A program made the translations under genes and the position numbers. The notes under the pieces were generated by a model. That model ran no database searches. It was not told the DNA's origin and was given only the letters and a program-made list of their open reading frames with translations. Shown here piece after piece: positions 1 to 64,000 of a DNA stretch of 64,000 bases. The DNA is taken from assembly GCF_025561425.1 (NCBI RefSeq), contig NZ_CP094824.1:1240001-1304000 (forward strand), read 5' to 3'. The first letter of the stretch is position 1, and the number at the start of each line of letters is the position of its first letter. The stretch comes from Mammaliicoccus sciuri (GTDB lineage Bacteria; Bacillota; Bacilli; Staphylococcales; Staphylococcaceae).

Positions 1-980
1 AAAGAATTGGTGTGAAAATATATCCACCGTCCATTAATCATAGTGAATGGTTCTATAAAGCAACTAAAAAAGGTATATATACGTCGCTTGGTGCAATTAA
101 AAGCGTTGGTTATCAAAGTGTAAAAGTGATCGTTGATGAAAGAAAAGCAAACGGAACGTACAAAGATATGTTTGATCTTGTACATCGATTACCGACTAAA
201 GCTAAAAGTAAAAAAATGATACAAGCACTTATATATGCTGGTGCTTTAGATGATTTTGGTCAGACTAGAGCGACATTGTTACAGTCTATTGACGATGTTT
301 ATGAAAGTAGCGAGTCTGTCGGAGATTCTAATAATTTATTGAAAGAATTAGGTTTAAACGTCAAAAAAGAATTTAAAGAAGTTGAAGAAATGCCTAATCT
401 TATGAAAAGTGAATATGAAAAAGAATACTTAGGGTTCTATGCAACTGAGCATCCAATCATTTCATTATTCAATCAACATCAATATTTATCGATATATCCA
501 TTAAGAATAGACCATAATAAAGTACCGATGCTCGTAATGATTGCGTCACTAAGAAAAATTAGAACTAAAAAAGGTCAAAATATGGCTTTCGTCAATTTAA
601 TAGACGGATTAAATGAAGTTGAAGGTGTTATATTCCCTGATGCATATAAACAAATTGAAACAACTGATATCATCAATGTCCCAGTAATTATCAATGGCAA
701 ATTTGAAAAAAGAAATGGTAAGACACAAATTATTATTAATCAAATAGATACATTAGAAGCATTTAAACAACATAAATTTAATACGACAAAAGAAGTCGTC
801 GTAAGAAATGTAGAAGATTTAGCAGAGTGGATTACAAAAGACCACGATCCTCAAATTAAAGTAACGTATTTTAATGATAAAGATTATAGTTCAAAAATGC
901 TTGGCTATTTAAACTTAAATCATGGTAATTTCGAAGAATTTATTCATAAAATCGGTTATGAAAATGTACGCCTTTTATAG
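1..980 (+). CDS. dnaE: DNA polymerase III subunit alpha DnaE, 3' end only
   Basis: This is the C-terminal part (about 325 residues) of the DnaE-type replicative polymerase; the gene enters from the left edge, with the first complete codon at base 3. The start of the visible part (PPSINHSEW, then a region reading GAIKSVGYQSV and ALIYAGALDDFG) matches the helix-hairpin-helix tail after the polymerase fingers. Around residues 170-255 there is an OB-fold (start RKIRTKKGQNMAFVNL, with the pattern VEGVIFPDAY). The catalytic aspartates lie upstream of the window. In Firmicutes DnaE works beside PolC in the cytoplasm, extending RNA primers mainly on the lagging strand. The order dnaE then malic enzyme then accDA is the usual one in Bacillales. 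A strong terminator follows the stop codon. Confidence 0.95.
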   Translation, partial: RIGVKIYPPSINHSEWFYKATKKGIYTSLGAIKSVGYQSVKVIVDERKANGTYKDMFDLVHRLPTKAKSKKMIQALIYAGALDDFGQTRATLLQSIDDVYESSESVGDSNNLLKELGLNVKKEFKEVEEMPNLMKSEYEKEYLGFYATEHPIISLFNQHQYLSIYPLRIDHNKVPMLVMIASLRKIRTKKGQNMAFVNLIDGLNEVEGVIFPDAYKQIETTDIINVPVIINGKFEKRNGKTQIIINQIDTLEAFKQHKFNTTKEVVVRNVEDLAEWITKDHDPQIKVTYFNDKDYSSKMLGYLNLNHGNFEEFIHKIGYENVRLL

Positions 981-1010
981 TCTTTATTAATTAAATAATT
1001 TATGATATAG

Positions 1011-1050
1011 TATTCTTCATGGTGGTCTGACCACTATGAAGAATTTTTTT
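1011..1050 (+). terminator. Rho-independent terminator of dnaE
   Basis: A 15-bp stem (arms 1012-1026 and 1030-1044, one wobble pair) with a very short loop is followed by a run of T. It separates dnaE from the malic enzyme operon. Confidence 0.9.
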
Positions 1051-1115
1051 AATTTAATTATAGAAATTTAATGTATAATAAAGGGATAGATACATACAAT
1101 GAAGGGATGATTATT

Positions 1116-2345
1116 TTGTCATTAAGAGATGATGCACTATATATGCATAAAGAAAAACAAGGTAAATTAGGCGTTTATGCCAAAGTTAAAGTTACTAATA
1201 AAGAGGAGTTAAGTCTTGCTTATTCTCCAGGTGTTGCTGAACCTTGTAAAGATATACATGAAGAAGTAAGAAAAGTATATGACTATACAATGAAATCAAA
1301 TGCAGTAGCTGTAATTACAGATGGAACAGCTGTATTAGGTTTAGGTGATATTGGTCCTGAAGCAAGTATTCCTGTTATGGAAGGGAAAGCAGTTTTATTC
1401 AAAAGTTTTGCTGGTGTAGATGGTGTACCAATCGCACTTAATACGACAGACGTTGATGAAATTGTGAATACTGTTAAATTATTAGAACCTAACTACGGTG
1501 GCGTTAACTTAGAAGATATTTCAGCACCTCGATGCTTTGAAATTGAAGAACGTCTAAAAAAAGAAACCAAAATACCTGTCTTTCATGATGATCAGCATGG
1601 TACGGCTATCGTAACGGTTGCTGGTTTGATTAATGCATTGAAAATTACTGACAGAAAATTATCCGATATAAAAGTTGTTTTAAACGGTGCAGGTGCAGCA
1701 GGAATTGCAATTATTAAATTATTATACAGTTATGGTGTAAGAAATATGATTATGTGTGATTCTAGAGGTGCGATTTACGAAGACCGTTCTTATGGTATGA
1801 ATCCTACTAAAGACTTTGTTGCGAAATGGACAAACAAAGACAAAACAAAAGGTCAATTATCAGATGTTATTAAAGATGCGGATGTATTCGTAGGTGTATC
1901 TGTTGAAGGCGCATTAACTAAAGAATTAGTTGAAACAATGGCTGAAGATCCAATTATCTTTGCTATGGCTAACCCAGTTCCTGAAATTATGCCAGATTTA
2001 GCAAAAGAAGCGGGCGCTAAAGTTATTGGTACAGGGCGTTCTGATTTCCCTAACCAAATTAATAATGTATTAGCATTTCCTGGTATTTTTAGAGGTGCAT
2101 TAGATATTCGTGCAACTCATATAAATGAAGAAATGAAACAAGCTGCAGTTGAAGCAATTGCTAGCCTTGTTTCAGAGGAAGAATTAAACGCTGATTATGT
2201 CATCCCTGGACCATTCGATCCTAGAGTTGCACCATACGTTGCGAAAGCAGTAGCAAAAGCTGGTATGGAATCAGGTGTAGCACGTATTGAAGTGGATGTT
2301 GATGAAATAGAACGTAGAACATATGAATTAGCAGAATTGTCATAA
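1116..2345 (+). CDS. NAD(P)-dependent malic enzyme
   Basis: Oxidative decarboxylation of malate to pyruvate, supplying NADPH or NADH and pyruvate in the cytoplasm. The protein has 409 residues, the length of the short bacterial malic enzymes. Seen: YSPGVAEPC in the N-terminal domain, FHDDQHGTA in the metal/substrate site, and the Rossmann motif GAGAAGIA. I chose the TTG at 1116: it has GAAGGG 9 nt upstream, and the protein then begins SLRDDALYMHK as in relatives. The longer ATG at 1071 overlaps a TATAAT-like sequence (1074-1079) and lacks a ribosome site. The gene heads an apparent operon with the GntR-type regulator and accDA, linking pyruvate/NADPH supply to fatty-acid synthesis. Cofactor preference cannot be read from the sequence with certainty. 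Confidence 0.93.
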   Translation: MSLRDDALYMHKEKQGKLGVYAKVKVTNKEELSLAYSPGVAEPCKDIHEEVRKVYDYTMKSNAVAVITDGTAVLGLGDIGPEASIPVMEGKAVLFKSFAGVDGVPIALNTTDVDEIVNTVKLLEPNYGGVNLEDISAPRCFEIEERLKKETKIPVFHDDQHGTAIVTVAGLINALKITDRKLSDIKVVLNGAGAAGIAIIKLLYSYGVRNMIMCDSRGAIYEDRSYGMNPTKDFVAKWTNKDKTKGQLSDVIKDADVFVGVSVEGALTKELVETMAEDPIIFAMANPVPEIMPDLAKEAGAKVIGTGRSDFPNQINNVLAFPGIFRGALDIRATHINEEMKQAAVEAIASLVSEEELNADYVIPGPFDPRVAPYVAKAVAKAGMESGVARIEVDVDEIERRTYELAELS

Positions 2346-2364
2346 TTTTGGAAGGAGACTCACG

Positions 2365-2820
2365 TTGGATAAAGAAAAGCAAAAAGGATTAATCAAGATT
2401 GTCGAACAAATTCAGTCAATTATTGTTGAAAAAAATATTCAAGTGGGTGAAAAACTGCCTTCCGAAAGATTTTTAAGTGAAACCTTAAATGTTGGACGTT
2501 CAAGTATCAGAGAAGCCCTAAGAGCATTAGAACTTTTAGGGGTGATACATACTAGAAGAGGTGAAGGTACATTCTTAAGTGATATGTACCAACACCAACT
2601 TTTTGATTTAATCGGAAGGTTCTTAATTCATAATGAATCACAACTAGATGAAATTAATGAATTAAAATGGATGATTGAAAATTTCTGTGAAGAACACAAT
2701 AACATTGAAACAAATTCAAAAGAAGAACTTGTTTCAAATAATAATAATCAAATTATGTATATGATTTGGAAGCTACTCTCTCAATATAGTGATAGATTTG
2801 AAAGAGACAATTGTAAATAA
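2365..2820 (+). CDS. Short GntR/FadR-type transcriptional regulator
   Basis: A 151-residue protein with a winged helix-turn-helix of the GntR family at residues about 8-75 (IVEKNIQVGEKLPSERFLS, then GRSSIREALRALELLG and RRGEGTFL). The FadR-like effector domain is only about 75 residues and ends just before accD, so the usual metal- and ligand-binding helices of a full FCD domain seem absent. No frameshift is visible and there is no room for a lost tail (18 nt to accD). Start is TTG at 2365 with GGAAGGAG upstream. The position between malic enzyme and accD suggests local control of malic enzyme and acetyl-CoA carboxylase, which is inference. Full-length FadR-type regulators sit at this spot in some Bacillus species, as I recall. 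Confidence 0.8.
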   Translation: MDKEKQKGLIKIVEQIQSIIVEKNIQVGEKLPSERFLSETLNVGRSSIREALRALELLGVIHTRRGEGTFLSDMYQHQLFDLIGRFLIHNESQLDEINELKWMIENFCEEHNNIETNSKEELVSNNNNQIMYMIWKLLSQYSDRFERDNCK

Positions 2821-2838
2821 AATCAGGGGGATAGTGAC

Positions 2839-3708
2839 ATGTTTAAAGACTTGTTCAATCGAAGCCAGAAAAAGAAGAAATATGTAACTGTTCAAAACAG
2901 TAAAGATAATGACGTGCCTGAAGGTATCATGACAAAATGCCCTAAATGTAAAAAAATCATGTATACGAAAGAGCTCGTACAAAACCTAAATGTCTGTTTT
3001 AACTGTGATCATCATATTGCATTAACTGCTCACGATAGAATTAGAGCTGTGAGTGATGAAGATGCATTTAAAGAGTTTGATGTTGGTATGACTGCTTCAA
3101 ACCCATTAGAATTTCCTGGATATGAAGAAAAATTAGAAAAAGATAGAAAAAGCACTGGTTTAAATGATGCAGTTGTTACAGGTGTAACGTCAATTGACGG
3201 TATTCCTTATGGTATCTGTGTTATGGATTCTAGATTTAGAATGGGAAGTATGGGTGCAGTAGTTGGAGAGAAAATTTGTAGAATTGTCGATTATTGTGCA
3301 GATCATAATTTACCATTTGTATTATTCACAGCAAGTGGTGGTGCAAGAATGCAAGAAGGCATCATCTCACTTATGCAAATGGCGAAGACAAGTGTATCTA
3401 TTAAACGTCATAGTGATAAAGGCTTACTATTCATTTCATATATGACACACCCTACAACTGGAGGCGTTTCAGCAAGCTTTGCTTCTGTAGGTGATTTAAA
3501 CTTTGCAGAACCGAAAGCTTTGATTGGATTTGCAGGTAGAAGAATCATTGAACAAACGATTAGTGAAAAACTACCTGACGATTTCCAAACGGCAGAATTT
3601 TTATTAGAACATGGCCAATTAGATAAAGTTGTACATCGAAAAGATATGTATAAAACTTTAAGTACTGTGCTTAAGATGCATCATAACGAGGTGAAAGACA
3701 ATGCTTGA
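2839..3708 (+). CDS. accD: Acetyl-CoA carboxylase carboxyltransferase subunit beta
   Basis: Beta half of the carboxyltransferase that transfers carboxyl from carboxybiotin to acetyl-CoA, making malonyl-CoA, the first step of fatty-acid synthesis. The 289-residue protein has the typical N-terminal four-cysteine zinc ribbon (CPKCKK near residue 34, then CFNCDHH near 55) and a crotonase-like core with GGARMQEG and the [13 protein letters not shown] stretch. Ribosome site AGGGGG precedes ATG 2839. Its last 8 nt overlap the start of accA, which suggests translational coupling giving equal amounts of the two subunits. Confidence 0.97.
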
Positions 3709-4645
3709 ATTTGAAAAACCTTTAGAAGAAATTAAAGAAAAAATAGCATCTCTACAATCTTATCAAGAAAAACATGGTGTAGACTTAACAGATGAAATAG
3801 AAATGTTGGAAGCCACTTTAACAAAAGAAACCGAACACATTTATAATAATTTAAAGCCATGGGATAGAGTACAAGTTGCGAGATTACAAGAAAGACCTAA
3901 AACTTTAGATTATATCCCTTACATATTTGATGATTTTATCGAACTTCACGGTGATCGTACTTTCCGTGATGATCCAGCATTAATAGGTGGATTGGCTTAC
4001 TTTAATGGGTTACCAGTAACAGTTATAGGTCATCAAAGAGGTAAAGACACTAAAGATAATATTTTTAGAAACTTTGGTATGGCACATCCAGAGGGATATC
4101 GTAAAGCTTTGCGTTTAATGAAGCAGGCTGAGAAGTTTAATAGACCGATCATTACGTTCATTGATACGAAAGGTGCATATCCTGGTAAAGCTGCAGAAGA
4201 ACGTGGACAAAGTGAATCTATTGCTAAAAACTTAGTCGAAATGGCATCTTTAACAGTTCCAGTTATTTCTATTGTCATTGGTGAAGGCGGAAGTGGTGGC
4301 GCACTTGGATTAGGCGTAACCAATCGTCTACTCATGTTAGAAAATAGTACTTATTCAGTTATTTCTCCAGAAGGTGCAGCAGCATTGTTATGGAAAGATT
4401 CTGGGCTTGCTAAAATGGCAGCTGAAACAATGAAAATTACAGCACCTGACTTATTTGATTTAGATGTTGTAGATGAAGTTGTTAAAGAACCATTTGGTGG
4501 CGCTCATAAACATCTAGAATCACAAGCTTCACTTATAAAGACATCAATAGAAAAACATCTTTCAGACTTAAAAACATTAAATGCAGAAAGTTTAGTTGAA
4601 GATCGTTTTAATAAGTATCGTAATTTAGGAAGTTATATCGATTAG
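3701..4645 (+). CDS. accA: Acetyl-CoA carboxylase carboxyltransferase subunit alpha
   Basis: Alpha half of the acetyl-CoA carboxylase carboxyltransferase; pairs with AccD in an alpha2beta2 complex. At 314 residues it has the usual length. The N-terminal helix ([15 protein letters not shown]) is followed by the crotonase-fold core with [33 protein letters not shown] and [12 protein letters not shown], the oxyanion-hole glycines of the family. It starts inside the end of accD and is closed by a strong terminator 90 nt after its stop. Confidence 0.97.
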
Positions 4646-4734
4646 GATATTTAAAATGACAAGTAATCATTTATACTGATATAATTTCTTTTCATAAATT
4701 GATGTATATGTGCATAATTGAATTAAAATTAAGC

Positions 4735-4777
4735 GATTCCAACTTTTGAAAAATTACAAAAGTTGGAATCTTTTTTT
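4735..4777 (+). terminator. Terminator of the malic enzyme-accDA operon
   Basis: A 14-bp perfect stem (GATTCCAACTTTTG and its complement, 4735-4748 and 4757-4770) is followed by seven T. It isolates accDA from pfkA-pyk. Confidence 0.93.
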
Positions 4778-4778
4778 A

Positions 4779-4792
4779 AGAAGACGTTTACA
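4779..4792 (+). promoter_or_regulatory. Possible cre (CcpA site) upstream of pfkA-pyk
   Basis: AGAAGACGTTTACA matches the cre consensus TGWAANCGNTNWCA except at positions 1 and 5. It lies about 90 nt before the pfkA start, which would fit an activating rather than a blocking site. The promoter itself is unclear: TTGTGT at 4833 and CATATAAC near 4857 are weak candidates. Confidence 0.35.
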
Positions 4793-4847
4793 TATTTAAA
4801 TAACAGTAGTTTTAATGGAATCAAGCCAATATTTGTGTTATTTTTAA

Positions 4848-5849
<1,002 letters not shown>

Positions 5850-5879
5850 AAAAAGAAAAATTACGGAGGTCATTTTAAT

Positions 5880-7640
5880 ATGAGAAAGACAAAAATTGTA
5901 TGTACGATAGGTCCAGCATCAGAATCAGAAGAAATGTTAGAAAAATTAATGCTTGCAGGCATGAACGTTGCTAGATTGAACTTCTCACACGGAAGTCATG
6001 AAGAACACAAAGGTCGTATAGATACAATTAGAAAAGTAAGTTCTAAATTAAATAAAAATATTGGTATCTTATTAGATACTAAAGGTCCTGAAATTAGAAC
6101 TCATAACATGAAAGATGGTTTAATTGAACTTACTAAAGGTAGTGAAGTAACAGTTAAAACAACTGAAGTAGAAGGTACTAAAGAAGCGTTCTCAGTTACT
6201 TACGAAAAATTAGCAGAAGATGTAGAAGTTGGATCAACAATTCTACTTGATGATGGTTTAATCGAACTTACAGTTAAATCAATTGATATCGCTAAAGGTG
6301 AAGTTCACTGTGCAGTAGAAAATACTGGCGAATTAAAAAATAAAAAAGGTGTTAACTTACCAGGTGTTAAAGTAAACCTTCCTGGTATTACTGATAAAGA
6401 CGCTAGTGATATCCGCTTCGGTATCGAACAAGGTGTAGACTTTATTGCAGCTAGTTTCGTAAGACGTCCATCAGATGTATTAGATATTCGTGCAATTTTA
6501 GAAGAAAAAGAAAATAACGTTATTAAAATTATTCCTAAAATTGAAAATGAAGAAGGTATTGAAAATATCGATGAAATTCTTCAAGTTTCAGATGGTTTAA
6601 TGGTTGCTCGTGGTGATATGGGTGTTGAAATTTTACCAGAAGCAGTTCCAATGGTACAAAAACAATTAATCCAAAAATGTAATAAATTAGGTAAACCAGT
6701 TATTACAGCAACACAAATGTTAGACTCAATGCAAAGAAACCCACGTTGTACAAGAGCAGAAGCAAGTGACGTAGCAAACGCAATCTACGATGGTACAGAT
6801 GCAGTCATGTTATCTGGTGAAACTGCAGCGGGATTATATCCAGAAGAAGCAGTACGCACAATGCAAAATATCGCAGTAGCTGCTGAAGAAGCTCAAGATT
6901 ACAAAAAATTATTATCTGATCGTTCAAAAATGATCGATACGAATTTAGTTAATGCAATTGGTGTATCAGTTGCACATACAGCTTTAAACTTAAATGTAGA
7001 ATCAATCGTTGCAGCAACTGAAAGTGGTGCTACAGCTCAAACAATCTCTAAATATAGACCACATTCACACATTATTGCAGTAACACCTAATGAAACAACT
7101 GCTCGTCATATGACATTAGTATGGGGCGTATTACCAGTTGTGAAAAAAGGTAAACAAACAACTGATGAATTATTAAATAATGCTGTATCAACAGCTGTTA
7201 ACACAGGTTTAGTTGATAATGGTGATTTAATCATTATTACTGCAGGTGTACCAACAGGTGAAACAGGTACAACTAACTTAATGAAGATTCATTTAGTAGG
7301 TGACGAATTGGCTAAAGGTCAAGGAATCGGTCATCATTCAACAGTAGGTAAAGCTGTAGTAGCAAATACTGCTGACGATTTAAAAGGTAAAGATTTAAGT
7401 GAATCAATCGTAATTACACAATCAACAGATGCTGATATGGTTCCATATTTAGAAAATGCTAAAGGAATTGTAACAGAAGAAGGCGGATTAACTTCTCACG
7501 CTGCAGTTGTTGGCCTTAACTTAGGCGTTGCAACAATCGTTGGTGTTGAAGGCGCTCGCGAAAAAATAGCAGATGGTACATTAATTACATTAGATCCAAA
7601 ACAACACAAAGTGTTCGAAGGATATGCTAATGTATTATAA
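5880..7640 (+). CDS. pyk: Pyruvate kinase with C-terminal PEP-utilizer domain
   Basis: Transfers phosphate from phosphoenolpyruvate to ADP, giving pyruvate and ATP. At 586 residues it is the long Bacillales form. The TIM-barrel/B-domain core is seen from [14 protein letters not shown] through [20 protein letters not shown] and [10 protein letters not shown] (metal and substrate residues). It is followed by the alpha/beta regulatory domain (about 350-470) and a C-terminal PEP-utilizer-like domain with [10 protein letters not shown] around H540. That extra domain resembles the swivelling phosphohistidine domain of PEP synthase; its role in pyruvate kinase is structural or regulatory as far as known. 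Ribosome site GGAGG precedes ATG 5880. Confidence 0.97.
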
Positions 7641-7654
7641 TATATATAAGATAG

Positions 7655-7687
7655 AGGCTGGATATCATATCCTAGCCTTTATTTTTA
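7655..7687 (+). terminator. Terminator of pfkA-pyk, part of a dispersed AGGCTG hairpin family
   Basis: AGGCT plus GGATAT pair with ATATCC plus AGCCT (one bulged T), followed by TTTATTTTT. The AGGCTG...CAGCCT design recurs at 34033, 54077 and 57556. The following stretch holds a small inverted repeat CTGGCA/TGCCAG (about 7712-7737) that resembles the second hairpin of the element at 54120. Confidence 0.8.
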
Positions 7688-7784
7688 ATTATGAATGCTT
7701 ATGCCGTTATTAGCAGTTCTGGCAAAAGATGCAAATACTGATGCCAGTACTTACCCTTCTATGGAATTTTATAAATAAGGATAC

Positions 7785-7832
7785 AAAAAAACATCTCATT
7801 TTCTGATTTGCTCAGGAAAATGAGATGTTTTT
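7785..7832. terminator. Bidirectional terminator between pyk and the permease
   Basis: AAAAAACATCTCATTTTC (7785-7803) pairs with GAAAATGAGATGTTTTT (7816-7832). The A run on one side and the T run on the other allow termination in both directions. It lies 9 nt beyond the stop of the minus-strand permease and probably serves it first. Confidence 0.85.
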
Positions 7833-7840
7833 AATTTACT

Positions 7841-9196
7841 TTATTTCAATACTTTACGTTTTTGATTAAAGTACATGAATGTCAAAATGATAAACCAAAT
7901 TGGTGTAATTAATATAGCGATTAATGTCACTTTATTAGTCATCAATAACACGAATACGAAAATAAAGAATATTAATGTAATCCATGCTACTGGAACACCA
8001 CCAGGTAATTTGAAATCAGATGCTTTGTTTAATTCTGGTGATATTTTACGATATCTAATATAAGCAACAATGATTAATGACCATACTACTAAGAAAAGAA
8101 CCGTTGAAACTGATGTTACATATTTAAATACTTCACCAGCATCTTTAATCACGTAGTTTAAAAGTACCGAGATCATTAATAAGAAACAACTAAATAGTGT
8201 TGCTTTATAAGGGACACCAGTTTTGTTTGTTTGACCAAACCTCTTATTTGCTTGTCCATTTTGTGATAAACCATAAAGCATTCTACTATTTGAGAAAATA
8301 CCACTATTACAAGATGAAGCTGCAGCTGTTAAAACAACAAAGTTGATAATTGCTGCTGCGATTGGAATACCAATGAGTCCGAATAATTTTACGAATGGAC
8401 TTTCGGCAGGGTCGATTTTGTCCCAAGGTGTAATAGACATGATGATAATAAGTGAACCTACATAGAAAAGCATAATTCTAACTGGAACGCTATTTATCGC
8501 TCTTGGTATTGTCTTGTGTGGATCTTTCGTTTCACCAGCTGTAACACCGATTAATTCAATTCCTACAAATGAAAAAGCTGCCATTTGGAATGATAAGAAG
8601 AAACCGTTCATACCATTTGGGAAAATACCATTATGATCCCAAATATGTGTTAGTGAAGCAGTACCGTATGGTGTTTCATATGCCATTACGATCATGATAA
8701 TACCGACAACGATTAAAGCTACGATTGTTGTAATTTTAATAATAGAGAACCAAAACTCTAATTCACCAAATAGTTTAGCAGTCATTAAATTCATTGTCAT
8801 TAATATGAGTATTGTGAATAATGCTGTAATCCATGTTGGTATTTCAGGAAACCAAAAACTTATGTATTTTGCTACTGCAGTTACTTCGGCCATACCAGTG
8901 ACAATCCAACAGAACCAATAAGTCCATCCTGTTATATATCCTGCGAACGGGCCGATGTATGTATGTGTGACATCTGCAAAAGAATGAAAATCAGTGTTTG
9001 AGAGTAATATTTCCCCTAGAGCTCTCATAAACAGAAATAAAATTAAACCTATTATAATATAGGTCAGTAGTATTGAAGGGCCTGCTGAACTGATTGTTTC
9101 TCCAGCACCTAAGAATAAGCCTGTACCTATAGCACCACCTATCGCAATAAGTTGTACATGCCTATTGCTTAGCTCCCTTTGTAAATTGTTAGCCAT
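7841..9196 (-). CDS. cycA: APC-family amino-acid permease, CycA-like (D-alanine/D-serine/glycine)
   Basis: A 451-residue polytopic membrane protein with about 12 transmembrane segments and the APC-superfamily signature near the N-terminus (HVQLIAIGGAIGTGLFLGAG) plus SFVGIELIGVTAGE in the middle. It most resembles the AAT-family permeases for D-alanine, D-serine and glycine; the gene at this spot in S. aureus (between pyk and citZ) is called cycA, which supports the symbol. Substrate cannot be proven from sequence. It is monocistronic, opposite to both neighbours, with a GAGGG ribosome site before ATG and a shared terminator with pyk. Confidence 0.85.
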   Translation of the reverse strand: MANNLQRELSNRHVQLIAIGGAIGTGLFLGAGETISSAGPSILLTYIIIGLILFLFMRALGEILLSNTDFHSFADVTHTYIGPFAGYITGWTYWFCWIVTGMAEVTAVAKYISFWFPEIPTWITALFTILILMTMNLMTAKLFGELEFWFSIIKITTIVALIVVGIIMIVMAYETPYGTASLTHIWDHNGIFPNGMNGFFLSFQMAAFSFVGIELIGVTAGETKDPHKTIPRAINSVPVRIMLFYVGSLIIIMSITPWDKIDPAESPFVKLFGLIGIPIAAAIINFVVLTAAASSCNSGIFSNSRMLYGLSQNGQANKRFGQTNKTGVPYKATLFSCFLLMISVLLNYVIKDAGEVFKYVTSVSTVLFLVVWSLIIVAYIRYRKISPELNKASDFKLPGGVPVAWITLIFFIFVFVLLMTNKVTLIAILITPIWFIILTFMYFNQKRKVLK

Positions 9197-9238
9197 ATAA
9201 ACTTTATCCCTCTTTCATATACAAACTTTTATGTTATT

Positions 9239-9267
9239 ATTATGCGCTTACTGTAAGAAAATAGCAA
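9239..9267 (-). promoter_or_regulatory. Candidate promoter of the permease gene
   Basis: On the minus strand TTGCTA (9262-9267) is separated by 17 nt from CATAAT (9239-9244), about 43 nt before the start codon. Confidence 0.4.
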
Positions 9268-9539
9268 TTAAAAAATGAATGTTTAACAACTGTTTGATAC
9301 CTGTTAACATGATTTATTATTTTTATCATATATAATAATAAAAATGAATGGATGAGCGATGAAATGACTTATTCTGATAAAAATGATAGGGTATTACTCA
9401 CTCGTAAATCCTTTTGTGTTCACGTTTTTGGGATATATTTAATTTACTATAGCAATATTATAAAAAATATAAAATTACAACTGTTTATTTTTATTCATCT
9501 AAAATTACTAAAGAATTTAAAGTTTAAAAGTCCTTCGCA

Positions 9540-9568
9540 TTCACAAATCTCAAGAAATTATATATAAT
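9540..9568 (+). promoter_or_regulatory. Sigma-A promoter of citZ
   Basis: TTCACA (9540-9545), 17-nt spacer, TATAAT (9563-9568). Transcription should start near 9575. The 427-nt space between the permease and citZ otherwise holds the divergent permease promoter and A/T-rich sequence; a 71-codon ORF there has no ribosome site and was rejected. Confidence 0.75.
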
Positions 9569-9574
9569 GATAGA

Positions 9575-9588
9575 TGAAAGCCATTACA
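9575..9588 (+). promoter_or_regulatory. cre (CcpA site) at the citZ transcription start
   Basis: TGAAAGCCATTACA matches TGWAANCGNTNWCW at all positions but one (C instead of the central G). It begins where transcription should start, so CcpA bound here would block the citZ promoter in rich sugar. citZ is a known CcpA target in B. subtilis and S. aureus. Confidence 0.65.
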
Positions 9589-9623
9589 CATATGGGCAAT
9601 TATTTAGTAAGGGGGATATTATT

Positions 9624-10742
9624 ATGGCACAAGTAGCAAAAGGGTTAGAGGGCATCATTGCTTCTGAAACTCAAATTAGTTCAATCATAGATAATCAATT
9701 AACTTATGTAGGTTATGAAATAGATGATCTAACTGAAAATGCTTTATTTGAAGAAGTTATGTTTTTACTATGGAATTTAAGATTACCAAACAAAGAGGAA
9801 TTAGCAGAATTAAATGAGAAACTACTAGGATATATGACTCTAAACCCTAGAATGTATACACATTTTGAAGATTATGCGACTGATAAAGTTCATCCAATGA
9901 CTGGATTACGTACTTCATTATCATATTTAGCACATTTCGATCCAGATGCTGAAAAATTTGATGAAGAAATGAACTATGAACGTGCAATTAGAATTCAAGC
10001 AAAAGTTGCATCATTAGTAGCAGCATTTTCTCGTGTAAGACAAGGTAAAGAAGTTGTAAAACCTAAAAAAGATTTAACATATGCAGCAAACTTCTTATAT
10101 ATGTTAAGAGGTGAAGTTCCAACTGATGTTGAAGTAGAAGGTTTTAACAAAGCGTTGATTTTACACGCTGACCATGAATTCAATGCTTCAACATTCACAG
10201 CACGTGTAGCAGTTTCGACATTATCTGATATGTATTCTGGTGTGACAGCAGCAGCTGGCGCATTGAAAGGCCCATTACATGGTGGTGCTAACGAACAAGT
10301 TATGAAAATGTTAACTGAAATTGGCACTGTCGACAAAACTGATGATTACATTAAGGAAAAAATCGCAAACAAAGAAAAAATTATGGGCTTCGGACACAGA
10401 GTATATAAAAATGGTGATCCGAGAGCGAAGTACTTAAAAGAAATGAGTCGTCGTATTACGGATGAATCAGGTCAAAAAGAATTGTTTGAAATTTCATTAA
10501 GAATTGCTGAAATTATGAAAGAAGAAAAAGGATTATTACCTAACGTTGACTTCTACAGTGCAACTGTATATCACAGCATGGGTATTGATCACGATTTATT
10601 CACACCAATATTTGCAATTAGCCGTATGTCAGGTTGGACAGCTCATATTCTTGAACAATACAGAACAAATAGAATTATGAGACCAAGAGCTGAATATACT
10701 GGTGAACTTGATCGTAAATATGAACCAATTGAAAACCGTTAA
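9624..10742 (+). CDS. citZ: Citrate synthase
   Basis: Condenses acetyl-CoA and oxaloacetate to citrate, entering the TCA cycle. The protein of 372 residues is of the short Gram-positive type. The catalytic set is visible: His in GPLHGGANEQV, His in MGFGHRVYKNGDPRA, and Asp in the NVDFYSA segment. Start is ATG 9624, preceded by AAGGGGGA; a longer in-frame reading from 9567 overlaps the -10 box and the cre and is not credible. It leads the citZ-icd-mdh cluster and is probably repressed by CcpA through the site at 9575. Confidence 0.96.
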   Translation: MAQVAKGLEGIIASETQISSIIDNQLTYVGYEIDDLTENALFEEVMFLLWNLRLPNKEELAELNEKLLGYMTLNPRMYTHFEDYATDKVHPMTGLRTSLSYLAHFDPDAEKFDEEMNYERAIRIQAKVASLVAAFSRVRQGKEVVKPKKDLTYAANFLYMLRGEVPTDVEVEGFNKALILHADHEFNASTFTARVAVSTLSDMYSGVTAAAGALKGPLHGGANEQVMKMLTEIGTVDKTDDYIKEKIANKEKIMGFGHRVYKNGDPRAKYLKEMSRRITDESGQKELFEISLRIAEIMKEEKGLLPNVDFYSATVYHSMGIDHDLFTPIFAISRMSGWTAHILEQYRTNRIMRPRAEYTGELDRKYEPIENR

Positions 10743-10790
10743 TTTAATTAATATAATATAACTAACAAATTTAGATGGAGGAATCATATA

Positions 10791-12059
10791 ATGACAGCAG
10801 AAAAAATTACAACAAATCAAGGCGTTCTAAATGTTCCAAATAATCCAGTTATCCCATTTATTATCGGGGATGGAATTGGACCAGATATCTGGAATGCTGC
10901 AAGTAGAGTATTAGATACAGCTGTAGAAAAAGCATATAATGGCGAAAAGAAAATCGAATGGAAAGAAGTATTAGCAGGTCAAAAAGCATTCGATGAAACA
11001 GGTGAATGGTTACCAAACGAAACTTTAGAAACGATTAAAGAATATTTAATCGCTATTAAAGGTCCATTAACTACACCAATTGGTGGCGGAATTCGTTCAT
11101 TAAACGTTGCTTTACGTCAAGAGTTAGATTTATTCACTTGTCTACGTCCGGTACGTTGGTTTAAAGGTGTTCCTTCACCAGTTAAACGTCCTGAAGATAC
11201 AGATATGGTTATCTTCCGTGAAAATACTGAAGATATTTATGCTGGTATTGAATTCCAAGAAGGCTCAGATGAAGCTAAAAAAGTTATAGACTTCTTACAA
11301 AATGAAATGGGTGCTAAAAATATCAGATTCCCTGAAACTTCAGGTATCGGTATTAAACCAGTTTCTAAAGAAGGTACTGAAAGATTAGTAAGAGCAGCAA
11401 TTAACTATGCATTCGATAATAATCGTAGAAATGTTACATTAGTTCATAAAGGTAACATCATGAAATTCACTGAAGGTGCATTCAAAAAATGGGGTTACGA
11501 TTTAGCTGAACGTGAATTCGGAGATCGTGTATTTACTTGGCAACAATATGATAAAATTGTTGAAGAAGAAGGTAAAGATGCTGCTAATAAAGCACAATCA
11601 GATGCAGAGGCTGAAGGTAAATTAATTATCAAAGATTCTATCGCTGATATCTTCTTACAACAAATTTTAACACGTCCTGCTGAATTTGATGTAGTAGCTA
11701 CTATGAACTTAAATGGTGACTACATTTCAGATGCATTAGCAGCTCAAGTTGGTGGTATTGGTATTGCACCTGGTGCAAACATTAACTACGAAACAGGACA
11801 TGCAATTTTCGAAGCGACACACGGTACAGCTCCTAAATATGCTGGTTTAGATAAAGTTAACCCTTCATCAGTATTATTAAGTGGTGTATTAATGTTAGAA
11901 CACTTAGGTTGGCAAGAAGCTGCTGATAAAGTAACTCAATCTGTTGAAGCTACAATTGCTTCTAAAGTAGTAACATATGACTTTGCTCGTTTAATGGATG
12001 GCGCAACTGAAGTTAAATCTTCAGAATTCGCTGATGAATTAATTAAAAATTTACCATAA
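10791..12059 (+). CDS. icd: NADP-dependent isocitrate dehydrogenase
   Basis: Oxidative decarboxylation of isocitrate to 2-oxoglutarate with NADPH formation. The 422-residue protein is a normal-length bacterial type with [11 protein letters not shown] at the N-terminus, the substrate-binding [15 protein letters not shown] loop (the serine is the one phosphorylated in E. coli), and [14 protein letters not shown] plus [10 protein letters not shown] in the NADP/metal region. The gene follows citZ by 48 nt with a GGAGG ribosome site. A hairpin with a short T run sits after its stop, so mdh is probably transcribed at a reduced level. Confidence 0.97.
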
Positions 12060-12073
12060 TAGATGTTATTTGA

Positions 12074-12102
12074 GGAAGGTTATTTAATAACCTTCCTTTT
12101 AT
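12074..12102 (+). terminator. Hairpin between icd and mdh (probably partial terminator)
   Basis: GGAAGGTTATT pairs with AATAACCTTCC, followed by TTTTATT. It is immediately followed by the mdh ribosome site, and no separate mdh promoter is apparent. It may act as an attenuator or as a 3' stabiliser for the citZ-icd message. Confidence 0.7.
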
Positions 12103-12120
12103 TATAAGGAGATGAACAAC

Positions 12121-13053
12121 ATGGCAAGAAAGAAAATTTCAATTATTGGAACAGGATTTACTGGCGCTACAGCTGCATTTATAGCAGCTCAAAAAGAGTT
12201 AGGTGATATTGTACTTGTTGATATGCCTCAATCTGAAAATCCAACAAAAGGTAAAGCGTTAGATATTGCAGAAAGTGCACCTGTATTAGGCTTTGATTCA
12301 AAAGTAACGGGAACTGCTAATTATGAAGATACAAAAGATTCAGATGTCGTCATTATTACAGCGGGGATTGCAAGAAAGCCTGGAATGTCACGTGATGATT
12401 TAGTACAAACAAATCAAAATGTTATGAAATCCGTAACGAAAGAAATTGTTAAATATTCACCTAATTGCGTTATCTTAGTCTTAACAAATCCAGTTGATGC
12501 AATGACTTATACAGTATATAAAGAGTCAGGATTTCCGAAAGAGCGCGTGATTGGTCAATCTGGCGTATTAGATACTGCTAGATTTAGAACATTTGTTGCT
12601 GAAGCATTAGATCTTTCTGTTAAAGATGTAACAGGATTTGTATTAGGTGGTCATGGAGATACAATGGTTCCACTTATTAGATACTCAGCAGCTGGTGGCG
12701 TACCTTTAGAAAAGTTATTATCTGAAGAAAAAATTACTGAAATTGTTGATAGAACAAGAAAAGGTGGAGCTGAGATCGTTAACTTACTTGGTAATGGTTC
12801 AGCATATTATGCTCCAGGAGCAGCTTTAATTGAAATGACAGAAGCAATATTGAAGGATCAAAAGAGAGTATTACCTTCAATTGCTTATTTAGAGGGCGAA
12901 TATGGTTATCAAGACATTTATTTAGGTGTACCAACTGTATTAGGTTCTAATGGTATTGAAAAAGTCATTGAGTTAGACTTAACTGACGAAGAAAAACAAT
13001 TACTAGATGAATCTGCTCAATCTGTTGAAGCAGTGAAGAATATTTTACAATAA
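12121..13053 (+). CDS. mdh: NAD-dependent malate dehydrogenase
   Basis: Reversibly oxidises malate to oxaloacetate with NAD. The protein has 310 residues and the LDH-like MDH fold: Rossmann motif [11 protein letters not shown], substrate loop with [24 protein letters not shown], catalytic His in [10 protein letters not shown], and a tail matching Bacillus Mdh. ATG 12121 has AAGGAG at proper spacing; the ATG at 12112 abuts that site and is rejected. The order citZ-icd-mdh is that of B. subtilis. Many Staphylococcus species rely on malate:quinone oxidoreductase and lack mdh at this site as I remember, so this gene is a useful lineage marker. Confidence 0.95.
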
Positions 13054-13066
13054 AATAACAGTTAAA

Positions 13067-13101
13067 AGACGCATTCTGCTTTGAATGCGTCTATTTTATT
13101 T
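13067..13101 (+). terminator. Terminator of citZ-icd-mdh
   Basis: AGACGCATTC (13067-13076) pairs with GAATGCGTCT (13083-13092), followed by ATTTTATTT. Confidence 0.88.
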
Positions 13102-13197
13102 AGCTAGTGTTAACTTTTTGTAAAGTTCTCTAAATAACCATTATTTTTTTAATAATTTAAGTTATAATTATATTAAATCGCTTAAGGAGGACCTTGA

Positions 13198-13908
13198 ATG
13201 TCACAAAAAGTATTGGTAGTAGACGATGAGCAATCTATCGTTACATTGCTTAAATATAATATAGAACAAGCTGGTTACCAAGTAATTGTAGCTTATGATG
13301 GAGTTCAAGCGTTAGAGAAAGTAAATGAAGAGAAACCAGATTTAGTAGTATTAGATGTAATGTTACCTGAGAAAGATGGAATTGAAGTTTGTAAAACGAT
13401 TCGATCAGATAAAAACCAAGTTCCGATTCTTATGCTTACAGCTAAAGACGATGAATTTGATAGAGTGTTAGGTCTAGAATTAGGTGCAGATGATTATATG
13501 ACTAAACCATTTTCACCTCGTGAAGTTGTAGCACGTGTTAAAGCTATATTAAGACGCGTTGGGCAAGTTGAAAATAAAAACTTAGATGAAGATGAAGATA
13601 TTATTCTTGGTGCAATTAGAATTAGACCAGACTTCTTTGAAGTGTATAGAAATGATGAATTATTAGAATTGACACCAAAAGAATTCGAACTTTTACTTTA
13701 CCTTATTGAGAGACAAGGTCGTGTGATAACTAGAGAACATATGTTGAATTCTGTCTGGAATTATGAATTTGCTGGAGACTCTAGAATAGTCGATGTGCAC
13801 ATTAGTCATTTGAGGGATAAACTTGAAGAAAATCCTAAGCAACCTCAATTCATTAAAACGGTGAGAGGTTTAGGCTATAAGCTAGAAAGACCTAAGAATA
13901 ATGATTAA
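13198..13908 (+). CDS. phoP: Phosphate-response regulator PhoP
   Basis: OmpR-type response regulator of 236 residues. The receiver domain has the acidic pair DD near residue 9, the phosphorylated D53 in VVLDVM and K in DYMTKPFS; the C-terminal winged helix contains LTPKEFELLLYL and VDVHISHLRDKL. With PhoR it forms the two-component system answering phosphate limitation, as in B. subtilis and S. aureus. AAGGAGG precedes ATG 13198. A TATAAT at 13164 lacks a good -35, which would fit an activator-dependent promoter. The gene overlaps phoR by 8 nt. Confidence 0.95.
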   Translation: MSQKVLVVDDEQSIVTLLKYNIEQAGYQVIVAYDGVQALEKVNEEKPDLVVLDVMLPEKDGIEVCKTIRSDKNQVPILMLTAKDDEFDRVLGLELGADDYMTKPFSPREVVARVKAILRRVGQVENKNLDEDEDIILGAIRIRPDFFEVYRNDELLELTPKEFELLLYLIERQGRVITREHMLNSVWNYEFAGDSRIVDVHISHLRDKLEENPKQPQFIKTVRGLGYKLERPKNND

Positions 13909-15607
13909 GTTCTATAATAAATTACTAATTATACTTACAACGGTTACTGTTGTAAGTTTTCTTATATTAGGTTTTTTCCTTCATAATTCTAGTTACGATT
14001 TAATTTCTAAACAACAGCAAAAATTATTAAAGACTGAATCCAAAAAAGTTTATGATATTGCAAAAAATAATCCTGAAAATCTTAAAGATATTTTGAGTGT
14101 GTTTAATCAAGATATTTTACTGCAAAAAGATGGACGTGTGTTATATAGTTCAAGTAAAAAAGATACAAACATATTTAATCAAAATAAAAAGCAAGCTTTA
14201 TCTGATGCAAAAGCATTTGATGAATACTTCGCAGTAGATAAGTCAGAATCTGAAGTCATGTATGCAAGAACGTATGGTGATTATACAGTTGTCATTGCAA
14301 AACATACAGATACGATAGCAATTATTCAAAAAGATATCTGGAAATATTTATTAATAGTCTTATGTTTTACATTACCTTTAATCTATTTTGTCGTTCGATA
14401 TATTAACACTTCTTATATTCATCCAATTAAAGAAGTGACATATGCTACTAAATTATTAGCTTCTGGTAAATATCGTGTCAGAGTGCCAGAAAGTAATGTG
14501 AAAGAAACGAAAGAACTCTTTGTTAATACGAATGAACTTGCTAGAACATTAGATAATTTAAATAATGAACAGAAATTGCAACGTAATCGATTGGAAACGA
14601 CTTTAGAGAATATTCCAAGTGCAATTTTAATGTTAGATAGAGAAGGTTATATTGTCATTGCAAACAAAACGTATCATGACTTATTTGATAGAGACAGTTA
14701 TTCTGAAGGACAGTTATTTAAAGAAGCAATGCCTAATGTTGAGATTATACAGATGATGAACGAAGCTTTAAAATTAGAAAAACCTATGTATGAACAAGTC
14801 GAAATGTATATCAATGATGTACATAATAAGTTCTTTGAAGTTTCAGTTATTCCAGTATTATCTCGAAAAAAACGAAATCTATTAGGTTTAGTTGTCGTTA
14901 TGCATGATATAACGAAGTTGAAAAAATTAGAACATATGCGAAAAGATTTTGTGGCTAATGTATCTCATGAATTAAGAACACCAATTACATCGATAAAAGG
15001 ATGTGCTGAAACATTATTAGATGGTGCTAAAAATAATCCTGAATCGTTAGATATGTTCTTAAATATCATGTTAGATGAATCTAATCGAATTCAATCACTT
15101 GTTCAAGATTTACTCGAGTTATCAAAAATCGAACAAAATAGCGAGATACCGAAAGAACAAATATCATTAACAGAAATTGGTGAACATTCGATTAATACAG
15201 TATCCAATGTTGCTACTAAAAAAGATATTCACATTACAAATCGTATTGATAAAGAAGTGTATGGATACGGAGATAAAGATAAGTTAACACAAGTGTTGAT
15301 TAATTTATTATCGAATGCCATTAGTTATTCACCGAAATCTAGTGAAGTTATTATAACGATTAAAGAAGTAGATGATGGTCAAATCATTTCTGTGAAAGAT
15401 AATGGTATAGGTATATCTAAAGATGAACAAAAACGAATTTTCGAAAGATTTTATCGTGTAGATAAAGCGCGTAGTAGAGATTCAGGAGGAACAGGACTTG
15501 GTTTATCCATTACGAAACATATTGTAGAAGCACATAATGGACAAATCAAAGTAGAATCAGAAGTTGGAAAAGGATCTAACTTTATTGTGAAACTCTTTAA
15601 TAAGTAA
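13901..15607 (+). CDS. phoR: Phosphate-response sensor histidine kinase PhoR
   Basis: Membrane kinase of 568 residues. Transmembrane helix 1 at about 7-29 and helix 2 at about 148-166 flank an extracytoplasmic loop; a HAMP linker and a PAS domain (about 230-330, with GLVVVMHDIT) follow. The dimerisation domain has VSHELRTP with H356, and the ATPase domain has NLLSNAISYSP, DNGIGIS and GGTGLGLSI. It phosphorylates PhoP. ATG 13901 lies in the end of phoP, indicating coupled translation. A terminator follows, so phoPR is a two-gene operon. Confidence 0.94.
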   Translation: MIKFYNKLLIILTTVTVVSFLILGFFLHNSSYDLISKQQQKLLKTESKKVYDIAKNNPENLKDILSVFNQDILLQKDGRVLYSSSKKDTNIFNQNKKQALSDAKAFDEYFAVDKSESEVMYARTYGDYTVVIAKHTDTIAIIQKDIWKYLLIVLCFTLPLIYFVVRYINTSYIHPIKEVTYATKLLASGKYRVRVPESNVKETKELFVNTNELARTLDNLNNEQKLQRNRLETTLENIPSAILMLDREGYIVIANKTYHDLFDRDSYSEGQLFKEAMPNVEIIQMMNEALKLEKPMYEQVEMYINDVHNKFFEVSVIPVLSRKKRNLLGLVVVMHDITKLKKLEHMRKDFVANVSHELRTPITSIKGCAETLLDGAKNNPESLDMFLNIMLDESNRIQSLVQDLLELSKIEQNSEIPKEQISLTEIGEHSINTVSNVATKKDIHITNRIDKEVYGYGDKDKLTQVLINLLSNAISYSPKSSEVIITIKEVDDGQIISVKDNGIGISKDEQKRIFERFYRVDKARSRDSGGTGLGLSITKHIVEAHNGQIKVESEVGKGSNFIVKLFNK

Positions 15608-15693
15608 TCTTCATATAATCTTTACAATTTATTCATATTGAATTAATCATGAACAAATAGAATAAAGATAGACCCCTTCATTTTGATGATTAT

Positions 15694-15724
15694 GCGAAAT
15701 ACATTGCGTATTTCGTTTTTTTTT
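15694..15724 (+). terminator. Terminator of phoPR
   Basis: GCGAAATAC pairs with GTATTTCG(T), then nine T. The rest of the gap to polA (about 15725-15840) is A/T-rich with TATAAT at 15824 but no convincing -35. Confidence 0.85.
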
Positions 15725-15855
15725 GTGAAAAATTAAAGGTTGGTGTAACAATTAATATCATTAATCTATGATAACGTTTTATTTATGCGAAACAATCTTA
15801 TTATATAGTGAGATATGATAAAATATAATCAATATAAAGATGGAGGTATCTTATC

Positions 15856-18477
15856 GTGGAAAAATTGGTACTGATTGATGGTAATAGTTTATCATTTAGA
15901 GCATTTTTTGCTTTGCCGTTATTAACAAATAAAGCTGGCGTTTATACGAATGCTATATATGGTTTTACGATGATTTTAGATAAAATAATTAAAGAAGAAG
16001 AACCAACTCATTTTATGGTTGCTTTTGATGCTGGAAAAACAACCTTCAGAAATAATATGTACAGTGAATATAAAGGTGGTCGTGAGAAGACGCCTGATGA
16101 ATTAAGAAGCCAATTACCATATATCCGTCAACTTGTGGAAAGTTATCATATTAAACATTATGAATTAGAAAATTATGAAGCGGATGATATTATCGGTACA
16201 TTATCTCGTGAAGCAGATGAGAAAAATATTAAGACAATCATCATTACGGGTGACCGAGATTTAACTCAGTTAGCAAGTGAAAATGTAACGATTTATTATA
16301 CTAAAAAAGGTGTAACAGATATTGATCATTATACGCCTGAATTTATCGCTGAAAAATATGATGGTTTAGTACCTAACCAAATTATTGATATGAAAGGGCT
16401 TATGGGTGATAAGTCAGATAATATACCAGGTGTGCCTGGAATTGGTGAGAAGACAGCGATTAAATTACTGAAACAGTTTGAGACTGTAGAAGGTGTTTAT
16501 GAAAATATTAATGAGTTAAAGAAATCAAAAATGAAAGAAAAATTAATAGATAACGAAGACAATGCTAAGTTAAGTAAAGAGCTTGCTACGATTAATCGTG
16601 AGTCGCCTGTAGAAGTCACAATTGATGACTTGAAGCTTACGGATCAAAGTAATGACGAGAAGATAAAGTTATTTAAGACATTAGAATTCAAACAATTGTT
16701 TGATCAAATGGATGCAAGTGCTGAAGCAACAGATGACCGAGAGATTAAATACTCAACTGATATTGATGACTTTGATTTTGATAATGTAACTGAAGCGGCT
16801 ATTCATTTTGAAACGAACGAAGCTAATTATTTAAAAGCAGATATACTTGGATTTGCGATTCATGCAAATGACGAAACTTATGTTGTTTCTCCTGATGTTT
16901 TAAAAGAACATAAAAAATTACAGCAATGGCTTGAAAATGATCAAGTAACATTTGCAACTTATGACGCTAAAAAGACGATTATAATATGTAAAAGATTAGG
17001 TATTGAAATTAATGGAATTCAGTTCGATACAATGTTAGCGAGTTATATTTTAGATCCTTCTAGAACAATTGATGATGTATACTCAGTCGTATCAGAATTT
17101 GGCATTTATTATGTACCGAATGACGAAAGTATATATGGCAAAGGTAAAAAGTTACACGTCCCAGAACAAGATATGCTTTTTGAAAGTATCGCTAAAAAGG
17201 TAACGGCAGTTTATGAAACAAAAGATAAAATGATACAATTACTAGATGAAAAAGATCAATTGAGTTTACACGATGACTTAGAATTACCGTTAGCACGTGT
17301 ATTAGCTGAAATGGAATATATCGGTATAACGGTTGATAAAGATACTTTAGTTGAAATGCAAGAAGACTTGAAAGTACGTATCGATAAATTGATTGAAAAA
17401 ATTCATCATCATGCCGGTTTGGAATTCAATATTAATTCACCAAAACAGTTAGGTGTCGTATTATTTGAAGATTTAAAACTACCAATTATTAAAAAGACAA
17501 AGACTGGATACTCAACTGCAGTTGATGTGTTAGAACAATTGCGTAATGAACATCCAATTATTGAAGATATATTAGTCTATAGACAGCTCGCTAAACTTCA
17601 ATCTACTTATATTGAAGGATTGCAAAAAATGATTACGTCTGAAGGTAAGATTCATACGAGATTTAATCAAACATTAGCTCAAACGGGTCGTTTAAGTTCT
17701 GTAGATCCTAATCTACAAAACATACCTATAAGATTAGAAGAAGGTAGAAAAATTAGAAAAGCATTTAGACCAAGTAAAGAGAATCACGTTATATTTGCTG
17801 CTGACTATTCTCAAATCGAATTACGTGTATTAGCAGATATTACTGGTGACGAGCATATGAAAGAAGCCTTTACTGCTAATGAAGATATTCATACGACAAC
17901 TGCAATGCGTGTGTTCAATGTCAGTAAAGACGAAGTAACTTCAAATATGAGAATACAAGCAAAAGCAGTTAACTTTGGTATTGTGTATGGTATTAGTGAC
18001 TATGGTTTAAGTCAAAGTTTAGGCATTACAAGAAAAGCTGCTAAGCAATTTATTGATGATTACTTAGATAGTTTCCCTAAAGTAAAAGAATACATGGATA
18101 CAATCGTACAAGATGCTAAACAAAAAGGTTATGTAGAAACGCTACTTCATAGAAGAAGATATACACCAGACATCACAAATCGTAACTTTAATCTAAGAAG
18201 TTTTGCTGAGAGAACAGCTATGAATACACCAATTCAAGGTAGTGCAGCGGATATTATTAAATTAGCAATGGTACAATTTGCGAACAAAATGAAAGATAAA
18301 GATTTTAAAGCTAAATTATTATTACAAGTACACGATGAGTTAATATTTGAAGTACCAGAAGATGAATTAGAAGCATTCCAACCGTTTGTAGAAGACATCA
18401 TGGATAATGCACTCGAGTTATCTGTACCATTAAGTGTAGAATCTAGTTCAGGACAAACTTGGTATGATGCTAAATAA
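15856..18477 (+). CDS. polA: DNA polymerase I
   Basis: Repair and primer-removal polymerase of 873 residues. The 5'-3' exonuclease domain (1 to about 290) carries DGNSLSFRAF, ENYEADDI and TGDRDLTQL. A 3'-5' exonuclease-like middle domain (about 300-470) seems to lack the acidic residues needed for proofreading, as in other Bacillales. The polymerase domain shows motif A DYSQIELR, motif B RIQAKAVNFGIVYG and motif C QVHDE. Start is GTG 15856 with ATGGAGGT upstream. The gene leads the polA-mutM-coaE group, joining repair synthesis with oxidised-base removal. Confidence 0.97.
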   Translation: MEKLVLIDGNSLSFRAFFALPLLTNKAGVYTNAIYGFTMILDKIIKEEEPTHFMVAFDAGKTTFRNNMYSEYKGGREKTPDELRSQLPYIRQLVESYHIKHYELENYEADDIIGTLSREADEKNIKTIIITGDRDLTQLASENVTIYYTKKGVTDIDHYTPEFIAEKYDGLVPNQIIDMKGLMGDKSDNIPGVPGIGEKTAIKLLKQFETVEGVYENINELKKSKMKEKLIDNEDNAKLSKELATINRESPVEVTIDDLKLTDQSNDEKIKLFKTLEFKQLFDQMDASAEATDDREIKYSTDIDDFDFDNVTEAAIHFETNEANYLKADILGFAIHANDETYVVSPDVLKEHKKLQQWLENDQVTFATYDAKKTIIICKRLGIEINGIQFDTMLASYILDPSRTIDDVYSVVSEFGIYYVPNDESIYGKGKKLHVPEQDMLFESIAKKVTAVYETKDKMIQLLDEKDQLSLHDDLELPLARVLAEMEYIGITVDKDTLVEMQEDLKVRIDKLIEKIHHHAGLEFNINSPKQLGVVLFEDLKLPIIKKTKTGYSTAVDVLEQLRNEHPIIEDILVYRQLAKLQSTYIEGLQKMITSEGKIHTRFNQTLAQTGRLSSVDPNLQNIPIRLEEGRKIRKAFRPSKENHVIFAADYSQIELRVLADITGDEHMKEAFTANEDIHTTTAMRVFNVSKDEVTSNMRIQAKAVNFGIVYGISDYGLSQSLGITRKAAKQFIDDYLDSFPKVKEYMDTIVQDAKQKGYVETLLHRRRYTPDITNRNFNLRSFAERTAMNTPIQGSAADIIKLAMVQFANKMKDKDFKAKLLLQVHDELIFEVPEDELEAFQPFVEDIMDNALELSVPLSVESSSGQTWYDAK

Positions 18478-18498
18478 TAATAGGAAAGAAGATTATAT

Positions 18499-19371
18499 AT
18501 GCCAGAGTTACCAGAAGTAGAAAGTGTTAAAAAAGTGATAGAACCTAAAATTGTCGGTGCCACAATACAAAAAGTAACATTTTCAGAAAAAGTTGAAGTG
18601 GGCAAATCGACAGGTAAAGAAACAATTATAAAAGGTAGTTCATTAGCTGTATTCAAAGAACGTACTGAACATTACAAGATTATGAGTGTCTATCGTAGAA
18701 GTAAATATATTTTTATGGAAATTGATAACGGTGAAAATGGCAATGTTATCATGTGTCACTTCGGTATGACGGGGGCATTCTTTACAGTTCCAGAATTAAG
18801 TCATATTGAAGTTGATAATCATAGAAAGCATTGGCACGTTATATTTGAATTAGATAACGGATTACAGCTTATTTACACAGATATTAGAAGGTTCGGTGAA
18901 CTAAGAGCATTGGAAGATTTAAGTGAATATCCTTCAGTCTTAAAAATTGCACCAGAACCGTTTGTAGAAGAAGCGTACCAACATTACTTAAATAAAGTAT
19001 TGTCAAATAAATTTATAAATAAACCAATTAAAGTCGCGATATTGGATCATACAGTTATATCAGGTTGCGGTAACATTTATGCTTGTGAAGCCTTGTTAAG
19101 AGCTGGCGTTCTTCCGATGAGACCAGTGAAAGACTTAACTTCAAAAGAACGTAAAGCGGTCTTTGATGAAGTGGTTAACGTGTTAAAAGAAGGTATTGAT
19201 AACGGAGGTTCAAGTATATCTGATTACTATAATGCAGATGGTGAAAAAGGGACAATGCAAGAAAAGCATAGAATATATGGTAAAAAAGTGTGTGGTCAAT
19301 GTGGCGGGCAAGTATTACAAAAAGTCATTGCTACAAGAAATACACACTATTGTCCAAATTGTCAAAAGTAG
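18499..19371 (+). CDS. mutM: Formamidopyrimidine-DNA glycosylase
   Basis: Removes 8-oxoguanine and formamidopyrimidines and nicks the abasic site. The protein of 290 residues begins MPELPEVE, where P2 (after Met removal) is the catalytic nucleophile and E3 is essential. A helix-two-turn-helix region ([20 protein letters not shown]) and a C-terminal zinc finger (CGQCGG then CPNC) follow. It starts 21 nt after polA and ends 8 nt before coaE, so the three genes form an operon. Confidence 0.97.
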
Positions 19372-19379
19372 GTGTAAAA

Positions 19380-19976
19380 ATGGCGAAAGTAATAGGTTTA
19401 ACTGGAGGTATTGCAACTGGAAAGTCTACAGTATCTCGTATTTTAAAAGATAAAGGGTTTTGTATAGTAGATGCCGATGTAGCTAGTCGAAAAGCAGTCG
19501 AAAAAGGTAGCGTTGGTCTACAACAAGTTAAAGAAGTATTTGGAGAAAAAGCGATTATAGATGGTGAAATGAATAGACAATATGTTGGATCTATTGTATT
19601 TAAAGATCCGACAATGCGAGAAAAACTAAACAATATCATTCACCCAATAGTAAGAACAATAATGGATAAAGAAAAAGAAGCGGCATTAAGTCATGGTAAA
19701 AATGTCATTATGGATATTCCGTTATTGTTTGAGAACAAACTGCAAAATACAGTCGATGAAACATGGTTAGTTTATACAGATGAAGAAACTCAAATACAAC
19801 GACTTAAAGAACGTAATCAGTTAAGTGATGAAGAAGCAGAAGCAAGAATTCAATCACAAATACCAATAGATGAAAAGAAAGCATTAGCTGATTGTATTAT
19901 TGATAACAATGGATCTTTAGACGACTTACACTATAATATTAATGCTTTACTTAAAAGTAAGGCATTAAATCTTTAA
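19380..19976 (+). CDS. coaE: Dephospho-CoA kinase
   Basis: Last step of coenzyme A synthesis, phosphorylating the ribose 3'-hydroxyl of dephospho-CoA. The 198-residue protein has the P-loop GGIATGKST at residues 8-16, the [13 protein letters not shown] segment and the IPLLFEN motif of CoaE. I chose ATG 19380 after the site GTAGGTG; the in-frame extension from 19290 lies within mutM and does not look like protein of this family. It closes the polA-mutM-coaE operon. Confidence 0.95.
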
Positions 19977-19996
19977 AATTAAATAAGATTAAAATG

Positions 19997-20036
19997 AAAG
20001 TGGATGAATAGCATTTGTTATTCATCCACTTTTTTA
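19997..20036 (+). terminator. Terminator of polA-mutM-coaE
   Basis: AAAGTGGATGAATA pairs with its complement ending at 20031, then a T run. Confidence 0.92.
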
Positions 20037-20058
20037 ATTTATTTTAGAAAAAGATAAT

Positions 20059-20072
20059 AGAAAACGTTTTCA
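20059..20072 (+). promoter_or_regulatory. cre (CcpA site) overlapping the gapB -35
   Basis: AGAAAACGTTTTCA matches the palindromic cre TGAAAACGTTTTCA except for the first base. It covers the presumed -35 box of gapB, so CcpA binding would exclude RNA polymerase. gapB is reported to be CcpA-repressed in S. aureus. Confidence 0.65.
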
Positions 20073-20095
20073 ACAAACTTTTAATGTGATATACT
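20067..20095 (+). promoter_or_regulatory. Promoter of gapB
   Basis: TTTTCA (20067-20072), 17-nt spacer, TATACT (20090-20095). Both boxes are covered by operator sequences. Confidence 0.6.
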
Positions 20096-20123
20096 AATTG
20101 CAACAAATAGTATATCACATTAA
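20081..20123 (+). promoter_or_regulatory. Inverted pair of CcpN-type operator boxes at gapB
   Basis: A perfect 16-nt inverted repeat (20081-20096 and 20108-20123). Each arm contains TGTGATATACT, which fits the B. subtilis CcpN consensus TRTGHYATAYW at every position. Box 1 covers the -10 and box 2 lies just after the transcription start. CcpN represses gluconeogenic gapB and pckA in B. subtilis, so this is strong support for the same control here. Confidence 0.8.
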
Positions 20124-20138
20124 AAGGGGTTCTCGACT

Positions 20139-21173
20139 ATGAAGAAAAATATCGCAATTAATGGTTTAGGAAGAATTGGAAGAATGGTCTTAAGAGGTGC
20201 ACTTAAATCAAATGATTTAAATATTGTGGCTATTAATGCTTCATATCCACCAGAAACAATTGCTCATTTAATTAAATATGATTCTACGCATGGCAAATTA
20301 GATGGAGAAATTAAAGCAGTTGAAGATGGCATCATTATTGATGGTCATAAAATTTTACTTGTATCTGAAAGAAATCCTAAATTATTACCGTGGGGAACTT
20401 TAGGAATTGATATTGTTATAGAAGCAACTGGTAAATTTAATCATGGAGATAAAGCTATCGCACATATTGACGCTGGCGCTAAAAAAGTTATTTTAACGGG
20501 GCCATCTAAAGGTGGACATGTTCAAACAATTGTTAGAGGTGTGAATGACGATGCACTCGATTTAAATGATTTTGATATTGTGTCAAATGCATCTTGTACA
20601 ACAAATTGTTTAAGCCCAGTAGCCAAAGTTTTAAATGATACATTTGGAATCGAAAATGGTTTAATGACAACTGTACATGCATTTACGAATGACCAAAAGA
20701 ACTTAGATAATCCTCATAAAGATTTGAGAAGAGCACGTTCTTGTACGGATAGTATCATTCCAACTTCAACAGGTGCAGCAAAAGCATTGTCACTTGTACT
20801 ACCTGAATTAGAAGGTAAAATGCATGGAATGGCATTAAGGGTACCAACGTCTAATGTTTCACTAGTAGATTTAGTTGTGGATTTAAAACAAAATGTAACA
20901 GTTGAAGAAGTAAATGAAGCATTACGTCAAGCTAGTAATGGACCATTAAAAGGGATTATGGATGTTAATGATGAGCCACTTGTTTCAATTGATTTCAAAA
21001 CGAATCCACATTCAGCAATCGTTGACGAACAATCTACAATGGTCATTGCAGATAATAAAGTGAAAGTACTTGCTTGGTATGATAATGAATGGGGCTACTC
21101 AATGAGAGTTGTTGAACTAGCAGAACAAATTGCTCAAATACTTTCAGAAGTGAGAGAACAAAAAATTTCATAA
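20139..21173 (+). CDS. gapB: Gluconeogenic glyceraldehyde-3-phosphate dehydrogenase GapB
   Basis: Second GAPDH paralogue, working in the gluconeogenic direction and usually preferring NADP. The 344-residue protein has the Rossmann motif NGLGRIGRMV, the catalytic cysteine C153 in SNASCTTNCL, and WYDNEWGYSMRV near the C-terminus. GapB rather than GapA is indicated by its setting (downstream of coaE, upstream of nrdR, as in B. subtilis and S. aureus) and by the CcpN/CcpA-type operators. It is flanked by terminators on both sides and so is transcribed alone. Confidence 0.95.
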   Translation: MKKNIAINGLGRIGRMVLRGALKSNDLNIVAINASYPPETIAHLIKYDSTHGKLDGEIKAVEDGIIIDGHKILLVSERNPKLLPWGTLGIDIVIEATGKFNHGDKAIAHIDAGAKKVILTGPSKGGHVQTIVRGVNDDALDLNDFDIVSNASCTTNCLSPVAKVLNDTFGIENGLMTTVHAFTNDQKNLDNPHKDLRRARSCTDSIIPTSTGAAKALSLVLPELEGKMHGMALRVPTSNVSLVDLVVDLKQNVTVEEVNEALRQASNGPLKGIMDVNDEPLVSIDFKTNPHSAIVDEQSTMVIADNKVKVLAWYDNEWGYSMRVVELAEQIAQILSEVREQKIS

Positions 21174-21192
21174 GTGATATAAGTTACAATTA

Positions 21193-21235
21193 AAACGTAA
21201 TGTGGTAAATTAAATACCGCATTACGTTTTTTATT
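21193..21235 (+). terminator. Terminator of gapB
   Basis: AAACGTAATGTGGTA pairs with TACCGCATTACGTTT, continuing into a T run. Confidence 0.92.
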
Positions 21236-21287
21236 TAATAATAATACTGTTAAGTATCTATAAGTGCATTTTGAAAAGTAGTGAGCG

Positions 21288-21316
21288 TTTAAAAAAATAA
21301 CAAACTACTGTATAAT
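21288..21316 (+). promoter_or_regulatory. Promoter of nrdR-dnaB-dnaI
   Basis: TTTAAA (21288-21293), 17-nt spacer, TATAAT (21311-21316). Confidence 0.55.
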
Positions 21317-21351
21317 CAATCTATGTAATAAGTATATAAGGGGTGAAACGA

Positions 21352-21810
21352 ATGAGATGTCCAAACTGTAAATATGAAAATTCCAAAGTTGTAGACTCTA
21401 GACACGCGGATGATTTAGTAGCAATTAGACGACGAAGAGAATGTGAATCATGTGGATTTCGTTTCACAACTTTTGAAAGAGTAGAGCTCACACCTTTAAT
21501 CGTCGTAAAAAAAGACGGCGCAAGACAAACATTTAATAGAGATAAAATATTAAACGGTTTAGTACGTTCTTGTGAAAAAAGACCGGTTGCTTATCAAAAA
21601 TTAGAAGAAATTACAAATCAAGTTGAAAAAGAATTAAGATCTGAAGGTAACACAGAAGTATCTTCAAATGATATCGGTGAAAAAGTTATGGAACATTTAA
21701 TGGATGTCGATCAAGTATCTTATGTAAGATTTGCATCAGTATATAGAGAATTTAAAGATGTCGATCAATTATTAAAGTCTATGCAAGGCATATTGAAAGA
21801 CCGAAAGTAA
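21352..21810 (+). CDS. nrdR: Ribonucleotide reductase repressor NrdR
   Basis: Zinc-dependent repressor of ribonucleotide reductase genes that senses ATP/dATP. The protein of 152 residues starts MRCPNC and has the zinc ribbon pairs CPNC (residues 3-6) and CESCGFRF, followed by the ATP-cone domain ([20 protein letters not shown]). I chose ATG 21352 with AAGGGGTG upstream; the GTG at 21343 sits inside that ribosome site. It is first in an operon with dnaB and dnaI, coupling dNTP supply to replication start. Confidence 0.96.
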
Positions 21811-21821
21811 GGTGAGTATTA

Positions 21822-23204
21822 ATGGCGGAATATTTTAGTGGTATCAAGCCAAGTGATGGCTTCTATGTTGAATCGAATTATAATTATACACATGTACATC
21901 AGGATATATTAGTTAGTTTATATACGCCATTAATCGGAACTGATGCAATTGGTGTTTATTTATATTTATCGCAGTTTAATTATCATCATGAAACAGAAGC
22001 GTATAATCATTATACAATTATGAATGATTTAAGAATTAATCTGTCTAGCTTTAGAGATGCTTTAGACTTGTTAGAGGGTATCGGCTTACTGAAGACGTAT
22101 TTTAAGACGAATCAAGAAGCGCAATCATTTATTTATCAATTAGAGCAACCTGCTACAGCAGAGCAATTCTTTAATGATCCTTTATTATCTGTATTTTTAT
22201 ATCAACAAATTGGTAAGGCGAGATATATTAGGTTAAAAAATAGATATAAAGATGACAGTGTGACGACACAAGGCTTTCATGAAGTGACTAAGAGCTTTAC
22301 TGATGTATTTAAAGTGCCAAAGTTGACGAATGTTGAACAACAAGATGATATCAATATTCGACCTGAATATAAAAGTAAAGGACTCGATTTGTCAGACGTT
22401 CAATTTGATTTTGAAATGTTAGAATTATTGTTGAGTAATCATTTAATTTCTAAAGAGATTTTAAATAAACAGACGAAAGAAGTCATCATACAAATCGCTA
22501 CGTTATACGGTATTACACCGGTTGAAATGAAATCTATTATCTTAAAATCCATTACAGAGAACCAAACGATTTCACTACAAGATTTAAGAAAACATGCGCG
22601 CACAATCTATCAAATCGAGCATGAAGGTAAATTGCCGACTTTAGATTTAAAAAATGAAAAACCTAAAGTAAATACGCATTCTGAAAACAGCGAAGTGAAC
22701 TCTTTGTTGTCATGGTTTGAATTGTTGGATACGACAAGTCCAATAGACGTGTTATCATCATTTACGCAATCTGAACCAACAATTGCACAAAAGAGAACTG
22801 TTGAAGATATTATTACACGCGAAAAATTACCGTATGGTGTAATTAACATCTTGTTAGAGTATGTAATGTTTAAAAATAATATGCAATTACCGAAAGCATA
22901 TATTGAAGAAATTGCTTCGAATTGGAAGAAACTTAAATTATCTTCAGCTGAAGAAGCCTATCATTATGTTAAAAATCTTGATAAACAAAAAGCTGAGAAG
23001 AAAAAAGAACGTAAAAATAATGCAAATAACCCTTATAAATTAAAATCAATTGAAAAGACACCAGAATGGTTATTAAAACAAAAATCTTCTGAATCAACTA
23101 AAGAAGAGAAACAAAATGATCATGAATCTGATGCTGCGTTTGAAAAAAGAAAACAAGCGCTTCAAAAAGAAATGGAAGCTTTTTGGAAAGAAGGTGATCA
23201 ATAA
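21822..23204 (+). CDS. dnaB: Replication initiation and membrane attachment protein DnaB
   Basis: Helicase-loading co-factor of Gram-positive bacteria (not the E. coli helicase of the same name). The 460-residue protein has an N-terminal winged-helix region (about 1-110, with YVESNYNYTHVHQDILVSLY) and a DnaB/DnaD-type C-terminal domain (about 290-400, with YGVINILLEYVMFKNN). A charged tail rich in Lys and Glu follows. With DnaD it brings DnaI and the replicative helicase to DnaA-opened oriC or to stalled forks. It sits between nrdR (11 nt) and dnaI (1-nt overlap). Confidence 0.94.
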   Translation: MAEYFSGIKPSDGFYVESNYNYTHVHQDILVSLYTPLIGTDAIGVYLYLSQFNYHHETEAYNHYTIMNDLRINLSSFRDALDLLEGIGLLKTYFKTNQEAQSFIYQLEQPATAEQFFNDPLLSVFLYQQIGKARYIRLKNRYKDDSVTTQGFHEVTKSFTDVFKVPKLTNVEQQDDINIRPEYKSKGLDLSDVQFDFEMLELLLSNHLISKEILNKQTKEVIIQIATLYGITPVEMKSIILKSITENQTISLQDLRKHARTIYQIEHEGKLPTLDLKNEKPKVNTHSENSEVNSLLSWFELLDTTSPIDVLSSFTQSEPTIAQKRTVEDIITREKLPYGVINILLEYVMFKNNMQLPKAYIEEIASNWKKLKLSSAEEAYHYVKNLDKQKAEKKKERKNNANNPYKLKSIEKTPEWLLKQKSSESTKEEKQNDHESDAAFEKRKQALQKEMEAFWKEGDQ

Positions 23205-24124
23205 TGGAACCACTTGGACAACATTTAAAACAAAATAAAGATTTTCAAAAACGATTAGAAAAAATTAAAAAAGATACATTGTCTCATAAAGAGGTAAAGG
23301 CATTTTTAGAAGAACATCAATCTGAATTAACGAACGAAATGATTGATAGAGATTTAGATCAATTACAAGCGTATAAAGATCAATCGAAATGTTGTGAGAA
23401 ATGTGGTAGTTATGGCACTTGTATCAACTTTGTGAAAGGTCATGTACCTGAACTATACATTGAGAATGACCACATCAAAACAAGATACTTACCTTGTCCG
23501 AATAAAATTGAATATGATGAACAAAGGTTTGAATCAAGTTTAGTGACATCATTCCAAATGCCAGAAGAAACGTTGAAAGCGACAATTAAAGATATCTACA
23601 TCGAAAATGAGTCTCGAATGCAAATCATTAAGAAAGCTATGGATATCTGCAATAAAATCGTAGCAGGTGAAGAAGTTAAAGGACTATATATACATGGATC
23701 ATTCGGAACGGGTAAATCATATATATTAGGTGCAATTTCAAATCAGTTAAAAGTCAAAAAGCAACCTTCTACAATTATATATTTACCTGAATTTATTAGA
23801 GTGCTTAAAAATGGATTTAATGATGGTTCGTTCAGTAGTCGATTTGAAGCGGCTCGTGAAGCTAAAGTATTGATGTTAGATGATGTTGGTGCAGAAGAAC
23901 TGACGCCATGGGTCCGTGATGAAATATTGGGTCCATTATTGCATTATAGAATGGTCCATAAATTACCTACATTCTTTAGTTCAAATTTTAACTTTGAAGA
24001 ATTAGAATTTCATTTGAGCAAAACACGCCAAGGTTCAGAAATAACGAAGGCTAGTCGAATAATGGAACGTATTAAAACAATCTCTGAACCATATGAGCTA
24101 GATGGTAAAAACTATCGCGCTTAA
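23204..24124 (+). CDS. dnaI: Primosomal helicase loader DnaI
   Basis: AAA+ ATPase of 306 residues that loads the replicative helicase ring. The N-terminal domain has a likely zinc site (CCEKCGSYGTC near 62-72) that in Bacillus contacts the helicase. The ATPase domain has Walker A GSFGTGKS near residue 164 and Walker B VLMLDDVGAE. Its start overlaps the dnaB stop by one base, implying coupled translation. No terminator is obvious before the thrS promoter, which begins 8 nt after the stop. Confidence 0.95.
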   Translation: MEPLGQHLKQNKDFQKRLEKIKKDTLSHKEVKAFLEEHQSELTNEMIDRDLDQLQAYKDQSKCCEKCGSYGTCINFVKGHVPELYIENDHIKTRYLPCPNKIEYDEQRFESSLVTSFQMPEETLKATIKDIYIENESRMQIIKKAMDICNKIVAGEEVKGLYIHGSFGTGKSYILGAISNQLKVKKQPSTIIYLPEFIRVLKNGFNDGSFSSRFEAAREAKVLMLDDVGAEELTPWVRDEILGPLLHYRMVHKLPTFFSSNFNFEELEFHLSKTRQGSEITKASRIMERIKTISEPYELDGKNYRA

Positions 24125-24131
24125 TTTTAGC

Positions 24132-24159
24132 TTGATATTTTACAGTAGAGTTGTATAAT
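24132..24159 (+). promoter_or_regulatory. Promoter of thrS
   Basis: TTGATA (24132-24137), 16-nt spacer, TATAAT (24154-24159). The transcript should begin near 24166, at the start of the T-box leader. Confidence 0.75.
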
Positions 24160-24165
24160 TGAATT

Positions 24166-24405
24166 ATCTTAAATGAATATACAAATTTAGAGGACATGAC
24201 GTCTATAAAGCATTCACAGAGAGTCTCATTGAGCTGAAATTGAGATAATGCAATATAAATGGTTACTCCCTCAATACATGATGTGTTAATCCACATTCGG
24301 CTCAAGACCGTTATCTTATGTAGAGTTATCGTACTTATACGTTAAGTGCGTTAATGAGGGTGGTACCGCGAGAGATTTCGTCCCTTTGGATGAGGTCTCT
24401 TTTTT
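24166..24405 (+). promoter_or_regulatory. T-box riboswitch of thrS
   Basis: A tRNA-sensing leader. The T-box AGGGTGGTACCGCG (24357-24370) is nearly the textbook sequence and is followed directly by a terminator hairpin (24371-24405). Upstream, the AGAGAG motif and a stem (GCATT/AATGC) form stem I. An ACT threonine codon at 24265-24267 on the 3' side of stem I is the best specifier candidate, less certain than the T-box itself. Uncharged tRNA-Thr would stabilise the antiterminator and allow thrS transcription. Confidence 0.92.
24371..24405 (+). terminator. T-box-controlled terminator before thrS
   Basis: AGAGATTTCGTCC pairs with GGATGAGGTCTCT, followed by a T run. Confidence 0.9.
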
Positions 24406-24438
24406 GTGTTCTTTAATAAAAAAGAGGAGGAAGTCGTT

Positions 24439-26367
24439 ATGAGTGAGATAAATATTAAGTTTCCGGATGGTAATGTGAAAGGGTTTGAACAAGGCACAAC
24501 TACTGAAGAAATCGCTCAATCTATTAGCCCAGGTTTAAGAAAAAAAGCTGTAGCTGGTAAATTTAATGGACAATTAGTAGATTTAACAAGACCTTTAGAA
24601 AATGATGGGGAAATTGAAATCGTTACACCTGGAAGCGACGAAGCTTTAGAAGTGTTAAGACATTCAACTGCACATTTAATGGCACAAGCTTTACAAAGAT
24701 TATATGGAGATGTGAAGTTTGGTGTAGGTCCTGTAATCGAAGGTGGTTTCTACTACGACGTTGATACAGAACATAAAATTTCTAGTGACGACTTTGAAAC
24801 AATTGAAAAAGAAATGAAACAAATTGTGAATGAAAACTTTAAAATTGAACGTAAAGTTGTAAGTCGCGATGAAGCGAAAGCATTCTTTAAAAATGATGAA
24901 TATAAATTAGAGTTAATCGATGCTATTCCTGAAGACGAAAATGTAACACTTTATTCTCAAGGTGAATTTACAGATTTATGTCGAGGCGTACATGTTCCTT
25001 CAACTTCAAAAATTAAAGAATTCAAATTGTTATCTACTGCAGGTGCTTATTGGAGAGGTGACTCAAACAATAAGATGTTGCAACGTATTTATGGTACAGC
25101 ATTCTTTGATAAAAAAGAATTAAAAGCATACTTGAAAGTATTAGAAGAAAGAAAAGAACGTGATCACCGTAAAATTGGTAGAGAACTAGAATTATTTACT
25201 ACTAATCAAGATGTTGGTGCTGGATTACCTTTATGGTTACCAAATGGTGCGACAATTAGACGTGAATTAGAACGTTATATTGTAGATAAAGAAGTCGCAA
25301 TGGGCTATGACCACGTGTATACACCAATTATGGCTAATGTAGATTTCTACAAGAGATCTGGACATTGGGATCACTATCACGAAGATATGTTCCCTCCAAT
25401 GGATTTAGGTAATGAAGAACTTGTGCTTAGACCTATGAACTGTCCACATCACATGATGATTTATAAAAATAGTCGTCATTCATATAGAGAGTTACCAATT
25501 CGTATAGCTGAATTAGGTATGATGCATAGATATGAAGCAAGTGGTGCAGTATCAGGTTTACAACGTGTTAGAGGTATGACTTTAAATGATGCGCATATCT
25601 TTGTTCGTCCAGACCAAATTAAAGAAGAATTTAAACGCGTTGTTAACATGATTCTTGATGTGTATAAAGATTTTGGTTTCGAGGATTATAAATTCAGATT
25701 AAGTTATCGTGATCCAGAAGATAAAGAAAAATACTTCGACGATGACGAAATGTGGAATAAAGCACAAGCGGTTCTTAAAGAAGTAATCGATGAGATGGCA
25801 TTACCATATGAAGAAGCAATCGGTGAAGCGGCATTCTATGGCCCTAAATTAGACGTTCAAGTTAAAACAGCAATGGGTAAAGAAGAAACACTATCTACTG
25901 CTCAAATAGATTTCTTATTGCCACAAAAATTTGATTTAACTTATATCGGTAATGATGGTGAAGAACACCGTCCAGTTGTTATTCATAGAGGTGTAATTTC
26001 TACTATGGAAAGATTTACTGCATTCTTAATAGAAGAAACTAAAGGTGCATTCCCACTTTGGTTAGCACCAAAACAAGTGGAAATTATACCTGTAAATGTT
26101 GACTTACATTACGATTATGCAAGAGCATTAAACGATGAATTAAAATCTCAAGGTGTACGTGTTCATATTGACGACCGTAACGAAAAAATGGGATATAAAA
26201 TTCGTGAAGCACAAATGAAAAAAATACCGTACCAAATCGTTGTCGGTGATAAAGAAGTAGAAAACCAAGAAGTAAATGTACGTCAGTATGGATCTAAAGA
26301 TTCAAAAACTGTTGAAAAAGACGAATTCATCTGGAATATAGTGGATGAAATTCGACTAAAAAAGTAA
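24439..26367 (+). CDS. thrS: Threonine--tRNA ligase
   Basis: Class II aminoacyl-tRNA synthetase of 642 residues. An N-terminal TGS domain (1 to about 62), an editing domain with [11 protein letters not shown] and HYHED, a catalytic core with [12 protein letters not shown] (zinc-binding Cys) and [14 protein letters not shown], and an anticodon-binding domain ending VDEIRLKK are all seen. ATG 24439 follows GAGGAGG; the in-frame ATG at 24406 lies at the foot of the terminator and is discarded. Expression is set by the T-box in front. Confidence 0.97.
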
Positions 26368-26374
26368 TATCCTA

Positions 26375-26403
26375 TTGAAATTTCTGGAATCATCGGGTAT
26401 AGT
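26375..26403 (+). promoter_or_regulatory. Promoter of the lysine riboswitch-lysP unit
   Basis: TTGAAA (26375-26380), 17-nt spacer, TATAGT (26398-26403), starting 7 nt after the thrS stop. Confidence 0.8.
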
Positions 26404-26440
26404 TTTAATAGTGAAATTTAATTAAATATTCCTCAGTAAT

Positions 26441-26661
26441 GAGTTAGAGGTTGCGATGTTCAAGAGTAATTATTCAGAAGCGAAATGGCGCGTATGTTGA
26501 AATAATGAAAGGGTGCATCGCCGAAACGAATCATATCCATAATATGGTTTGTTGGGTCAGTGTTTAATAAATACTGGACTGTCACACTAAGTGATGTGCT
26601 ACCAATTTGTATGGAATGTTCATATATCGGTCGCATATCTCTTGAGATATGCGACTTTTTT
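26441..26661 (+). promoter_or_regulatory. Lysine riboswitch (L-box)
   Basis: The core consensus of the lysine aptamer is readable in order: AGAGGTTGCGATGTTCAAG (26446 on), AGTAATTATTC, AGAAGCGAAA, ATGAAAGGGTGCATCGCCGAA and finally GGGTCAGTG with TGGACTGTCAC near 26583. A terminator hairpin follows at 26630. Lysine binding should favour termination and so shut off the permease behind it. The 330-nt gap between thrS and the permease is fully explained by this element. Confidence 0.92.
26630..26661 (+). terminator. Riboswitch-controlled terminator before lysP
   Basis: GTCGCATATCTC pairs perfectly with GAGATATGCGAC, followed by six T. Confidence 0.92.
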
Positions 26662-26697
26662 AGTGGCTCGATTGTGGAATGGAGAAAGGAAATAGCA

Positions 26698-28191
26698 ATG
26701 AATCAAGAAAAATCAACGAACAATATTCAAAGGAAACTCAAAGATAGACATATCTCTATGATAGCCATCGGTGGTTGTATTGGTACTGGTTTATTTATGA
26801 CTTCTGGCGGAGCGATTAGAGATGCTGGACCGGGTGGTGCATTACTAGCATATGCAATAGTTGGCTTGATGGTCTTCTTCCTTATGACATCATTAGGAGA
26901 AATGGCAACTTATTTACCAGTCTCAGGTTCTTTTAGTACTTACGCAACTCGATTTGTCGATCCTTCACTAGGATTTGCATTGGGATGGAACTATTGGTTT
27001 AACTGGGTTATTACAGTTGCAGCTGATATTACAATTGCATCTCAAGTTGTGAGTTACTGGGAACCACTAGAAATCATTCCATCATGGTTATGGAGTGTCA
27101 TTTTTATGGTTATCATATTTGGCCTTAATGCACTTTCAGTTAGAGTATACGGGGAAAGTGAATACTGGTTTGCATTTATTAAAGTAGCTACAGTAATTAT
27201 TTTCATTGGTGTAGGTTTATTAACGATATTTGGTTTACTAGGTGGCGAATACTTAGGGTTCGACAACTTTGTAGCAGGTGATGCACCATTCTTAGGTGAC
27301 TCGAACGTTAATACATTCTTACTTGTATTAGGTGTATTCTTAGTTGCGGGATTCTCATTCCAAGGTACTGAGTTAATTGGTATTACAGCTGGAGAATCTG
27401 AAAATCCTGAAAGAGCTGTACCTAAAGCGATTAAACAAGTATTCTGGAGAATTTTACTATTTTACATTTTAGCAATCTTTGTAATTGGTATGATTATTCC
27501 TTATACAAATCCAAACTTAATGGGTGGAGACGAAATTGCGAAATCACCATTTACACTTGTATTTGAGAATGCCGGTTTAGCATTTGCTGCTTCATTTATG
27601 AATGCTGTTATTTTAACTTCAGTATTATCAGCAGGTAACTCTGGTATGTATGCTTCAGTTAGAATGCTATTCTCAATGAGTAAAGATAGATTAGCATCAC
27701 CAGTATTTTCAAAAACAAATAAATCAGGTGTTCCTTACACAGCATTATTTGCAACGGCAGTAGTTGTTATACTTATATTTGCAATTGAGCATTTAAGTGG
27801 TGGGGCATACGAATATATTATCGCTGCTTCTGGTATGACAGGCTTTATTGCTTGGTTAGGAATCGCGATCAGTCATTATAGATTTAGAAGAGCATTTGAT
27901 CTACAAGATTATGATAAGACAAAATTAAAATATAAAGCTAAATGGTTCCCATTTGGCCCATTGTTCGCATTTGCTTTATGTGCGATTGTAATCGTAGGAC
28001 AAGATGTTGATTTCATCCAAACTGGTGAATTCGAACCAAGAAGATTCTTTATTACTTATATGGGTATTCCTGTATTTTTAGCGTTTTTTATTTTCCATAA
28101 ACTAAAATATAGAACTAAAATGATTCCACTTGATAAAGTTGACTTAAGTCAAGATGTGGATATGAAAGAATTTGAAAAGAATATTAAATAA
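26698..28191 (+). CDS. lysP: Lysine-specific permease LysP
   Basis: APC-superfamily amino-acid permease of 497 residues with about 12 transmembrane segments. The N-terminal signature HISMIAIGGCIGTGLFM and the central FQGTELIGITAGE are those of the AAT/LysP branch. What fixes the substrate is the lysine riboswitch directly upstream, together with similarity to LysP. Start is ATG 26698 after GAAAGGA; the in-frame ATG at 26560 lies within the riboswitch. No terminator is seen after it; the infC promoter begins 3 nt after its stop. Confidence 0.92.
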   Translation: MNQEKSTNNIQRKLKDRHISMIAIGGCIGTGLFMTSGGAIRDAGPGGALLAYAIVGLMVFFLMTSLGEMATYLPVSGSFSTYATRFVDPSLGFALGWNYWFNWVITVAADITIASQVVSYWEPLEIIPSWLWSVIFMVIIFGLNALSVRVYGESEYWFAFIKVATVIIFIGVGLLTIFGLLGGEYLGFDNFVAGDAPFLGDSNVNTFLLVLGVFLVAGFSFQGTELIGITAGESENPERAVPKAIKQVFWRILLFYILAIFVIGMIIPYTNPNLMGGDEIAKSPFTLVFENAGLAFAASFMNAVILTSVLSAGNSGMYASVRMLFSMSKDRLASPVFSKTNKSGVPYTALFATAVVVILIFAIEHLSGGAYEYIIAASGMTGFIAWLGIAISHYRFRRAFDLQDYDKTKLKYKAKWFPFGPLFAFALCAIVIVGQDVDFIQTGEFEPRRFFITYMGIPVFLAFFIFHKLKYRTKMIPLDKVDLSQDVDMKEFEKNIK

Positions 28192-28194
28192 ACA

Positions 28195-28223
28195 TTGACA
28201 TAAGGGTTTATAATTGGTAAGAT
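28195..28223 (+). promoter_or_regulatory. Promoter of infC-rpmI-rplT
   Basis: Perfect TTGACA (28195-28200), 17-nt spacer, TAAGAT (28218-28223). Confidence 0.7.
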
Positions 28224-28230
28224 AAGTTTT

Positions 28231-28370
28231 GTTGAATACGAAACGGACCAAGTAGAAGCATACCCGCTTCTCACCTGTAGTGACGCGTAAAGCAGTTAGC
28301 AGGTACAATAAACCTTTAAAGTTTATGGATGAGAACGGGTGCATTATGCATTCGTTCTTTTTTTCTTGGA
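28231..28370 (+). promoter_or_regulatory. L20-type leader of infC-rpmI-rplT
   Basis: About 150 nt of untranslated leader with several helices ends in a terminator hairpin before infC, the position and architecture of the Firmicutes L20 leader. There, ribosomal protein L20 binds the leader and promotes termination. Assignment rests on position and the terminator, not on a covariance search. Confidence 0.75.
28332..28364 (+). terminator. Regulated terminator before infC
   Basis: AGAACGGGTGCA pairs with TGCATTCGTTCT (one G-T pair), followed by seven T. Confidence 0.85.
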
Positions 28371-28388
28371 CGACTTCGTAAAAATTCT

Positions 28389-28405
28389 AGGAGGTGTCAA
28401 CCATA
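28389..28405 (+). promoter_or_regulatory. Ribosome site and AUA start of infC
   Basis: AGGAGG at 28389-28394 is an ideal Shine-Dalgarno sequence. The in-frame GTG at 28394 begins inside it and cannot be used. Eight nt downstream lies ATA at 28403, which is in frame. IF3 genes commonly use AUU or AUA starts, which IF3 itself discriminates against. Confidence 0.75.
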
Positions 28406-28924
28406 GCTAAAGATCAGACTCAAGTTAACGACAAAATTCGTGCAAAAGAACTTCGCCTTATTGGCCAAGATGGTGAGCAAATTGGTGTTAAATCTAAATA
28501 TGAAGCCCTTGAAATGGCTGAACGAGTAGATTTAGACGTTGTAATCGTAGCGCCTAATGCTAAACCACCTGTTGCAAGAATTATGGATTACGGTAAATAC
28601 AAATTCGAACAGCAGAAGAAAGAAAAAGAAATGCGTAAGAAACAAAAAGTAGTCAATGTTAAAGAAATTCGATTAAGTCCAACTATCGAAGAACATGACT
28701 TCGAAACTAAATTGAAACATGCTCAAAAATTCTTATCTAAAGAAGATAAAGTTAAAGTATCGATTAGATTTAGAGGTCGTGCGATCACGCATAAAGAAAT
28801 TGGTCAACGTGTGTTAGAACGCTTTGCAGAATCTTGTAAAGACATAGCAACAGTTGAACAAAGACCTAAAATGGAAGGGCGTTCAATGTTCTTAATGTTA
28901 GCGCCAATTTCAAACGACAAATAA
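28403..28924 (+). CDS. infC: Translation initiation factor IF-3
   Basis: Binds the 30S subunit, keeps it free of 50S and proofreads start codons. The protein is about 173 residues from the likely ATA start (176 if read from GTG 28394, as some annotations do). Seen: [15 protein letters not shown] in the N-domain, [20 protein letters not shown] in the linker region, and the C-domain [17 protein letters not shown]. The rare start codon would allow IF3 to limit its own synthesis, as known in E. coli. It is followed by rpmI and rplT in the standard operon. Confidence 0.95.
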
Positions 28925-28949
28925 ACCGAAATTATAGGAGGAAATCTCA

Positions 28950-29150
28950 ATGCCTAAAATGAAAACTCATCGTGGAGCAGCAAAACGTGTTAAAAGAACT
29001 GGTTCAGGTCAATTAAAACGTTCTAGAGCGTTCACTTCACACTTATTCGCAAACAAATCTACAAAAGCAAAACGTAAATTGCGTAAAGCTTCATTAGTTT
29101 CTAAATCAGATGCTAAACGAGTTAAACAAATGTTAACGTACGTAAAATAA
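28950..29150 (+). CDS. rpmI: 50S ribosomal protein L35
   Basis: Small basic large-subunit protein of 66 residues with the family start [19 protein letters not shown] and the [12 protein letters not shown] tail. AGGAGG lies 7 nt before ATG 28950. It lies between infC (25 nt) and rplT (42 nt) in the infC operon. Confidence 0.97.
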
Positions 29151-29192
29151 TAAACATAGCGGACTAATGGTCCATTTTAAGGAGGAATTATC

Positions 29193-29552
29193 ATGCCACG
29201 TGTTAAAGGTGGAACAGTGACGAGAGCTCGTCGTAAAAAAGTTTTAAAATTATCTAAAGGTTACTTTGGTTCAAAACATACATTATACAAAGTTGCTAAG
29301 CAACAAGTTATGAAATCTGGTAACTACGCTTACCGTGACCGTCGTCAGAAAAAACGTGAATTCCGTAAATTATGGATTGCACGTATTAATGCAGCAGCTC
29401 GTCAAAACGACATCAGCTATAGCCGTTTAATGAATGGTCTTAAAGTAGCTGGTATTGAAATTAACCGTAAAATGCTTTCTGAAATTGCTATTTCAGACGA
29501 AAAAGCATTTGCTGAATTAGCTACTAAAGCTAAAGACGCTTTAGCTAAATAA
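29193..29552 (+). CDS. rplT: 50S ribosomal protein L20
   Basis: Large-subunit assembly protein of 119 residues. The very basic N-terminal extension ([18 protein letters not shown]) and the globular [19 protein letters not shown] segment are typical. L20 is also the known feedback regulator of this operon through the leader at 28231. A terminator follows 20 nt after the stop. Confidence 0.97.
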
Positions 29553-29572
29553 TTGCATTTCATTGTTGTATA

Positions 29573-29613
29573 AGCTGTCAATAAAGTTATTAACTTTATT
29601 GATGGCTTTTTTT
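29573..29613 (+). terminator. Terminator of infC-rpmI-rplT
   Basis: AGCTGTCAATAAAGTT pairs with AACTTTATTGATGGCT, followed by seven T. Confidence 0.92.
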
Positions 29614-29643
29614 GTGAAATAATATAGTAGAAGATACGTCTTC

Positions 29644-29672
29644 TTTACGCTTCAAATTCGCTTTGATAAAAT
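29644..29672 (+). promoter_or_regulatory. Promoter of the Nudix gene
   Basis: TTTACG (29644-29649), 17-nt spacer, TAAAAT (29667-29672). Confidence 0.5.
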
Positions 29673-29701
29673 AGTGTAGAAATAAGAATAAGGAGTTTAT
29701 T

Positions 29702-30325
29702 ATGTCTAAATTTGATGAAATGATAACAGTAGTACCACGTAAATTAATATTTAAAGACGAAGCTTATCAATTTGATGGGTTTAAATCTATTCAAGATGAA
29801 GAAACTAAATATATTTATGAAACAATTAGTCAATTTGAAACAAAACGTCGTGGTGATATGGAAGAAGATCCTTCATATAAACAACTCATTTCATATTGTA
29901 TATTAGAAAATGAGGACGACGAAGTACTTGTATATGAAAGATTAACAGGTGGTGGCGAAAGCCGATTACACGGTTTAAGTTCAATTGGCGTAGGTGGTCA
30001 TATGAATGATGTCCCTGAAGCTGTAACAGTTGAAGAAGTAATCAGAGAGAATGCTGCAAGAGAACTTGAAGAAGAAGTTGGTTTAAATAAACAAGATGTA
30101 GCAAACATGGAGTTAATTGGATTTATAAATGATGATCAAGATGAAGTAGGAAAAGTTCATATTGGTGTTGTTTTTAAATTAAAAGTTAATAAATCTAGCG
30201 TTGAAGCAGTTGAAACAGACACGTTAAAAATTAAGTGGGCTGACCAAACAGAATTGTTGAATCATAAGAATTATGAAACATGGAGTAGTCTTATTATAGA
30301 TGGTATATACAGAAGAGGTGAGTAA
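29702..30325 (+). CDS. Nudix (MutT-like) phosphohydrolase of unknown substrate
   Basis: A 207-residue protein with a Nudix box spread over about residues 98-128: GGHMNDV, an insertion, then ENAARELEEEVGL with the RELxEE core that binds the metal. The N-terminal part (TVVPRKLIFKDEAYQFDGF) is characteristic of a Firmicutes family annotated as predicted phosphoesterase of the MutT type. Substrate unknown; the box is longer than the standard 23 residues because of the insertion after the first Gly. AAGGAG precedes ATG 29702. It is followed after 2 nt by the next gene, so the two form an operon. Confidence 0.8.
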   Translation: MSKFDEMITVVPRKLIFKDEAYQFDGFKSIQDEETKYIYETISQFETKRRGDMEEDPSYKQLISYCILENEDDEVLVYERLTGGGESRLHGLSSIGVGGHMNDVPEAVTVEEVIRENAARELEEEVGLNKQDVANMELIGFINDDQDEVGKVHIGVVFKLKVNKSSVEAVETDTLKIKWADQTELLNHKNYETWSSLIIDGIYRRGE

Positions 30326-30327
30326 CC

Positions 30328-31257
30328 TTGAGTGAAATTATTCCATTTCCAAAATTAAAAAAACAACTGGTTAACAATATTAATCTTGCGATTCGAAATG
30401 AACAATTTGATGAAGCATATGAATTGTTTGAAACGTATGAGCAACATTTTGAGATGGATGATGACATATCCATAAAAAAATGTGAAGTCTTAAAATCTTG
30501 CGGTTATTATCTTGAATTGCGAGAAGAAGCGAGTATATTGCTCAATCAAGGTCATCCATTCTATGACAAAATAGTTATTTATTTTGTAGAAAGTTTATAC
30601 TTTTTAGAACAATATCAAACGGTAGTTGAAATTATTAATCAAATTAAAGATGAAAATATCGAACATGCTACGAGAATGGCATTGCTACCTATACAAGATA
30701 TGGCTAAAGAAAAGTTAAACCAAAGACAGTTGAAAGCTTCAGAGGTATTGAGAACATTTAGAGAAACACAATTTGAAGAACAAATTAATCTACTTATAGA
30801 TTTAATTGATCATCACTTAGGTATATTTAATTTAACTTTAGCTCAAATTATTGAGAATGAAGTATTGCATCCAAATGTGCAAAGTTTAATATTAGAATAT
30901 TTAAGATTAAGTGAATGGTCAGCTGAAGTTAAATTCAATAAAATAGATGAGAATATTACAGTTATACCGACTGAATTACCTGGTATAGAAAGAACAAATT
31001 TTACACAAAATATCATTCCTAAAGTAATTGATCAACTTGAAATTGATAGTCCTTCATCTATAGAGTTAGCTAAAAGTTTATTAAACCAACATGCCATTAT
31101 TATGTATCCAATTACACTAAATGATATAAATGATGATGTTTTAGTTGCATGTTACTTGAAACTTTTATCAGAACGTTTTAATATAGACGCTAACTACGAA
31201 AGTGTGACTCAACAAGATTGGGACATATTCATTGAAGTCATTCAAAAATTGCAATGA
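30328..31257 (+). CDS. Conserved cytoplasmic protein, probably TPR-like helical repeats
   Basis: A 309-residue, acidic, Leu/Glu/Gln-rich protein without signal or membrane segments. The N-terminal half has the regular helix-pair pattern of tetratricopeptide-like repeats (NLAIRNEQFDEAYELFETYE, then VEIINQIKDENIEHATRMAL). No catalytic motif is recognisable. Genes of similar size lie between rplT and tig in staphylococci, as I recall, without known function. Start is TTG 30328 with AAGAGGTGAG upstream. Confidence 0.75.
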   Translation: MSEIIPFPKLKKQLVNNINLAIRNEQFDEAYELFETYEQHFEMDDDISIKKCEVLKSCGYYLELREEASILLNQGHPFYDKIVIYFVESLYFLEQYQTVVEIINQIKDENIEHATRMALLPIQDMAKEKLNQRQLKASEVLRTFRETQFEEQINLLIDLIDHHLGIFNLTLAQIIENEVLHPNVQSLILEYLRLSEWSAEVKFNKIDENITVIPTELPGIERTNFTQNIIPKVIDQLEIDSPSSIELAKSLLNQHAIIMYPITLNDINDDVLVACYLKLLSERFNIDANYESVTQQDWDIFIEVIQKLQ

Positions 31258-31272
31258 ATATAAACACTATAG

Positions 31273-31300
31273 TTGAAACATTAGAAAGCTATGTTATAAT
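31273..31300 (+). promoter_or_regulatory. Promoter of tig
   Basis: TTGAAA (31273-31278), 16-nt spacer, TATAAT (31295-31300). Confidence 0.8.
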
Positions 31301-31350
31301 TAAAGAGTTGAAAATTTATAAAATTAGGATAATCACGGAGGTTTTTATTC

Positions 31351-32631
31351 ATGACAGCAACATGGGAAAAGAAAGAAGGTAACCAAGGTTTATTAACTGT
31401 TACGGTTCCTAAAGAAGAAGTAGATAAAGGATTAGACAAAGCATTCAAAAAAGTTGTTAAACAAATTAATGTACCTGGTTTCCGTAAAGGTAAAATGCCA
31501 AGACCATTATTTGAACAAAGATTTGGTGTTGAATCATTATACCAAGATGCTTTAGATTTCATTTTACCTGAAGCATATGGTAATGCAGTAGAAGAGGCAG
31601 AAATCAACCCAGTTGATCGTCCAGAAATCGACGTTACACAAATGGAAAAAGGTAAAGAACTTATCTTTGAAGCAACTGTAACTGTTGAACCAGAAGTTGA
31701 ATTAGGAGACTATAAAGGTCTTTCAATCGAGAAACAAGATCGTGAAGTAACTGACGAAGAATTCAATCAAGCAATTGAAGATGCAGTAAGCCGTCAAGCT
31801 GAATTAACAGTTAAAGAAGGCGAAATCGCTGAAGGAGACGTTGTTAACATTAACTTTGATGGTTATGTTGATGGTGAAGCTTTCGAAGGTGGTCAAGCAG
31901 AAGGTTATGATCTTGAAATTGGTTCTGGATCATTCATCCCTGGATTTGAAGAACAATTAATCGGTCTTAAAGCTAACGATAGCAAAGATGTTGTTGTCAC
32001 ATTCCCAGAAGAATACCACGCTGAAGAATTAGCTGGTAAAGAAGCTACTTTCAAATGTGAAGTTAACGAAGTAAAATCTAAAGAAATTCCAGAATTAGAT
32101 GACGAGTTAGCACAAGAACTTGATGAATCAGTTAGCACAGTTGATGAATATAAAGAAAAATTACGTAAAGATTTAGAAGAAGCTAAAGTTAATCAAGCAG
32201 AAGCAACTGAAAAAGAAGAAGCTATTACAAAAGCTACTGACAATGCAAAAGTTGATATTCCTGAAGCTATGGTTAATACAGAATTAGATCGTATGATGCA
32301 AGAATTTGAACAACGTATTTCTCAACAAGGTTTAAACCTTGAGTTATACTATCAATTCTCAGGTCAATCAGAAGAAGAACTTAAAGCACAAATGAAAGAA
32401 GATGCTGAAAAACGTGTTAAAACTAATTTAACTTTAAGAGCTATTGCTGATGCAGAGAATATCGAAGTATCTGATGCAGATGTTGAAGCTGAATTCGCTA
32501 AAATGAGCGAACAATTTGGATTATCTGTTGAAGATATTAAAGCAACATTAGGTAATAACGATATTTTAGTTAATGACCTTAAAATCCAAAAAGTTATCGA
32601 TTTATTAGTAGCTGAATCAGCTGGAGAATAA
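31351..32631 (+). CDS. tig: Trigger factor
   Basis: Ribosome-bound chaperone and prolyl isomerase acting on nascent chains, 426 residues. The N-terminal ribosome-docking signature [17 protein letters not shown] (about 46-62), the FKBP-like isomerase domain (about 150-240, [19 protein letters not shown]) and the long acidic C-terminal chaperone arms are seen. A close promoter and its own terminator show it is monocistronic. It lies next to clpX as in most bacteria. Confidence 0.97.
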
Positions 32632-32657
32632 TAATTATTCGGTATTAAAGTAATTAT

Positions 32658-32690
32658 AGTAGCAGAATATTTCTGCTACTATTCTTTTTT
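32658..32690 (+). terminator. Terminator of tig
   Basis: AGTAGCAGAA pairs with TTCTGCTACT, then ATTCTTTTTT. Confidence 0.9.
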
Positions 32691-32702
32691 AGTCCGTTTA
32701 AT

Positions 32703-32731
32703 TTGAAAAAGTAAAAAACATTTAGTATAGT
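32703..32731 (+). promoter_or_regulatory. Promoter of clpX
   Basis: TTGAAA (32703-32708), 17-nt spacer, TATAGT (32726-32731). No CtsR-type heptad repeat was noticed. Confidence 0.8.
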
Positions 32732-32754
32732 CTAAAAAGAATAGGGGTGTAAAA

Positions 32755-34017
32755 ATGTTTAAATTTAATGATGGTGAAGAAAACTTAAAATGTTCTTTTT
32801 GTGGTAAAGAACAGGATCAAGTTAAAAAACTTGTTGCTGGTAGTGGCGTATATATTTGTAATGAATGTATAGAATTATGTTCTGAAATTGTAGAGGAAGA
32901 ATTAAAGTCACAAGAACCAGAACAGTTTACTGATGTTCCTACACCTAAAGAAATTATGGAACAATTAAATGATTATGTTATCGGTCAAGAAAATGCAAAA
33001 AAATCATTAGCTGTAGCTGTTTATAATCATTATAAACGTGTACAACAACCTTCTGAAAGTGAAGATGGTGTTGAATTACAGAAAAGTAATATTGCATTAA
33101 TCGGACCTACTGGTAGTGGTAAAACATTGCTTGCACAAACATTAGCTAAATCATTAAATGTACCATTTGCAATTGCAGATGCAACAAGTTTAACTGAAGC
33201 AGGTTACGTTGGTGAAGACGTTGAAAATATATTATTAAGATTAATCCAAGCAGCAGATTTCGATGTTGAAAGTGCTGAAAAAGGTATCATTTACGTGGAT
33301 GAAATTGATAAGATTGCACGTAAATCAGAGAATACGTCAATTACACGTGACGTATCTGGTGAAGGTGTACAACAAGCGTTACTTAAGATCTTAGAAGGTA
33401 CAACAGCAAGTGTGCCGCCACAAGGTGGAAGAAAGCATCCAAACCAAGAGTTTATTCAAATAGATACAACAAATATTCTATTTATCCTTGGTGGTGCCTT
33501 TGATGGTATTGATGAAGTTATTAAACGTAGACTTGGTGAAAAAGTTATCGGCTTTAGTAGCTCAGGTGATGAAATTAGTGACGAAGAATCATTACTATCA
33601 CAAATTAGACCAGAGGATTTACAGTCTTATGGTTTAATTCCTGAATTTATTGGTAGAATTCCAATTGTAGCTAACCTAGAAACATTAGATGTTGATGCAT
33701 TGAAAAATATTTTAACGCAACCTAAGAATGCGTTAGTTAAACAATATACTAAGATGCTTGAATTAGATGATGTTGAATTACAATTTGATGAACAAGCACT
33801 TACGGCTATTAGTGAATTAGCAATAGAACGTAAAACAGGTGCACGTGGACTTCGTTCAATTATTGAAGAAGCTTTAATTGATATTATGTTTGATATTCCA
33901 TCTAGCTCTGATGTAAGTAAAGTAGTTATTACTGAAGATACAATTAGAGATCATAAATTACCTAACTTATATGATAGTGAAGGTAATTTAATCAATGATG
34001 AAAAAACATCAGCATAA
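32755..34017 (+). CDS. clpX: ATP-dependent Clp protease ATP-binding subunit ClpX
   Basis: AAA+ unfoldase that feeds substrates to ClpP. At 420 residues it is complete: N-terminal zinc-binding domain (CSFCGKEQ and CNEC, residues about 13-40), Walker A GPTGSGKT near residue 121, Walker [12 protein letters not shown], the pore loop GYVG and the ClpP-docking loop containing IGFSS. It is transcribed alone from its own promoter. Confidence 0.97.
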
Positions 34018-34032
34018 TCACATATGATTATA

Positions 34033-34070
34033 AAGGCTGAGACATGTTATTAACTGTCTCAGCCTTCTTT
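34033..34070 (+). terminator. Terminator of clpX, AGGCTGAGACA hairpin
   Basis: AAGGCTGAGACA pairs perfectly with TGTCTCAGCCTT. It belongs to the same hairpin family as those at 7655, 54077 and 57556. Confidence 0.88.
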
Positions 34071-34109
34071 AATGTTTAAAAATGATTTGATAGACCTATC
34101 GTTACTGTG

Positions 34110-34138
34110 TTTAAAATATAAGTAAGATAAGATATAAT
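34110..34138 (+). promoter_or_regulatory. Promoter of ysxC
   Basis: TTTAAA (34110-34115), 17-nt spacer, TATAAT (34133-34138). Confidence 0.6.
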
Positions 34139-34166
34139 AAAAGAAACAAACTTGTAGGAGAAAACG

Positions 34167-34754
34167 ATGAAAATTAATCCGAATAATGTAGATATTATAA
34201 TCAGTGCAGTAGATCCAAAACAATATCCTGAGACTGGTTTGCCAGAAATAGCACTTAGCGGACGTTCAAATGTTGGGAAATCAACATTTATCAATACGTT
34301 AATTTCAAGAAAAAAAGTTGCAAGAACGTCATCGAAACCAGGTAAGACACAAACATTAAACTTCTTTAATATCGATGAGCAACTTATCTTTGTAGATGTG
34401 CCAGGTTATGGATATGCTAAAGTTAGTAAAAAACAAAGAGAACAGTTTGGTAAGATGATTGAACAGTATTTAACAACTAGAGAAGCATTAAGATGTGTAA
34501 TTCAATTAGTTGATATTAGACATAAGCCAACTCAAGATGATGTGTTGATGTATAACTATTTGAAACATTTTGAAATACCAACCATCGTCATTGCGACTAA
34601 AGAGGATAAAATTCCTAAAGGTAAAGTTCAAAAGCATTTAAAAATCATTAGACAAACCTTAGAAATTGATCCTGAAGTTAAATTGATTAGTTACTCATCT
34701 TTAAACAAAGATAAGACAGACAATATTTGGGCATTATTGTCACAATTTATTTAA
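34167..34754 (+). CDS. ysxC: Ribosome biogenesis GTP-binding protein YsxC/EngB
   Basis: Essential GTPase for assembly of the 50S subunit, 195 residues. G1 GRSNVGKST, the G2 region [16 protein letters not shown]3 DVPGYG, G4 ATKED (TKxD) and the SYSS G5 region are visible. ATG 34167 follows GTAGGAG. The gene lies between clpX and hemA, its normal place in Bacillales (in B. subtilis lon is inserted). Confidence 0.95.
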
Positions 34755-34765
34755 ACAAATTACTC

Positions 34766-34792
34766 ACATTTCTAGATTAGAAATGTTATAAT
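34766..34792 (+). promoter_or_regulatory. hemA promoter with 21-nt palindrome and PerR-like box
   Basis: TATAAT at 34787-34792 is the -10. Directly before it lies the perfect palindrome ACATTTCTA-gat-TAGAAATGT (34766-34786). An overlapping sequence TTAGAAATGTTATAA (34777-34791) matches the PerR box TTATAATNATTATAA at 11 of 14 defined positions. hemA is PerR-controlled in B. subtilis, so peroxide- or iron-linked control is plausible here. Confidence 0.5.
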
Positions 34793-34828
34793 TTAGACAT
34801 TGGACATAAATTAATGGGGGCGTTAGAA

Positions 34829-36166
34829 GTGCATGTTGTTGTAGTAAGCGTAAACTATAAGACTGCAGATGTTGCAATGCGTGAAAAACTAGCTTTTAAT
34901 GATCAAGAAATTGAGAATGCGCTTGTAACACTAAACAATCAAAAATCTATATTAGAATGTGTAATCTTATCGACTTGTAATAGAACTGAAGTATATGCTG
35001 TTGTAGATCAAATTCACACTGGTAAATATTATATTCAGTCATTTTTAGCAGATTGGTTTGATCAATCTTTAGATACAATTAAACAATATACAAATGTTTT
35101 AACTGAGAATGATGCAGTGGAACATTTATTCAGAGTAACTTCTGGATTAGACTCTATGGTTCTAGGAGAGACTCAAATTCTAGGTCAAATGAAAGACGCA
35201 TTTCAAATTGCTCAAACAGAGGTTACAACTGGAACGATGTTTAACCGTCTGTTTAAACAAGCAATTACTTTAGCTAAACGTGCGCATCATGAGACTGATA
35301 TTGCGTCAAATGCTGTTTCAGTTTCTTATGCAGCTGTTGAATTATCTAAAAAAGTTTTAGGTAAATTAGATAATAAGAAAGCATTAATCATTGGTGCTGG
35401 TGAAATGGCTGAGTTAGCTGTTGCGAATTTAAATGGCAGTGGCGTTAATGACATCACTGTTTTAAACCGTACAGTAGCTAAAGCAGAATCTCTTGCAATG
35501 CAATATAAAGGTGTAGCGAAAAGCATCAATGAATTACAATGTTCATTAATGGAAGCTGATATTGTGATCAGTTCTACTAGTGCGGAACATTATGTATTAA
35601 CTAAAGATATGATGCGTGATGTAGAGCGTTTTAGAAGAAATAAACCGTTAGTATTAATTGATATTGCGGTACCTAGAGATATAGACCCAGGTGTGAATGA
35701 TTTAGATTCAATGTTTAATTATGACGTGGATGATTTAAATGGACTTGTTGATGCTAATTTAGCTGAACGTGAACAAGCAGCACGTGAAATTGAATTATTA
35801 ATTGCTAAAGAAATTGATAAACACGATGAATGGGTGAATATGTTAGGTGTTGTGCCAATTATTACGGCATTAAGAGACAAAGCATCACATATACAACAAG
35901 ATACAATGATGAGTGTTGAAAGAAAACTTCCTGATATGACTGACAGAGAGCGTAAAGTTATTTCTAAACACATGAAGAGTATCGTCAATCAACTATTAAA
36001 AGATCCGATTACACAAGCAAAAGAATTATCAACGGACAAAAAATCAAAAGAAAAATTAGAATTATTCCAAGAAATCTTCAATATCTCAAGTGAAGTTGAG
36101 CGAATAAATGAAACTAAGAAAGAATTAAAACAAGATCAATTGTCTCCTAAAACAGTTGAATCTTAA
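34829..36166 (+). CDS. hemA: Glutamyl-tRNA reductase
   Basis: First step of heme synthesis by the C5 route: reduces Glu-tRNA(Glu) to glutamate-1-semialdehyde. The protein of 445 residues has the catalytic Cys in [33 protein letters not shown] motif GAGEMAEL and the C-terminal dimerisation helices. I chose GTG 34829 (protein [15 protein letters not shown]), preceded by GGGGGCG, since related proteins begin at this point; ATG 34814 would put five extra residues without family similarity. First gene of hemAXCDBL. Confidence 0.93.
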
Positions 36167-36186
36167 TACAAAATAATGGTGATGCT

Positions 36187-37020
36187 ATGCAAGATGTAAT
36201 TTCTGTACGTTTGCATGAAATAGTATTAATTATTTACATGATTTGTTTAGGGTGCTATTTTTATGACTTTATTCAAAAGAATTCTAAAGTTAGAAAGTTT
36301 GGGTATTATGCGCTAGGGATTGTTTGGATTTTTCAAACAATCTTTTTGTGCATGTATATTGTTACAACTAAACAATTCCCTGTACTGACAATTTTCGAAG
36401 GATTTTATTTTTATACATGGATGATTATCACTGTTTCATTAGTTTTAAATTATTTTAAATCCACAGATTTAACAGTCTTTATTATCAATTTGATTGGATT
36501 TGTATTTTTAGTTATTCATACATTTAGACCAGAACAGTATGATACAGAAAATACTGCTGCAAATATAATGAATGAATTACTTTTAATACATATTTCTTTA
36601 GCTATTATAAGCTATGTTCTTTTTGCATTGAGTACATCACATGCAATTTTGTATTTGTTACAAAGAAAAAATTTAAAAGAGAAAAAATTTAATCAAAAGT
36701 TCTTTAGAATGGGCAGTATTGAACAATTAGAACAAAATGTATTTAGATTTACATTAGTAGGATTTTTAGTCTTATTAATTAGTTTAATACTTGGCATTCA
36801 ATGGGGACTTATAATAATTGGTAGTGAAATATGGATTGATAGTAAAGTAGTCGGTTCCTTAATTGTCTTACTACTTTATGGTATTTATTTATTTTTAAGA
36901 GTAAGAAAATCAATCAACACAAAAACGTTAGTTATAGCAAATATTATGATGTTTCTCGTGTGTATGATAAATTATTTGGTGGTCTCAAAATTTTCAGGAT
37001 TTCATCAATGGTTTAACTAA
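36187..37020 (+). CDS. hemX: HemX, cytochrome c assembly-type membrane protein
   Basis: A 277-residue integral membrane protein with about eight hydrophobic helices and the CcsA/CcmC-like fold of the cytochrome c assembly family. In S. aureus and B. subtilis HemX lowers the amount of HemA (glutamyl-tRNA reductase), limiting heme synthesis. It lies 20 nt after hemA and 18 nt before hemC inside the heme operon, matching that role. Confidence 0.9.
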   Translation: MQDVISVRLHEIVLIIYMICLGCYFYDFIQKNSKVRKFGYYALGIVWIFQTIFLCMYIVTTKQFPVLTIFEGFYFYTWMIITVSLVLNYFKSTDLTVFIINLIGFVFLVIHTFRPEQYDTENTAANIMNELLLIHISLAIISYVLFALSTSHAILYLLQRKNLKEKKFNQKFFRMGSIEQLEQNVFRFTLVGFLVLLISLILGIQWGLIIIGSEIWIDSKVVGSLIVLLLYGIYLFLRVRKSINTKTLVIANIMMFLVCMINYLVVSKFSGFHQWFN

Positions 37021-37038
37021 ACAATGGTGGAGGAAATT

Positions 37039-37962
37039 ATGCGTAAAATTATTGTAGGTTCTAGAAAAAGTAAATTAGCTATGACGCAGAGTCAGCAATT
37101 TATAGATAAACTAAAAGAAAAACACCCAGAATTAGATATTGAAATTAAAGAAATCGTTACGAAAGGTGACAAAATTGTTGATGTTCAACTATCTAAAGTT
37201 GGTGGTAAAGGATTATTCGTTAAGGAAATACAACAAGCATTATTCAATCATGAAATTGACTTTGCTATTCATTCCTTAAAAGATGTTCCAAGTGAATTGC
37301 CTGATGAATTAACATTAGGATGTATTCCAGAACGTGAAAATCCATTTGATGCATATATCGCAAATAACCATGTCAAACTTGCGGATTTGAAACCAGGTAG
37401 TATTGTTGGTACAAGTTCATTAAGACGTGGTGCACAATTATTAGCAAAATATCCTCATTTAGAAATTAAGTGGATTCGTGGAAATATTGATACACGCTTA
37501 AATAAATTAGAAACTGAAGACTTCGATGCGATTATACTTGCTGCAGCTGGATTAAAACGTATGGGCTGGAGTGATGATATCGTTACTGAATATTTACAAG
37601 AAGATACGATGGTACCTGCTATAGGGCAAGGTGCACTAGGTATCGAATGTAGAAGTGATGATCAAGAATTATTAGATATTCTTAAATCAGTTCATGATGA
37701 GAATGTAGAAACATGTGTAACGTGTGAAAGAACATTCTTAAATGAAATGGATGGTAGTTGTAAAGTGCCAATAGCTGGTTACGCAACACTTGAAAATGAT
37801 GAAATTTCATTTACAGGTTTAATCATGTCTCCTGACGGTAAAGAAAGATATGAATCAACAATCAAAGGAACTGACCCTGTTGAAATAGGTAAACAAGTTT
37901 CTGAAGAACTAAAAGCACAAGGTGCATATGAAATCATTAAGAAATTGAACGAAGAAGCATAA
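37039..37962 (+). CDS. hemC: Hydroxymethylbilane synthase (porphobilinogen deaminase)
   Basis: Joins four porphobilinogens to the linear tetrapyrrole. The 307-residue protein begins [14 protein letters not shown] and contains the HSLKDVP and [10 protein letters not shown] motifs and the dipyrromethane-attachment cysteine in [15 protein letters not shown] 37039 follows GGTGGAGG; the longer start at 37024 adds five residues within that ribosome site. Confidence 0.96.
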
Positions 37963-37977
37963 TAAGGAGTCGTTAAC

Positions 37978-38661
37978 ATGAAGCCAATCATTGTGGTTAC
38001 AAGTACAAGAACTGTTCAACGTGAAGATGTCGAAATTCGTCATTATCCGTTTATTGATATTGTTCCTATCAAATTTGAACAATCTTGTTTAAAACCACAC
38101 TATGATTGGCTTATTTTTACGTCTGTAAATGCGATCAAAATATTTGAACCATATTTAAACCAAATAGAAGTCGATCGTATAGCAGTTATCGGTACAAAAA
38201 CAAAAAAAGTAGCAGATCAGTACAACATCCCAGTAGATTTAATGCCAGATTCATTTACTCAAGAAGGTTTATTACATGAATTTAAAGATCAGTTCACAAA
38301 TCAATCTATATTAATCCCGTGTAGTAAACAAGCTAGAGATAAACTGGCGAAAGAACTTATGAAATGGGATAATCAAGTACAAGTACTGCATCTTTATGAG
38401 CCTGTTACAAATATAGAAAATGTTAGAAAAGTACATGAACTCATACAACAGCAAGAAGTAACGAATGTTACTTTTTCAAGTTCATCAGCTGTTTCTAGTT
38501 ATTTTGATAACTATCATCGAATTCCGGACTCAGTTGAAGTTTATGCAATTGGTGCGATAACAGAGCGAAAGTTAAATACATATCATCAACCTTCTAAAGT
38601 AGCAGAAGAATATACATTAGAAGGCATGATAAATACAATTTTGAAAGAGGTAAAATCATGA
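37978..38661 (+). CDS. hemD: Uroporphyrinogen-III synthase
   Basis: Closes and inverts the last ring of hydroxymethylbilane. The protein has 227 residues. HemD sequences diverge strongly; assignment rests on the two-domain alpha/beta pattern ([14 protein letters not shown], then [13 protein letters not shown]), family length, and place between hemC and hemB. AAGGAG precedes ATG 37978. The gene overlaps hemB by 4 nt. Confidence 0.9.
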
Positions 38662-39641
38662 AATTTGATAGACATAGAAGACTTAGATCATCTCAAGTAA
38701 TGAGAAATATGGTGAAAGAAACGTATGTTCATAAATCAGATTTAATCTATCCGATTTTTGTAATTGAAGAAGATAATATTAAAAATGAAATATCTTCAAT
38801 GCCAGGTATTTATCAATTAAGTTTAAACTTATTAGAACAAGAGCTTAAAGAAGCTTATGATTTAGGCATTAGAGGTGTTATGTTCTTTGGTATACCAAAT
38901 GAGAAAGATGCTTGTGGAACAGGTGCTTTTATTGATGATGGTATTATACAAAAAGCAACACGATTATCTAAAAGTAAATTCCCAGATATGCTAGTTGTAG
39001 CGGATACGTGTTTATGTGAATATACAGACCACGGACATTGCGGTGTAATAAACGAAGAAACAAAAGATGTAGACAACGATCAATCATTAGAATTACTTGT
39101 AAAAACAGCTGTATCACAAGCTAAAGCTGGTGCAGATATTATTGCACCAAGTAATATGATGGACGGATTTGTTGCTGAAATTAGAGAAGGTTTAGATCAA
39201 GCAGGATTTATAAATATTCCTATTATGAGTTATGGTATTAAATACGCATCTAGTTTCTATGGCCCATTTAGAGAAGCAGCAGAAGGGGCACCTTCATTTG
39301 GTGATCGTAAGACTTATCAAATGGATCCAAGTAATCGATTAGAAGCATTCAGAGAATTAGAGAGTGATATTAAAGAAGGTTGCGACATGATGATTGTTAA
39401 ACCAGCACTTAGCTATTTAGATATCATTAGAGATGTTCGTAATCGATCAGACTTACCAATTGTTGCATACAATGTAAGTGGAGAATACAGTATGACAAAA
39501 GCAGCTGCATTAAATGGCTGGATTGATGAAGAAAAAATCGTGATGGAACAAATGACGTCAATGAAACGTGCTGGTGCTGACATGATTATTACTTATTTTG
39601 CTAAAGATATTTGTAAATATTTAGATGGAGGAGACTACTAA
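38658..39641 (+). CDS. hemB: Delta-aminolevulinic acid dehydratase (porphobilinogen synthase)
   Basis: Condenses two aminolevulinates into porphobilinogen. The protein of 327 residues has the zinc-binding cysteines in [14 protein letters not shown], the Schiff-base lysines in [15 protein letters not shown] and [11 protein letters not shown], and [22 protein letters not shown]. Start overlaps hemD by 4 nt (ATGA), and one base separates the stop from the hemL start codon. Confidence 0.97.
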
Positions 39642-39642
39642 T

Positions 39643-40932
39643 ATGAGATATGAACGTTCAATAAATGCCTACGATGAAGCCGTAAATTTAATGCCAGGTG
39701 GCGTAAATAGTCCAGTACGTGCTTTTAAATCAGTAGATACACCACCGATTTTTATGGACCACGGACAAGGATCTAAAATTTATGATGTAGATGGTAATGA
39801 ATATATTGATTATGTATTAAGTTGGGGACCGTTAATTCTAGGTCATACACATGAAAAAGTAAAAGCTGCATTACATGAAGCAGTTGACAAAGGAACTTCA
39901 TTCGGTGCATCAACTGAACTTGAAAATAAAATGGCTAAACTTGTTATTGAACGTGTGCCATCTATTGAAATGGTAAGAATGGTTTCTTCAGGTACAGAAG
40001 CGACATTAGCCGCTTTACGTCTTGCTAGAGGATACACTGGCAGAAATAAAATATTGAAATTTGAAGGATGCTATCACGGTCATAGTGATTCATTATTGAT
40101 TAAAGCAGGTTCTGGTGTTGCAACTTTAGGTTTACCAGATTCTCCTGGTGTACCAGAAGGCACAGCTAAAAACACTGTAACTGTACCATATAACGATATT
40201 GAAGCAGTGAAAGTTGCGTTTGAACACTTTGGTGAAGATATTGCAGGTGTTATAGTTGAACCAGTTGCTGGTAACATGGGTGTCGTGCCACCAGTTGAAG
40301 GCTTCTTAGAAGGTTTACGCGATATTACGAAAGAATATGGCTCATTACTTATTTTCGATGAAGTCATGACTGGATTTAGAGTTGGCTATAACTGTGCGCA
40401 AGGTTACTTCGGAGTAACACCTGATTTAACATGTTTAGGTAAAGTTATAGGTGGCGGACTACCAGTTGGCGCATTTGGTGGTAAGAGAGAAATTATGGAA
40501 GAAATAGCACCAGTCGGTAATGTATATCAAGCTGGTACACTTTCAGGTAACCCGTTAGCAATGACAAGTGGTTACGCAACACTAAGTGAATTAACTGAAG
40601 AAAGCTATCAATACTTTAATGAACTTGGAGATTTACTTGAAAAAGGTCTAAAAGAAGTGTTTGCGAAACATGCTGTTCCGATTACGGTTAATCGTGCAGG
40701 TTCAATGATCGGTTATTTCTTAAATGAAGGACCTGTAACTAACTTTGATGAAGCGAATTCTTCAGATTTAGAACTATTTAGCAAAATGTATAGAGAAATG
40801 GCTCAAGAGGGCGTATTCTTACCACCTTCACAATTCGAAGGAACATTCTTATCTACAGCACATACTAAAGAAGATATTGAAAAAACAATTCAAGCTTTTG
40901 ACACTGCTTTAGAAAGAATTACAAACGAATAA
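39643..40932 (+). CDS. hemL: Glutamate-1-semialdehyde 2,1-aminomutase
   Basis: PLP enzyme converting glutamate-1-semialdehyde to 5-aminolevulinate. The 429-residue protein has the class III aminotransferase features [38 protein letters not shown] and the PLP lysine in [19 protein letters not shown] 39643 has GGAGGAG at good spacing; the reading from 39625 lies in the hemB end. It is the last gene of the heme operon. Confidence 0.96.
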
Positions 40933-40988
40933 AACATGCCTCAAACTATAGAATGATAAATGATATAATTTTTTTGAGGTGTTAAATC

Positions 40989-42059
40989 ATGAATAGAAAT
41001 AAATGGAACATTGTACTCGTTAGTTTGTTAGCAATTATACTCGGTTTTGTTTTACAAAGTATTCACATGATATTACCATGGTTATTTGGACCAATATTTG
41101 CGAGTTTAATTGTAATTAAAGTGTTGAAAAGAACGATTAAATGGCCAATATGGTTAGGTAATATCGGGTTACTGATATTAGGTGTTCAAATGGGCTCTAC
41201 ATTTACGCCTAACGTCCTTCATGATATTAAAGATGAATGGATACAAATTATTTTAATGTCAGTTTGTATCTTAATACTTGCGTTAATTGTATCAATAGCG
41301 TTTAGAAAAATTGCAAATGTGACTTTCGAAACGGCATTGTTAAGTGCAATTCCTGGTGCTTTAAGTCAGATGGTTATTATGGCTGAAGAAAATAAAAAAG
41401 CAGATTTGTTAATTGTTACACTGACTCAAACATCTCGAATCATGTTTGTCGTAATATTAGTTCCAATTATTTCATCTATTTATAGTAATGATAGCACGGC
41501 ATCAGGACAAATTGAAAAGGCGCCATCTATATTTACAGCGCTAGATATCTCAGGACTATTTGTGCTATTAATCGGTATCATAGCTTTATACTTTATATTC
41601 TATAAATTGAAAGTGCCTGTACCGCAATTACTTGCACCGATATTTGTATTATTAGTATGGAATTTATATACTGGGCAAATCTTCTCGTTAGATTATCCGA
41701 TCATTGTCTTTGCACAAGTATTATTTGGTATAAGAATTGGTGTTCAAATATCTGATTTGATTAATAGTTTAACGAAAAAGACAATATTTGCTATCGCATT
41801 TCAAAATGTATCACTCATTATTGGCGCATTTGTACTTGTCTTTGTATTTGAGTTATTTATTGACGACAATATAAACGATTTATTCTTAAGTGCAGCACCT
41901 GGCGGCATGGCTCAAATTATCGTTGTAGCATTAGAAACAGGTGGAGATGTTGCGATGATATCAAGTTATCACATATTTAGGATATTCTTTATTCTGTTGA
42001 TCGTTGCGCCACTAATTAAAATATTCTTAACAGCTCGAGCTAGAAAATATGGAAATTAA
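40989..42059 (+). CDS. AbrB-family duplicated membrane protein, putative transporter or regulator
   Basis: A 356-residue protein with about ten membrane helices. It has an internal duplication: AIPGALSQMVIMAEE in the first half and AAPGGMAQIIVVALET in the second. This is the AbrB membrane family often mis-named ammonia monooxygenase; it is not related to the DNA-binding AbrB. Function is unknown, with links in some species to gene regulation or export. The hairpin CCTCAAA/TTTGAGG between hemL and this gene overlaps its ribosome site, and a TATAAT at 40964 may be its -10. Confidence 0.8.
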   Translation: MNRNKWNIVLVSLLAIILGFVLQSIHMILPWLFGPIFASLIVIKVLKRTIKWPIWLGNIGLLILGVQMGSTFTPNVLHDIKDEWIQIILMSVCILILALIVSIAFRKIANVTFETALLSAIPGALSQMVIMAEENKKADLLIVTLTQTSRIMFVVILVPIISSIYSNDSTASGQIEKAPSIFTALDISGLFVLLIGIIALYFIFYKLKVPVPQLLAPIFVLLVWNLYTGQIFSLDYPIIVFAQVLFGIRIGVQISDLINSLTKKTIFAIAFQNVSLIIGAFVLVFVFELFIDDNINDLFLSAAPGGMAQIIVVALETGGDVAMISSYHIFRIFFILLIVAPLIKIFLTARARKYGN

Positions 42060-42071
42060 ATTGAATCAATA

Positions 42072-42100
42072 TTGACTTATATGGATTCTGCTTATATTAT
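42072..42100 (+). promoter_or_regulatory. Promoter of valS
   Basis: TTGACT (42072-42077), 17-nt spacer, TATTAT (42095-42100). Confidence 0.75.
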
Positions 42101-42107
42101 TAAAGTA

Positions 42108-42337
42108 ATCGAATATTTATCAAGGAAGAGTAAATCATTGATTAATGATAGAGAGTGCATGGTTGGTGTAAATGCATATTAATGATGATTGAAGGTAGCC
42201 TTAAATTGAACGTTAATTGAAACTAAGTAGGTTAATGCGTGTGCGAGCGATAATCGTTAGAGTGCAATATAAGTGATTATATTGAATTTAGGTGGTACCA
42301 CGGTTTAACCCGTCCTATTTATTAGGACGGGTTTTTT
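42108..42337 (+). promoter_or_regulatory. T-box riboswitch of valS, GUA specifier
   Basis: The T-box TTAGGTGGTACCACGG (about 42288-42303) precedes a terminator. Stem I can be folded: AAGG/CCTT at the base and AATCAT/ATGATT above. They enclose a specifier loop with AGTA on the 5' side and GAAGGTAG on the 3' side, the loop-E arrangement of T-boxes. This places GTA (42195-42197), a valine codon, as specifier, in agreement with the gene controlled. Confidence 0.92.
42307..42337 (+). terminator. T-box-controlled terminator before valS
   Basis: AACCCGTCCT pairs perfectly with AGGACGGGTT, followed by T run. Confidence 0.93.
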
Positions 42338-42360
42338 ATATTATAAAGGGAGTGATTTTA

Positions 42361-44991
42361 ATGGAAATGGAACCTAAGTATAACCCTAAAAAGGTTGAAG
42401 AAGGCCGTTATCAATTTTGGTTAGATCATAATTATTTTAAGCCAAGTGAAAATAAAGAAAAGGAAACATACACAATTGTTATTCCGCCACCAAACGTAAC
42501 AGGGAAGTTGCATTTAGGACATGCATGGGATACAACTTTACAAGATATTTTAACAAGAATGAAAAGAATGCAAGGTTATGACACATTGTATTTACCAGGT
42601 ATGGACCATGCAGGTATTGCGACTCAAGCTAAAGTTGAAGGTAAATTAAGAGAACAAGGTTTATCGAGACACGATTTAGGAAGAGAAAAATTCCTTGAAC
42701 ATGCTTGGTCATGGAAAGAAGAATATGCTGACTTTATTAGAGCTCAATGGGCTAAATTAGGTTTAGGATTAGATTATAGCCGTGAACGTTTTACATTAGA
42801 TGAAGGCTTATCTCAAGCAGTTAAAAAAGTGTTTGTTGATATGTATAACAAAGGTCTTATCTATCGTGGTGAAAGAATTATTAACTGGGATCCACAAACT
42901 AAAACAGCTATTTCTGATATTGAAGTTATTCACGAAGATATTACAGGTCATTTCTATCATATTAAATATCCTTTTAAAGACGGTGAAGGCGCAATTGAAA
43001 TTGCAACGACACGTCCTGAAACGATGTTAGGTGATACAGCAATCGTTGTTAACCCAAATGATGATCGTTACAAACATTTAATTGGTAAATCAGTTATCTT
43101 ACCGATTATTGGCCGTGAATTACCGATTATTGGTGATGACTATGTTGATATTGAATTCGGTAGCGGTGCAATGAAAGTTACACCAGCTCATGACCCTAAT
43201 GACTTCGAAATTGGTGAAAGACATCAACTAGAAAAAATTAATGTTATGAATGAAGACGGTACAATGAATGAGCTTGCTGGTAAATATAATGGTTTAGATC
43301 GTTTTGAATGCCGTAAACAATTAATCGAAGACTTAAAAGAAACTGGCGAATTAATTAAAATAGAAGAACATGTTCATTCTGTTGGTCACTCAGAAAGAAG
43401 TGGCGCAGTAGTAGAACCTTATTTATCTACACAATGGTTTGTTAAAATGGAGCCATTAGCTAAACAAGCATTAGACAATCAAGATACAGATGGTCGTATT
43501 AACTTTGTACCAGAACGTTTTGAAGGCACATTCAATAGATGGATGGAAAACATTCGTGACTGGACAATTTCAAGACAATTATGGTGGGGTCATCAAATCC
43601 CAGCATGGTACCATAATGAAACAGGCGAAACATACGTTGGTGAAGAACCACCAGCAGATATCGAGAACTGGACTCAAGATGAAGATGTTCTTGATACATG
43701 GTTTAGTTCTGCGTTATGGCCATTCTCAACATTAGGTTGGCCAGATGAAAACAATGAAGATTTCAAACGTTACTATCCAACTAATACGTTAGTAACAGGT
43801 TATGATATTATTTTCTTCTGGGTATCTAGAATGATTTTCCAAGGTTTAGAATTTACAGGTAAAAAGCCGTTCAATGACGTTTTACTACATGGTTTAGTAA
43901 GAGCTGAAGATGGCCGTAAAATGAGTAAATCACTTGGTAATGGTGTTGACCCAATGGATGTAATTGATGAATATGGTGCAGATAGTTTAAGATACTTCTT
44001 AGCTACTGGTTCATCTCCAGGTCATGACTTACGTTATTCTACTGAAAAAGTTGAAGCGGTATGGAACTTTATCAATAAAATTTGGAATGCGTCTCGTTTC
44101 AGCATTATGAATATCGGCGAAGATTTCAAATTTGAAGATATAGATTTATCTGGTGAAAAATCAGTTGCAGATGAATGGATTCTTACACGATTAAATGAAA
44201 CAATTGCGAACGTTACGGATTTAAGTGATAAATATGAATTCGGTGAAGTTGGTCGTGTATTATATAACTTCATTTGGGATGAATTCTGTGATTGGTATAT
44301 CGAAATGAGTAAAATACCAATGAATGGTGATGACGAAGCTAAAAAACAAATGACACGTTCAGTATTAGCTTATACGTTAGATCAAACAATGCGTATGCTT
44401 CATCCATTAATGCCATTCGTAACAGAACATATTTGGCAAGCATTACCACATGAAGGTGAAACAATTATTCAAGCTTCATGGCCTGAAGTAAGACCAGAAT
44501 TATCAAATGAAAATAGTAAAGTATCTATGCAACTATTAGTTGAAATCATTAAATCTGTAAGACAAGCACGTCGAGAAGTGAATACGCCAATGTCTAAAGA
44601 AGTACCAATTCACATTGAAGCTAAAGATGAAACAGTGAAAAAACAACTTTTAGACAATAAAGATTATTTAATGCGTTTCTGTAATCCAAGTGAGTTAGTG
44701 ATTGATACGAAAGTTGATATACCAGAAAAAGCAATGACTGAAGTTGTATTTGGTGCGACAGTTGTATTACCTTTAGAAGGTTTAATTGACATGGATAAAG
44801 AAATAGAAAGACTTGAACAAGAACTTCAAAAATGGCAAAAAGAATTAGATCGTGTTAATAAAAAATTAAGTAATGAAAAATTCGTTGCAAATGCACCTGA
44901 AAAGATTATTAACGAAGAAAAAGATAAAAAAGTTAATTATCAAGAAAAATATGATGGTGTATTAGCAAGAATTGAACAACTGAAAGGCTAG
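42361..44991 (+). CDS. valS: Valine--tRNA ligase
   Basis: Class I synthetase of 876 residues. HIGH motif in [20 protein letters not shown] in [11 protein letters not shown], a large CP1 editing domain between them, and a C-terminal coiled-coil arm (from about 810, [18 protein letters not shown]) are visible. ATG 42361 (MEMEPKY) follows AAAGGGAGTG; the longer reading from 42292 runs through the T-box terminator. folC follows after 8 nt, so the two are co-transcribed under T-box control. Confidence 0.97.
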
Positions 44992-44999
44992 GAAATCTT

Positions 45000-46262
45000 A
45001 TGAATTATTTAGATAGTTTACACTGGATACATGAACGCACGAAGTTCGGTATTAAACCAGGCGTTAAAAGAATGAAGTGGATGCTCGACAAATTAGGTAA
45101 TCCTGAAGAAAAGATTCAAGCAGTTCACGTAGTCGGTACAAATGGTAAAGGTTCAACTGTCAGTTATTTAAGAGAAGCCCTAGTAGCTAATAACTATGAA
45201 ATCGGTACTTTCACATCGCCATTTATAGTCACTTTCAATGAAAGAATCAGTATTAATGGAACACCAATTACTGATGACGAATTGGTTGAGTTAGTTCAGA
45301 TAGTTAAACCAATCTCTGAACGACTTGAATCTGAAACTGATTTAGGTCCAGCTACTGAATTTGAAATCATTACATTAATGATGTTTGTATTTTTTGGTAC
45401 AGTACATCCTGTAGACTTTGTCATCATCGAAGCGGGATTAGGTGCTTTAAATGATTCAACGAATGTATTTCAACCAATAATGACGGTGTTAACAAGTATC
45501 GGTTTAGATCATACGAATATTTTAGGCGATACGTATATGGATATTGCAAGAGAGAAAGCTGGTGTCATTAAACCAAGTGTTCCGCTTGTATATGCCATTA
45601 AGCCTAAAGATGCGTTACATTTCGTTAGAGAAGTAGTTGAGAAAAATTACAATAAAGGTCTAGAATTAGATCGCGATTTTCATGTACTGTCAGATGATAC
45701 TGAATTTACGTATCGATATGGTAGTTATGAATTAGAAAACATTCAACTCAAAATGATAGGTCAACATCAGCATGAAAATGCTGCACTAGCGATCACAACA
45801 CTTATTGAAATGTATCAAAGAGGTATGATTCAATTAAACTTTAATACAATGATTGATGCGATAGAACATACAACATGGTCAGGTCGAATTGAAAAAGTTC
45901 AAGAAGAACCACTCATTTTAATAGACGGTGCCCATAATAGAGAAAGTATTGATGCGTTAGTAGATACATTAAAACAATACTATTCAGACAAAAAAATCGA
46001 TGTATTATTTGCAGCGATAGACGGTAAGCCAATTGGGAAAATGATGAATAGCATAGAAGAAATTGCCAATAGATTTTATGTGACAACATTTGATTTTCCA
46101 AAAGCATTACCAATAGATGCAGTATACGATTATTTAGAACACCACCATATTGAAAAAGTTCAAGACTATCCTCAATTTATTGAACAATACGACGGAGAAT
46201 TACTCGTTGTAACAGGAAGTTTATACTTTATTAGTGAAGTAAGAAAATTATTTAAAGATTAA
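45000..46262 (+). CDS. folC: Bifunctional folylpolyglutamate synthase/dihydrofolate synthase
   Basis: Mur-ligase-family enzyme of 420 residues that adds glutamates to folates and may join dihydropteroate to glutamate. P-loop GTNGKGST near residue 46, the omega loop region SPFIVTFNERISINGTP, GLGALNDSTNVF and DGAHNRESI are seen. It follows valS by 8 nt with a modest ribosome site (TAGGAAA) and is closed by a strong terminator. Confidence 0.95.
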   Translation: MNYLDSLHWIHERTKFGIKPGVKRMKWMLDKLGNPEEKIQAVHVVGTNGKGSTVSYLREALVANNYEIGTFTSPFIVTFNERISINGTPITDDELVELVQIVKPISERLESETDLGPATEFEIITLMMFVFFGTVHPVDFVIIEAGLGALNDSTNVFQPIMTVLTSIGLDHTNILGDTYMDIAREKAGVIKPSVPLVYAIKPKDALHFVREVVEKNYNKGLELDRDFHVLSDDTEFTYRYGSYELENIQLKMIGQHQHENAALAITTLIEMYQRGMIQLNFNTMIDAIEHTTWSGRIEKVQEEPLILIDGAHNRESIDALVDTLKQYYSDKKIDVLFAAIDGKPIGKMMNSIEEIANRFYVTTFDFPKALPIDAVYDYLEHHHIEKVQDYPQFIEQYDGELLVVTGSLYFISEVRKLFKD

Positions 46263-46265
46263 TAA

Positions 46266-46304
46266 AAATGCCGGCAAAGTCATTGACTTTGCTGGCATTT
46301 TTTT
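46266..46304 (+). terminator. Terminator of valS-folC
   Basis: AAATGCCGGCAAAGTC pairs with GACTTTGCTGGCATTT (one G-T pair), then a T run. Confidence 0.92.
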
Positions 46305-46329
46305 ATGCATAGGTATGTTCTAATATTTT

Positions 46330-46639
46330 TTATGAAGAATTAATTATTGCATGATAATTTTTTAATAAACGTTCTGATTCATTAATTAATCTTGATAATT
46401 CTTCATCAGATAATATATTTAAAGATTTTAGGTCTTCAAGTTCGGTACCTTCATGTACTAAACTTAAAATTTCTTCCGAAACATTATTTTATTTACAACT
46501 TATTCATTATGTAAGTTGTAAATAAAATATGCTCTGCATTTTCGATAGTTATGAGATTTAATCTAATTTGGTTAAATAGTCCATGCATTGTAATAAGTGT
46601 AAATTTTTCTAGCTCCTTTGTATTTTTAAATGTAATCAT
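46330..46639 (-). pseudogene. Small gene (DUF3969-like) broken by a 16-nt palindromic insertion
   Basis: On the minus strand AGGTGGAG precedes an ATG at 46639 and a reading MITFKNTKELEKF up to FTTYIMN, which then meets a stop (TAA). A second reading, in another frame, continues SEEILSLVHEGTELEDL to the stop at 46330. Removing 16 nt between the two parts rejoins them into one protein of about 97 residues (IMN-NVSEEIL). The overall sequence recalls the DUF3969 family of staphylococci, from memory. The extra bases are an inverted copy of the preceding coding bases, making a perfect 18-bp hairpin. Function of the family is unknown. Confidence 0.7.
46485..46529. repeat. Perfect 18-bp inverted repeat at the break of the small gene
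   Basis: Arms 46485-46502 and 46512-46529 are exact complements around a 9-nt loop. One arm is normal coding sequence (HILFTTY on the minus strand), the other carries the premature stop. This is the mark of a template-switch duplication. Confidence 0.85.
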
Positions 46640-46798
46640 TATATAACTCCACCTTTGTTTAATTATTTGATAATTATCTATGTATACCATTAGTCAATCT
46701 ATATTTTAAATCATCTATCATATATCTCAATAACTTATATTTTTTAGGGTATTAAAACTTTATAAGAGTTTTTAAAAGTTAAACGATAGTATTAATAA

Positions 46799-46892
46799 CG
46801 ATTTTGTAACGTGCTGACGCCTGAGGGAATTGTATGAGTGAGAGACTACAGGCTCGAACCATACCCTAGGCAAGCATGCGCGAACAAAATCG
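46799..46892. repeat. Long structured palindrome in the intergenic space
   Basis: A stack of paired segments: CGATTTTGT/ACAAAATCG (46799-46807 and 46884-46892), GTGCT/AGCAT, GCCT/AGGC, AGGG/CCCT and TATG/CATA. An inner loop contains GAGAGACTACAGGCTC. The region is locally richer in G and C than its surroundings. I recall closely similar dispersed palindromes in other staphylococcal genomes; no second copy was seen here. It could be a mobile palindromic unit or a structured RNA. The rest of the 702-nt gap between folC and the YfcC gene is the broken gene and A/T-rich sequence. Confidence 0.7.
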
Positions 46893-46909
46893 AAGATTTT
46901 TATATAATA

Positions 46910-46938
46910 TTCAATATTTTCTGATAATAGTGTATGAT
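46910..46938 (+). promoter_or_regulatory. Candidate promoter of the YfcC-family gene
   Basis: TTCAAT (46910-46915), 17-nt spacer, TATGAT (46933-46938). The -35 is weak. Confidence 0.35.
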
Positions 46939-46964
46939 GGTACTTATAAATAGGGGGGATTAAT

Positions 46965-48362
46965 TTGAAAGATATAGTTGGAAAATTTATAAGGTTCAAG
47001 AATCCTCATACATATGCTATATTGCTTTTCATTATTGCTATGAGTTGTTTACTGACATATGTGATACCTTCTGGGGAATTTGACAGGAAGTCTGTTAATG
47101 ACCGGGAAGAGGTTGTTTCGGGTACATATCATTTAGTAGATAGTGAACCTTCTGGCTTTTTAGAAATATTTAGATCAATACCTGAAGGATTAATCAGTGG
47201 TGCTGATAGTATCTTTTACATATTTTTAGTTGGTGGTGCATTTGGCATTATTCATAAGACAGGTGCCATTACCAATGGCGTCAATGCCGCGATGAATAAG
47301 CTTGGTAAAAATGGTAAGTTAATGATCCCATTAACGATGTTCATTTTTTCATTGCTTGGTTTCTCTATAGGTTTAGCTGAAGAGACGATTATTTTTGTTC
47401 CAATCGGTATAGCGATTGCTAGAGCGGTCGGATATGATGCAATGACAGGTGCTGCAATGATTATCATGGGTGCTGCTGCTGGCTTTCTGGGCGGAATGCT
47501 CAACCCATTTACAGTTGGTGTTGCTCAACAGATTGCAGAAATTCCACTCTTTTCAGGATGGGAATTTAGAACGATAATTTATATTTGTGTATTAATTGTT
47601 GGTATTGTATATGTTATGTTTTACGCTCGAAAAGTTAAAAAGAATCCAAAGAAAAGTTTAGTATACGACTTAGAACAACAAGAAAAGGATCAAATAGAAC
47701 CACAAGAAGAGATAGGTAGATTTACAAAGCGACAAATGTTTTGTTTAATTTTATTAGTCAGTGCAATATGTTTTAACGTATTTGGCATTTTCACATTCGG
47801 TTGGTCATTTAATGAAATGAGTGCCAATTTCTTGCTTGTCGGATTATTGGCAGGTTTTATTGCTGGTCTTGGTTTTAACGGTACTTTCGACGCTTTAATC
47901 GAGGGTATGCAGTCTATTTTGTTTGGAGCATTAATTGTTGGTTTCGCTAAAGCAATCGTCGTTGTATTAGAAAATGGTAAAATTATCGACACAATCGTTT
48001 ATTATTTAACAAATACAATTCAAGATTTGCCAGCAAGTATTACGGTAGGGATGATGTTTATCATACAAATGCTCCTGAACTTCTTTATCCCATCTGGTTC
48101 TGGTCAAGCAATGACTACCATGCCGTTAATGGTGCCTATTTCTGATTTATTAAATATCAATAGACAAATGGCAGTAATTGCCTTCCAATATGGTGATGCA
48201 GTAAGTAATAGTATTTTCCCAACATCAGCTTCGTTAATGGGTGGATTAGCTGTAGCAGGTATTTCTTATACAACTTGGGTTAAATTTATTTGGAAGTTAT
48301 TATTACTTTGGGTAGTTATATGCTTAGTTGGTATTTTTATCGCGTTATCCCTAGGTTATTAA
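46965..48362 (+). CDS. YfcC/DcuC-family membrane transporter
   Basis: A 465-residue membrane protein of the ion transporter superfamily, with about 11-12 helices in two halves. The re-entrant loop motifs are repeated: GGMLNPFTVGVAQQIAEI in the first half and FIPSGSGQAMTTMPLMVP in the second. The N-terminal segment ends with YVIPSGEFDR, typical for YfcC proteins. Related members carry C4-dicarboxylates, arginine/ornithine or short peptides; the substrate here is not determined by sequence or by neighbours. Start is TTG 46965 with AGGGGGGA upstream. Transcribed alone, with a terminator after it. Confidence 0.85.
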   Translation: MKDIVGKFIRFKNPHTYAILLFIIAMSCLLTYVIPSGEFDRKSVNDREEVVSGTYHLVDSEPSGFLEIFRSIPEGLISGADSIFYIFLVGGAFGIIHKTGAITNGVNAAMNKLGKNGKLMIPLTMFIFSLLGFSIGLAEETIIFVPIGIAIARAVGYDAMTGAAMIIMGAAAGFLGGMLNPFTVGVAQQIAEIPLFSGWEFRTIIYICVLIVGIVYVMFYARKVKKNPKKSLVYDLEQQEKDQIEPQEEIGRFTKRQMFCLILLVSAICFNVFGIFTFGWSFNEMSANFLLVGLLAGFIAGLGFNGTFDALIEGMQSILFGALIVGFAKAIVVVLENGKIIDTIVYYLTNTIQDLPASITVGMMFIIQMLLNFFIPSGSGQAMTTMPLMVPISDLLNINRQMAVIAFQYGDAVSNSIFPTSASLMGGLAVAGISYTTWVKFIWKLLLLWVVICLVGIFIALSLGY

Positions 48363-48379
48363 AATTTTAAAAATTATAC

Positions 48380-48428
48380 AAAACTTGAAAAACACATGCT
48401 ATTTTTAGATGTTTTTCAAGTTTTTTTT
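48380..48428 (+). terminator. Terminator of the YfcC-family gene
   Basis: AAAACTTGAAAAACA pairs with TGTTTTTCAAGTTTT, continuing into eight T. Confidence 0.9.
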
Positions 48429-48541
48429 AATGGATTTATAAAGCGTTTAAAAGTATTAGAGCTATTTACTAACAAAATGCGATTATAAATATTGAGGTGT
48501 TATTTGGTATATTAATTTATATCAAAAAGGAGTTAAAAAGC

Positions 48542-49267
48542 ATGTTTAAAATGTTTATATTCGGTACAATCATTGCAAGTTATATGTATCAACTTACGGG
48601 TGTGAAGAAAGTGAACTTTCATTTGTTAACGAAGCGTTCTGTTTGTGAATCCTGTTTTACATCACTTAAACCGATAGATTTAATACCCATTGTAAGTTAT
48701 TTAGCATTACGCGGTAAATGTCGTTATTGTAAGAAGGATATTCCAATAAGTTTATTAATTTGTGAAGTCCTTTTAGGCATACTATTTCTTATTCCCATTC
48801 TTTCAACAGTTCAACTAAATCCTCTTTTGTATTACTTCTTAATAATATTTTTAATACCTTTAACTATTTATGATTTTCATCATTTTGTCATTCCGAATCA
48901 TATGCTCATCATTATGTTAGTATGTAGCATTTATTTATTTGGAATAACGCGAGAACAATTTTTTTACGCACTGTTTATCATAATGATTTTGCATACATTA
49001 TATTTCATATCAAGAGGAGGGCTAGGTTATGGAGATATTAAATTATTTTCGTTACTCAGTTTAATTTTGACGATATCACATTTTATATTATGTTTTATGT
49101 TTACTTTTATATTTGCGGGTGTATTGATCACACTTTATGTATGTATCACACGAAATAAAATTCAAAAAGTACCACTCGTTCCTTTTATGACACTTGCAGT
49201 TATATTTGTACAATTATTCCAAACTCAACTTAATGATTATTTTTTAGGAGGCTACTATGGTTATTAA
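48542..49267 (+). CDS. comC: Prepilin peptidase ComC (A24 family)
   Basis: Membrane aspartic protease that trims prepilin-like ComG proteins for the DNA-uptake pseudopilus. The 241-residue protein has the N-terminal cytoplasmic zinc motif with CESC (about 35-38) and CRYC, the first catalytic Asp in IYDFHHFVIPNH, and the second in GGLGYGDIK, with six to seven further helices. ATG 48542 follows AAAAAGGAG; the reading from 48497 adds 15 residues with no ribosome site. Its last 11 nt overlap radC. Confidence 0.93.
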   Translation: MFKMFIFGTIIASYMYQLTGVKKVNFHLLTKRSVCESCFTSLKPIDLIPIVSYLALRGKCRYCKKDIPISLLICEVLLGILFLIPILSTVQLNPLLYYFLIIFLIPLTIYDFHHFVIPNHMLIIMLVCSIYLFGITREQFFYALFIIMILHTLYFISRGGLGYGDIKLFSLLSLILTISHFILCFMFTFIFAGVLITLYVCITRNKIQKVPLVPFMTLAVIFVQLFQTQLNDYFLGGYYGY

Positions 49268-49973
49268 AATTAAAGATTTACAACATGAAGATAAACCGAG
49301 AGAAAGACTTAAATCATATGGTCCGGATAAATTAACAAATAGAGAACTATTAGCGATCATAATTAATTCTGGAAGCAAACAATATTCCAGTCTAGAATGT
49401 GCGAATAAAGTATTGAATTTAGTTGAAAATACTAGAGAGCTAAGACATTTAACGTTATCTGAATTGCTAAGTGTTAATGGTATTGGTGAATCTAAAGCAA
49501 TTACTATTTTAGCAGTTATTGAATTAGCTAAAAGAATGCATAGCAATACTGTTCTCGACAAAGTAGAAATCAATGAACCACAAGATGTTGCAGATTATTT
49601 AATGGAAAAATTAAGATATTTAAAGCAAGAACACTTTGTGGCTTTATTATTAAATACAAAGAATCAAATTATACATGAACAATCGATTTTTATTGGATCG
49701 TTAAATATGGCGGTTGTTCATCCGAGAGATTTATTAAGAGAGGCAGTTAAGCATTCTGCTGCTTCAATTGTAATTGCACACAATCATCCAAGTGGTGATC
49801 CGACACCATCATTAGAAGATATTAAAACGACTAAGCGAATTTTATATTGTTGTGATTTAATGGGTATCGATTTATTAGATCATATTATCATTGGTGATGG
49901 AGAATTTATTAGTATATTTGAAAATGACTATATCATGCGTGAAGACTTAGAAATTAATAATATAACTGAATGA
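49257..49973 (+). CDS. radC: RadC-family JAMM/MPN domain protein
   Basis: A 238-residue protein with an N-terminal helix-hairpin-helix region (LSVNGIGESKAITI) and a C-terminal JAMM metal site HNHPSGDPTPSLED (H, H and D ligands). Despite the name a repair role is not established; the protein is widespread and its function is uncertain. ATG 49257 follows AGGAGG and lies inside the end of comC. The comC-radC pairing is the usual staphylococcal and bacillar order near mreCD. Confidence 0.92.
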   Translation: MVIKIKDLQHEDKPRERLKSYGPDKLTNRELLAIIINSGSKQYSSLECANKVLNLVENTRELRHLTLSELLSVNGIGESKAITILAVIELAKRMHSNTVLDKVEINEPQDVADYLMEKLRYLKQEHFVALLLNTKNQIIHEQSIFIGSLNMAVVHPRDLLREAVKHSAASIVIAHNHPSGDPTPSLEDIKTTKRILYCCDLMGIDLLDHIIIGDGEFISIFENDYIMREDLEINNITE

Positions 49974-50017
49974 TTCAATGTTATAATGTAATTAAAAATG
50001 AGTCAGGAGTTTTTATT

Positions 50018-50296
50018 TTGCAAATCATAACGTTCATATTTGTCGTATTACCGTTACTATTTATCATTTCTTTATTTCAACGCAAGAAAAAGCGACCAAT
50101 TGTTAGAAAAGACTATGGCATCACGTTGGTGTTAGGCATCATTGGCTTTTTCTTAGCGTCCATTATTCTTACTTTAACAAAAGATGGTTCTGCACTTTCA
50201 ATTAATTTAATACTTGGTTCAATTGTGGCAGGAATTGCTTGGGGTATTCTCGTTTCAATTACATTATTCATTTTAAACAAAATATTAAACAAATAA
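50018..50296 (+). CDS. Small membrane protein of unknown function
   Basis: A 92-residue protein with three predicted helices: 1-18 (IITFIFVVLPLLFIISLF), about 32-48 and about 60-87, with a positive cytoplasmic segment QRKKKRPIVRK between the first two. I chose TTG 50018, preceded by CAGGAGT; the ATG at 49970 overlaps a TATAAT (49982-49987) and has no ribosome site. No family recognised. It follows radC by 44 nt and precedes a weak terminator. Confidence 0.65.
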   Translation: MQIITFIFVVLPLLFIISLFQRKKKRPIVRKDYGITLVLGIIGFFLASIILTLTKDGSALSINLILGSIVAGIAWGILVSITLFILNKILNK

Positions 50297-50301
50297 ATAA
50301 A

Positions 50302-50338
50302 ATTGTAAATTTTCGGTTATTATATTTACAATAATTTT
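50302..50338 (+). terminator. Weak terminator after the small membrane protein gene
   Basis: ATTGTAAAT pairs with ATTTACAAT, followed by AATTTTT; the stem is A/T-rich. Confidence 0.5.
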
Positions 50339-50387
50339 TGAAAAGGCTATCATTAATTTAAATTTACGAGAGAGGAGGTAGTGACTT

Positions 50388-50465
50388 ATGAGAAACATCA
50401 GAAGAAGATTTTATAAACAAACAACATCATACATCACTACCCCTACGTTAAATATGAAGCATTAG
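50388..50465 (+). CDS. 25-residue leader peptide of the ABC exporter operon (BmrB-like)
   Basis: A short ORF (MRNIRRRFYKQTTSYITTPT and five more residues) with an outstanding ribosome site, GAGGAGGT, 7-8 nt before ATG. It ends at TAG 50465, 35 nt before a terminator hairpin, which in turn lies 33 nt before the exporter gene. This is the arrangement of B. subtilis bmrB, whose translation controls attenuation of the bmrCD multidrug exporter: drug-stalled ribosomes on the leader free an antiterminator. The peptide sequence does not need to be conserved in such systems. Assignment is inference from layout. Confidence 0.7.
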   Translation: MRNIRRRFYKQTTSYITTPTLNMKH

Positions 50466-50500
50466 GGAATAGTATATTCACTTCCTTTAGAATGTAATTT

Positions 50501-50536
50501 AAGCACACGCTTTCTTTAAGGATGCGTGTGCTTTTT
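50501..50536 (+). terminator. Attenuator hairpin before the ABC exporter
   Basis: AAGCACACGC (50501-50510) pairs with GCGTGTGCTT, followed by T run. TTCCTT at about 50482 can pair with AAGGA at 50518-50522 next to the 3' arm, a possible competing antiterminator. Confidence 0.88.
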
Positions 50537-50569
50537 TGTGTTTAATGATAGGGGTCAAGGGGGGACAAC

Positions 50570-52309
50570 ATGTTTCAAGCAATTAAAAAGTTAATGTGGT
50601 TTTTTAAAGATCATTGGAAGAGATATACGATTGCAATTATTCTTTTACTTATTGCAAATGTTATTGAAGTATTGCCACCTTGGATAGTAGGGCAAACTAT
50701 AGATAAGATAAGTGACTGTTCTTTAACTGAACAAATATATCATCAATTAGTAATTATATTTATAATTGTATTAATTTTAGCTTATATCGTGAATTATATT
50801 TGGAGAACTTTAAATTTTTCAGGTTCTCAAATACTTGAATCAATTATGAGACGTAAATTGATGCAAAAATTTTTATCAATGAGTCCAACATTTTTTGAGA
50901 AAAATCGAACTGGAGATTTGATGGCAAAGTCTACAAACGATTTGAATCAAATTAGAAATACTGCAGGGATAGGGATTTTAACTTTAATTGATTCTACGAC
51001 ATTTATGGGAACGATTATATTAACAATGGGTATTACAGTGTCATGGAAACTTACTTTATGTGCACTAATTCCATTACCGTTACTAGCCATATTAGAAATT
51101 GAATTAGGTAAAAGAATCCATAAACGATATTTAATATCACAAAAATCATTTGGTGATATGAATGACACTGTTCTTGAGTCAATTGAAGGTGTTCGTGTTA
51201 CGAGAGCGTATGTACAAGAAGATAAACTCAACAAAGATTTTAAAAATATGACTGAAAGTGTCGTAGAAAAATTTATGAATGTTGAAAAGATGGATGCATT
51301 TTTTCAGCCAATAACGATTATTATAACGGCCATGAGTCAAGTTATTGGAATAGGTTATGGAGCTTTTCTCGTTAACAGTGGAGAAATGACAATTGGTGGA
51401 CTGATTTCATTTACCGTATATTTAAATATGCTTGTATGGCCAATGTTTTCAGTTGGTATTTTGATTAATATTATGCAAAGAGGAAATGCGTCTATAGATC
51501 GTGTTGAAGAAACGTTAAATGAAGCGGAAACTGTACTAGATGTAGAAAATAATGGCATGTCTTCACATGATATTGGTATGAATTCTGTTGTGTTTAAATA
51601 TCCATCAAGTGAATCTATTAACTTAAACAACATCAATATCATACTAGGTAAAGGTGAAACTTTAGGTATTGTCGGCGCAACTGGTTCTGGTAAGACGACG
51701 TTAATCAAACAAATTTTGAAAGAATATCCTACTGGTGATGGAGAAATCGTACTTGGAGATACTAATATTAATCAAATTTCAAAAAGTGATTTAAGAAGTT
51801 TAATTGGTTATGTATCTCAAGAGAACATTTTATTCTCTAGATCTATTAGAGATAATATTAGATTTGGAAAATCGGATGCTACTGATAATGAAATCGAAGA
51901 AGCGATCAAATTAGCATACTTTGAAAAAGATATCGAACGTTTACCACAAGGATTGGAAACCTTAGTAGGAGAAAAAGGTATAGCTATTTCTGGAGGTCAA
52001 AAGCAAAGAATAGCGATTGCTAGAGCATTGATTATGGATCCTAAAATATTAATTTTAGACGATGCACTATCTGCTGTTGATGCAAAAACCGAAAAGAAAA
52101 TTATTCAAAATATACAAAAATATAGACAAGGTAAAACAACCATTATTGCGACACATCGATTATCAGGTGTGAAACATGCAAATCAAATTGTTGTAATGGA
52201 TCATGGAGAAATCACAGAGTCAGGTACGCATGACAAATTACTCCAAATGAATGGTTGGTACAAATCTCAATTTGAAAGACAACGGTTGAAGGAGGTGTAT
52301 AGCAAGTGA
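50570..52309 (+). CDS. ABC exporter half-transporter, BmrC-like (degenerate catalytic site)
   Basis: A 579-residue ABC half-exporter with a six-helix membrane domain (about 15-310), and an ATPase domain with Walker A GATGSGKTT, signature SGGQKQR and Walker B ILILDDALSAVD. The residue after the Walker B aspartate is Asp, not the catalytic Glu, as in B. subtilis BmrC (YheI) and other heterodimeric exporters where this half forms a non-hydrolysing site. It would need its partner (the next gene) for ATP hydrolysis. GGGGGA lies just before ATG 50570. Probable role is drug efflux, by family; substrate is not shown. Confidence 0.85.
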   Translation: MFQAIKKLMWFFKDHWKRYTIAIILLLIANVIEVLPPWIVGQTIDKISDCSLTEQIYHQLVIIFIIVLILAYIVNYIWRTLNFSGSQILESIMRRKLMQKFLSMSPTFFEKNRTGDLMAKSTNDLNQIRNTAGIGILTLIDSTTFMGTIILTMGITVSWKLTLCALIPLPLLAILEIELGKRIHKRYLISQKSFGDMNDTVLESIEGVRVTRAYVQEDKLNKDFKNMTESVVEKFMNVEKMDAFFQPITIIITAMSQVIGIGYGAFLVNSGEMTIGGLISFTVYLNMLVWPMFSVGILINIMQRGNASIDRVEETLNEAETVLDVENNGMSSHDIGMNSVVFKYPSSESINLNNINIILGKGETLGIVGATGSGKTTLIKQILKEYPTGDGEIVLGDTNINQISKSDLRSLIGYVSQENILFSRSIRDNIRFGKSDATDNEIEEAIKLAYFEKDIERLPQGLETLVGEKGIAISGGQKQRIAIARALIMDPKILILDDALSAVDAKTEKKIIQNIQKYRQGKTTIIATHRLSGVKHANQIVVMDHGEITESGTHDKLLQMNGWYKSQFERQRLKEVYSK

Positions 52310-54040
52310 GTATTGTAAATCAACTCTTTCCATTTGTTAGCAAATATAAGAAAAGATTCATCATTGGTATTGTTATTTTAATTGGAGCAGTGGGGTTTGA
52401 ATTATTAGGTCCATTGGTCGCGATGTATATTATTGATCATTATGTTAAAACATCTGCTTCACAAATCATACAATTACGACCAGTGCTACTATTATTGAGT
52501 TTGTTCTTTGTTGTGTCACTTATTCATGCGATATTAAGTTGTTTTCAAACACTTGTACTGCAACGCGCTGGATCAGATGTTATTAAAGAGTTAAGAATTA
52601 AGCTCTTTGAACACGTTCAAAAGTTACCGATTAAATACTTTGATAATTTACCAGCTGGAAAAGTAGTAGCTAGAATAACGAATGATACACAAATGATACT
52701 CGAACTATTCACTGTTATATTACCAAACTTTATTTCGGCTTTTATCACGATGATAGGTGTCATTATTGCGATATTCTTTATTAATACAAAAATTGGACTC
52801 ATCGCGCTGGTTACAATTCCATTTGTCATGCTTTGGTTGTTGTGGTACAAAAAAAGTAACAGGTAAATACAACTATGTCATTCGTGAAAAAAACAGTGAT
52901 ATGAATGCACTTATCAATGAATCTATAAATGGTATGAATATCATTCAAGCCTTTAAACAAGAAAAAACAAATTATGAATGATTTCGATGAAATGAATCAA
53001 GCATATTTAAACAATTATAAAAAAATCATACAATTTGATTCACTGACAGAACATAACTTGTTAAGTACGATTAGAAGTATTGTGTTTTTAATGTTGATTG
53101 TCGTATTTGGAACACAATTTCTAAATTCTTCAGTCGCAATTTCAGTTGGTACGTTATATATACTTGTAAACTATATCACAAGATTATTTGATCCTTTGTT
53201 TGGCGTATTAAATGTATTGGGACAATTAGAACAAGCAATAGTTTCTTGCGTAAGAGTATTTGAAATGATGAATGTATCTGAAGAAAAGATGCCAGAACAT
53301 AAAATCCAGTTGCCTGAAAAAATAGGAGGTCATGTACATTTTAACAATGTATCGTTTGCTTATAATGAAGGTGAATATGTATTGGAAAATATCAATTTAG
53401 AAGTCGAAAAAGGACAAACAATTGCGTTAGTTGGACATACAGGATCAGGGAAAAGTTCTATCATGAATTTACTATTCAGATTCTATGATCCTACTAATGG
53501 AACAATTGAAATTGATGGTGTACCGACCATTAAGACTGATAAAAGAGATATGCGTAAACATATGGGCATTGTATTACAAGATCCATACTTATATACAGGG
53601 ACTATTTTATCCAACATTACATTAGATGATCCAAAAATAACACGAGAAAAAGCTGTTGAAAGTTTAAATGCTGTAGGTGGAGATAGAGTGTTAGAACACT
53701 TTAAAAAAGTATTGATGAGCCAGTTATTGAAAGAGGTCGAACATTAAGTTCTGGACAACGACAAATCATTTCATTTGCGAGAGCACTTGCATTTGATCCG
53801 GAAATTTTGATTTTAGATGAAGCGACATCAAGTATTGATTCTGAAACAGAAGAAATCATACAAAAAGCAATGACTGTGTTGGCTAAAGGGCGAACATCAT
53901 TTATTATTGCACACCGACTTTCAACGATTAAGAATGCCGATCAAATTATTGTTCTTGACAAAGGTCGCATCATTGAAAAAGGGAATCATGATGAGTTAAT
54001 CAAGTTAGAAGGACAATATTACAACATGTATCAAATATAG
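52306..54040 (+). pseudogene. ABC exporter half-transporter, BmrD-like, with three frameshifts
   Basis: Partner of the preceding gene, starting at GTG 52306 with a 4-nt overlap. Protein similarity continues through three frames. A frame change occurs at an A7 run (52849-52855; six A would keep frame), another at about 52975-52983 (one base too many between TNY and DFDEMNQ), and a third at 53703-53710 (one base missing after AAAAAA). All ATPase motifs persist: GHTGSGKS, LSSGQRQ and [11 protein letters not shown] with the catalytic Glu. So the active-site half of the exporter is lost unless the indels are sequencing errors; two of the three lie at homopolymers. Confidence 0.85.
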
Positions 54041-54076
54041 TCTTTAACAGATTAATCATGCTAAACAAAAACAATC

Positions 54077-54110
54077 AGGCTGAGACATAATGTAATGTCT
54101 CGGCCTATTT
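54077..54110 (+). terminator. Terminator of the exporter operon, AGGCTGAGACAT hairpin
   Basis: AGGCTGAGACAT pairs with ATGTCTCGGCCT, then ATTT. First part of a three-hairpin repeat. Confidence 0.8.
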
Positions 54111-54236
54111 CAGTATCTTGGCAGTAGATGACTGAATTGAAAATGCGCTTGTATCAAGCTTTTTTCAATTCTAGTCATCTTTGCCGGGGCGGGACTACGA
54201 AATCTTTTTATTCAAATTAGATTTCTGTCCCGCTCC
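54077..54236. repeat. Triple-hairpin intergenic repeat
   Basis: Three hairpins in a row: 54077-54106; 54120-54185 (GGCA and TGCC ends with GATGACT/AGTCATC and AATTGAAAA/TTTTCAATT inside); and 54186-54236 (GGGGCGGGAC/GTCCCGCTCC with GAAATCT/AGATTTC). Shortened relatives follow the terminators at 7655 and 57556. Comparable GGGAC...GTCCC intergenic elements are common in staphylococcal genomes, as I recall. Confidence 0.75.
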
Positions 54237-54270
54237 TATTGTTTTATATTTTTTAAACTCATCATTGCGG

Positions 54271-54417
54271 TCACATAAAGTAAAGTACGCCTTGATATAT
54301 GAAGTAAATAACTAAAGCGATGATTGCTAATTTTATTACAACTCTTAATAGTCCAACGAAAAATCTAAAAAAGATAATTAAAAACAAGATAGCTAAAAAT
54401 ATATATATTAATTCCAA
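54271..54417 (-). CDS. 48-residue membrane protein
   Basis: A short minus-strand gene: AAGAGGTG lies 6 nt before TTG at 54417, and the reading runs to TGA at 54271. It is almost wholly hydrophobic with two helices (about 2-20 and 27-46) split by RFFVGLLRVVIK. A TATAAT on the minus strand (54443-54438) lies upstream, though without a good -35. No family recognised; too short and with a TTG start to be picked up by simple ORF calling. Could be a membrane-stress or toxin-like small protein, but nothing in the sequence shows which. Confidence 0.6.
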   Translation of the reverse strand: MELIYIFLAILFLIIFFRFFVGLLRVVIKLAIIALVIYFIYQGVLYFM

Positions 54418-54562
54418 ATTTATCACCTCTTGAATTCATTATAAAGAATAGAACAAATAATTACATCAGACTACAGAATGATTAAAGGTTTAGGTCTAAA
54501 GCCCGATGATGTTATTTGAGCAATTCTCGTATAATATAAATGAATGAGAGGTGTCTATAATT

Positions 54563-55006
54563 TTGAGATGGTTATTTAGATTAATTAGAAATTTATTAGC
54601 ATTATTAGCAATTGTCATTATCATTGTTATTGTATATAGAAACGTACCAGCATTGAGTGATTTAAACCCATTTGATCATAGTAATGAACAAACAACTGAA
54701 GAAATGGCTCCACAACATGCAAATGCAACTTACAAAATTGAAGATAATCCATTATTACAAAATGTGCCATTAGGTCAGACTAAACAAGCATTTAATTGGA
54801 TTAATAAAAGTGAATTCATGGATGTTTCAGGACTAGAACGTATGGGATATGACGACAACTATGTTGCAGGGCAAAGAGGAACAGAGTATATCCTATATAA
54901 ATTTGGTGAACCAAAGATGTATGTGTATCAAACAGAACAAGATTTAATGAATGATTTAAGTGCTATGCACTCAAATATAGAATTATTACCTAAAACTGCG
55001 TATTAA
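54563..55006 (+). CDS. Membrane-anchored DUF4930-like protein
   Basis: A 147-residue protein with one N-terminal membrane helix (LLALLAIVIIIVIVYR) after a basic RWLFRLIRN start, a low-complexity linker (about 35-55) and a C-terminal extracytoplasmic domain. That domain contains GQTKQAFNWINKSEF, GQRGTEYILYKFG and YVYQTEQDL. It resembles the DUF4930 family at this place in staphylococci, from memory. Start is TTG 54563; the GTG at 54551 lies within the ribosome site GAGAGGTG. The position before mreC suggests a cell-envelope role, which is inference. Confidence 0.75.
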   Translation: MRWLFRLIRNLLALLAIVIIIVIVYRNVPALSDLNPFDHSNEQTTEEMAPQHANATYKIEDNPLLQNVPLGQTKQAFNWINKSEFMDVSGLERMGYDDNYVAGQRGTEYILYKFGEPKMYVYQTEQDLMNDLSAMHSNIELLPKTAY

Positions 55007-55107
55007 ATTTTTATTTCGGCAGTCTCTTACTTTATTTAAAGTGCTGTGTAAGCTAAAATAGTAATATCATTGTTAATGAGTCATTTGAAGATTAAGAGGT
55101 GTTTGGA

Positions 55108-55965
55108 TTGTCGAATTTTTTTAAAAATAATAAAATAATGATTTTTCTAATTTCTATGGTTTTATTAATTGTAATTGTTGGTTATTCAGTGAGAGCACAA
55201 TCTGCATCGCTTAGTGAACAATATGCGAGTGATACATCATCGTTTGGTGGAAGAATCGTATCTTATCCAGTTACTTTTGTTTCTGATTTCTTCTCTGGAA
55301 TTTTCACTTCAGACGAAGACGTTGATAAACTAAAAGAAGAAGTAAAAAGTATAGATCAAATTAAAGCTGATAAAGCAAGATTAGAAAAAGAAAACAAAGC
55401 CTTAAAAAAGGAATTGGATATGAAGGATATTTCGCAATTCAATCCAATATCAGCTACTGTAATTGGTAGAAGCCCGGATCAATGGATGAATACAATCATT
55501 ATTGATAAAGGAAAAAAGAGCGGCATGAAAGAAAATATGGCTGTTATTACGAGTGAAGGTTTAGTAGGTAGAATTAAAAAAGCAAACCAATTTTCTTCAC
55601 AAGTTGAGTTAATATCTACAAGTGTTAAAACGAGTAAGCTTTCAGTAGATATACAGCAAGATGATGATAATATCTTTGGTATGATTAATCGATATGACGA
55701 AGATAAGGATTTACTTGTTATTAGTGATATCGATAATAAATACAGTATCAAAAAAGGGTCTAAAGTTGTAACAAATGGTTTAGGAGATCAACTTCCTAAA
55801 GGTTTATTAGTTGGTAAAGTTGAAAAAGTAGAAAATGATGAATATGGTTTATCTAAAGTCGCCTACATCAAGACATCTACAAATATTAAAGAATTAAACC
55901 ATGTATACGTTGCTAAACGTGATCCAGAAACGATACCTTCATCTGAAGAAAGTGGTGAGGAATAA
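55108..55965 (+). CDS. mreC: Rod shape-determining protein MreC
   Basis: Cell-envelope scaffold protein of 285 residues: short cytoplasmic start, one membrane helix (about 9-27), a coiled coil (about 75-110, KLKEEVKSIDQIKADKARLEK) and the double beta-barrel extracellular domain with VIGRSPDQWMNTIIIDKG. In coccoid staphylococci MreC/MreD persist without MreB and have a minor role in peripheral or septal wall growth. Start is TTG 55108; the GTG at 55099 is part of AAGAGGTG. It overlaps mreD by one base. Confidence 0.94.
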   Translation: MSNFFKNNKIMIFLISMVLLIVIVGYSVRAQSASLSEQYASDTSSFGGRIVSYPVTFVSDFFSGIFTSDEDVDKLKEEVKSIDQIKADKARLEKENKALKKELDMKDISQFNPISATVIGRSPDQWMNTIIIDKGKKSGMKENMAVITSEGLVGRIKKANQFSSQVELISTSVKTSKLSVDIQQDDDNIFGMINRYDEDKDLLVISDIDNKYSIKKGSKVVTNGLGDQLPKGLLVGKVEKVENDEYGLSKVAYIKTSTNIKELNHVYVAKRDPETIPSSEESGEE

Positions 55966-56468
55966 TGAGATTTTACGTTATTCCTTTAATTGGTGTCTTA
56001 TTATTTTACTTAGATTCATTATTAACACGTTTATCACCTTTAACTTTATTTAATGAGTCATTTATTATCGTGCCTCGATTAACATTTTTGTACTTGCTCA
56101 TAATTGCTGTATACAAAAATCCTAAAGTTGCTATTATTTTAGCAATCGTTACAGGTATATTTACTGATATTTATTATGGCGGTATTTACGGTGTCTATAC
56201 ATTTGGATATGCAATTTTTGTCATTATGATGGATAAACTATTTAAAGTATTTTATAGAGATATTTTGATGATGGTTATTCTTTTAATATCTTCAGTTGTA
56301 TTACTTGAAATATGGGTCATGGTTTTTTATGGATTTTTAGGCATTGTTTCTATCAATATAGGCAGTATTATTCTATTTAGATTAATTCCAACTGTCGTAT
56401 TTAATTTGATATGTTTAATTATCATTTTCCCATTTGTATTAAAATTATTAGAAAGAAATACTAATTAA
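55965..56468 (+). CDS. mreD: Rod shape-determining protein MreD
   Basis: A 167-residue protein with about five membrane helices, the small membrane partner of MreC. The order mreC-mreD with 1-nt overlap and the FTDIYYGGIYGVYTFGYA segment in the middle support the call. It is followed directly by the promoter of the L21-L27 operon. Confidence 0.92.
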   Translation: MRFYVIPLIGVLLFYLDSLLTRLSPLTLFNESFIIVPRLTFLYLLIIAVYKNPKVAIILAIVTGIFTDIYYGGIYGVYTFGYAIFVIMMDKLFKVFYRDILMMVILLISSVVLLEIWVMVFYGFLGIVSINIGSIILFRLIPTVVFNLICLIIIFPFVLKLLERNTN

Positions 56469-56478
56469 TGAAAGATTA

Positions 56479-56507
56479 TTGACATCAATAGCTGTAGGTG
56501 GTACTCT
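56479..56507 (+). promoter_or_regulatory. Promoter of rplU-prp-rpmA
   Basis: Perfect TTGACA (56479-56484), 17-nt spacer and an extended -10 of the form TGnTACTCT (TG at 56499-56500, TACTCT at 56502-56507). Confidence 0.5.
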
Positions 56508-56513
56508 ATTGAA

Positions 56514-56600
56514 GTTGAGTAGTTTCTAGCTACATACAACCGCTCGATCATAGGTCTTAAAGTACGTATGTCACCTATGAATGGCGTGACTTAAAAATTA
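56514..56600 (+). promoter_or_regulatory. L21-type leader of rplU
   Basis: About 100 nt of structured leader, with GTAG/CTAC and CATAGGT/ACCTATG (56554-56584 region) hairpins, precede the rplU ribosome site. A conserved leader is known at this place in Firmicutes (L21 leader). The call rests on position and hairpins. Confidence 0.55.
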
Positions 56601-56612
56601 GGAGGTGCAAGT

Positions 56613-56921
56613 ATGTTTGCTATAATTGAAACTGGCGGAAAGCAAGTTAAAGTAGAAGAAGGTCAAACAATTTGGGTTGAGAAATTAGACGTAAATGAAG
56701 GTGATTCATTCACATTTGACCAAGTATTATTTGTAGGTGGAGATTCAGTTAAAGTTGGATCACCTGTTGTTGAAGGTGCTTCAGTTACTGCTAAAGTTGA
56801 AAAACAAGGACGCGGTAAAAAAATCACTGTATTCAAATACAAAGCTAAGAAAAACTACAAACGTAAACAAGGTCATCGTCAACCTTACACTAAATTAACA
56901 ATCGAAAAAATCAACGCATAA
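56613..56921 (+). CDS. rplU: 50S ribosomal protein L21
   Basis: A 102-residue 23S rRNA-binding protein beginning [18 protein letters not shown], with the basic tail [29 protein letters not shown] precedes ATG 56613. First gene of rplU-prp-rpmA. Confidence 0.97.
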
Positions 56922-56924
56922 TTT

Positions 56925-57245
56925 ATGATTAATGTAGATGTTAGTTTGAATCAAGAAGGGCAAGTTACAGATATTGTAATGTCTGGACATGCTGATTCAG
57001 GTGAATACGGTAAAGACTTAGTCTGTGCCGGTGCTTCAGCAGTTGTCTTTGGTACAACAAATGCTATCATTGGATTAACTGATGAGTCGCCTGATATAGA
57101 TTACAGTGACGACGGTGGATATTTTCATATACGTAGTGTAAACTTAGAAAATGAACAAGCGCAAATATTATTACAAGGCCTTATTGTTTCTTTGAAAACT
57201 ATCGAAGAAGAATATGGGCAATATATTAAACTAAATTACAAGTGA
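56925..57245 (+). CDS. prp: Ribosomal-processing cysteine protease Prp
   Basis: A 106-residue protease that removes the N-terminal extension of L27. The catalytic pair is present at the positions known from S. aureus: H22 in SGHADSG and C34 in LVCAG. It lies between rplU (3 nt) and rpmA (10 nt), the place it has in Firmicutes that carry the L27 extension. The substrate site is intact in the next gene. Confidence 0.95.
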   Translation: MINVDVSLNQEGQVTDIVMSGHADSGEYGKDLVCAGASAVVFGTTNAIIGLTDESPDIDYSDDGGYFHIRSVNLENEQAQILLQGLIVSLKTIEEEYGQYIKLNYK

Positions 57246-57255
57246 GGTGTAACTC

Positions 57256-57540
57256 ATGTTAAAATTAAACTTACAATTTTTCGCATCGAAAAAAGGGGTA
57301 GGTTCTACAAAGAACGGTCGTGACTCTGAATCAAAACGTTTAGGTGCTAAACGTGCTGACGGTCAATTCGTTACTGGTGGTTCTATTCTTTATCGTCAAC
57401 GTGGAACTAAAGTTTTCGCTGGTGAAAACGTAGGTCGCGGTGGAGACGATACATTATTCGCTAAAATCGACGGCGTTGTTAAATTCGAACGTTTTGGTCG
57501 TGACAAAAAGAAAGTATCTGTATACGCAGCTGCTGAATAA
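57256..57540 (+). CDS. rpmA: 50S ribosomal protein L27 with Prp-cleaved N-terminus
   Basis: A 94-residue protein at the peptidyl-transferase centre. It starts [14 protein letters not shown]; the motif LNLQFF before Ala-10 is the Prp recognition sequence, and cleavage after F9 yields the mature N-terminus that reaches the tRNA ends. The rest ([20 protein letters not shown] and [11 protein letters not shown]) is standard L27. Confidence 0.97.
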
Positions 57541-57555
57541 TCTTTATATTTAGAT

Positions 57556-57590
57556 GAGGCTGGGACATGTATAATTGTCCCAGCCTCAAT
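57556..57590 (+). terminator. Terminator of rplU-prp-rpmA, GAGGCTGGGACA hairpin
   Basis: GAGGCTGGGACA pairs perfectly with TGTCCCAGCCTC. Same family as at 7655, 34033 and 54077; a TTGGCAGTTA stretch follows as in the 54120 element. Confidence 0.88.
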
Positions 57591-57733
57591 CATTATGTTG
57601 GCAGTTATTTATATAAACATGAATGGTACGTTTTATTTATAATGAAGGTATTCAGAAATGCAGTTCCTTTTTTTATTCATAATACGAAAATGTTATAATG
57701 AGTGTTATGAATAACGATAATAAAGGTGATGGA

Positions 57734-58264
57734 ATGAATAATTTAGATGTGTATTTAAAGTCTAGACATGATTTTGTGAATCAGTTCCAATTGTTATATA
57801 CATATAAACAGTTAGGAAAACATGAAGAGGTTGATTTATTAATTGATGAATTGTACAAAAATCTCAAGCAAGAACAGTTGTTTTTAAATGCACCGTGTAG
57901 AAAATTTGTTCATAATGTATTTGAATACAAACTATCTTTGTCAGGCTCTAAATGGACATTTGAAATTGACAATTCAAATATCGATTATTATCAAAAGAAT
58001 TTAGAAAGAACAGATAATACTTTAACAAATATATTTAATGATTTGAAATATGTTGTGATGAACGATATGGATGAAAAAAATATTCATATGAGTCTTATAG
58101 TAGAAGAAGAATTTGTCACAATGATTGTTTGGTTAAGTGCGACTAATCAGGAGCTTAATCAAATTGAACAATCATTTTCTAAATATAACGTTGAAATTTT
58201 ATCAGAAAGTCAAAATCATATAGAATTAGAATTTTTTATTAACATAAAAGAAATAGAGGTGTAA
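57734..58264 (+). CDS. Spo0B-like protein
   Basis: A 176-residue protein whose N-terminal helical hairpin has [20 protein letters not shown] (His at residue 12), the counterpart of the phospho-accepting LRHDWMN-type helix of B. subtilis Spo0B. An ATPase-like C-terminal domain follows without nucleotide motifs. It lies directly upstream of obgE, where spo0B lies in Bacillus. Since this lineage does not sporulate, it is either a relic or reused in another phosphotransfer. I chose ATG 57734 after AAAGGTGATGG; the ATG at 57698 overlaps a TATAAT (57694-57699). Confidence 0.75.
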
Positions 58265-58266
58265 AC

Positions 58267-59556
58267 ATGTTTATAGATCAGGTCAAAATATCGTTAAAAG
58301 CTGGTGATGGCGGTAACGGTTTAGTAGCTTTTCGTCGTGAAAAGTATGTTCCATTTGGTGGACCAGCAGGTGGCGATGGTGGTAAAGGTGCTTCAGTCGT
58401 ATTTGAGGTAGATGAAGGTTTACGTACTTTATTAGACTTTAGATTCCAAAGAAAATTTAAAGCTGATAAAGGTGAAAATGGACAAAGTAGTAATATGCAC
58501 GGTCGTGGAGCAGACGACTTAGTATTAAAAGTACCACCTGGTACAATTATTAAAAATGCTGAAAATGAAGAGATTTTAGCTGACCTTGTTGAACATGGTC
58601 AACGCGCTACAGTTGCTAAAGGTGGCCGTGGTGGTAGAGGTAACTCAAGATTTGCTTCAGCAAGTAATCCGGCACCAGATTTCTGTGAAAATGGTGAGCC
58701 TGGTGAAGAACTTGAAGTTATGTTAGAACTTAAACTTATGGCAGATGTAGGTTTAGTTGGTTATCCAAGCGTTGGTAAATCAACATTATTATCTATCGTT
58801 TCTAAAGCAAAGCCAAAAATCGGTGCTTATCACTTTACGACAATTAAACCTAATTTAGGTGTTGTTCAAACAAATGATGGTAGAGGCTTTGTAATGGCAG
58901 ATTTACCAGGATTAATAGAAGGTGCTTCTGAAGGTGTTGGTTTAGGCCATCAATTCTTAAGACATATTGAACGTACAAGAGTAATTGTTCATATAATCGA
59001 TATGAGTGGTATGGAAGGCAGAGACCCATATGAAGATTATGTTACAATTAATCAAGAATTAAAATCATATAATGAAAATCTTTCTAGAAGACCACAAATT
59101 GTCGTTGCGAATAAAATGGATTTACCAAATTCAGAAACACAATTAGAAATGTTTAAAGAACAACTTCAAGAAGATGTTAATATTATTCCTATTAGTACAG
59201 TTACACGTCATAATGTTGATAAACTACTTTATCAAATTGCTGATTTATTAGATGAAACTGAAGGAATGGACTTTGATTCAGTCGAAGAAGAAACTGGCGT
59301 ACATCGTGTTGTATATAAACACGAAAAATCACGAGATCATTTTGTTATTACAAGAGATGACGATGGTGCCTATGTTGTATCAGGTAATTCGATTGAAAGA
59401 TTATTCAAAATGACGGACTTTAATCGTGATGCAGCAGTTAGAAGATTTGCAAGACAAATGCGTTCAATGGGTATTGATGATGCCTTAAGAGAACGTGGTG
59501 CATCAAATGGTGATATTGTAAGAATTTTAGGTGGAGAATTTGAATTTGTCGAATAG
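58267..59556 (+). CDS. obgE: GTPase ObgE/CgtA
   Basis: Ribosome-associated GTPase of 429 residues involved in 50S maturation and stress/ppGpp signalling. The glycine-rich Obg fold (1 to about 158, [21 protein letters not shown]) is followed by the G domain ([22 protein letters not shown]) and the C-terminal OCT domain (about 350-429). It starts 2 nt after the Spo0B-like gene. Confidence 0.97.
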
Positions 59557-59568
59557 GGCGTGTTCCAA

Positions 59569-60030
59569 TTGAAAAAATCAAATGAATCAACAAAAAGGTT
59601 TTATTTAATCAGAGAAGATGTTTTGCCAGAGTCAGTGCAAAAGACAATCAAAGTTAAAAATGCATTATTAAAAAATAATAATTTAACGATTTATGATGCA
59701 GTTAAAGAATTTAATTTATCTAGAAGTGCTTTTTATAAATATAAAGATACAATATTTCCGATTGATAGATTAGAAGAACAGACCAAAAATTTAACATTAA
59801 TTTTATATGTACAAGATGAAGTGGGGATGCTCGCAACTGTCTTGAATAAAATTGCTGAAGTTAAAGGTTCTGTTCTTACCATTCATCAAAGTCTACCAAT
59901 AAAGGATAGAGCAACGATTACAATTTCTCTTAATGCTGCAAATATTGAGTTATCATTAGAAGAATTAATGGATGCAATTAAAGAAAGTCCATATGTTGAT
60001 GAAGTAGAAGTTATTGGAATGAGTATGTAA
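59569..60030 (+). CDS. pheB: ACT domain protein PheB (UPF0735)
   Basis: A 153-residue protein with an N-terminal helix-turn-helix-like segment (TIYDAVKEFNLSRSAFYKYKDTI) and a C-terminal ACT domain (about 78-153, LTLILYVQDEVGMLATVLN). It is named pheB from its place near the phenylalanine gene in Bacillus; no chorismate mutase activity is evident. It probably binds an amino acid and may act as a regulator. Start TTG 59569 is likelier than GTG 59560, which abuts the AGGGCG ribosome site. It lies 12 nt after obgE. Confidence 0.88.
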   Translation: MKKSNESTKRFYLIREDVLPESVQKTIKVKNALLKNNNLTIYDAVKEFNLSRSAFYKYKDTIFPIDRLEEQTKNLTLILYVQDEVGMLATVLNKIAEVKGSVLTIHQSLPIKDRATITISLNAANIELSLEELMDAIKESPYVDEVEVIGMSM

Positions 60031-60044
60031 AGGAAGTTGTCTAA

Positions 60045-60635
60045 ATGTATGCATATATAAAAGGAATCGTTACACAATTATATCCTTCTCATATTGTAGT
60101 TGAGGCAAATGGTATAGGTTATGAAATTCAAACACCTAACTCATATCGCTTTCAATCTCAATTAGATAAAGAAACGCAAGTATATACACAATTAATTGTG
60201 CGTGAAGATGCCCAATTATTATATGGATTTGTGAATCTTGAAGAAAAGGATATGTTTTTAAGCTTAATTAAAGTGACAGGTATTGGACCGAAGTCAGCTT
60301 TAGCAATTTTAGCCACAAGCACGCCTAATGAAGTAGCAATTGCTATAGAAAATGAAAACGAATCATATTTAACAAAGTTTCCAGGTATCGGTAAAAAAAC
60401 AGCGAGACAAATTATTCTTGATTTAAAAGGGAAATTAATCATCACAGAAGAGTCTGAGTTATTCCCAGAAAGTAAAGATGCCGGTCAAGATGTATTAGAA
60501 GAAGCATTGTTAGCTTTAGAAGCATTAGGTTACTCTAAACGAGAAATTACAAAAGTTAAGAAGAACCTAGAAAAAGAATCATTTGATTCAGTAGATGCTT
60601 GTGTTAAAAGAGGTTTAGCATTACTTATTCAGTAA
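60045..60635 (+). CDS. ruvA: Holliday junction branch migration protein RuvA
   Basis: Junction-binding subunit of RuvAB, 196 residues. An OB-fold domain (1 to about 62), tandem helix-hairpin-helix motifs ([16 protein letters not shown] and [16 protein letters not shown]) and the C-terminal RuvB-binding three-helix domain (about 145-196) are seen. AAGGAAG precedes ATG 60045; ruvB follows after 13 nt. Confidence 0.96.
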
Positions 60636-60648
60636 ATGAGGTGATTTT

Positions 60649-61644
60649 TTGGATGAGCGATTAATGGATGAACATGGGCATGAAGATGATATCCAAAGTG
60701 AACTTTCATTAAGACCAGATACTTTAAATCAATATATTGGTCAAAACAATATTAAATCAAATTTAGATATATTTATTAAAGCTGCTAAGTTAAGGGAAGA
60801 GCCTTTAGATCATTGTTTACTTTACGGTCCACCTGGTCTAGGTAAGACAACTTTAGCGCATATTATATCAAATGAGATGAATGTTAATTTACGAACTGCA
60901 AGTGGACCTTCTATTGAAAGACCTGGTGATTTAGCAGCCATACTTTCTGCGCTACAACCTGGAGATGTACTTTTCATAGATGAGATACACCGATTAAGCA
61001 GAGTTGTTGAAGAAGTGTTATACCCTGCAATGGAAGATTTCTTCTTAGATATCGTTGTAGGTAAAGGTGAAGAAGCTAGAAGTATTAGAATCGATTTGCC
61101 GCCATTTACGCTAGTAGGTGCAACAACGCGTGTAGGGAGCCTTTCAGCACCTTTGAGAGATCGTTTTGGTGTACATCTTAGATTAGAATATTACGATGAT
61201 AATAGTTTACAAGAAATTATAAAGCGTACTGCTGAAGTATTTGAAGTAGACATTGATCAAAATAGCACGGTTGAATTATCTAAACGAAGTAGAGGGACAC
61301 CTCGTATAGCAAATCGTTTATTACGTAGAGTGCGTGATTTTGCTCAAGTAGAAGGTGACGAAGCTATTTCTATAGATATTACAAAACATGCTTTAGATTT
61401 GTTGCAAGTAGATGAAGAAGGACTTGACCATATAGATTATAAAATTATGCACTGTATCCTGAATAATTATAAAGGTGGTCCAGTTGGATTAGATGCAATA
61501 GCAGCTACGATTGGTGAAGAGCGTGTAACACTTGAAGACGTTTATGAACCTTATCTCATCCAAAAAGGATTTATAGAAAGAACGCCAAGAGGTCGTCGTG
61601 CAACTGCATTAAGTTATGATCACTTCGACATTAAAAAGGATTAG
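60649..61644 (+). CDS. ruvB: Holliday junction ATP-dependent helicase RuvB
   Basis: AAA+ motor of 331 residues that drives branch migration. Walker [10 protein letters not shown] near residue 62, Walker [10 protein letters not shown], sensor 1 GATTR, arginine finger in LRDRFG and the C-terminal winged helix ([12 protein letters not shown]) are visible. Start TTG 60649 (protein [10 protein letters not shown]) follows GAGGTGA. Confidence 0.97.
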
Positions 61645-61660
61645 GAAAGAGGCAAAGTTT

Positions 61661-62686
61661 GTGAATATTGAAGATTTCGATTTTGATTTACCTGAATCGT
61701 TAATTGCACAAACACCACTGTTAGATAGAGAAAGCAGTAGGTTATTAAAATGTAATAAAACAACAGGTGAATTGGAAGATTTAACATTTAAAGAAGTTGT
61801 CAATCAACTTTCACCAGGTGACTGTTTAGTATTAAATGATACGAAAGTGATGCCAGCAAGATTGTTTGGTATCAAAGAAGAAACTGGTGCAAAAGTAGAA
61901 ATGCTGATGTTAACGCAACAAGAAGATAATGAATGGGAAGTATTAATTAAACCAGCTAAACGTATTAGAGTTGGTCAATCTGTTTCATTTGGAGAAGGTA
62001 AAATCATTGCGACTTGTGTCAAAGAACTTGATCAAGGTGGACGCATTATGAAACTTTCATATGAAGGTATTTTACAAGAAAGATTAGATGAACTTGGTGA
62101 AATGCCTTTACCACCATATATTAAAGAGCGATTAGATGACCAAGATAGATATCAAACAGTTTATGCTAAAGCAGTTGGGTCTGCAGCTGCGCCTACAGCA
62201 GGTTTACACTTCACTGAGCATTTATTACAAGAAATTGCTGATAAAGGTGTACACATTGCTTTTATTACATTACACGTTGGTTTAGGTACATTTAGACCAG
62301 TCAGTGTAGATAATATAGATGATCATGAAATGCATTCAGAATATTACCAAATGACTGCTGAAACAGCTGATTTATTAAACCGTGTAAAAGCAAGTGGTCA
62401 TAAAATCATATCTGTAGGTACAACGTCTACAAGAACACTAGAAACAATTCGTTCTAAAAATGACCAATTTGATGCAGCAAGCGGTTGGACAGATATATTT
62501 ATTTATCCAGGATATGAATTTAAAGCGATAGATGGATTAATTACTAATTTCCATTTACCAAAATCAACACTTATCATGTTGGTATCTGCATTATCAACTA
62601 GAGAACATATTTTAAATGCATATAAACATGCAGTTGAAGAAAAGTATAGATTCTTTAGTTTTGGCGATGCAATGATTTTAATATAG
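61661..62686 (+). CDS. queA: S-adenosylmethionine:tRNA ribosyltransferase-isomerase QueA
   Basis: Adds the cyclopentene precursor from S-adenosylmethionine to preQ1 in tRNA, the penultimate step of queuosine. The 341-residue protein has the family stretches [37 protein letters not shown] and [13 protein letters not shown]-like text. Start GTG 61661 follows AAGAGG and gives the length of close relatives; the ATG at 61616 lies inside ruvB. Confidence 0.96.
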
Positions 62687-63841
<1,155 letters not shown>

Positions 63842-63853
63842 AGGAGATTGAAT

Positions 63854-64000
63854 ATGGAAGTATTAGTACAATTATTACCTATTATCTTAATTTTTGCGCT
63901 TGTTTGGTTCTTAATGATTAGACCACAACAAAAGCGTGCAAAAGAACATCGTGAATTATTAAACCGTTTAGAAGTTGGCCAAAAAGTAACTTCAATCGGC
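63854..64000 (+). CDS. yajC: Preprotein translocase subunit YajC, 5' part
   Basis: First 49 codons of YajC, cut by the right edge. One membrane helix (about 6-21, LPIILIFALVWFLMI) is followed by RPQQKRAKEHRELL and LEVGQKVTSIG, the signature of YajC. AAGGAG lies upstream of ATG 63854. It works with SecDF at the Sec translocon, which usually follows in this order. Confidence 0.95.
   Translation, partial: MEVLVQLLPIILIFALVWFLMIRPQQKRAKEHRELLNRLEVGQKVTSIG

Follow-up and report, generated by a model that had tools for sequence, protein, structure and literature searches.

Directly upstream of a bmrC-like exporter gene of Mammaliicoccus sciuri, a short leader region probably acts as a ribosome-sensing transcription attenuator, in which a relay of mutually exclusive RNA pairings would respond to occupancy of the leader's start region and not to the peptide that the leader encodes. 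The window analysed, meaning the whole stretch of 64,000 nucleotides, is part of a single 2.92 Mb Mammaliicoccus chromosome; all features described lie on its forward (+) strand, and the structural evidence throughout comes from comparison or calculation.

Leader, terminator and exporter genes

The leader open reading frame (ORF) consists of 25 codons plus a stop (50388..50465) and encodes the peptide MRNIRRRFYKQTTSYITTPTLNMKH. Its signals were read directly: a strong Shine–Dalgarno sequence (SD) with AGGAGG from 50373, an ATG at 50388 and a TAG stop codon at 50463-50465. The duplex of this SD with the 16S tail was calculated at -17.5 kcal/mol. A likely promoter, TTTACA-17-TATCAT (50325..50353), was recognised by pattern scan and alignment as a consensus match only, with TTGACA and TATSAT-like boxes aligned at the same position in three congeners.

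Between the leader start and bmrC, as in bmrB-type leaders, lies an intrinsic terminator, T2 (50501..50537), with a hairpin of -19.0 kcal/mol formed by the arms AAGCACACGC (50501-50510) and GCGTGTGCTT (50524-50533) and followed by a T run (50532-50537). This hairpin was absent from the output of a simple terminator scan, probably because its arms are 13 bases apart and the scan allows loops of no more than 8. The region 50366-50545 folds with -48.0 kcal/mol, compared with -30.3 +/- 3.4 in shuffles (z -5.3). Neither a T-box nor a riboswitch was recognised at the locus, where no Rfam family exceeded its gathering score (best 22.3 bits, with 44.3 required).

The exporter SD (50557..50566, from the sequence) precedes an intact bmrC-like half-exporter gene of 579 aa (50570..52309), whose best match among solved structures is YheI/BmrC (E 5e-202; next molecule 4e-141), placing the putative attenuator directly upstream of a BmrC orthologue, as is the case for bmrB. 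The strong ribosome site, 25-codon ORF, terminator and BmrC-like exporter reported in the initial annotation are therefore all in place. In this assembly, three single-base indels set the partner bmrD-like gene (52306..54040) apart from its relatives. These lie in or beside A homopolymers, and intact ORFs of 583-584 codons are found in the four other Mammaliicoccus copies (G003-G006); the interruption may be a sequencing error or real decay.

Pairings between leader segments

Sequence comparison establishes a series of segments with alternative partners. Segment 1, the leader SD region AGGAGGTAGTGA (50373..50384), pairs with segment 2, an anti-SD TCACTACCCCT within the leader codons Ile-Thr-Thr-Pro (50434..50444), which is also the partner of segments 3 and 6. 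Segment 3, the SD-like TAGGGAATAGT (50463..50473), overlaps the leader stop codon and forms the 5' arm of a hairpin, H1. The H1 3' arm and its flank make up segment 4, the ACTTCCTTTAGAA region (50479..50492), which also pairs with segment 5, the T2 apex TTTCTTTAAGGAT (50511..50523). Segment 6, TTTAATGATAGGGGT (50541..50555), is complementary to segment 2 and the codons that follow it.

The 1:2 duplex, in which the SD pairs with its own ORF, has a calculated energy of -19.3 kcal/mol in the window, and none of 200 shuffles was as good. Among 28 ordinary window genes that have a good SD, no such tendency is seen (mean -8.0 kcal/mol, z +0.35). In a set of 85 distinct bmrC leaders, whose ORFs were picked by SD strength alone and not by pairing, 1:2 did better than shuffles at p<=0.05 in 84%, and in each leader segment 1 is an ORF's SD. 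The letters on both sides covary by genus: GGAGGTAGTG occurs with CACTACC, GGAGGAAAA with TTTTCCTCC, GGCCACG with CGTGGCC, GGAGGTCAC with GTGACCTCC, and GGAGGTATGA with TCATACCT.

This covariation was quantified in a genus-swap test, in which partner segments were exchanged among genera (SD regions among 18 genera for 1:2) in 5000 permutations; genus labels follow record titles, and some genomes are pooled under Macrococcus. True 1:2 partners gave -18.5 kcal/mol and swapped partners -12.6 (sd 0.6), with 0/5000 permutations as good, and a test of rigid 7-base flanks pointed in the same direction more weakly (1/2000). For 2:3 the values were -14.6 for true and -9.9 for swapped partners (0/5000), while the T2 5' arm, used as control, gave no signal (2037/5000). 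For segment 4 against the T2 apex +/-5 they were -8.5 and -6.3 (0/5000), with no signal in three control regions (3611-4904/5000); against the T2 loop +/-2 alone the effect was weak (133/5000), the signal emerging with the wider apex. The three pairings 1:2, 2:3 and 4:5 thus covary across genera, and, with the final antitermination step in the window weakly supported, the alternative pairings are mutually exclusive in the manner of the terminator, antiterminator and anti-antiterminator predicted for bmrB.

Exceptions were found for 1:2. Metasolibacillus and a few others show no clear pairing, Salinicoccus pairs without a genus-specific excess in the swap test, and shuffling leaves the three Thalassobacillus leaders short of p 0.05. 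When segment 2 was set against everything downstream, comparison with shuffles mostly gave no significance, probably because shuffles retain the GC-rich composition; the genus-swap test was used instead.

In the window, the 4:5 duplex joins UUCCU-U-AGAA with UUCU-UU-AAGGA at -7.6 kcal/mol, bearing out an earlier suggestion that TTCCTT (50482) might compete for AAGGA (50518); its energy is -10.4 kcal/mol in G004 and -8.7 in G005. The 2:6 pairing amounts to -22.0 kcal/mol in both the window and G005, a value reached by 0/500 shuffles in either, and is not significant against shuffles in G004 and G006. It can exist only in read-through RNA, where it may re-free the leader SD or tune exporter translation.

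Proposed relay and alternative explanations

In the mechanism that we propose, 1:2 and 3:4 would form as long as no ribosome is stalled, leaving the apex segment 5 free, and transcription would end before bmrC. A ribosome held at or near the leader start, whether arrested by a drug or queued behind a slow one, would cover segment 1. Segment 2, now free, would capture segment 3 and so release segment 4; if segment 4 then captured the T2 apex before the T2 3' arm is made, RNA polymerase would read into the exporter genes. Starting ribosomes would suffice, as would a queue that forms behind a stall within roughly the first ten codons, with segment 2 starting at codon 16. We infer that the leader is translated, that drugs induce the system and that antitermination proceeds through 4:5, the last being the weakest link of the mechanism in the window.

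Dissolution of 3:4 by start occlusion is predicted by folding calculation. On occlusion, the probability of H1 fell from 0.58 to 0.03 in the window, from 0.92 to 0.00 in G003 and from 0.98 to 0.00 in the leader L017; the calculation covered ten loci, with L020 as an exception, where a different hairpin was picked by the script. When five Mammaliicoccus sequences are folded to a consensus, H1 contains no pair changed on both sides, and support for this hairpin therefore comes mainly from the comparison across genera. In Bacillaceae with tandem terminators, the first of the two (T1) has segment 3 as its 5' arm, T2 being the second; the Staphylococcaceae counterpart of T1 is the hairpin H1 only, with no T run. 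Freeing the T1 5' arm before its partner is made was calculated to cost 4.3 kcal/mol, rising to 7.5 when a ribosome sits on the start and standing at 4.2 when it sits on the stop codon (means over all loci).

For the final step, a transcript of G004 ending just before the T2 3' arm folds into 2:3 together with a duplex of segment 4 and the apex that reaches into the 5' arm. The corresponding window transcript shows 2:3 and the loss of H1, with the apex pairing not in the best fold. Thermodynamically, the last link of the window is weak, since the energy of the terminator prefix with upstream RNA changes from -1.8 to only -2.3 kcal/mol on start occlusion. The finished terminator is always most stable at equilibrium, so antitermination must be kinetic. 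On these calculations, the first switch in the window appears strongly supported and the last link weakly so. Two further points count against the relay, namely that a terminating ribosome would also cover segment 3 and that bmrD is frameshifted in this assembly.

A classical antiterminator acting on the 5' arm of T2 was also considered for the window and was rejected. In the window and its congeners, moving the ribosome barely changes the cost of opening this arm.

The initial annotation took the peptide, with its Arg-Arg-Arg, as the sensor. As a classical arrest peptide of the kind known from erm leaders, the Arg-rich start of the nascent chain would act with a drug to stall the ribosome at a defined codon, and such a role would fit both the retention of the ORF and its start in congeners and the opening M-R/K/N-N of several leaders. 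However, no peptide is conserved across genera, Arg-Arg-Arg is absent from G004-G006, and the residues that do persist (TTP, PP and so on) coincide with segment 2 and are those forced by RNA pairing. With its sequence not conserved, the peptide finds no support as sensor, and we regard drug-dependent arrest at a defined codon as unlikely. Nor do the leaders share a run of codons for one amino acid, as a trp-like attenuator would. Translational attenuation, with access to the exporter SD through the 2:6 pairing just upstream as the key switch, would account for the strength of that pairing in the window and G005. Yet a strong terminator stands before the exporter SD. In contrast to sequestration of the ermC type, this SD stays largely open when no ribosome is bound (mean P(unpaired) 0.76), and moving the ribosome alters its access only slightly or in the wrong direction. 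A key role for this switch is quite improbable, although it may act in addition to the relay.

Two further schemes make no use of ribosome sensing. The single terminator with a T run in the window would be compatible with a leader ORF that simply encodes a small protein, ahead of an ordinary constitutive terminator, the exporter being transcribed from elsewhere, but three specific covarying pairings link the ORF, the hairpin and the terminator apex, and the layout is kept across genera, leaving this scheme with very little probability. Alternative hairpins before a terminator are also what an attenuator unconnected with ribosomes, be it a ligand riboswitch or one that binds a protein, would present; with no Rfam match near threshold and an ORF's SD as segment 1 in the whole set, this can scarcely be credited. 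Overall, the earlier interpretation is partly supported, having missed the leader's own SD as the first arm of the switch and the five-segment relay that we favour.

Conservation and relation to known attenuators

The closest relative is M. sciuri NCTC 12103, one of whose contigs carries an exporter 98% identical. The exporter was found in 5/8 Mammaliicoccus genomes examined, and its other matches come from 16 genomes in three other genera, Macrococcus and its relatives. The largest other genus group of the family, presumably Staphylococcus, has no BmrC match at E<=1e-190 among the genomes listed, so that calling the element staphylococcal holds at the level of the family but not of the genus. 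Alignment across related genomes, proposed earlier as a check, showed the ORF, its stop position and the T2 hairpin to be kept in all of G003-G006; the G006 contig starts at the leader start codon, placing its promoter and SD outside the comparison. The Mammaliicoccus leader peptides MRNIRRRFYKQTTSYITTPTLNMKH, MRQVRRNIQQLTTSKIITTLKFN, MRNFNQRNLKTTTYNTTPLLNRI and MRNYRQNNKYTISYITTPLFNMSNGI differ, with that of G003 nearly identical to the window. Beyond the genus, an ORF with a strong SD, mostly of 16-42 codons, precedes most Bacillales bmrC homologues examined, and the peptides are unrelated. The same design written in different letters before the exporter across Bacillales suggests that the leader most likely senses stuck ribosomes and not a particular peptide.

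In ermC, a leader ORF with alternating segments 1:2, 2:3 and 3:4 hides the SD of the downstream gene. The window element shares the leader ORF and the alternating segments, but its output is a transcription terminator instead of SD hiding. The ermC scheme is described in the discussion of a study on B. subtilis bmrCD, which is induced by lincomycin, erythromycin and chloramphenicol, but not by kanamycin or gentamicin, via a leader and terminator (PMC4191407). There, translation of the bmrB leader is needed, and a terminator, antiterminator and anti-antiterminator were predicted, the role of the last being called unclear (PMC4191407). The window resembles this system in its orthologous exporter, leader ORF, terminator and three-way alternative pairings; it differs in that bmrB as annotated runs for 53 codons and takes in the terminator (PMC4191407), whereas the window leader ends before it, in that the leader SD is a switch arm, and in the added 4:5 step. 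In B. subtilis vmlR, a ribosome on a three-codon upstream ORF (MIN) blocks the anti-antiterminator and so permits antitermination, which is similar to what a ribosome near the leader start would do here, but that ORF lies inside SL-1 with a single-stranded SD before it (PMC9226507), while the SD in the window is paired with late codons of its ORF. Listeria Rli59, upstream of lmo1652, is described as a permissive responder in the review PMC8079631 (citing Dar 2016), where details of its mechanism are called missing; it is alike, by description only, as an ABC transporter leader with a small ORF that answers several ribosome drugs. The window element probably works through ribosome-mediated attenuation of the bmrB, vmlR and Rli59 kind. 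A literature search, mostly outside subscription journals, found no description of pairing between the SD and its own leader in these systems.

In two near relatives of B. subtilis (BmrC 93 and 90% identical to YheI), the leader with the strong SD is an ATG ORF of 23-26 codons in a frame other than the bmrB-like one, with pairings between its SD and own codons of -20.8 and -22.9 kcal/mol. The bmrB-like frame (GTG, 52 codons) ends 126 bases before bmrC in one relative, close to the arrangement of annotated bmrB, which has 162 bp and ends 119 bp before bmrC (PMC4191407). Its SD is weak, at -5.2 against -15.6 for the strong-SD leader, and the frame is cut short in the second genome. In the published bmrB start mutant, other possible starts and ribosome sites of the 5' UTR had been removed as well (PMC4191407), so this mutant does not distinguish the two frames. 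Near relatives of B. subtilis with this arrangement include L114, in the region between ~301 and 126 bases before bmrC, and likewise L115-L118; the frame matching bmrB is not kept.

We lean slightly towards an order-wide Bacillales class of attenuators, in which occupancy of the leader's own SD would be sensed independently of the peptide and passed through a five-segment relay to the terminator apex; the true leader would then be a frame other than annotated bmrB. If true, a single rule, that any drug parking a ribosome near a start codon throws the switch, would explain how the exporter can respond to ribosome drugs of unrelated chemistry. In bmrB, the anti-antiterminator so far without explanation would gain a role and the annotated frame would be called into question, and the succession of SD, anti-SD in late codons, SD repeat and terminator would offer a recognisable pattern for finding leaders elsewhere.

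Some Bacillaceae loci (e.g. L034, L059 and L077) carry two tandem terminators after the leader, the first with SD-like and anti-SD-like arms. A second mini-ORF of ~16-27 codons, none of which was seen in the window, often ends in ESG or EGG before its stop; it follows the terminators ~90 bases upstream of bmrC in L034, L023, L059, L077, L119, L124 and other Bacillaceae. Elsewhere in the window, a 60-codon ORF with a TTG start at 3263, upstream of the gene from 3701, has an SD region that pairs strongly with its own codons (-20.5 kcal/mol); the pairing may have arisen by chance, or the ORF may belong to a larger gene.
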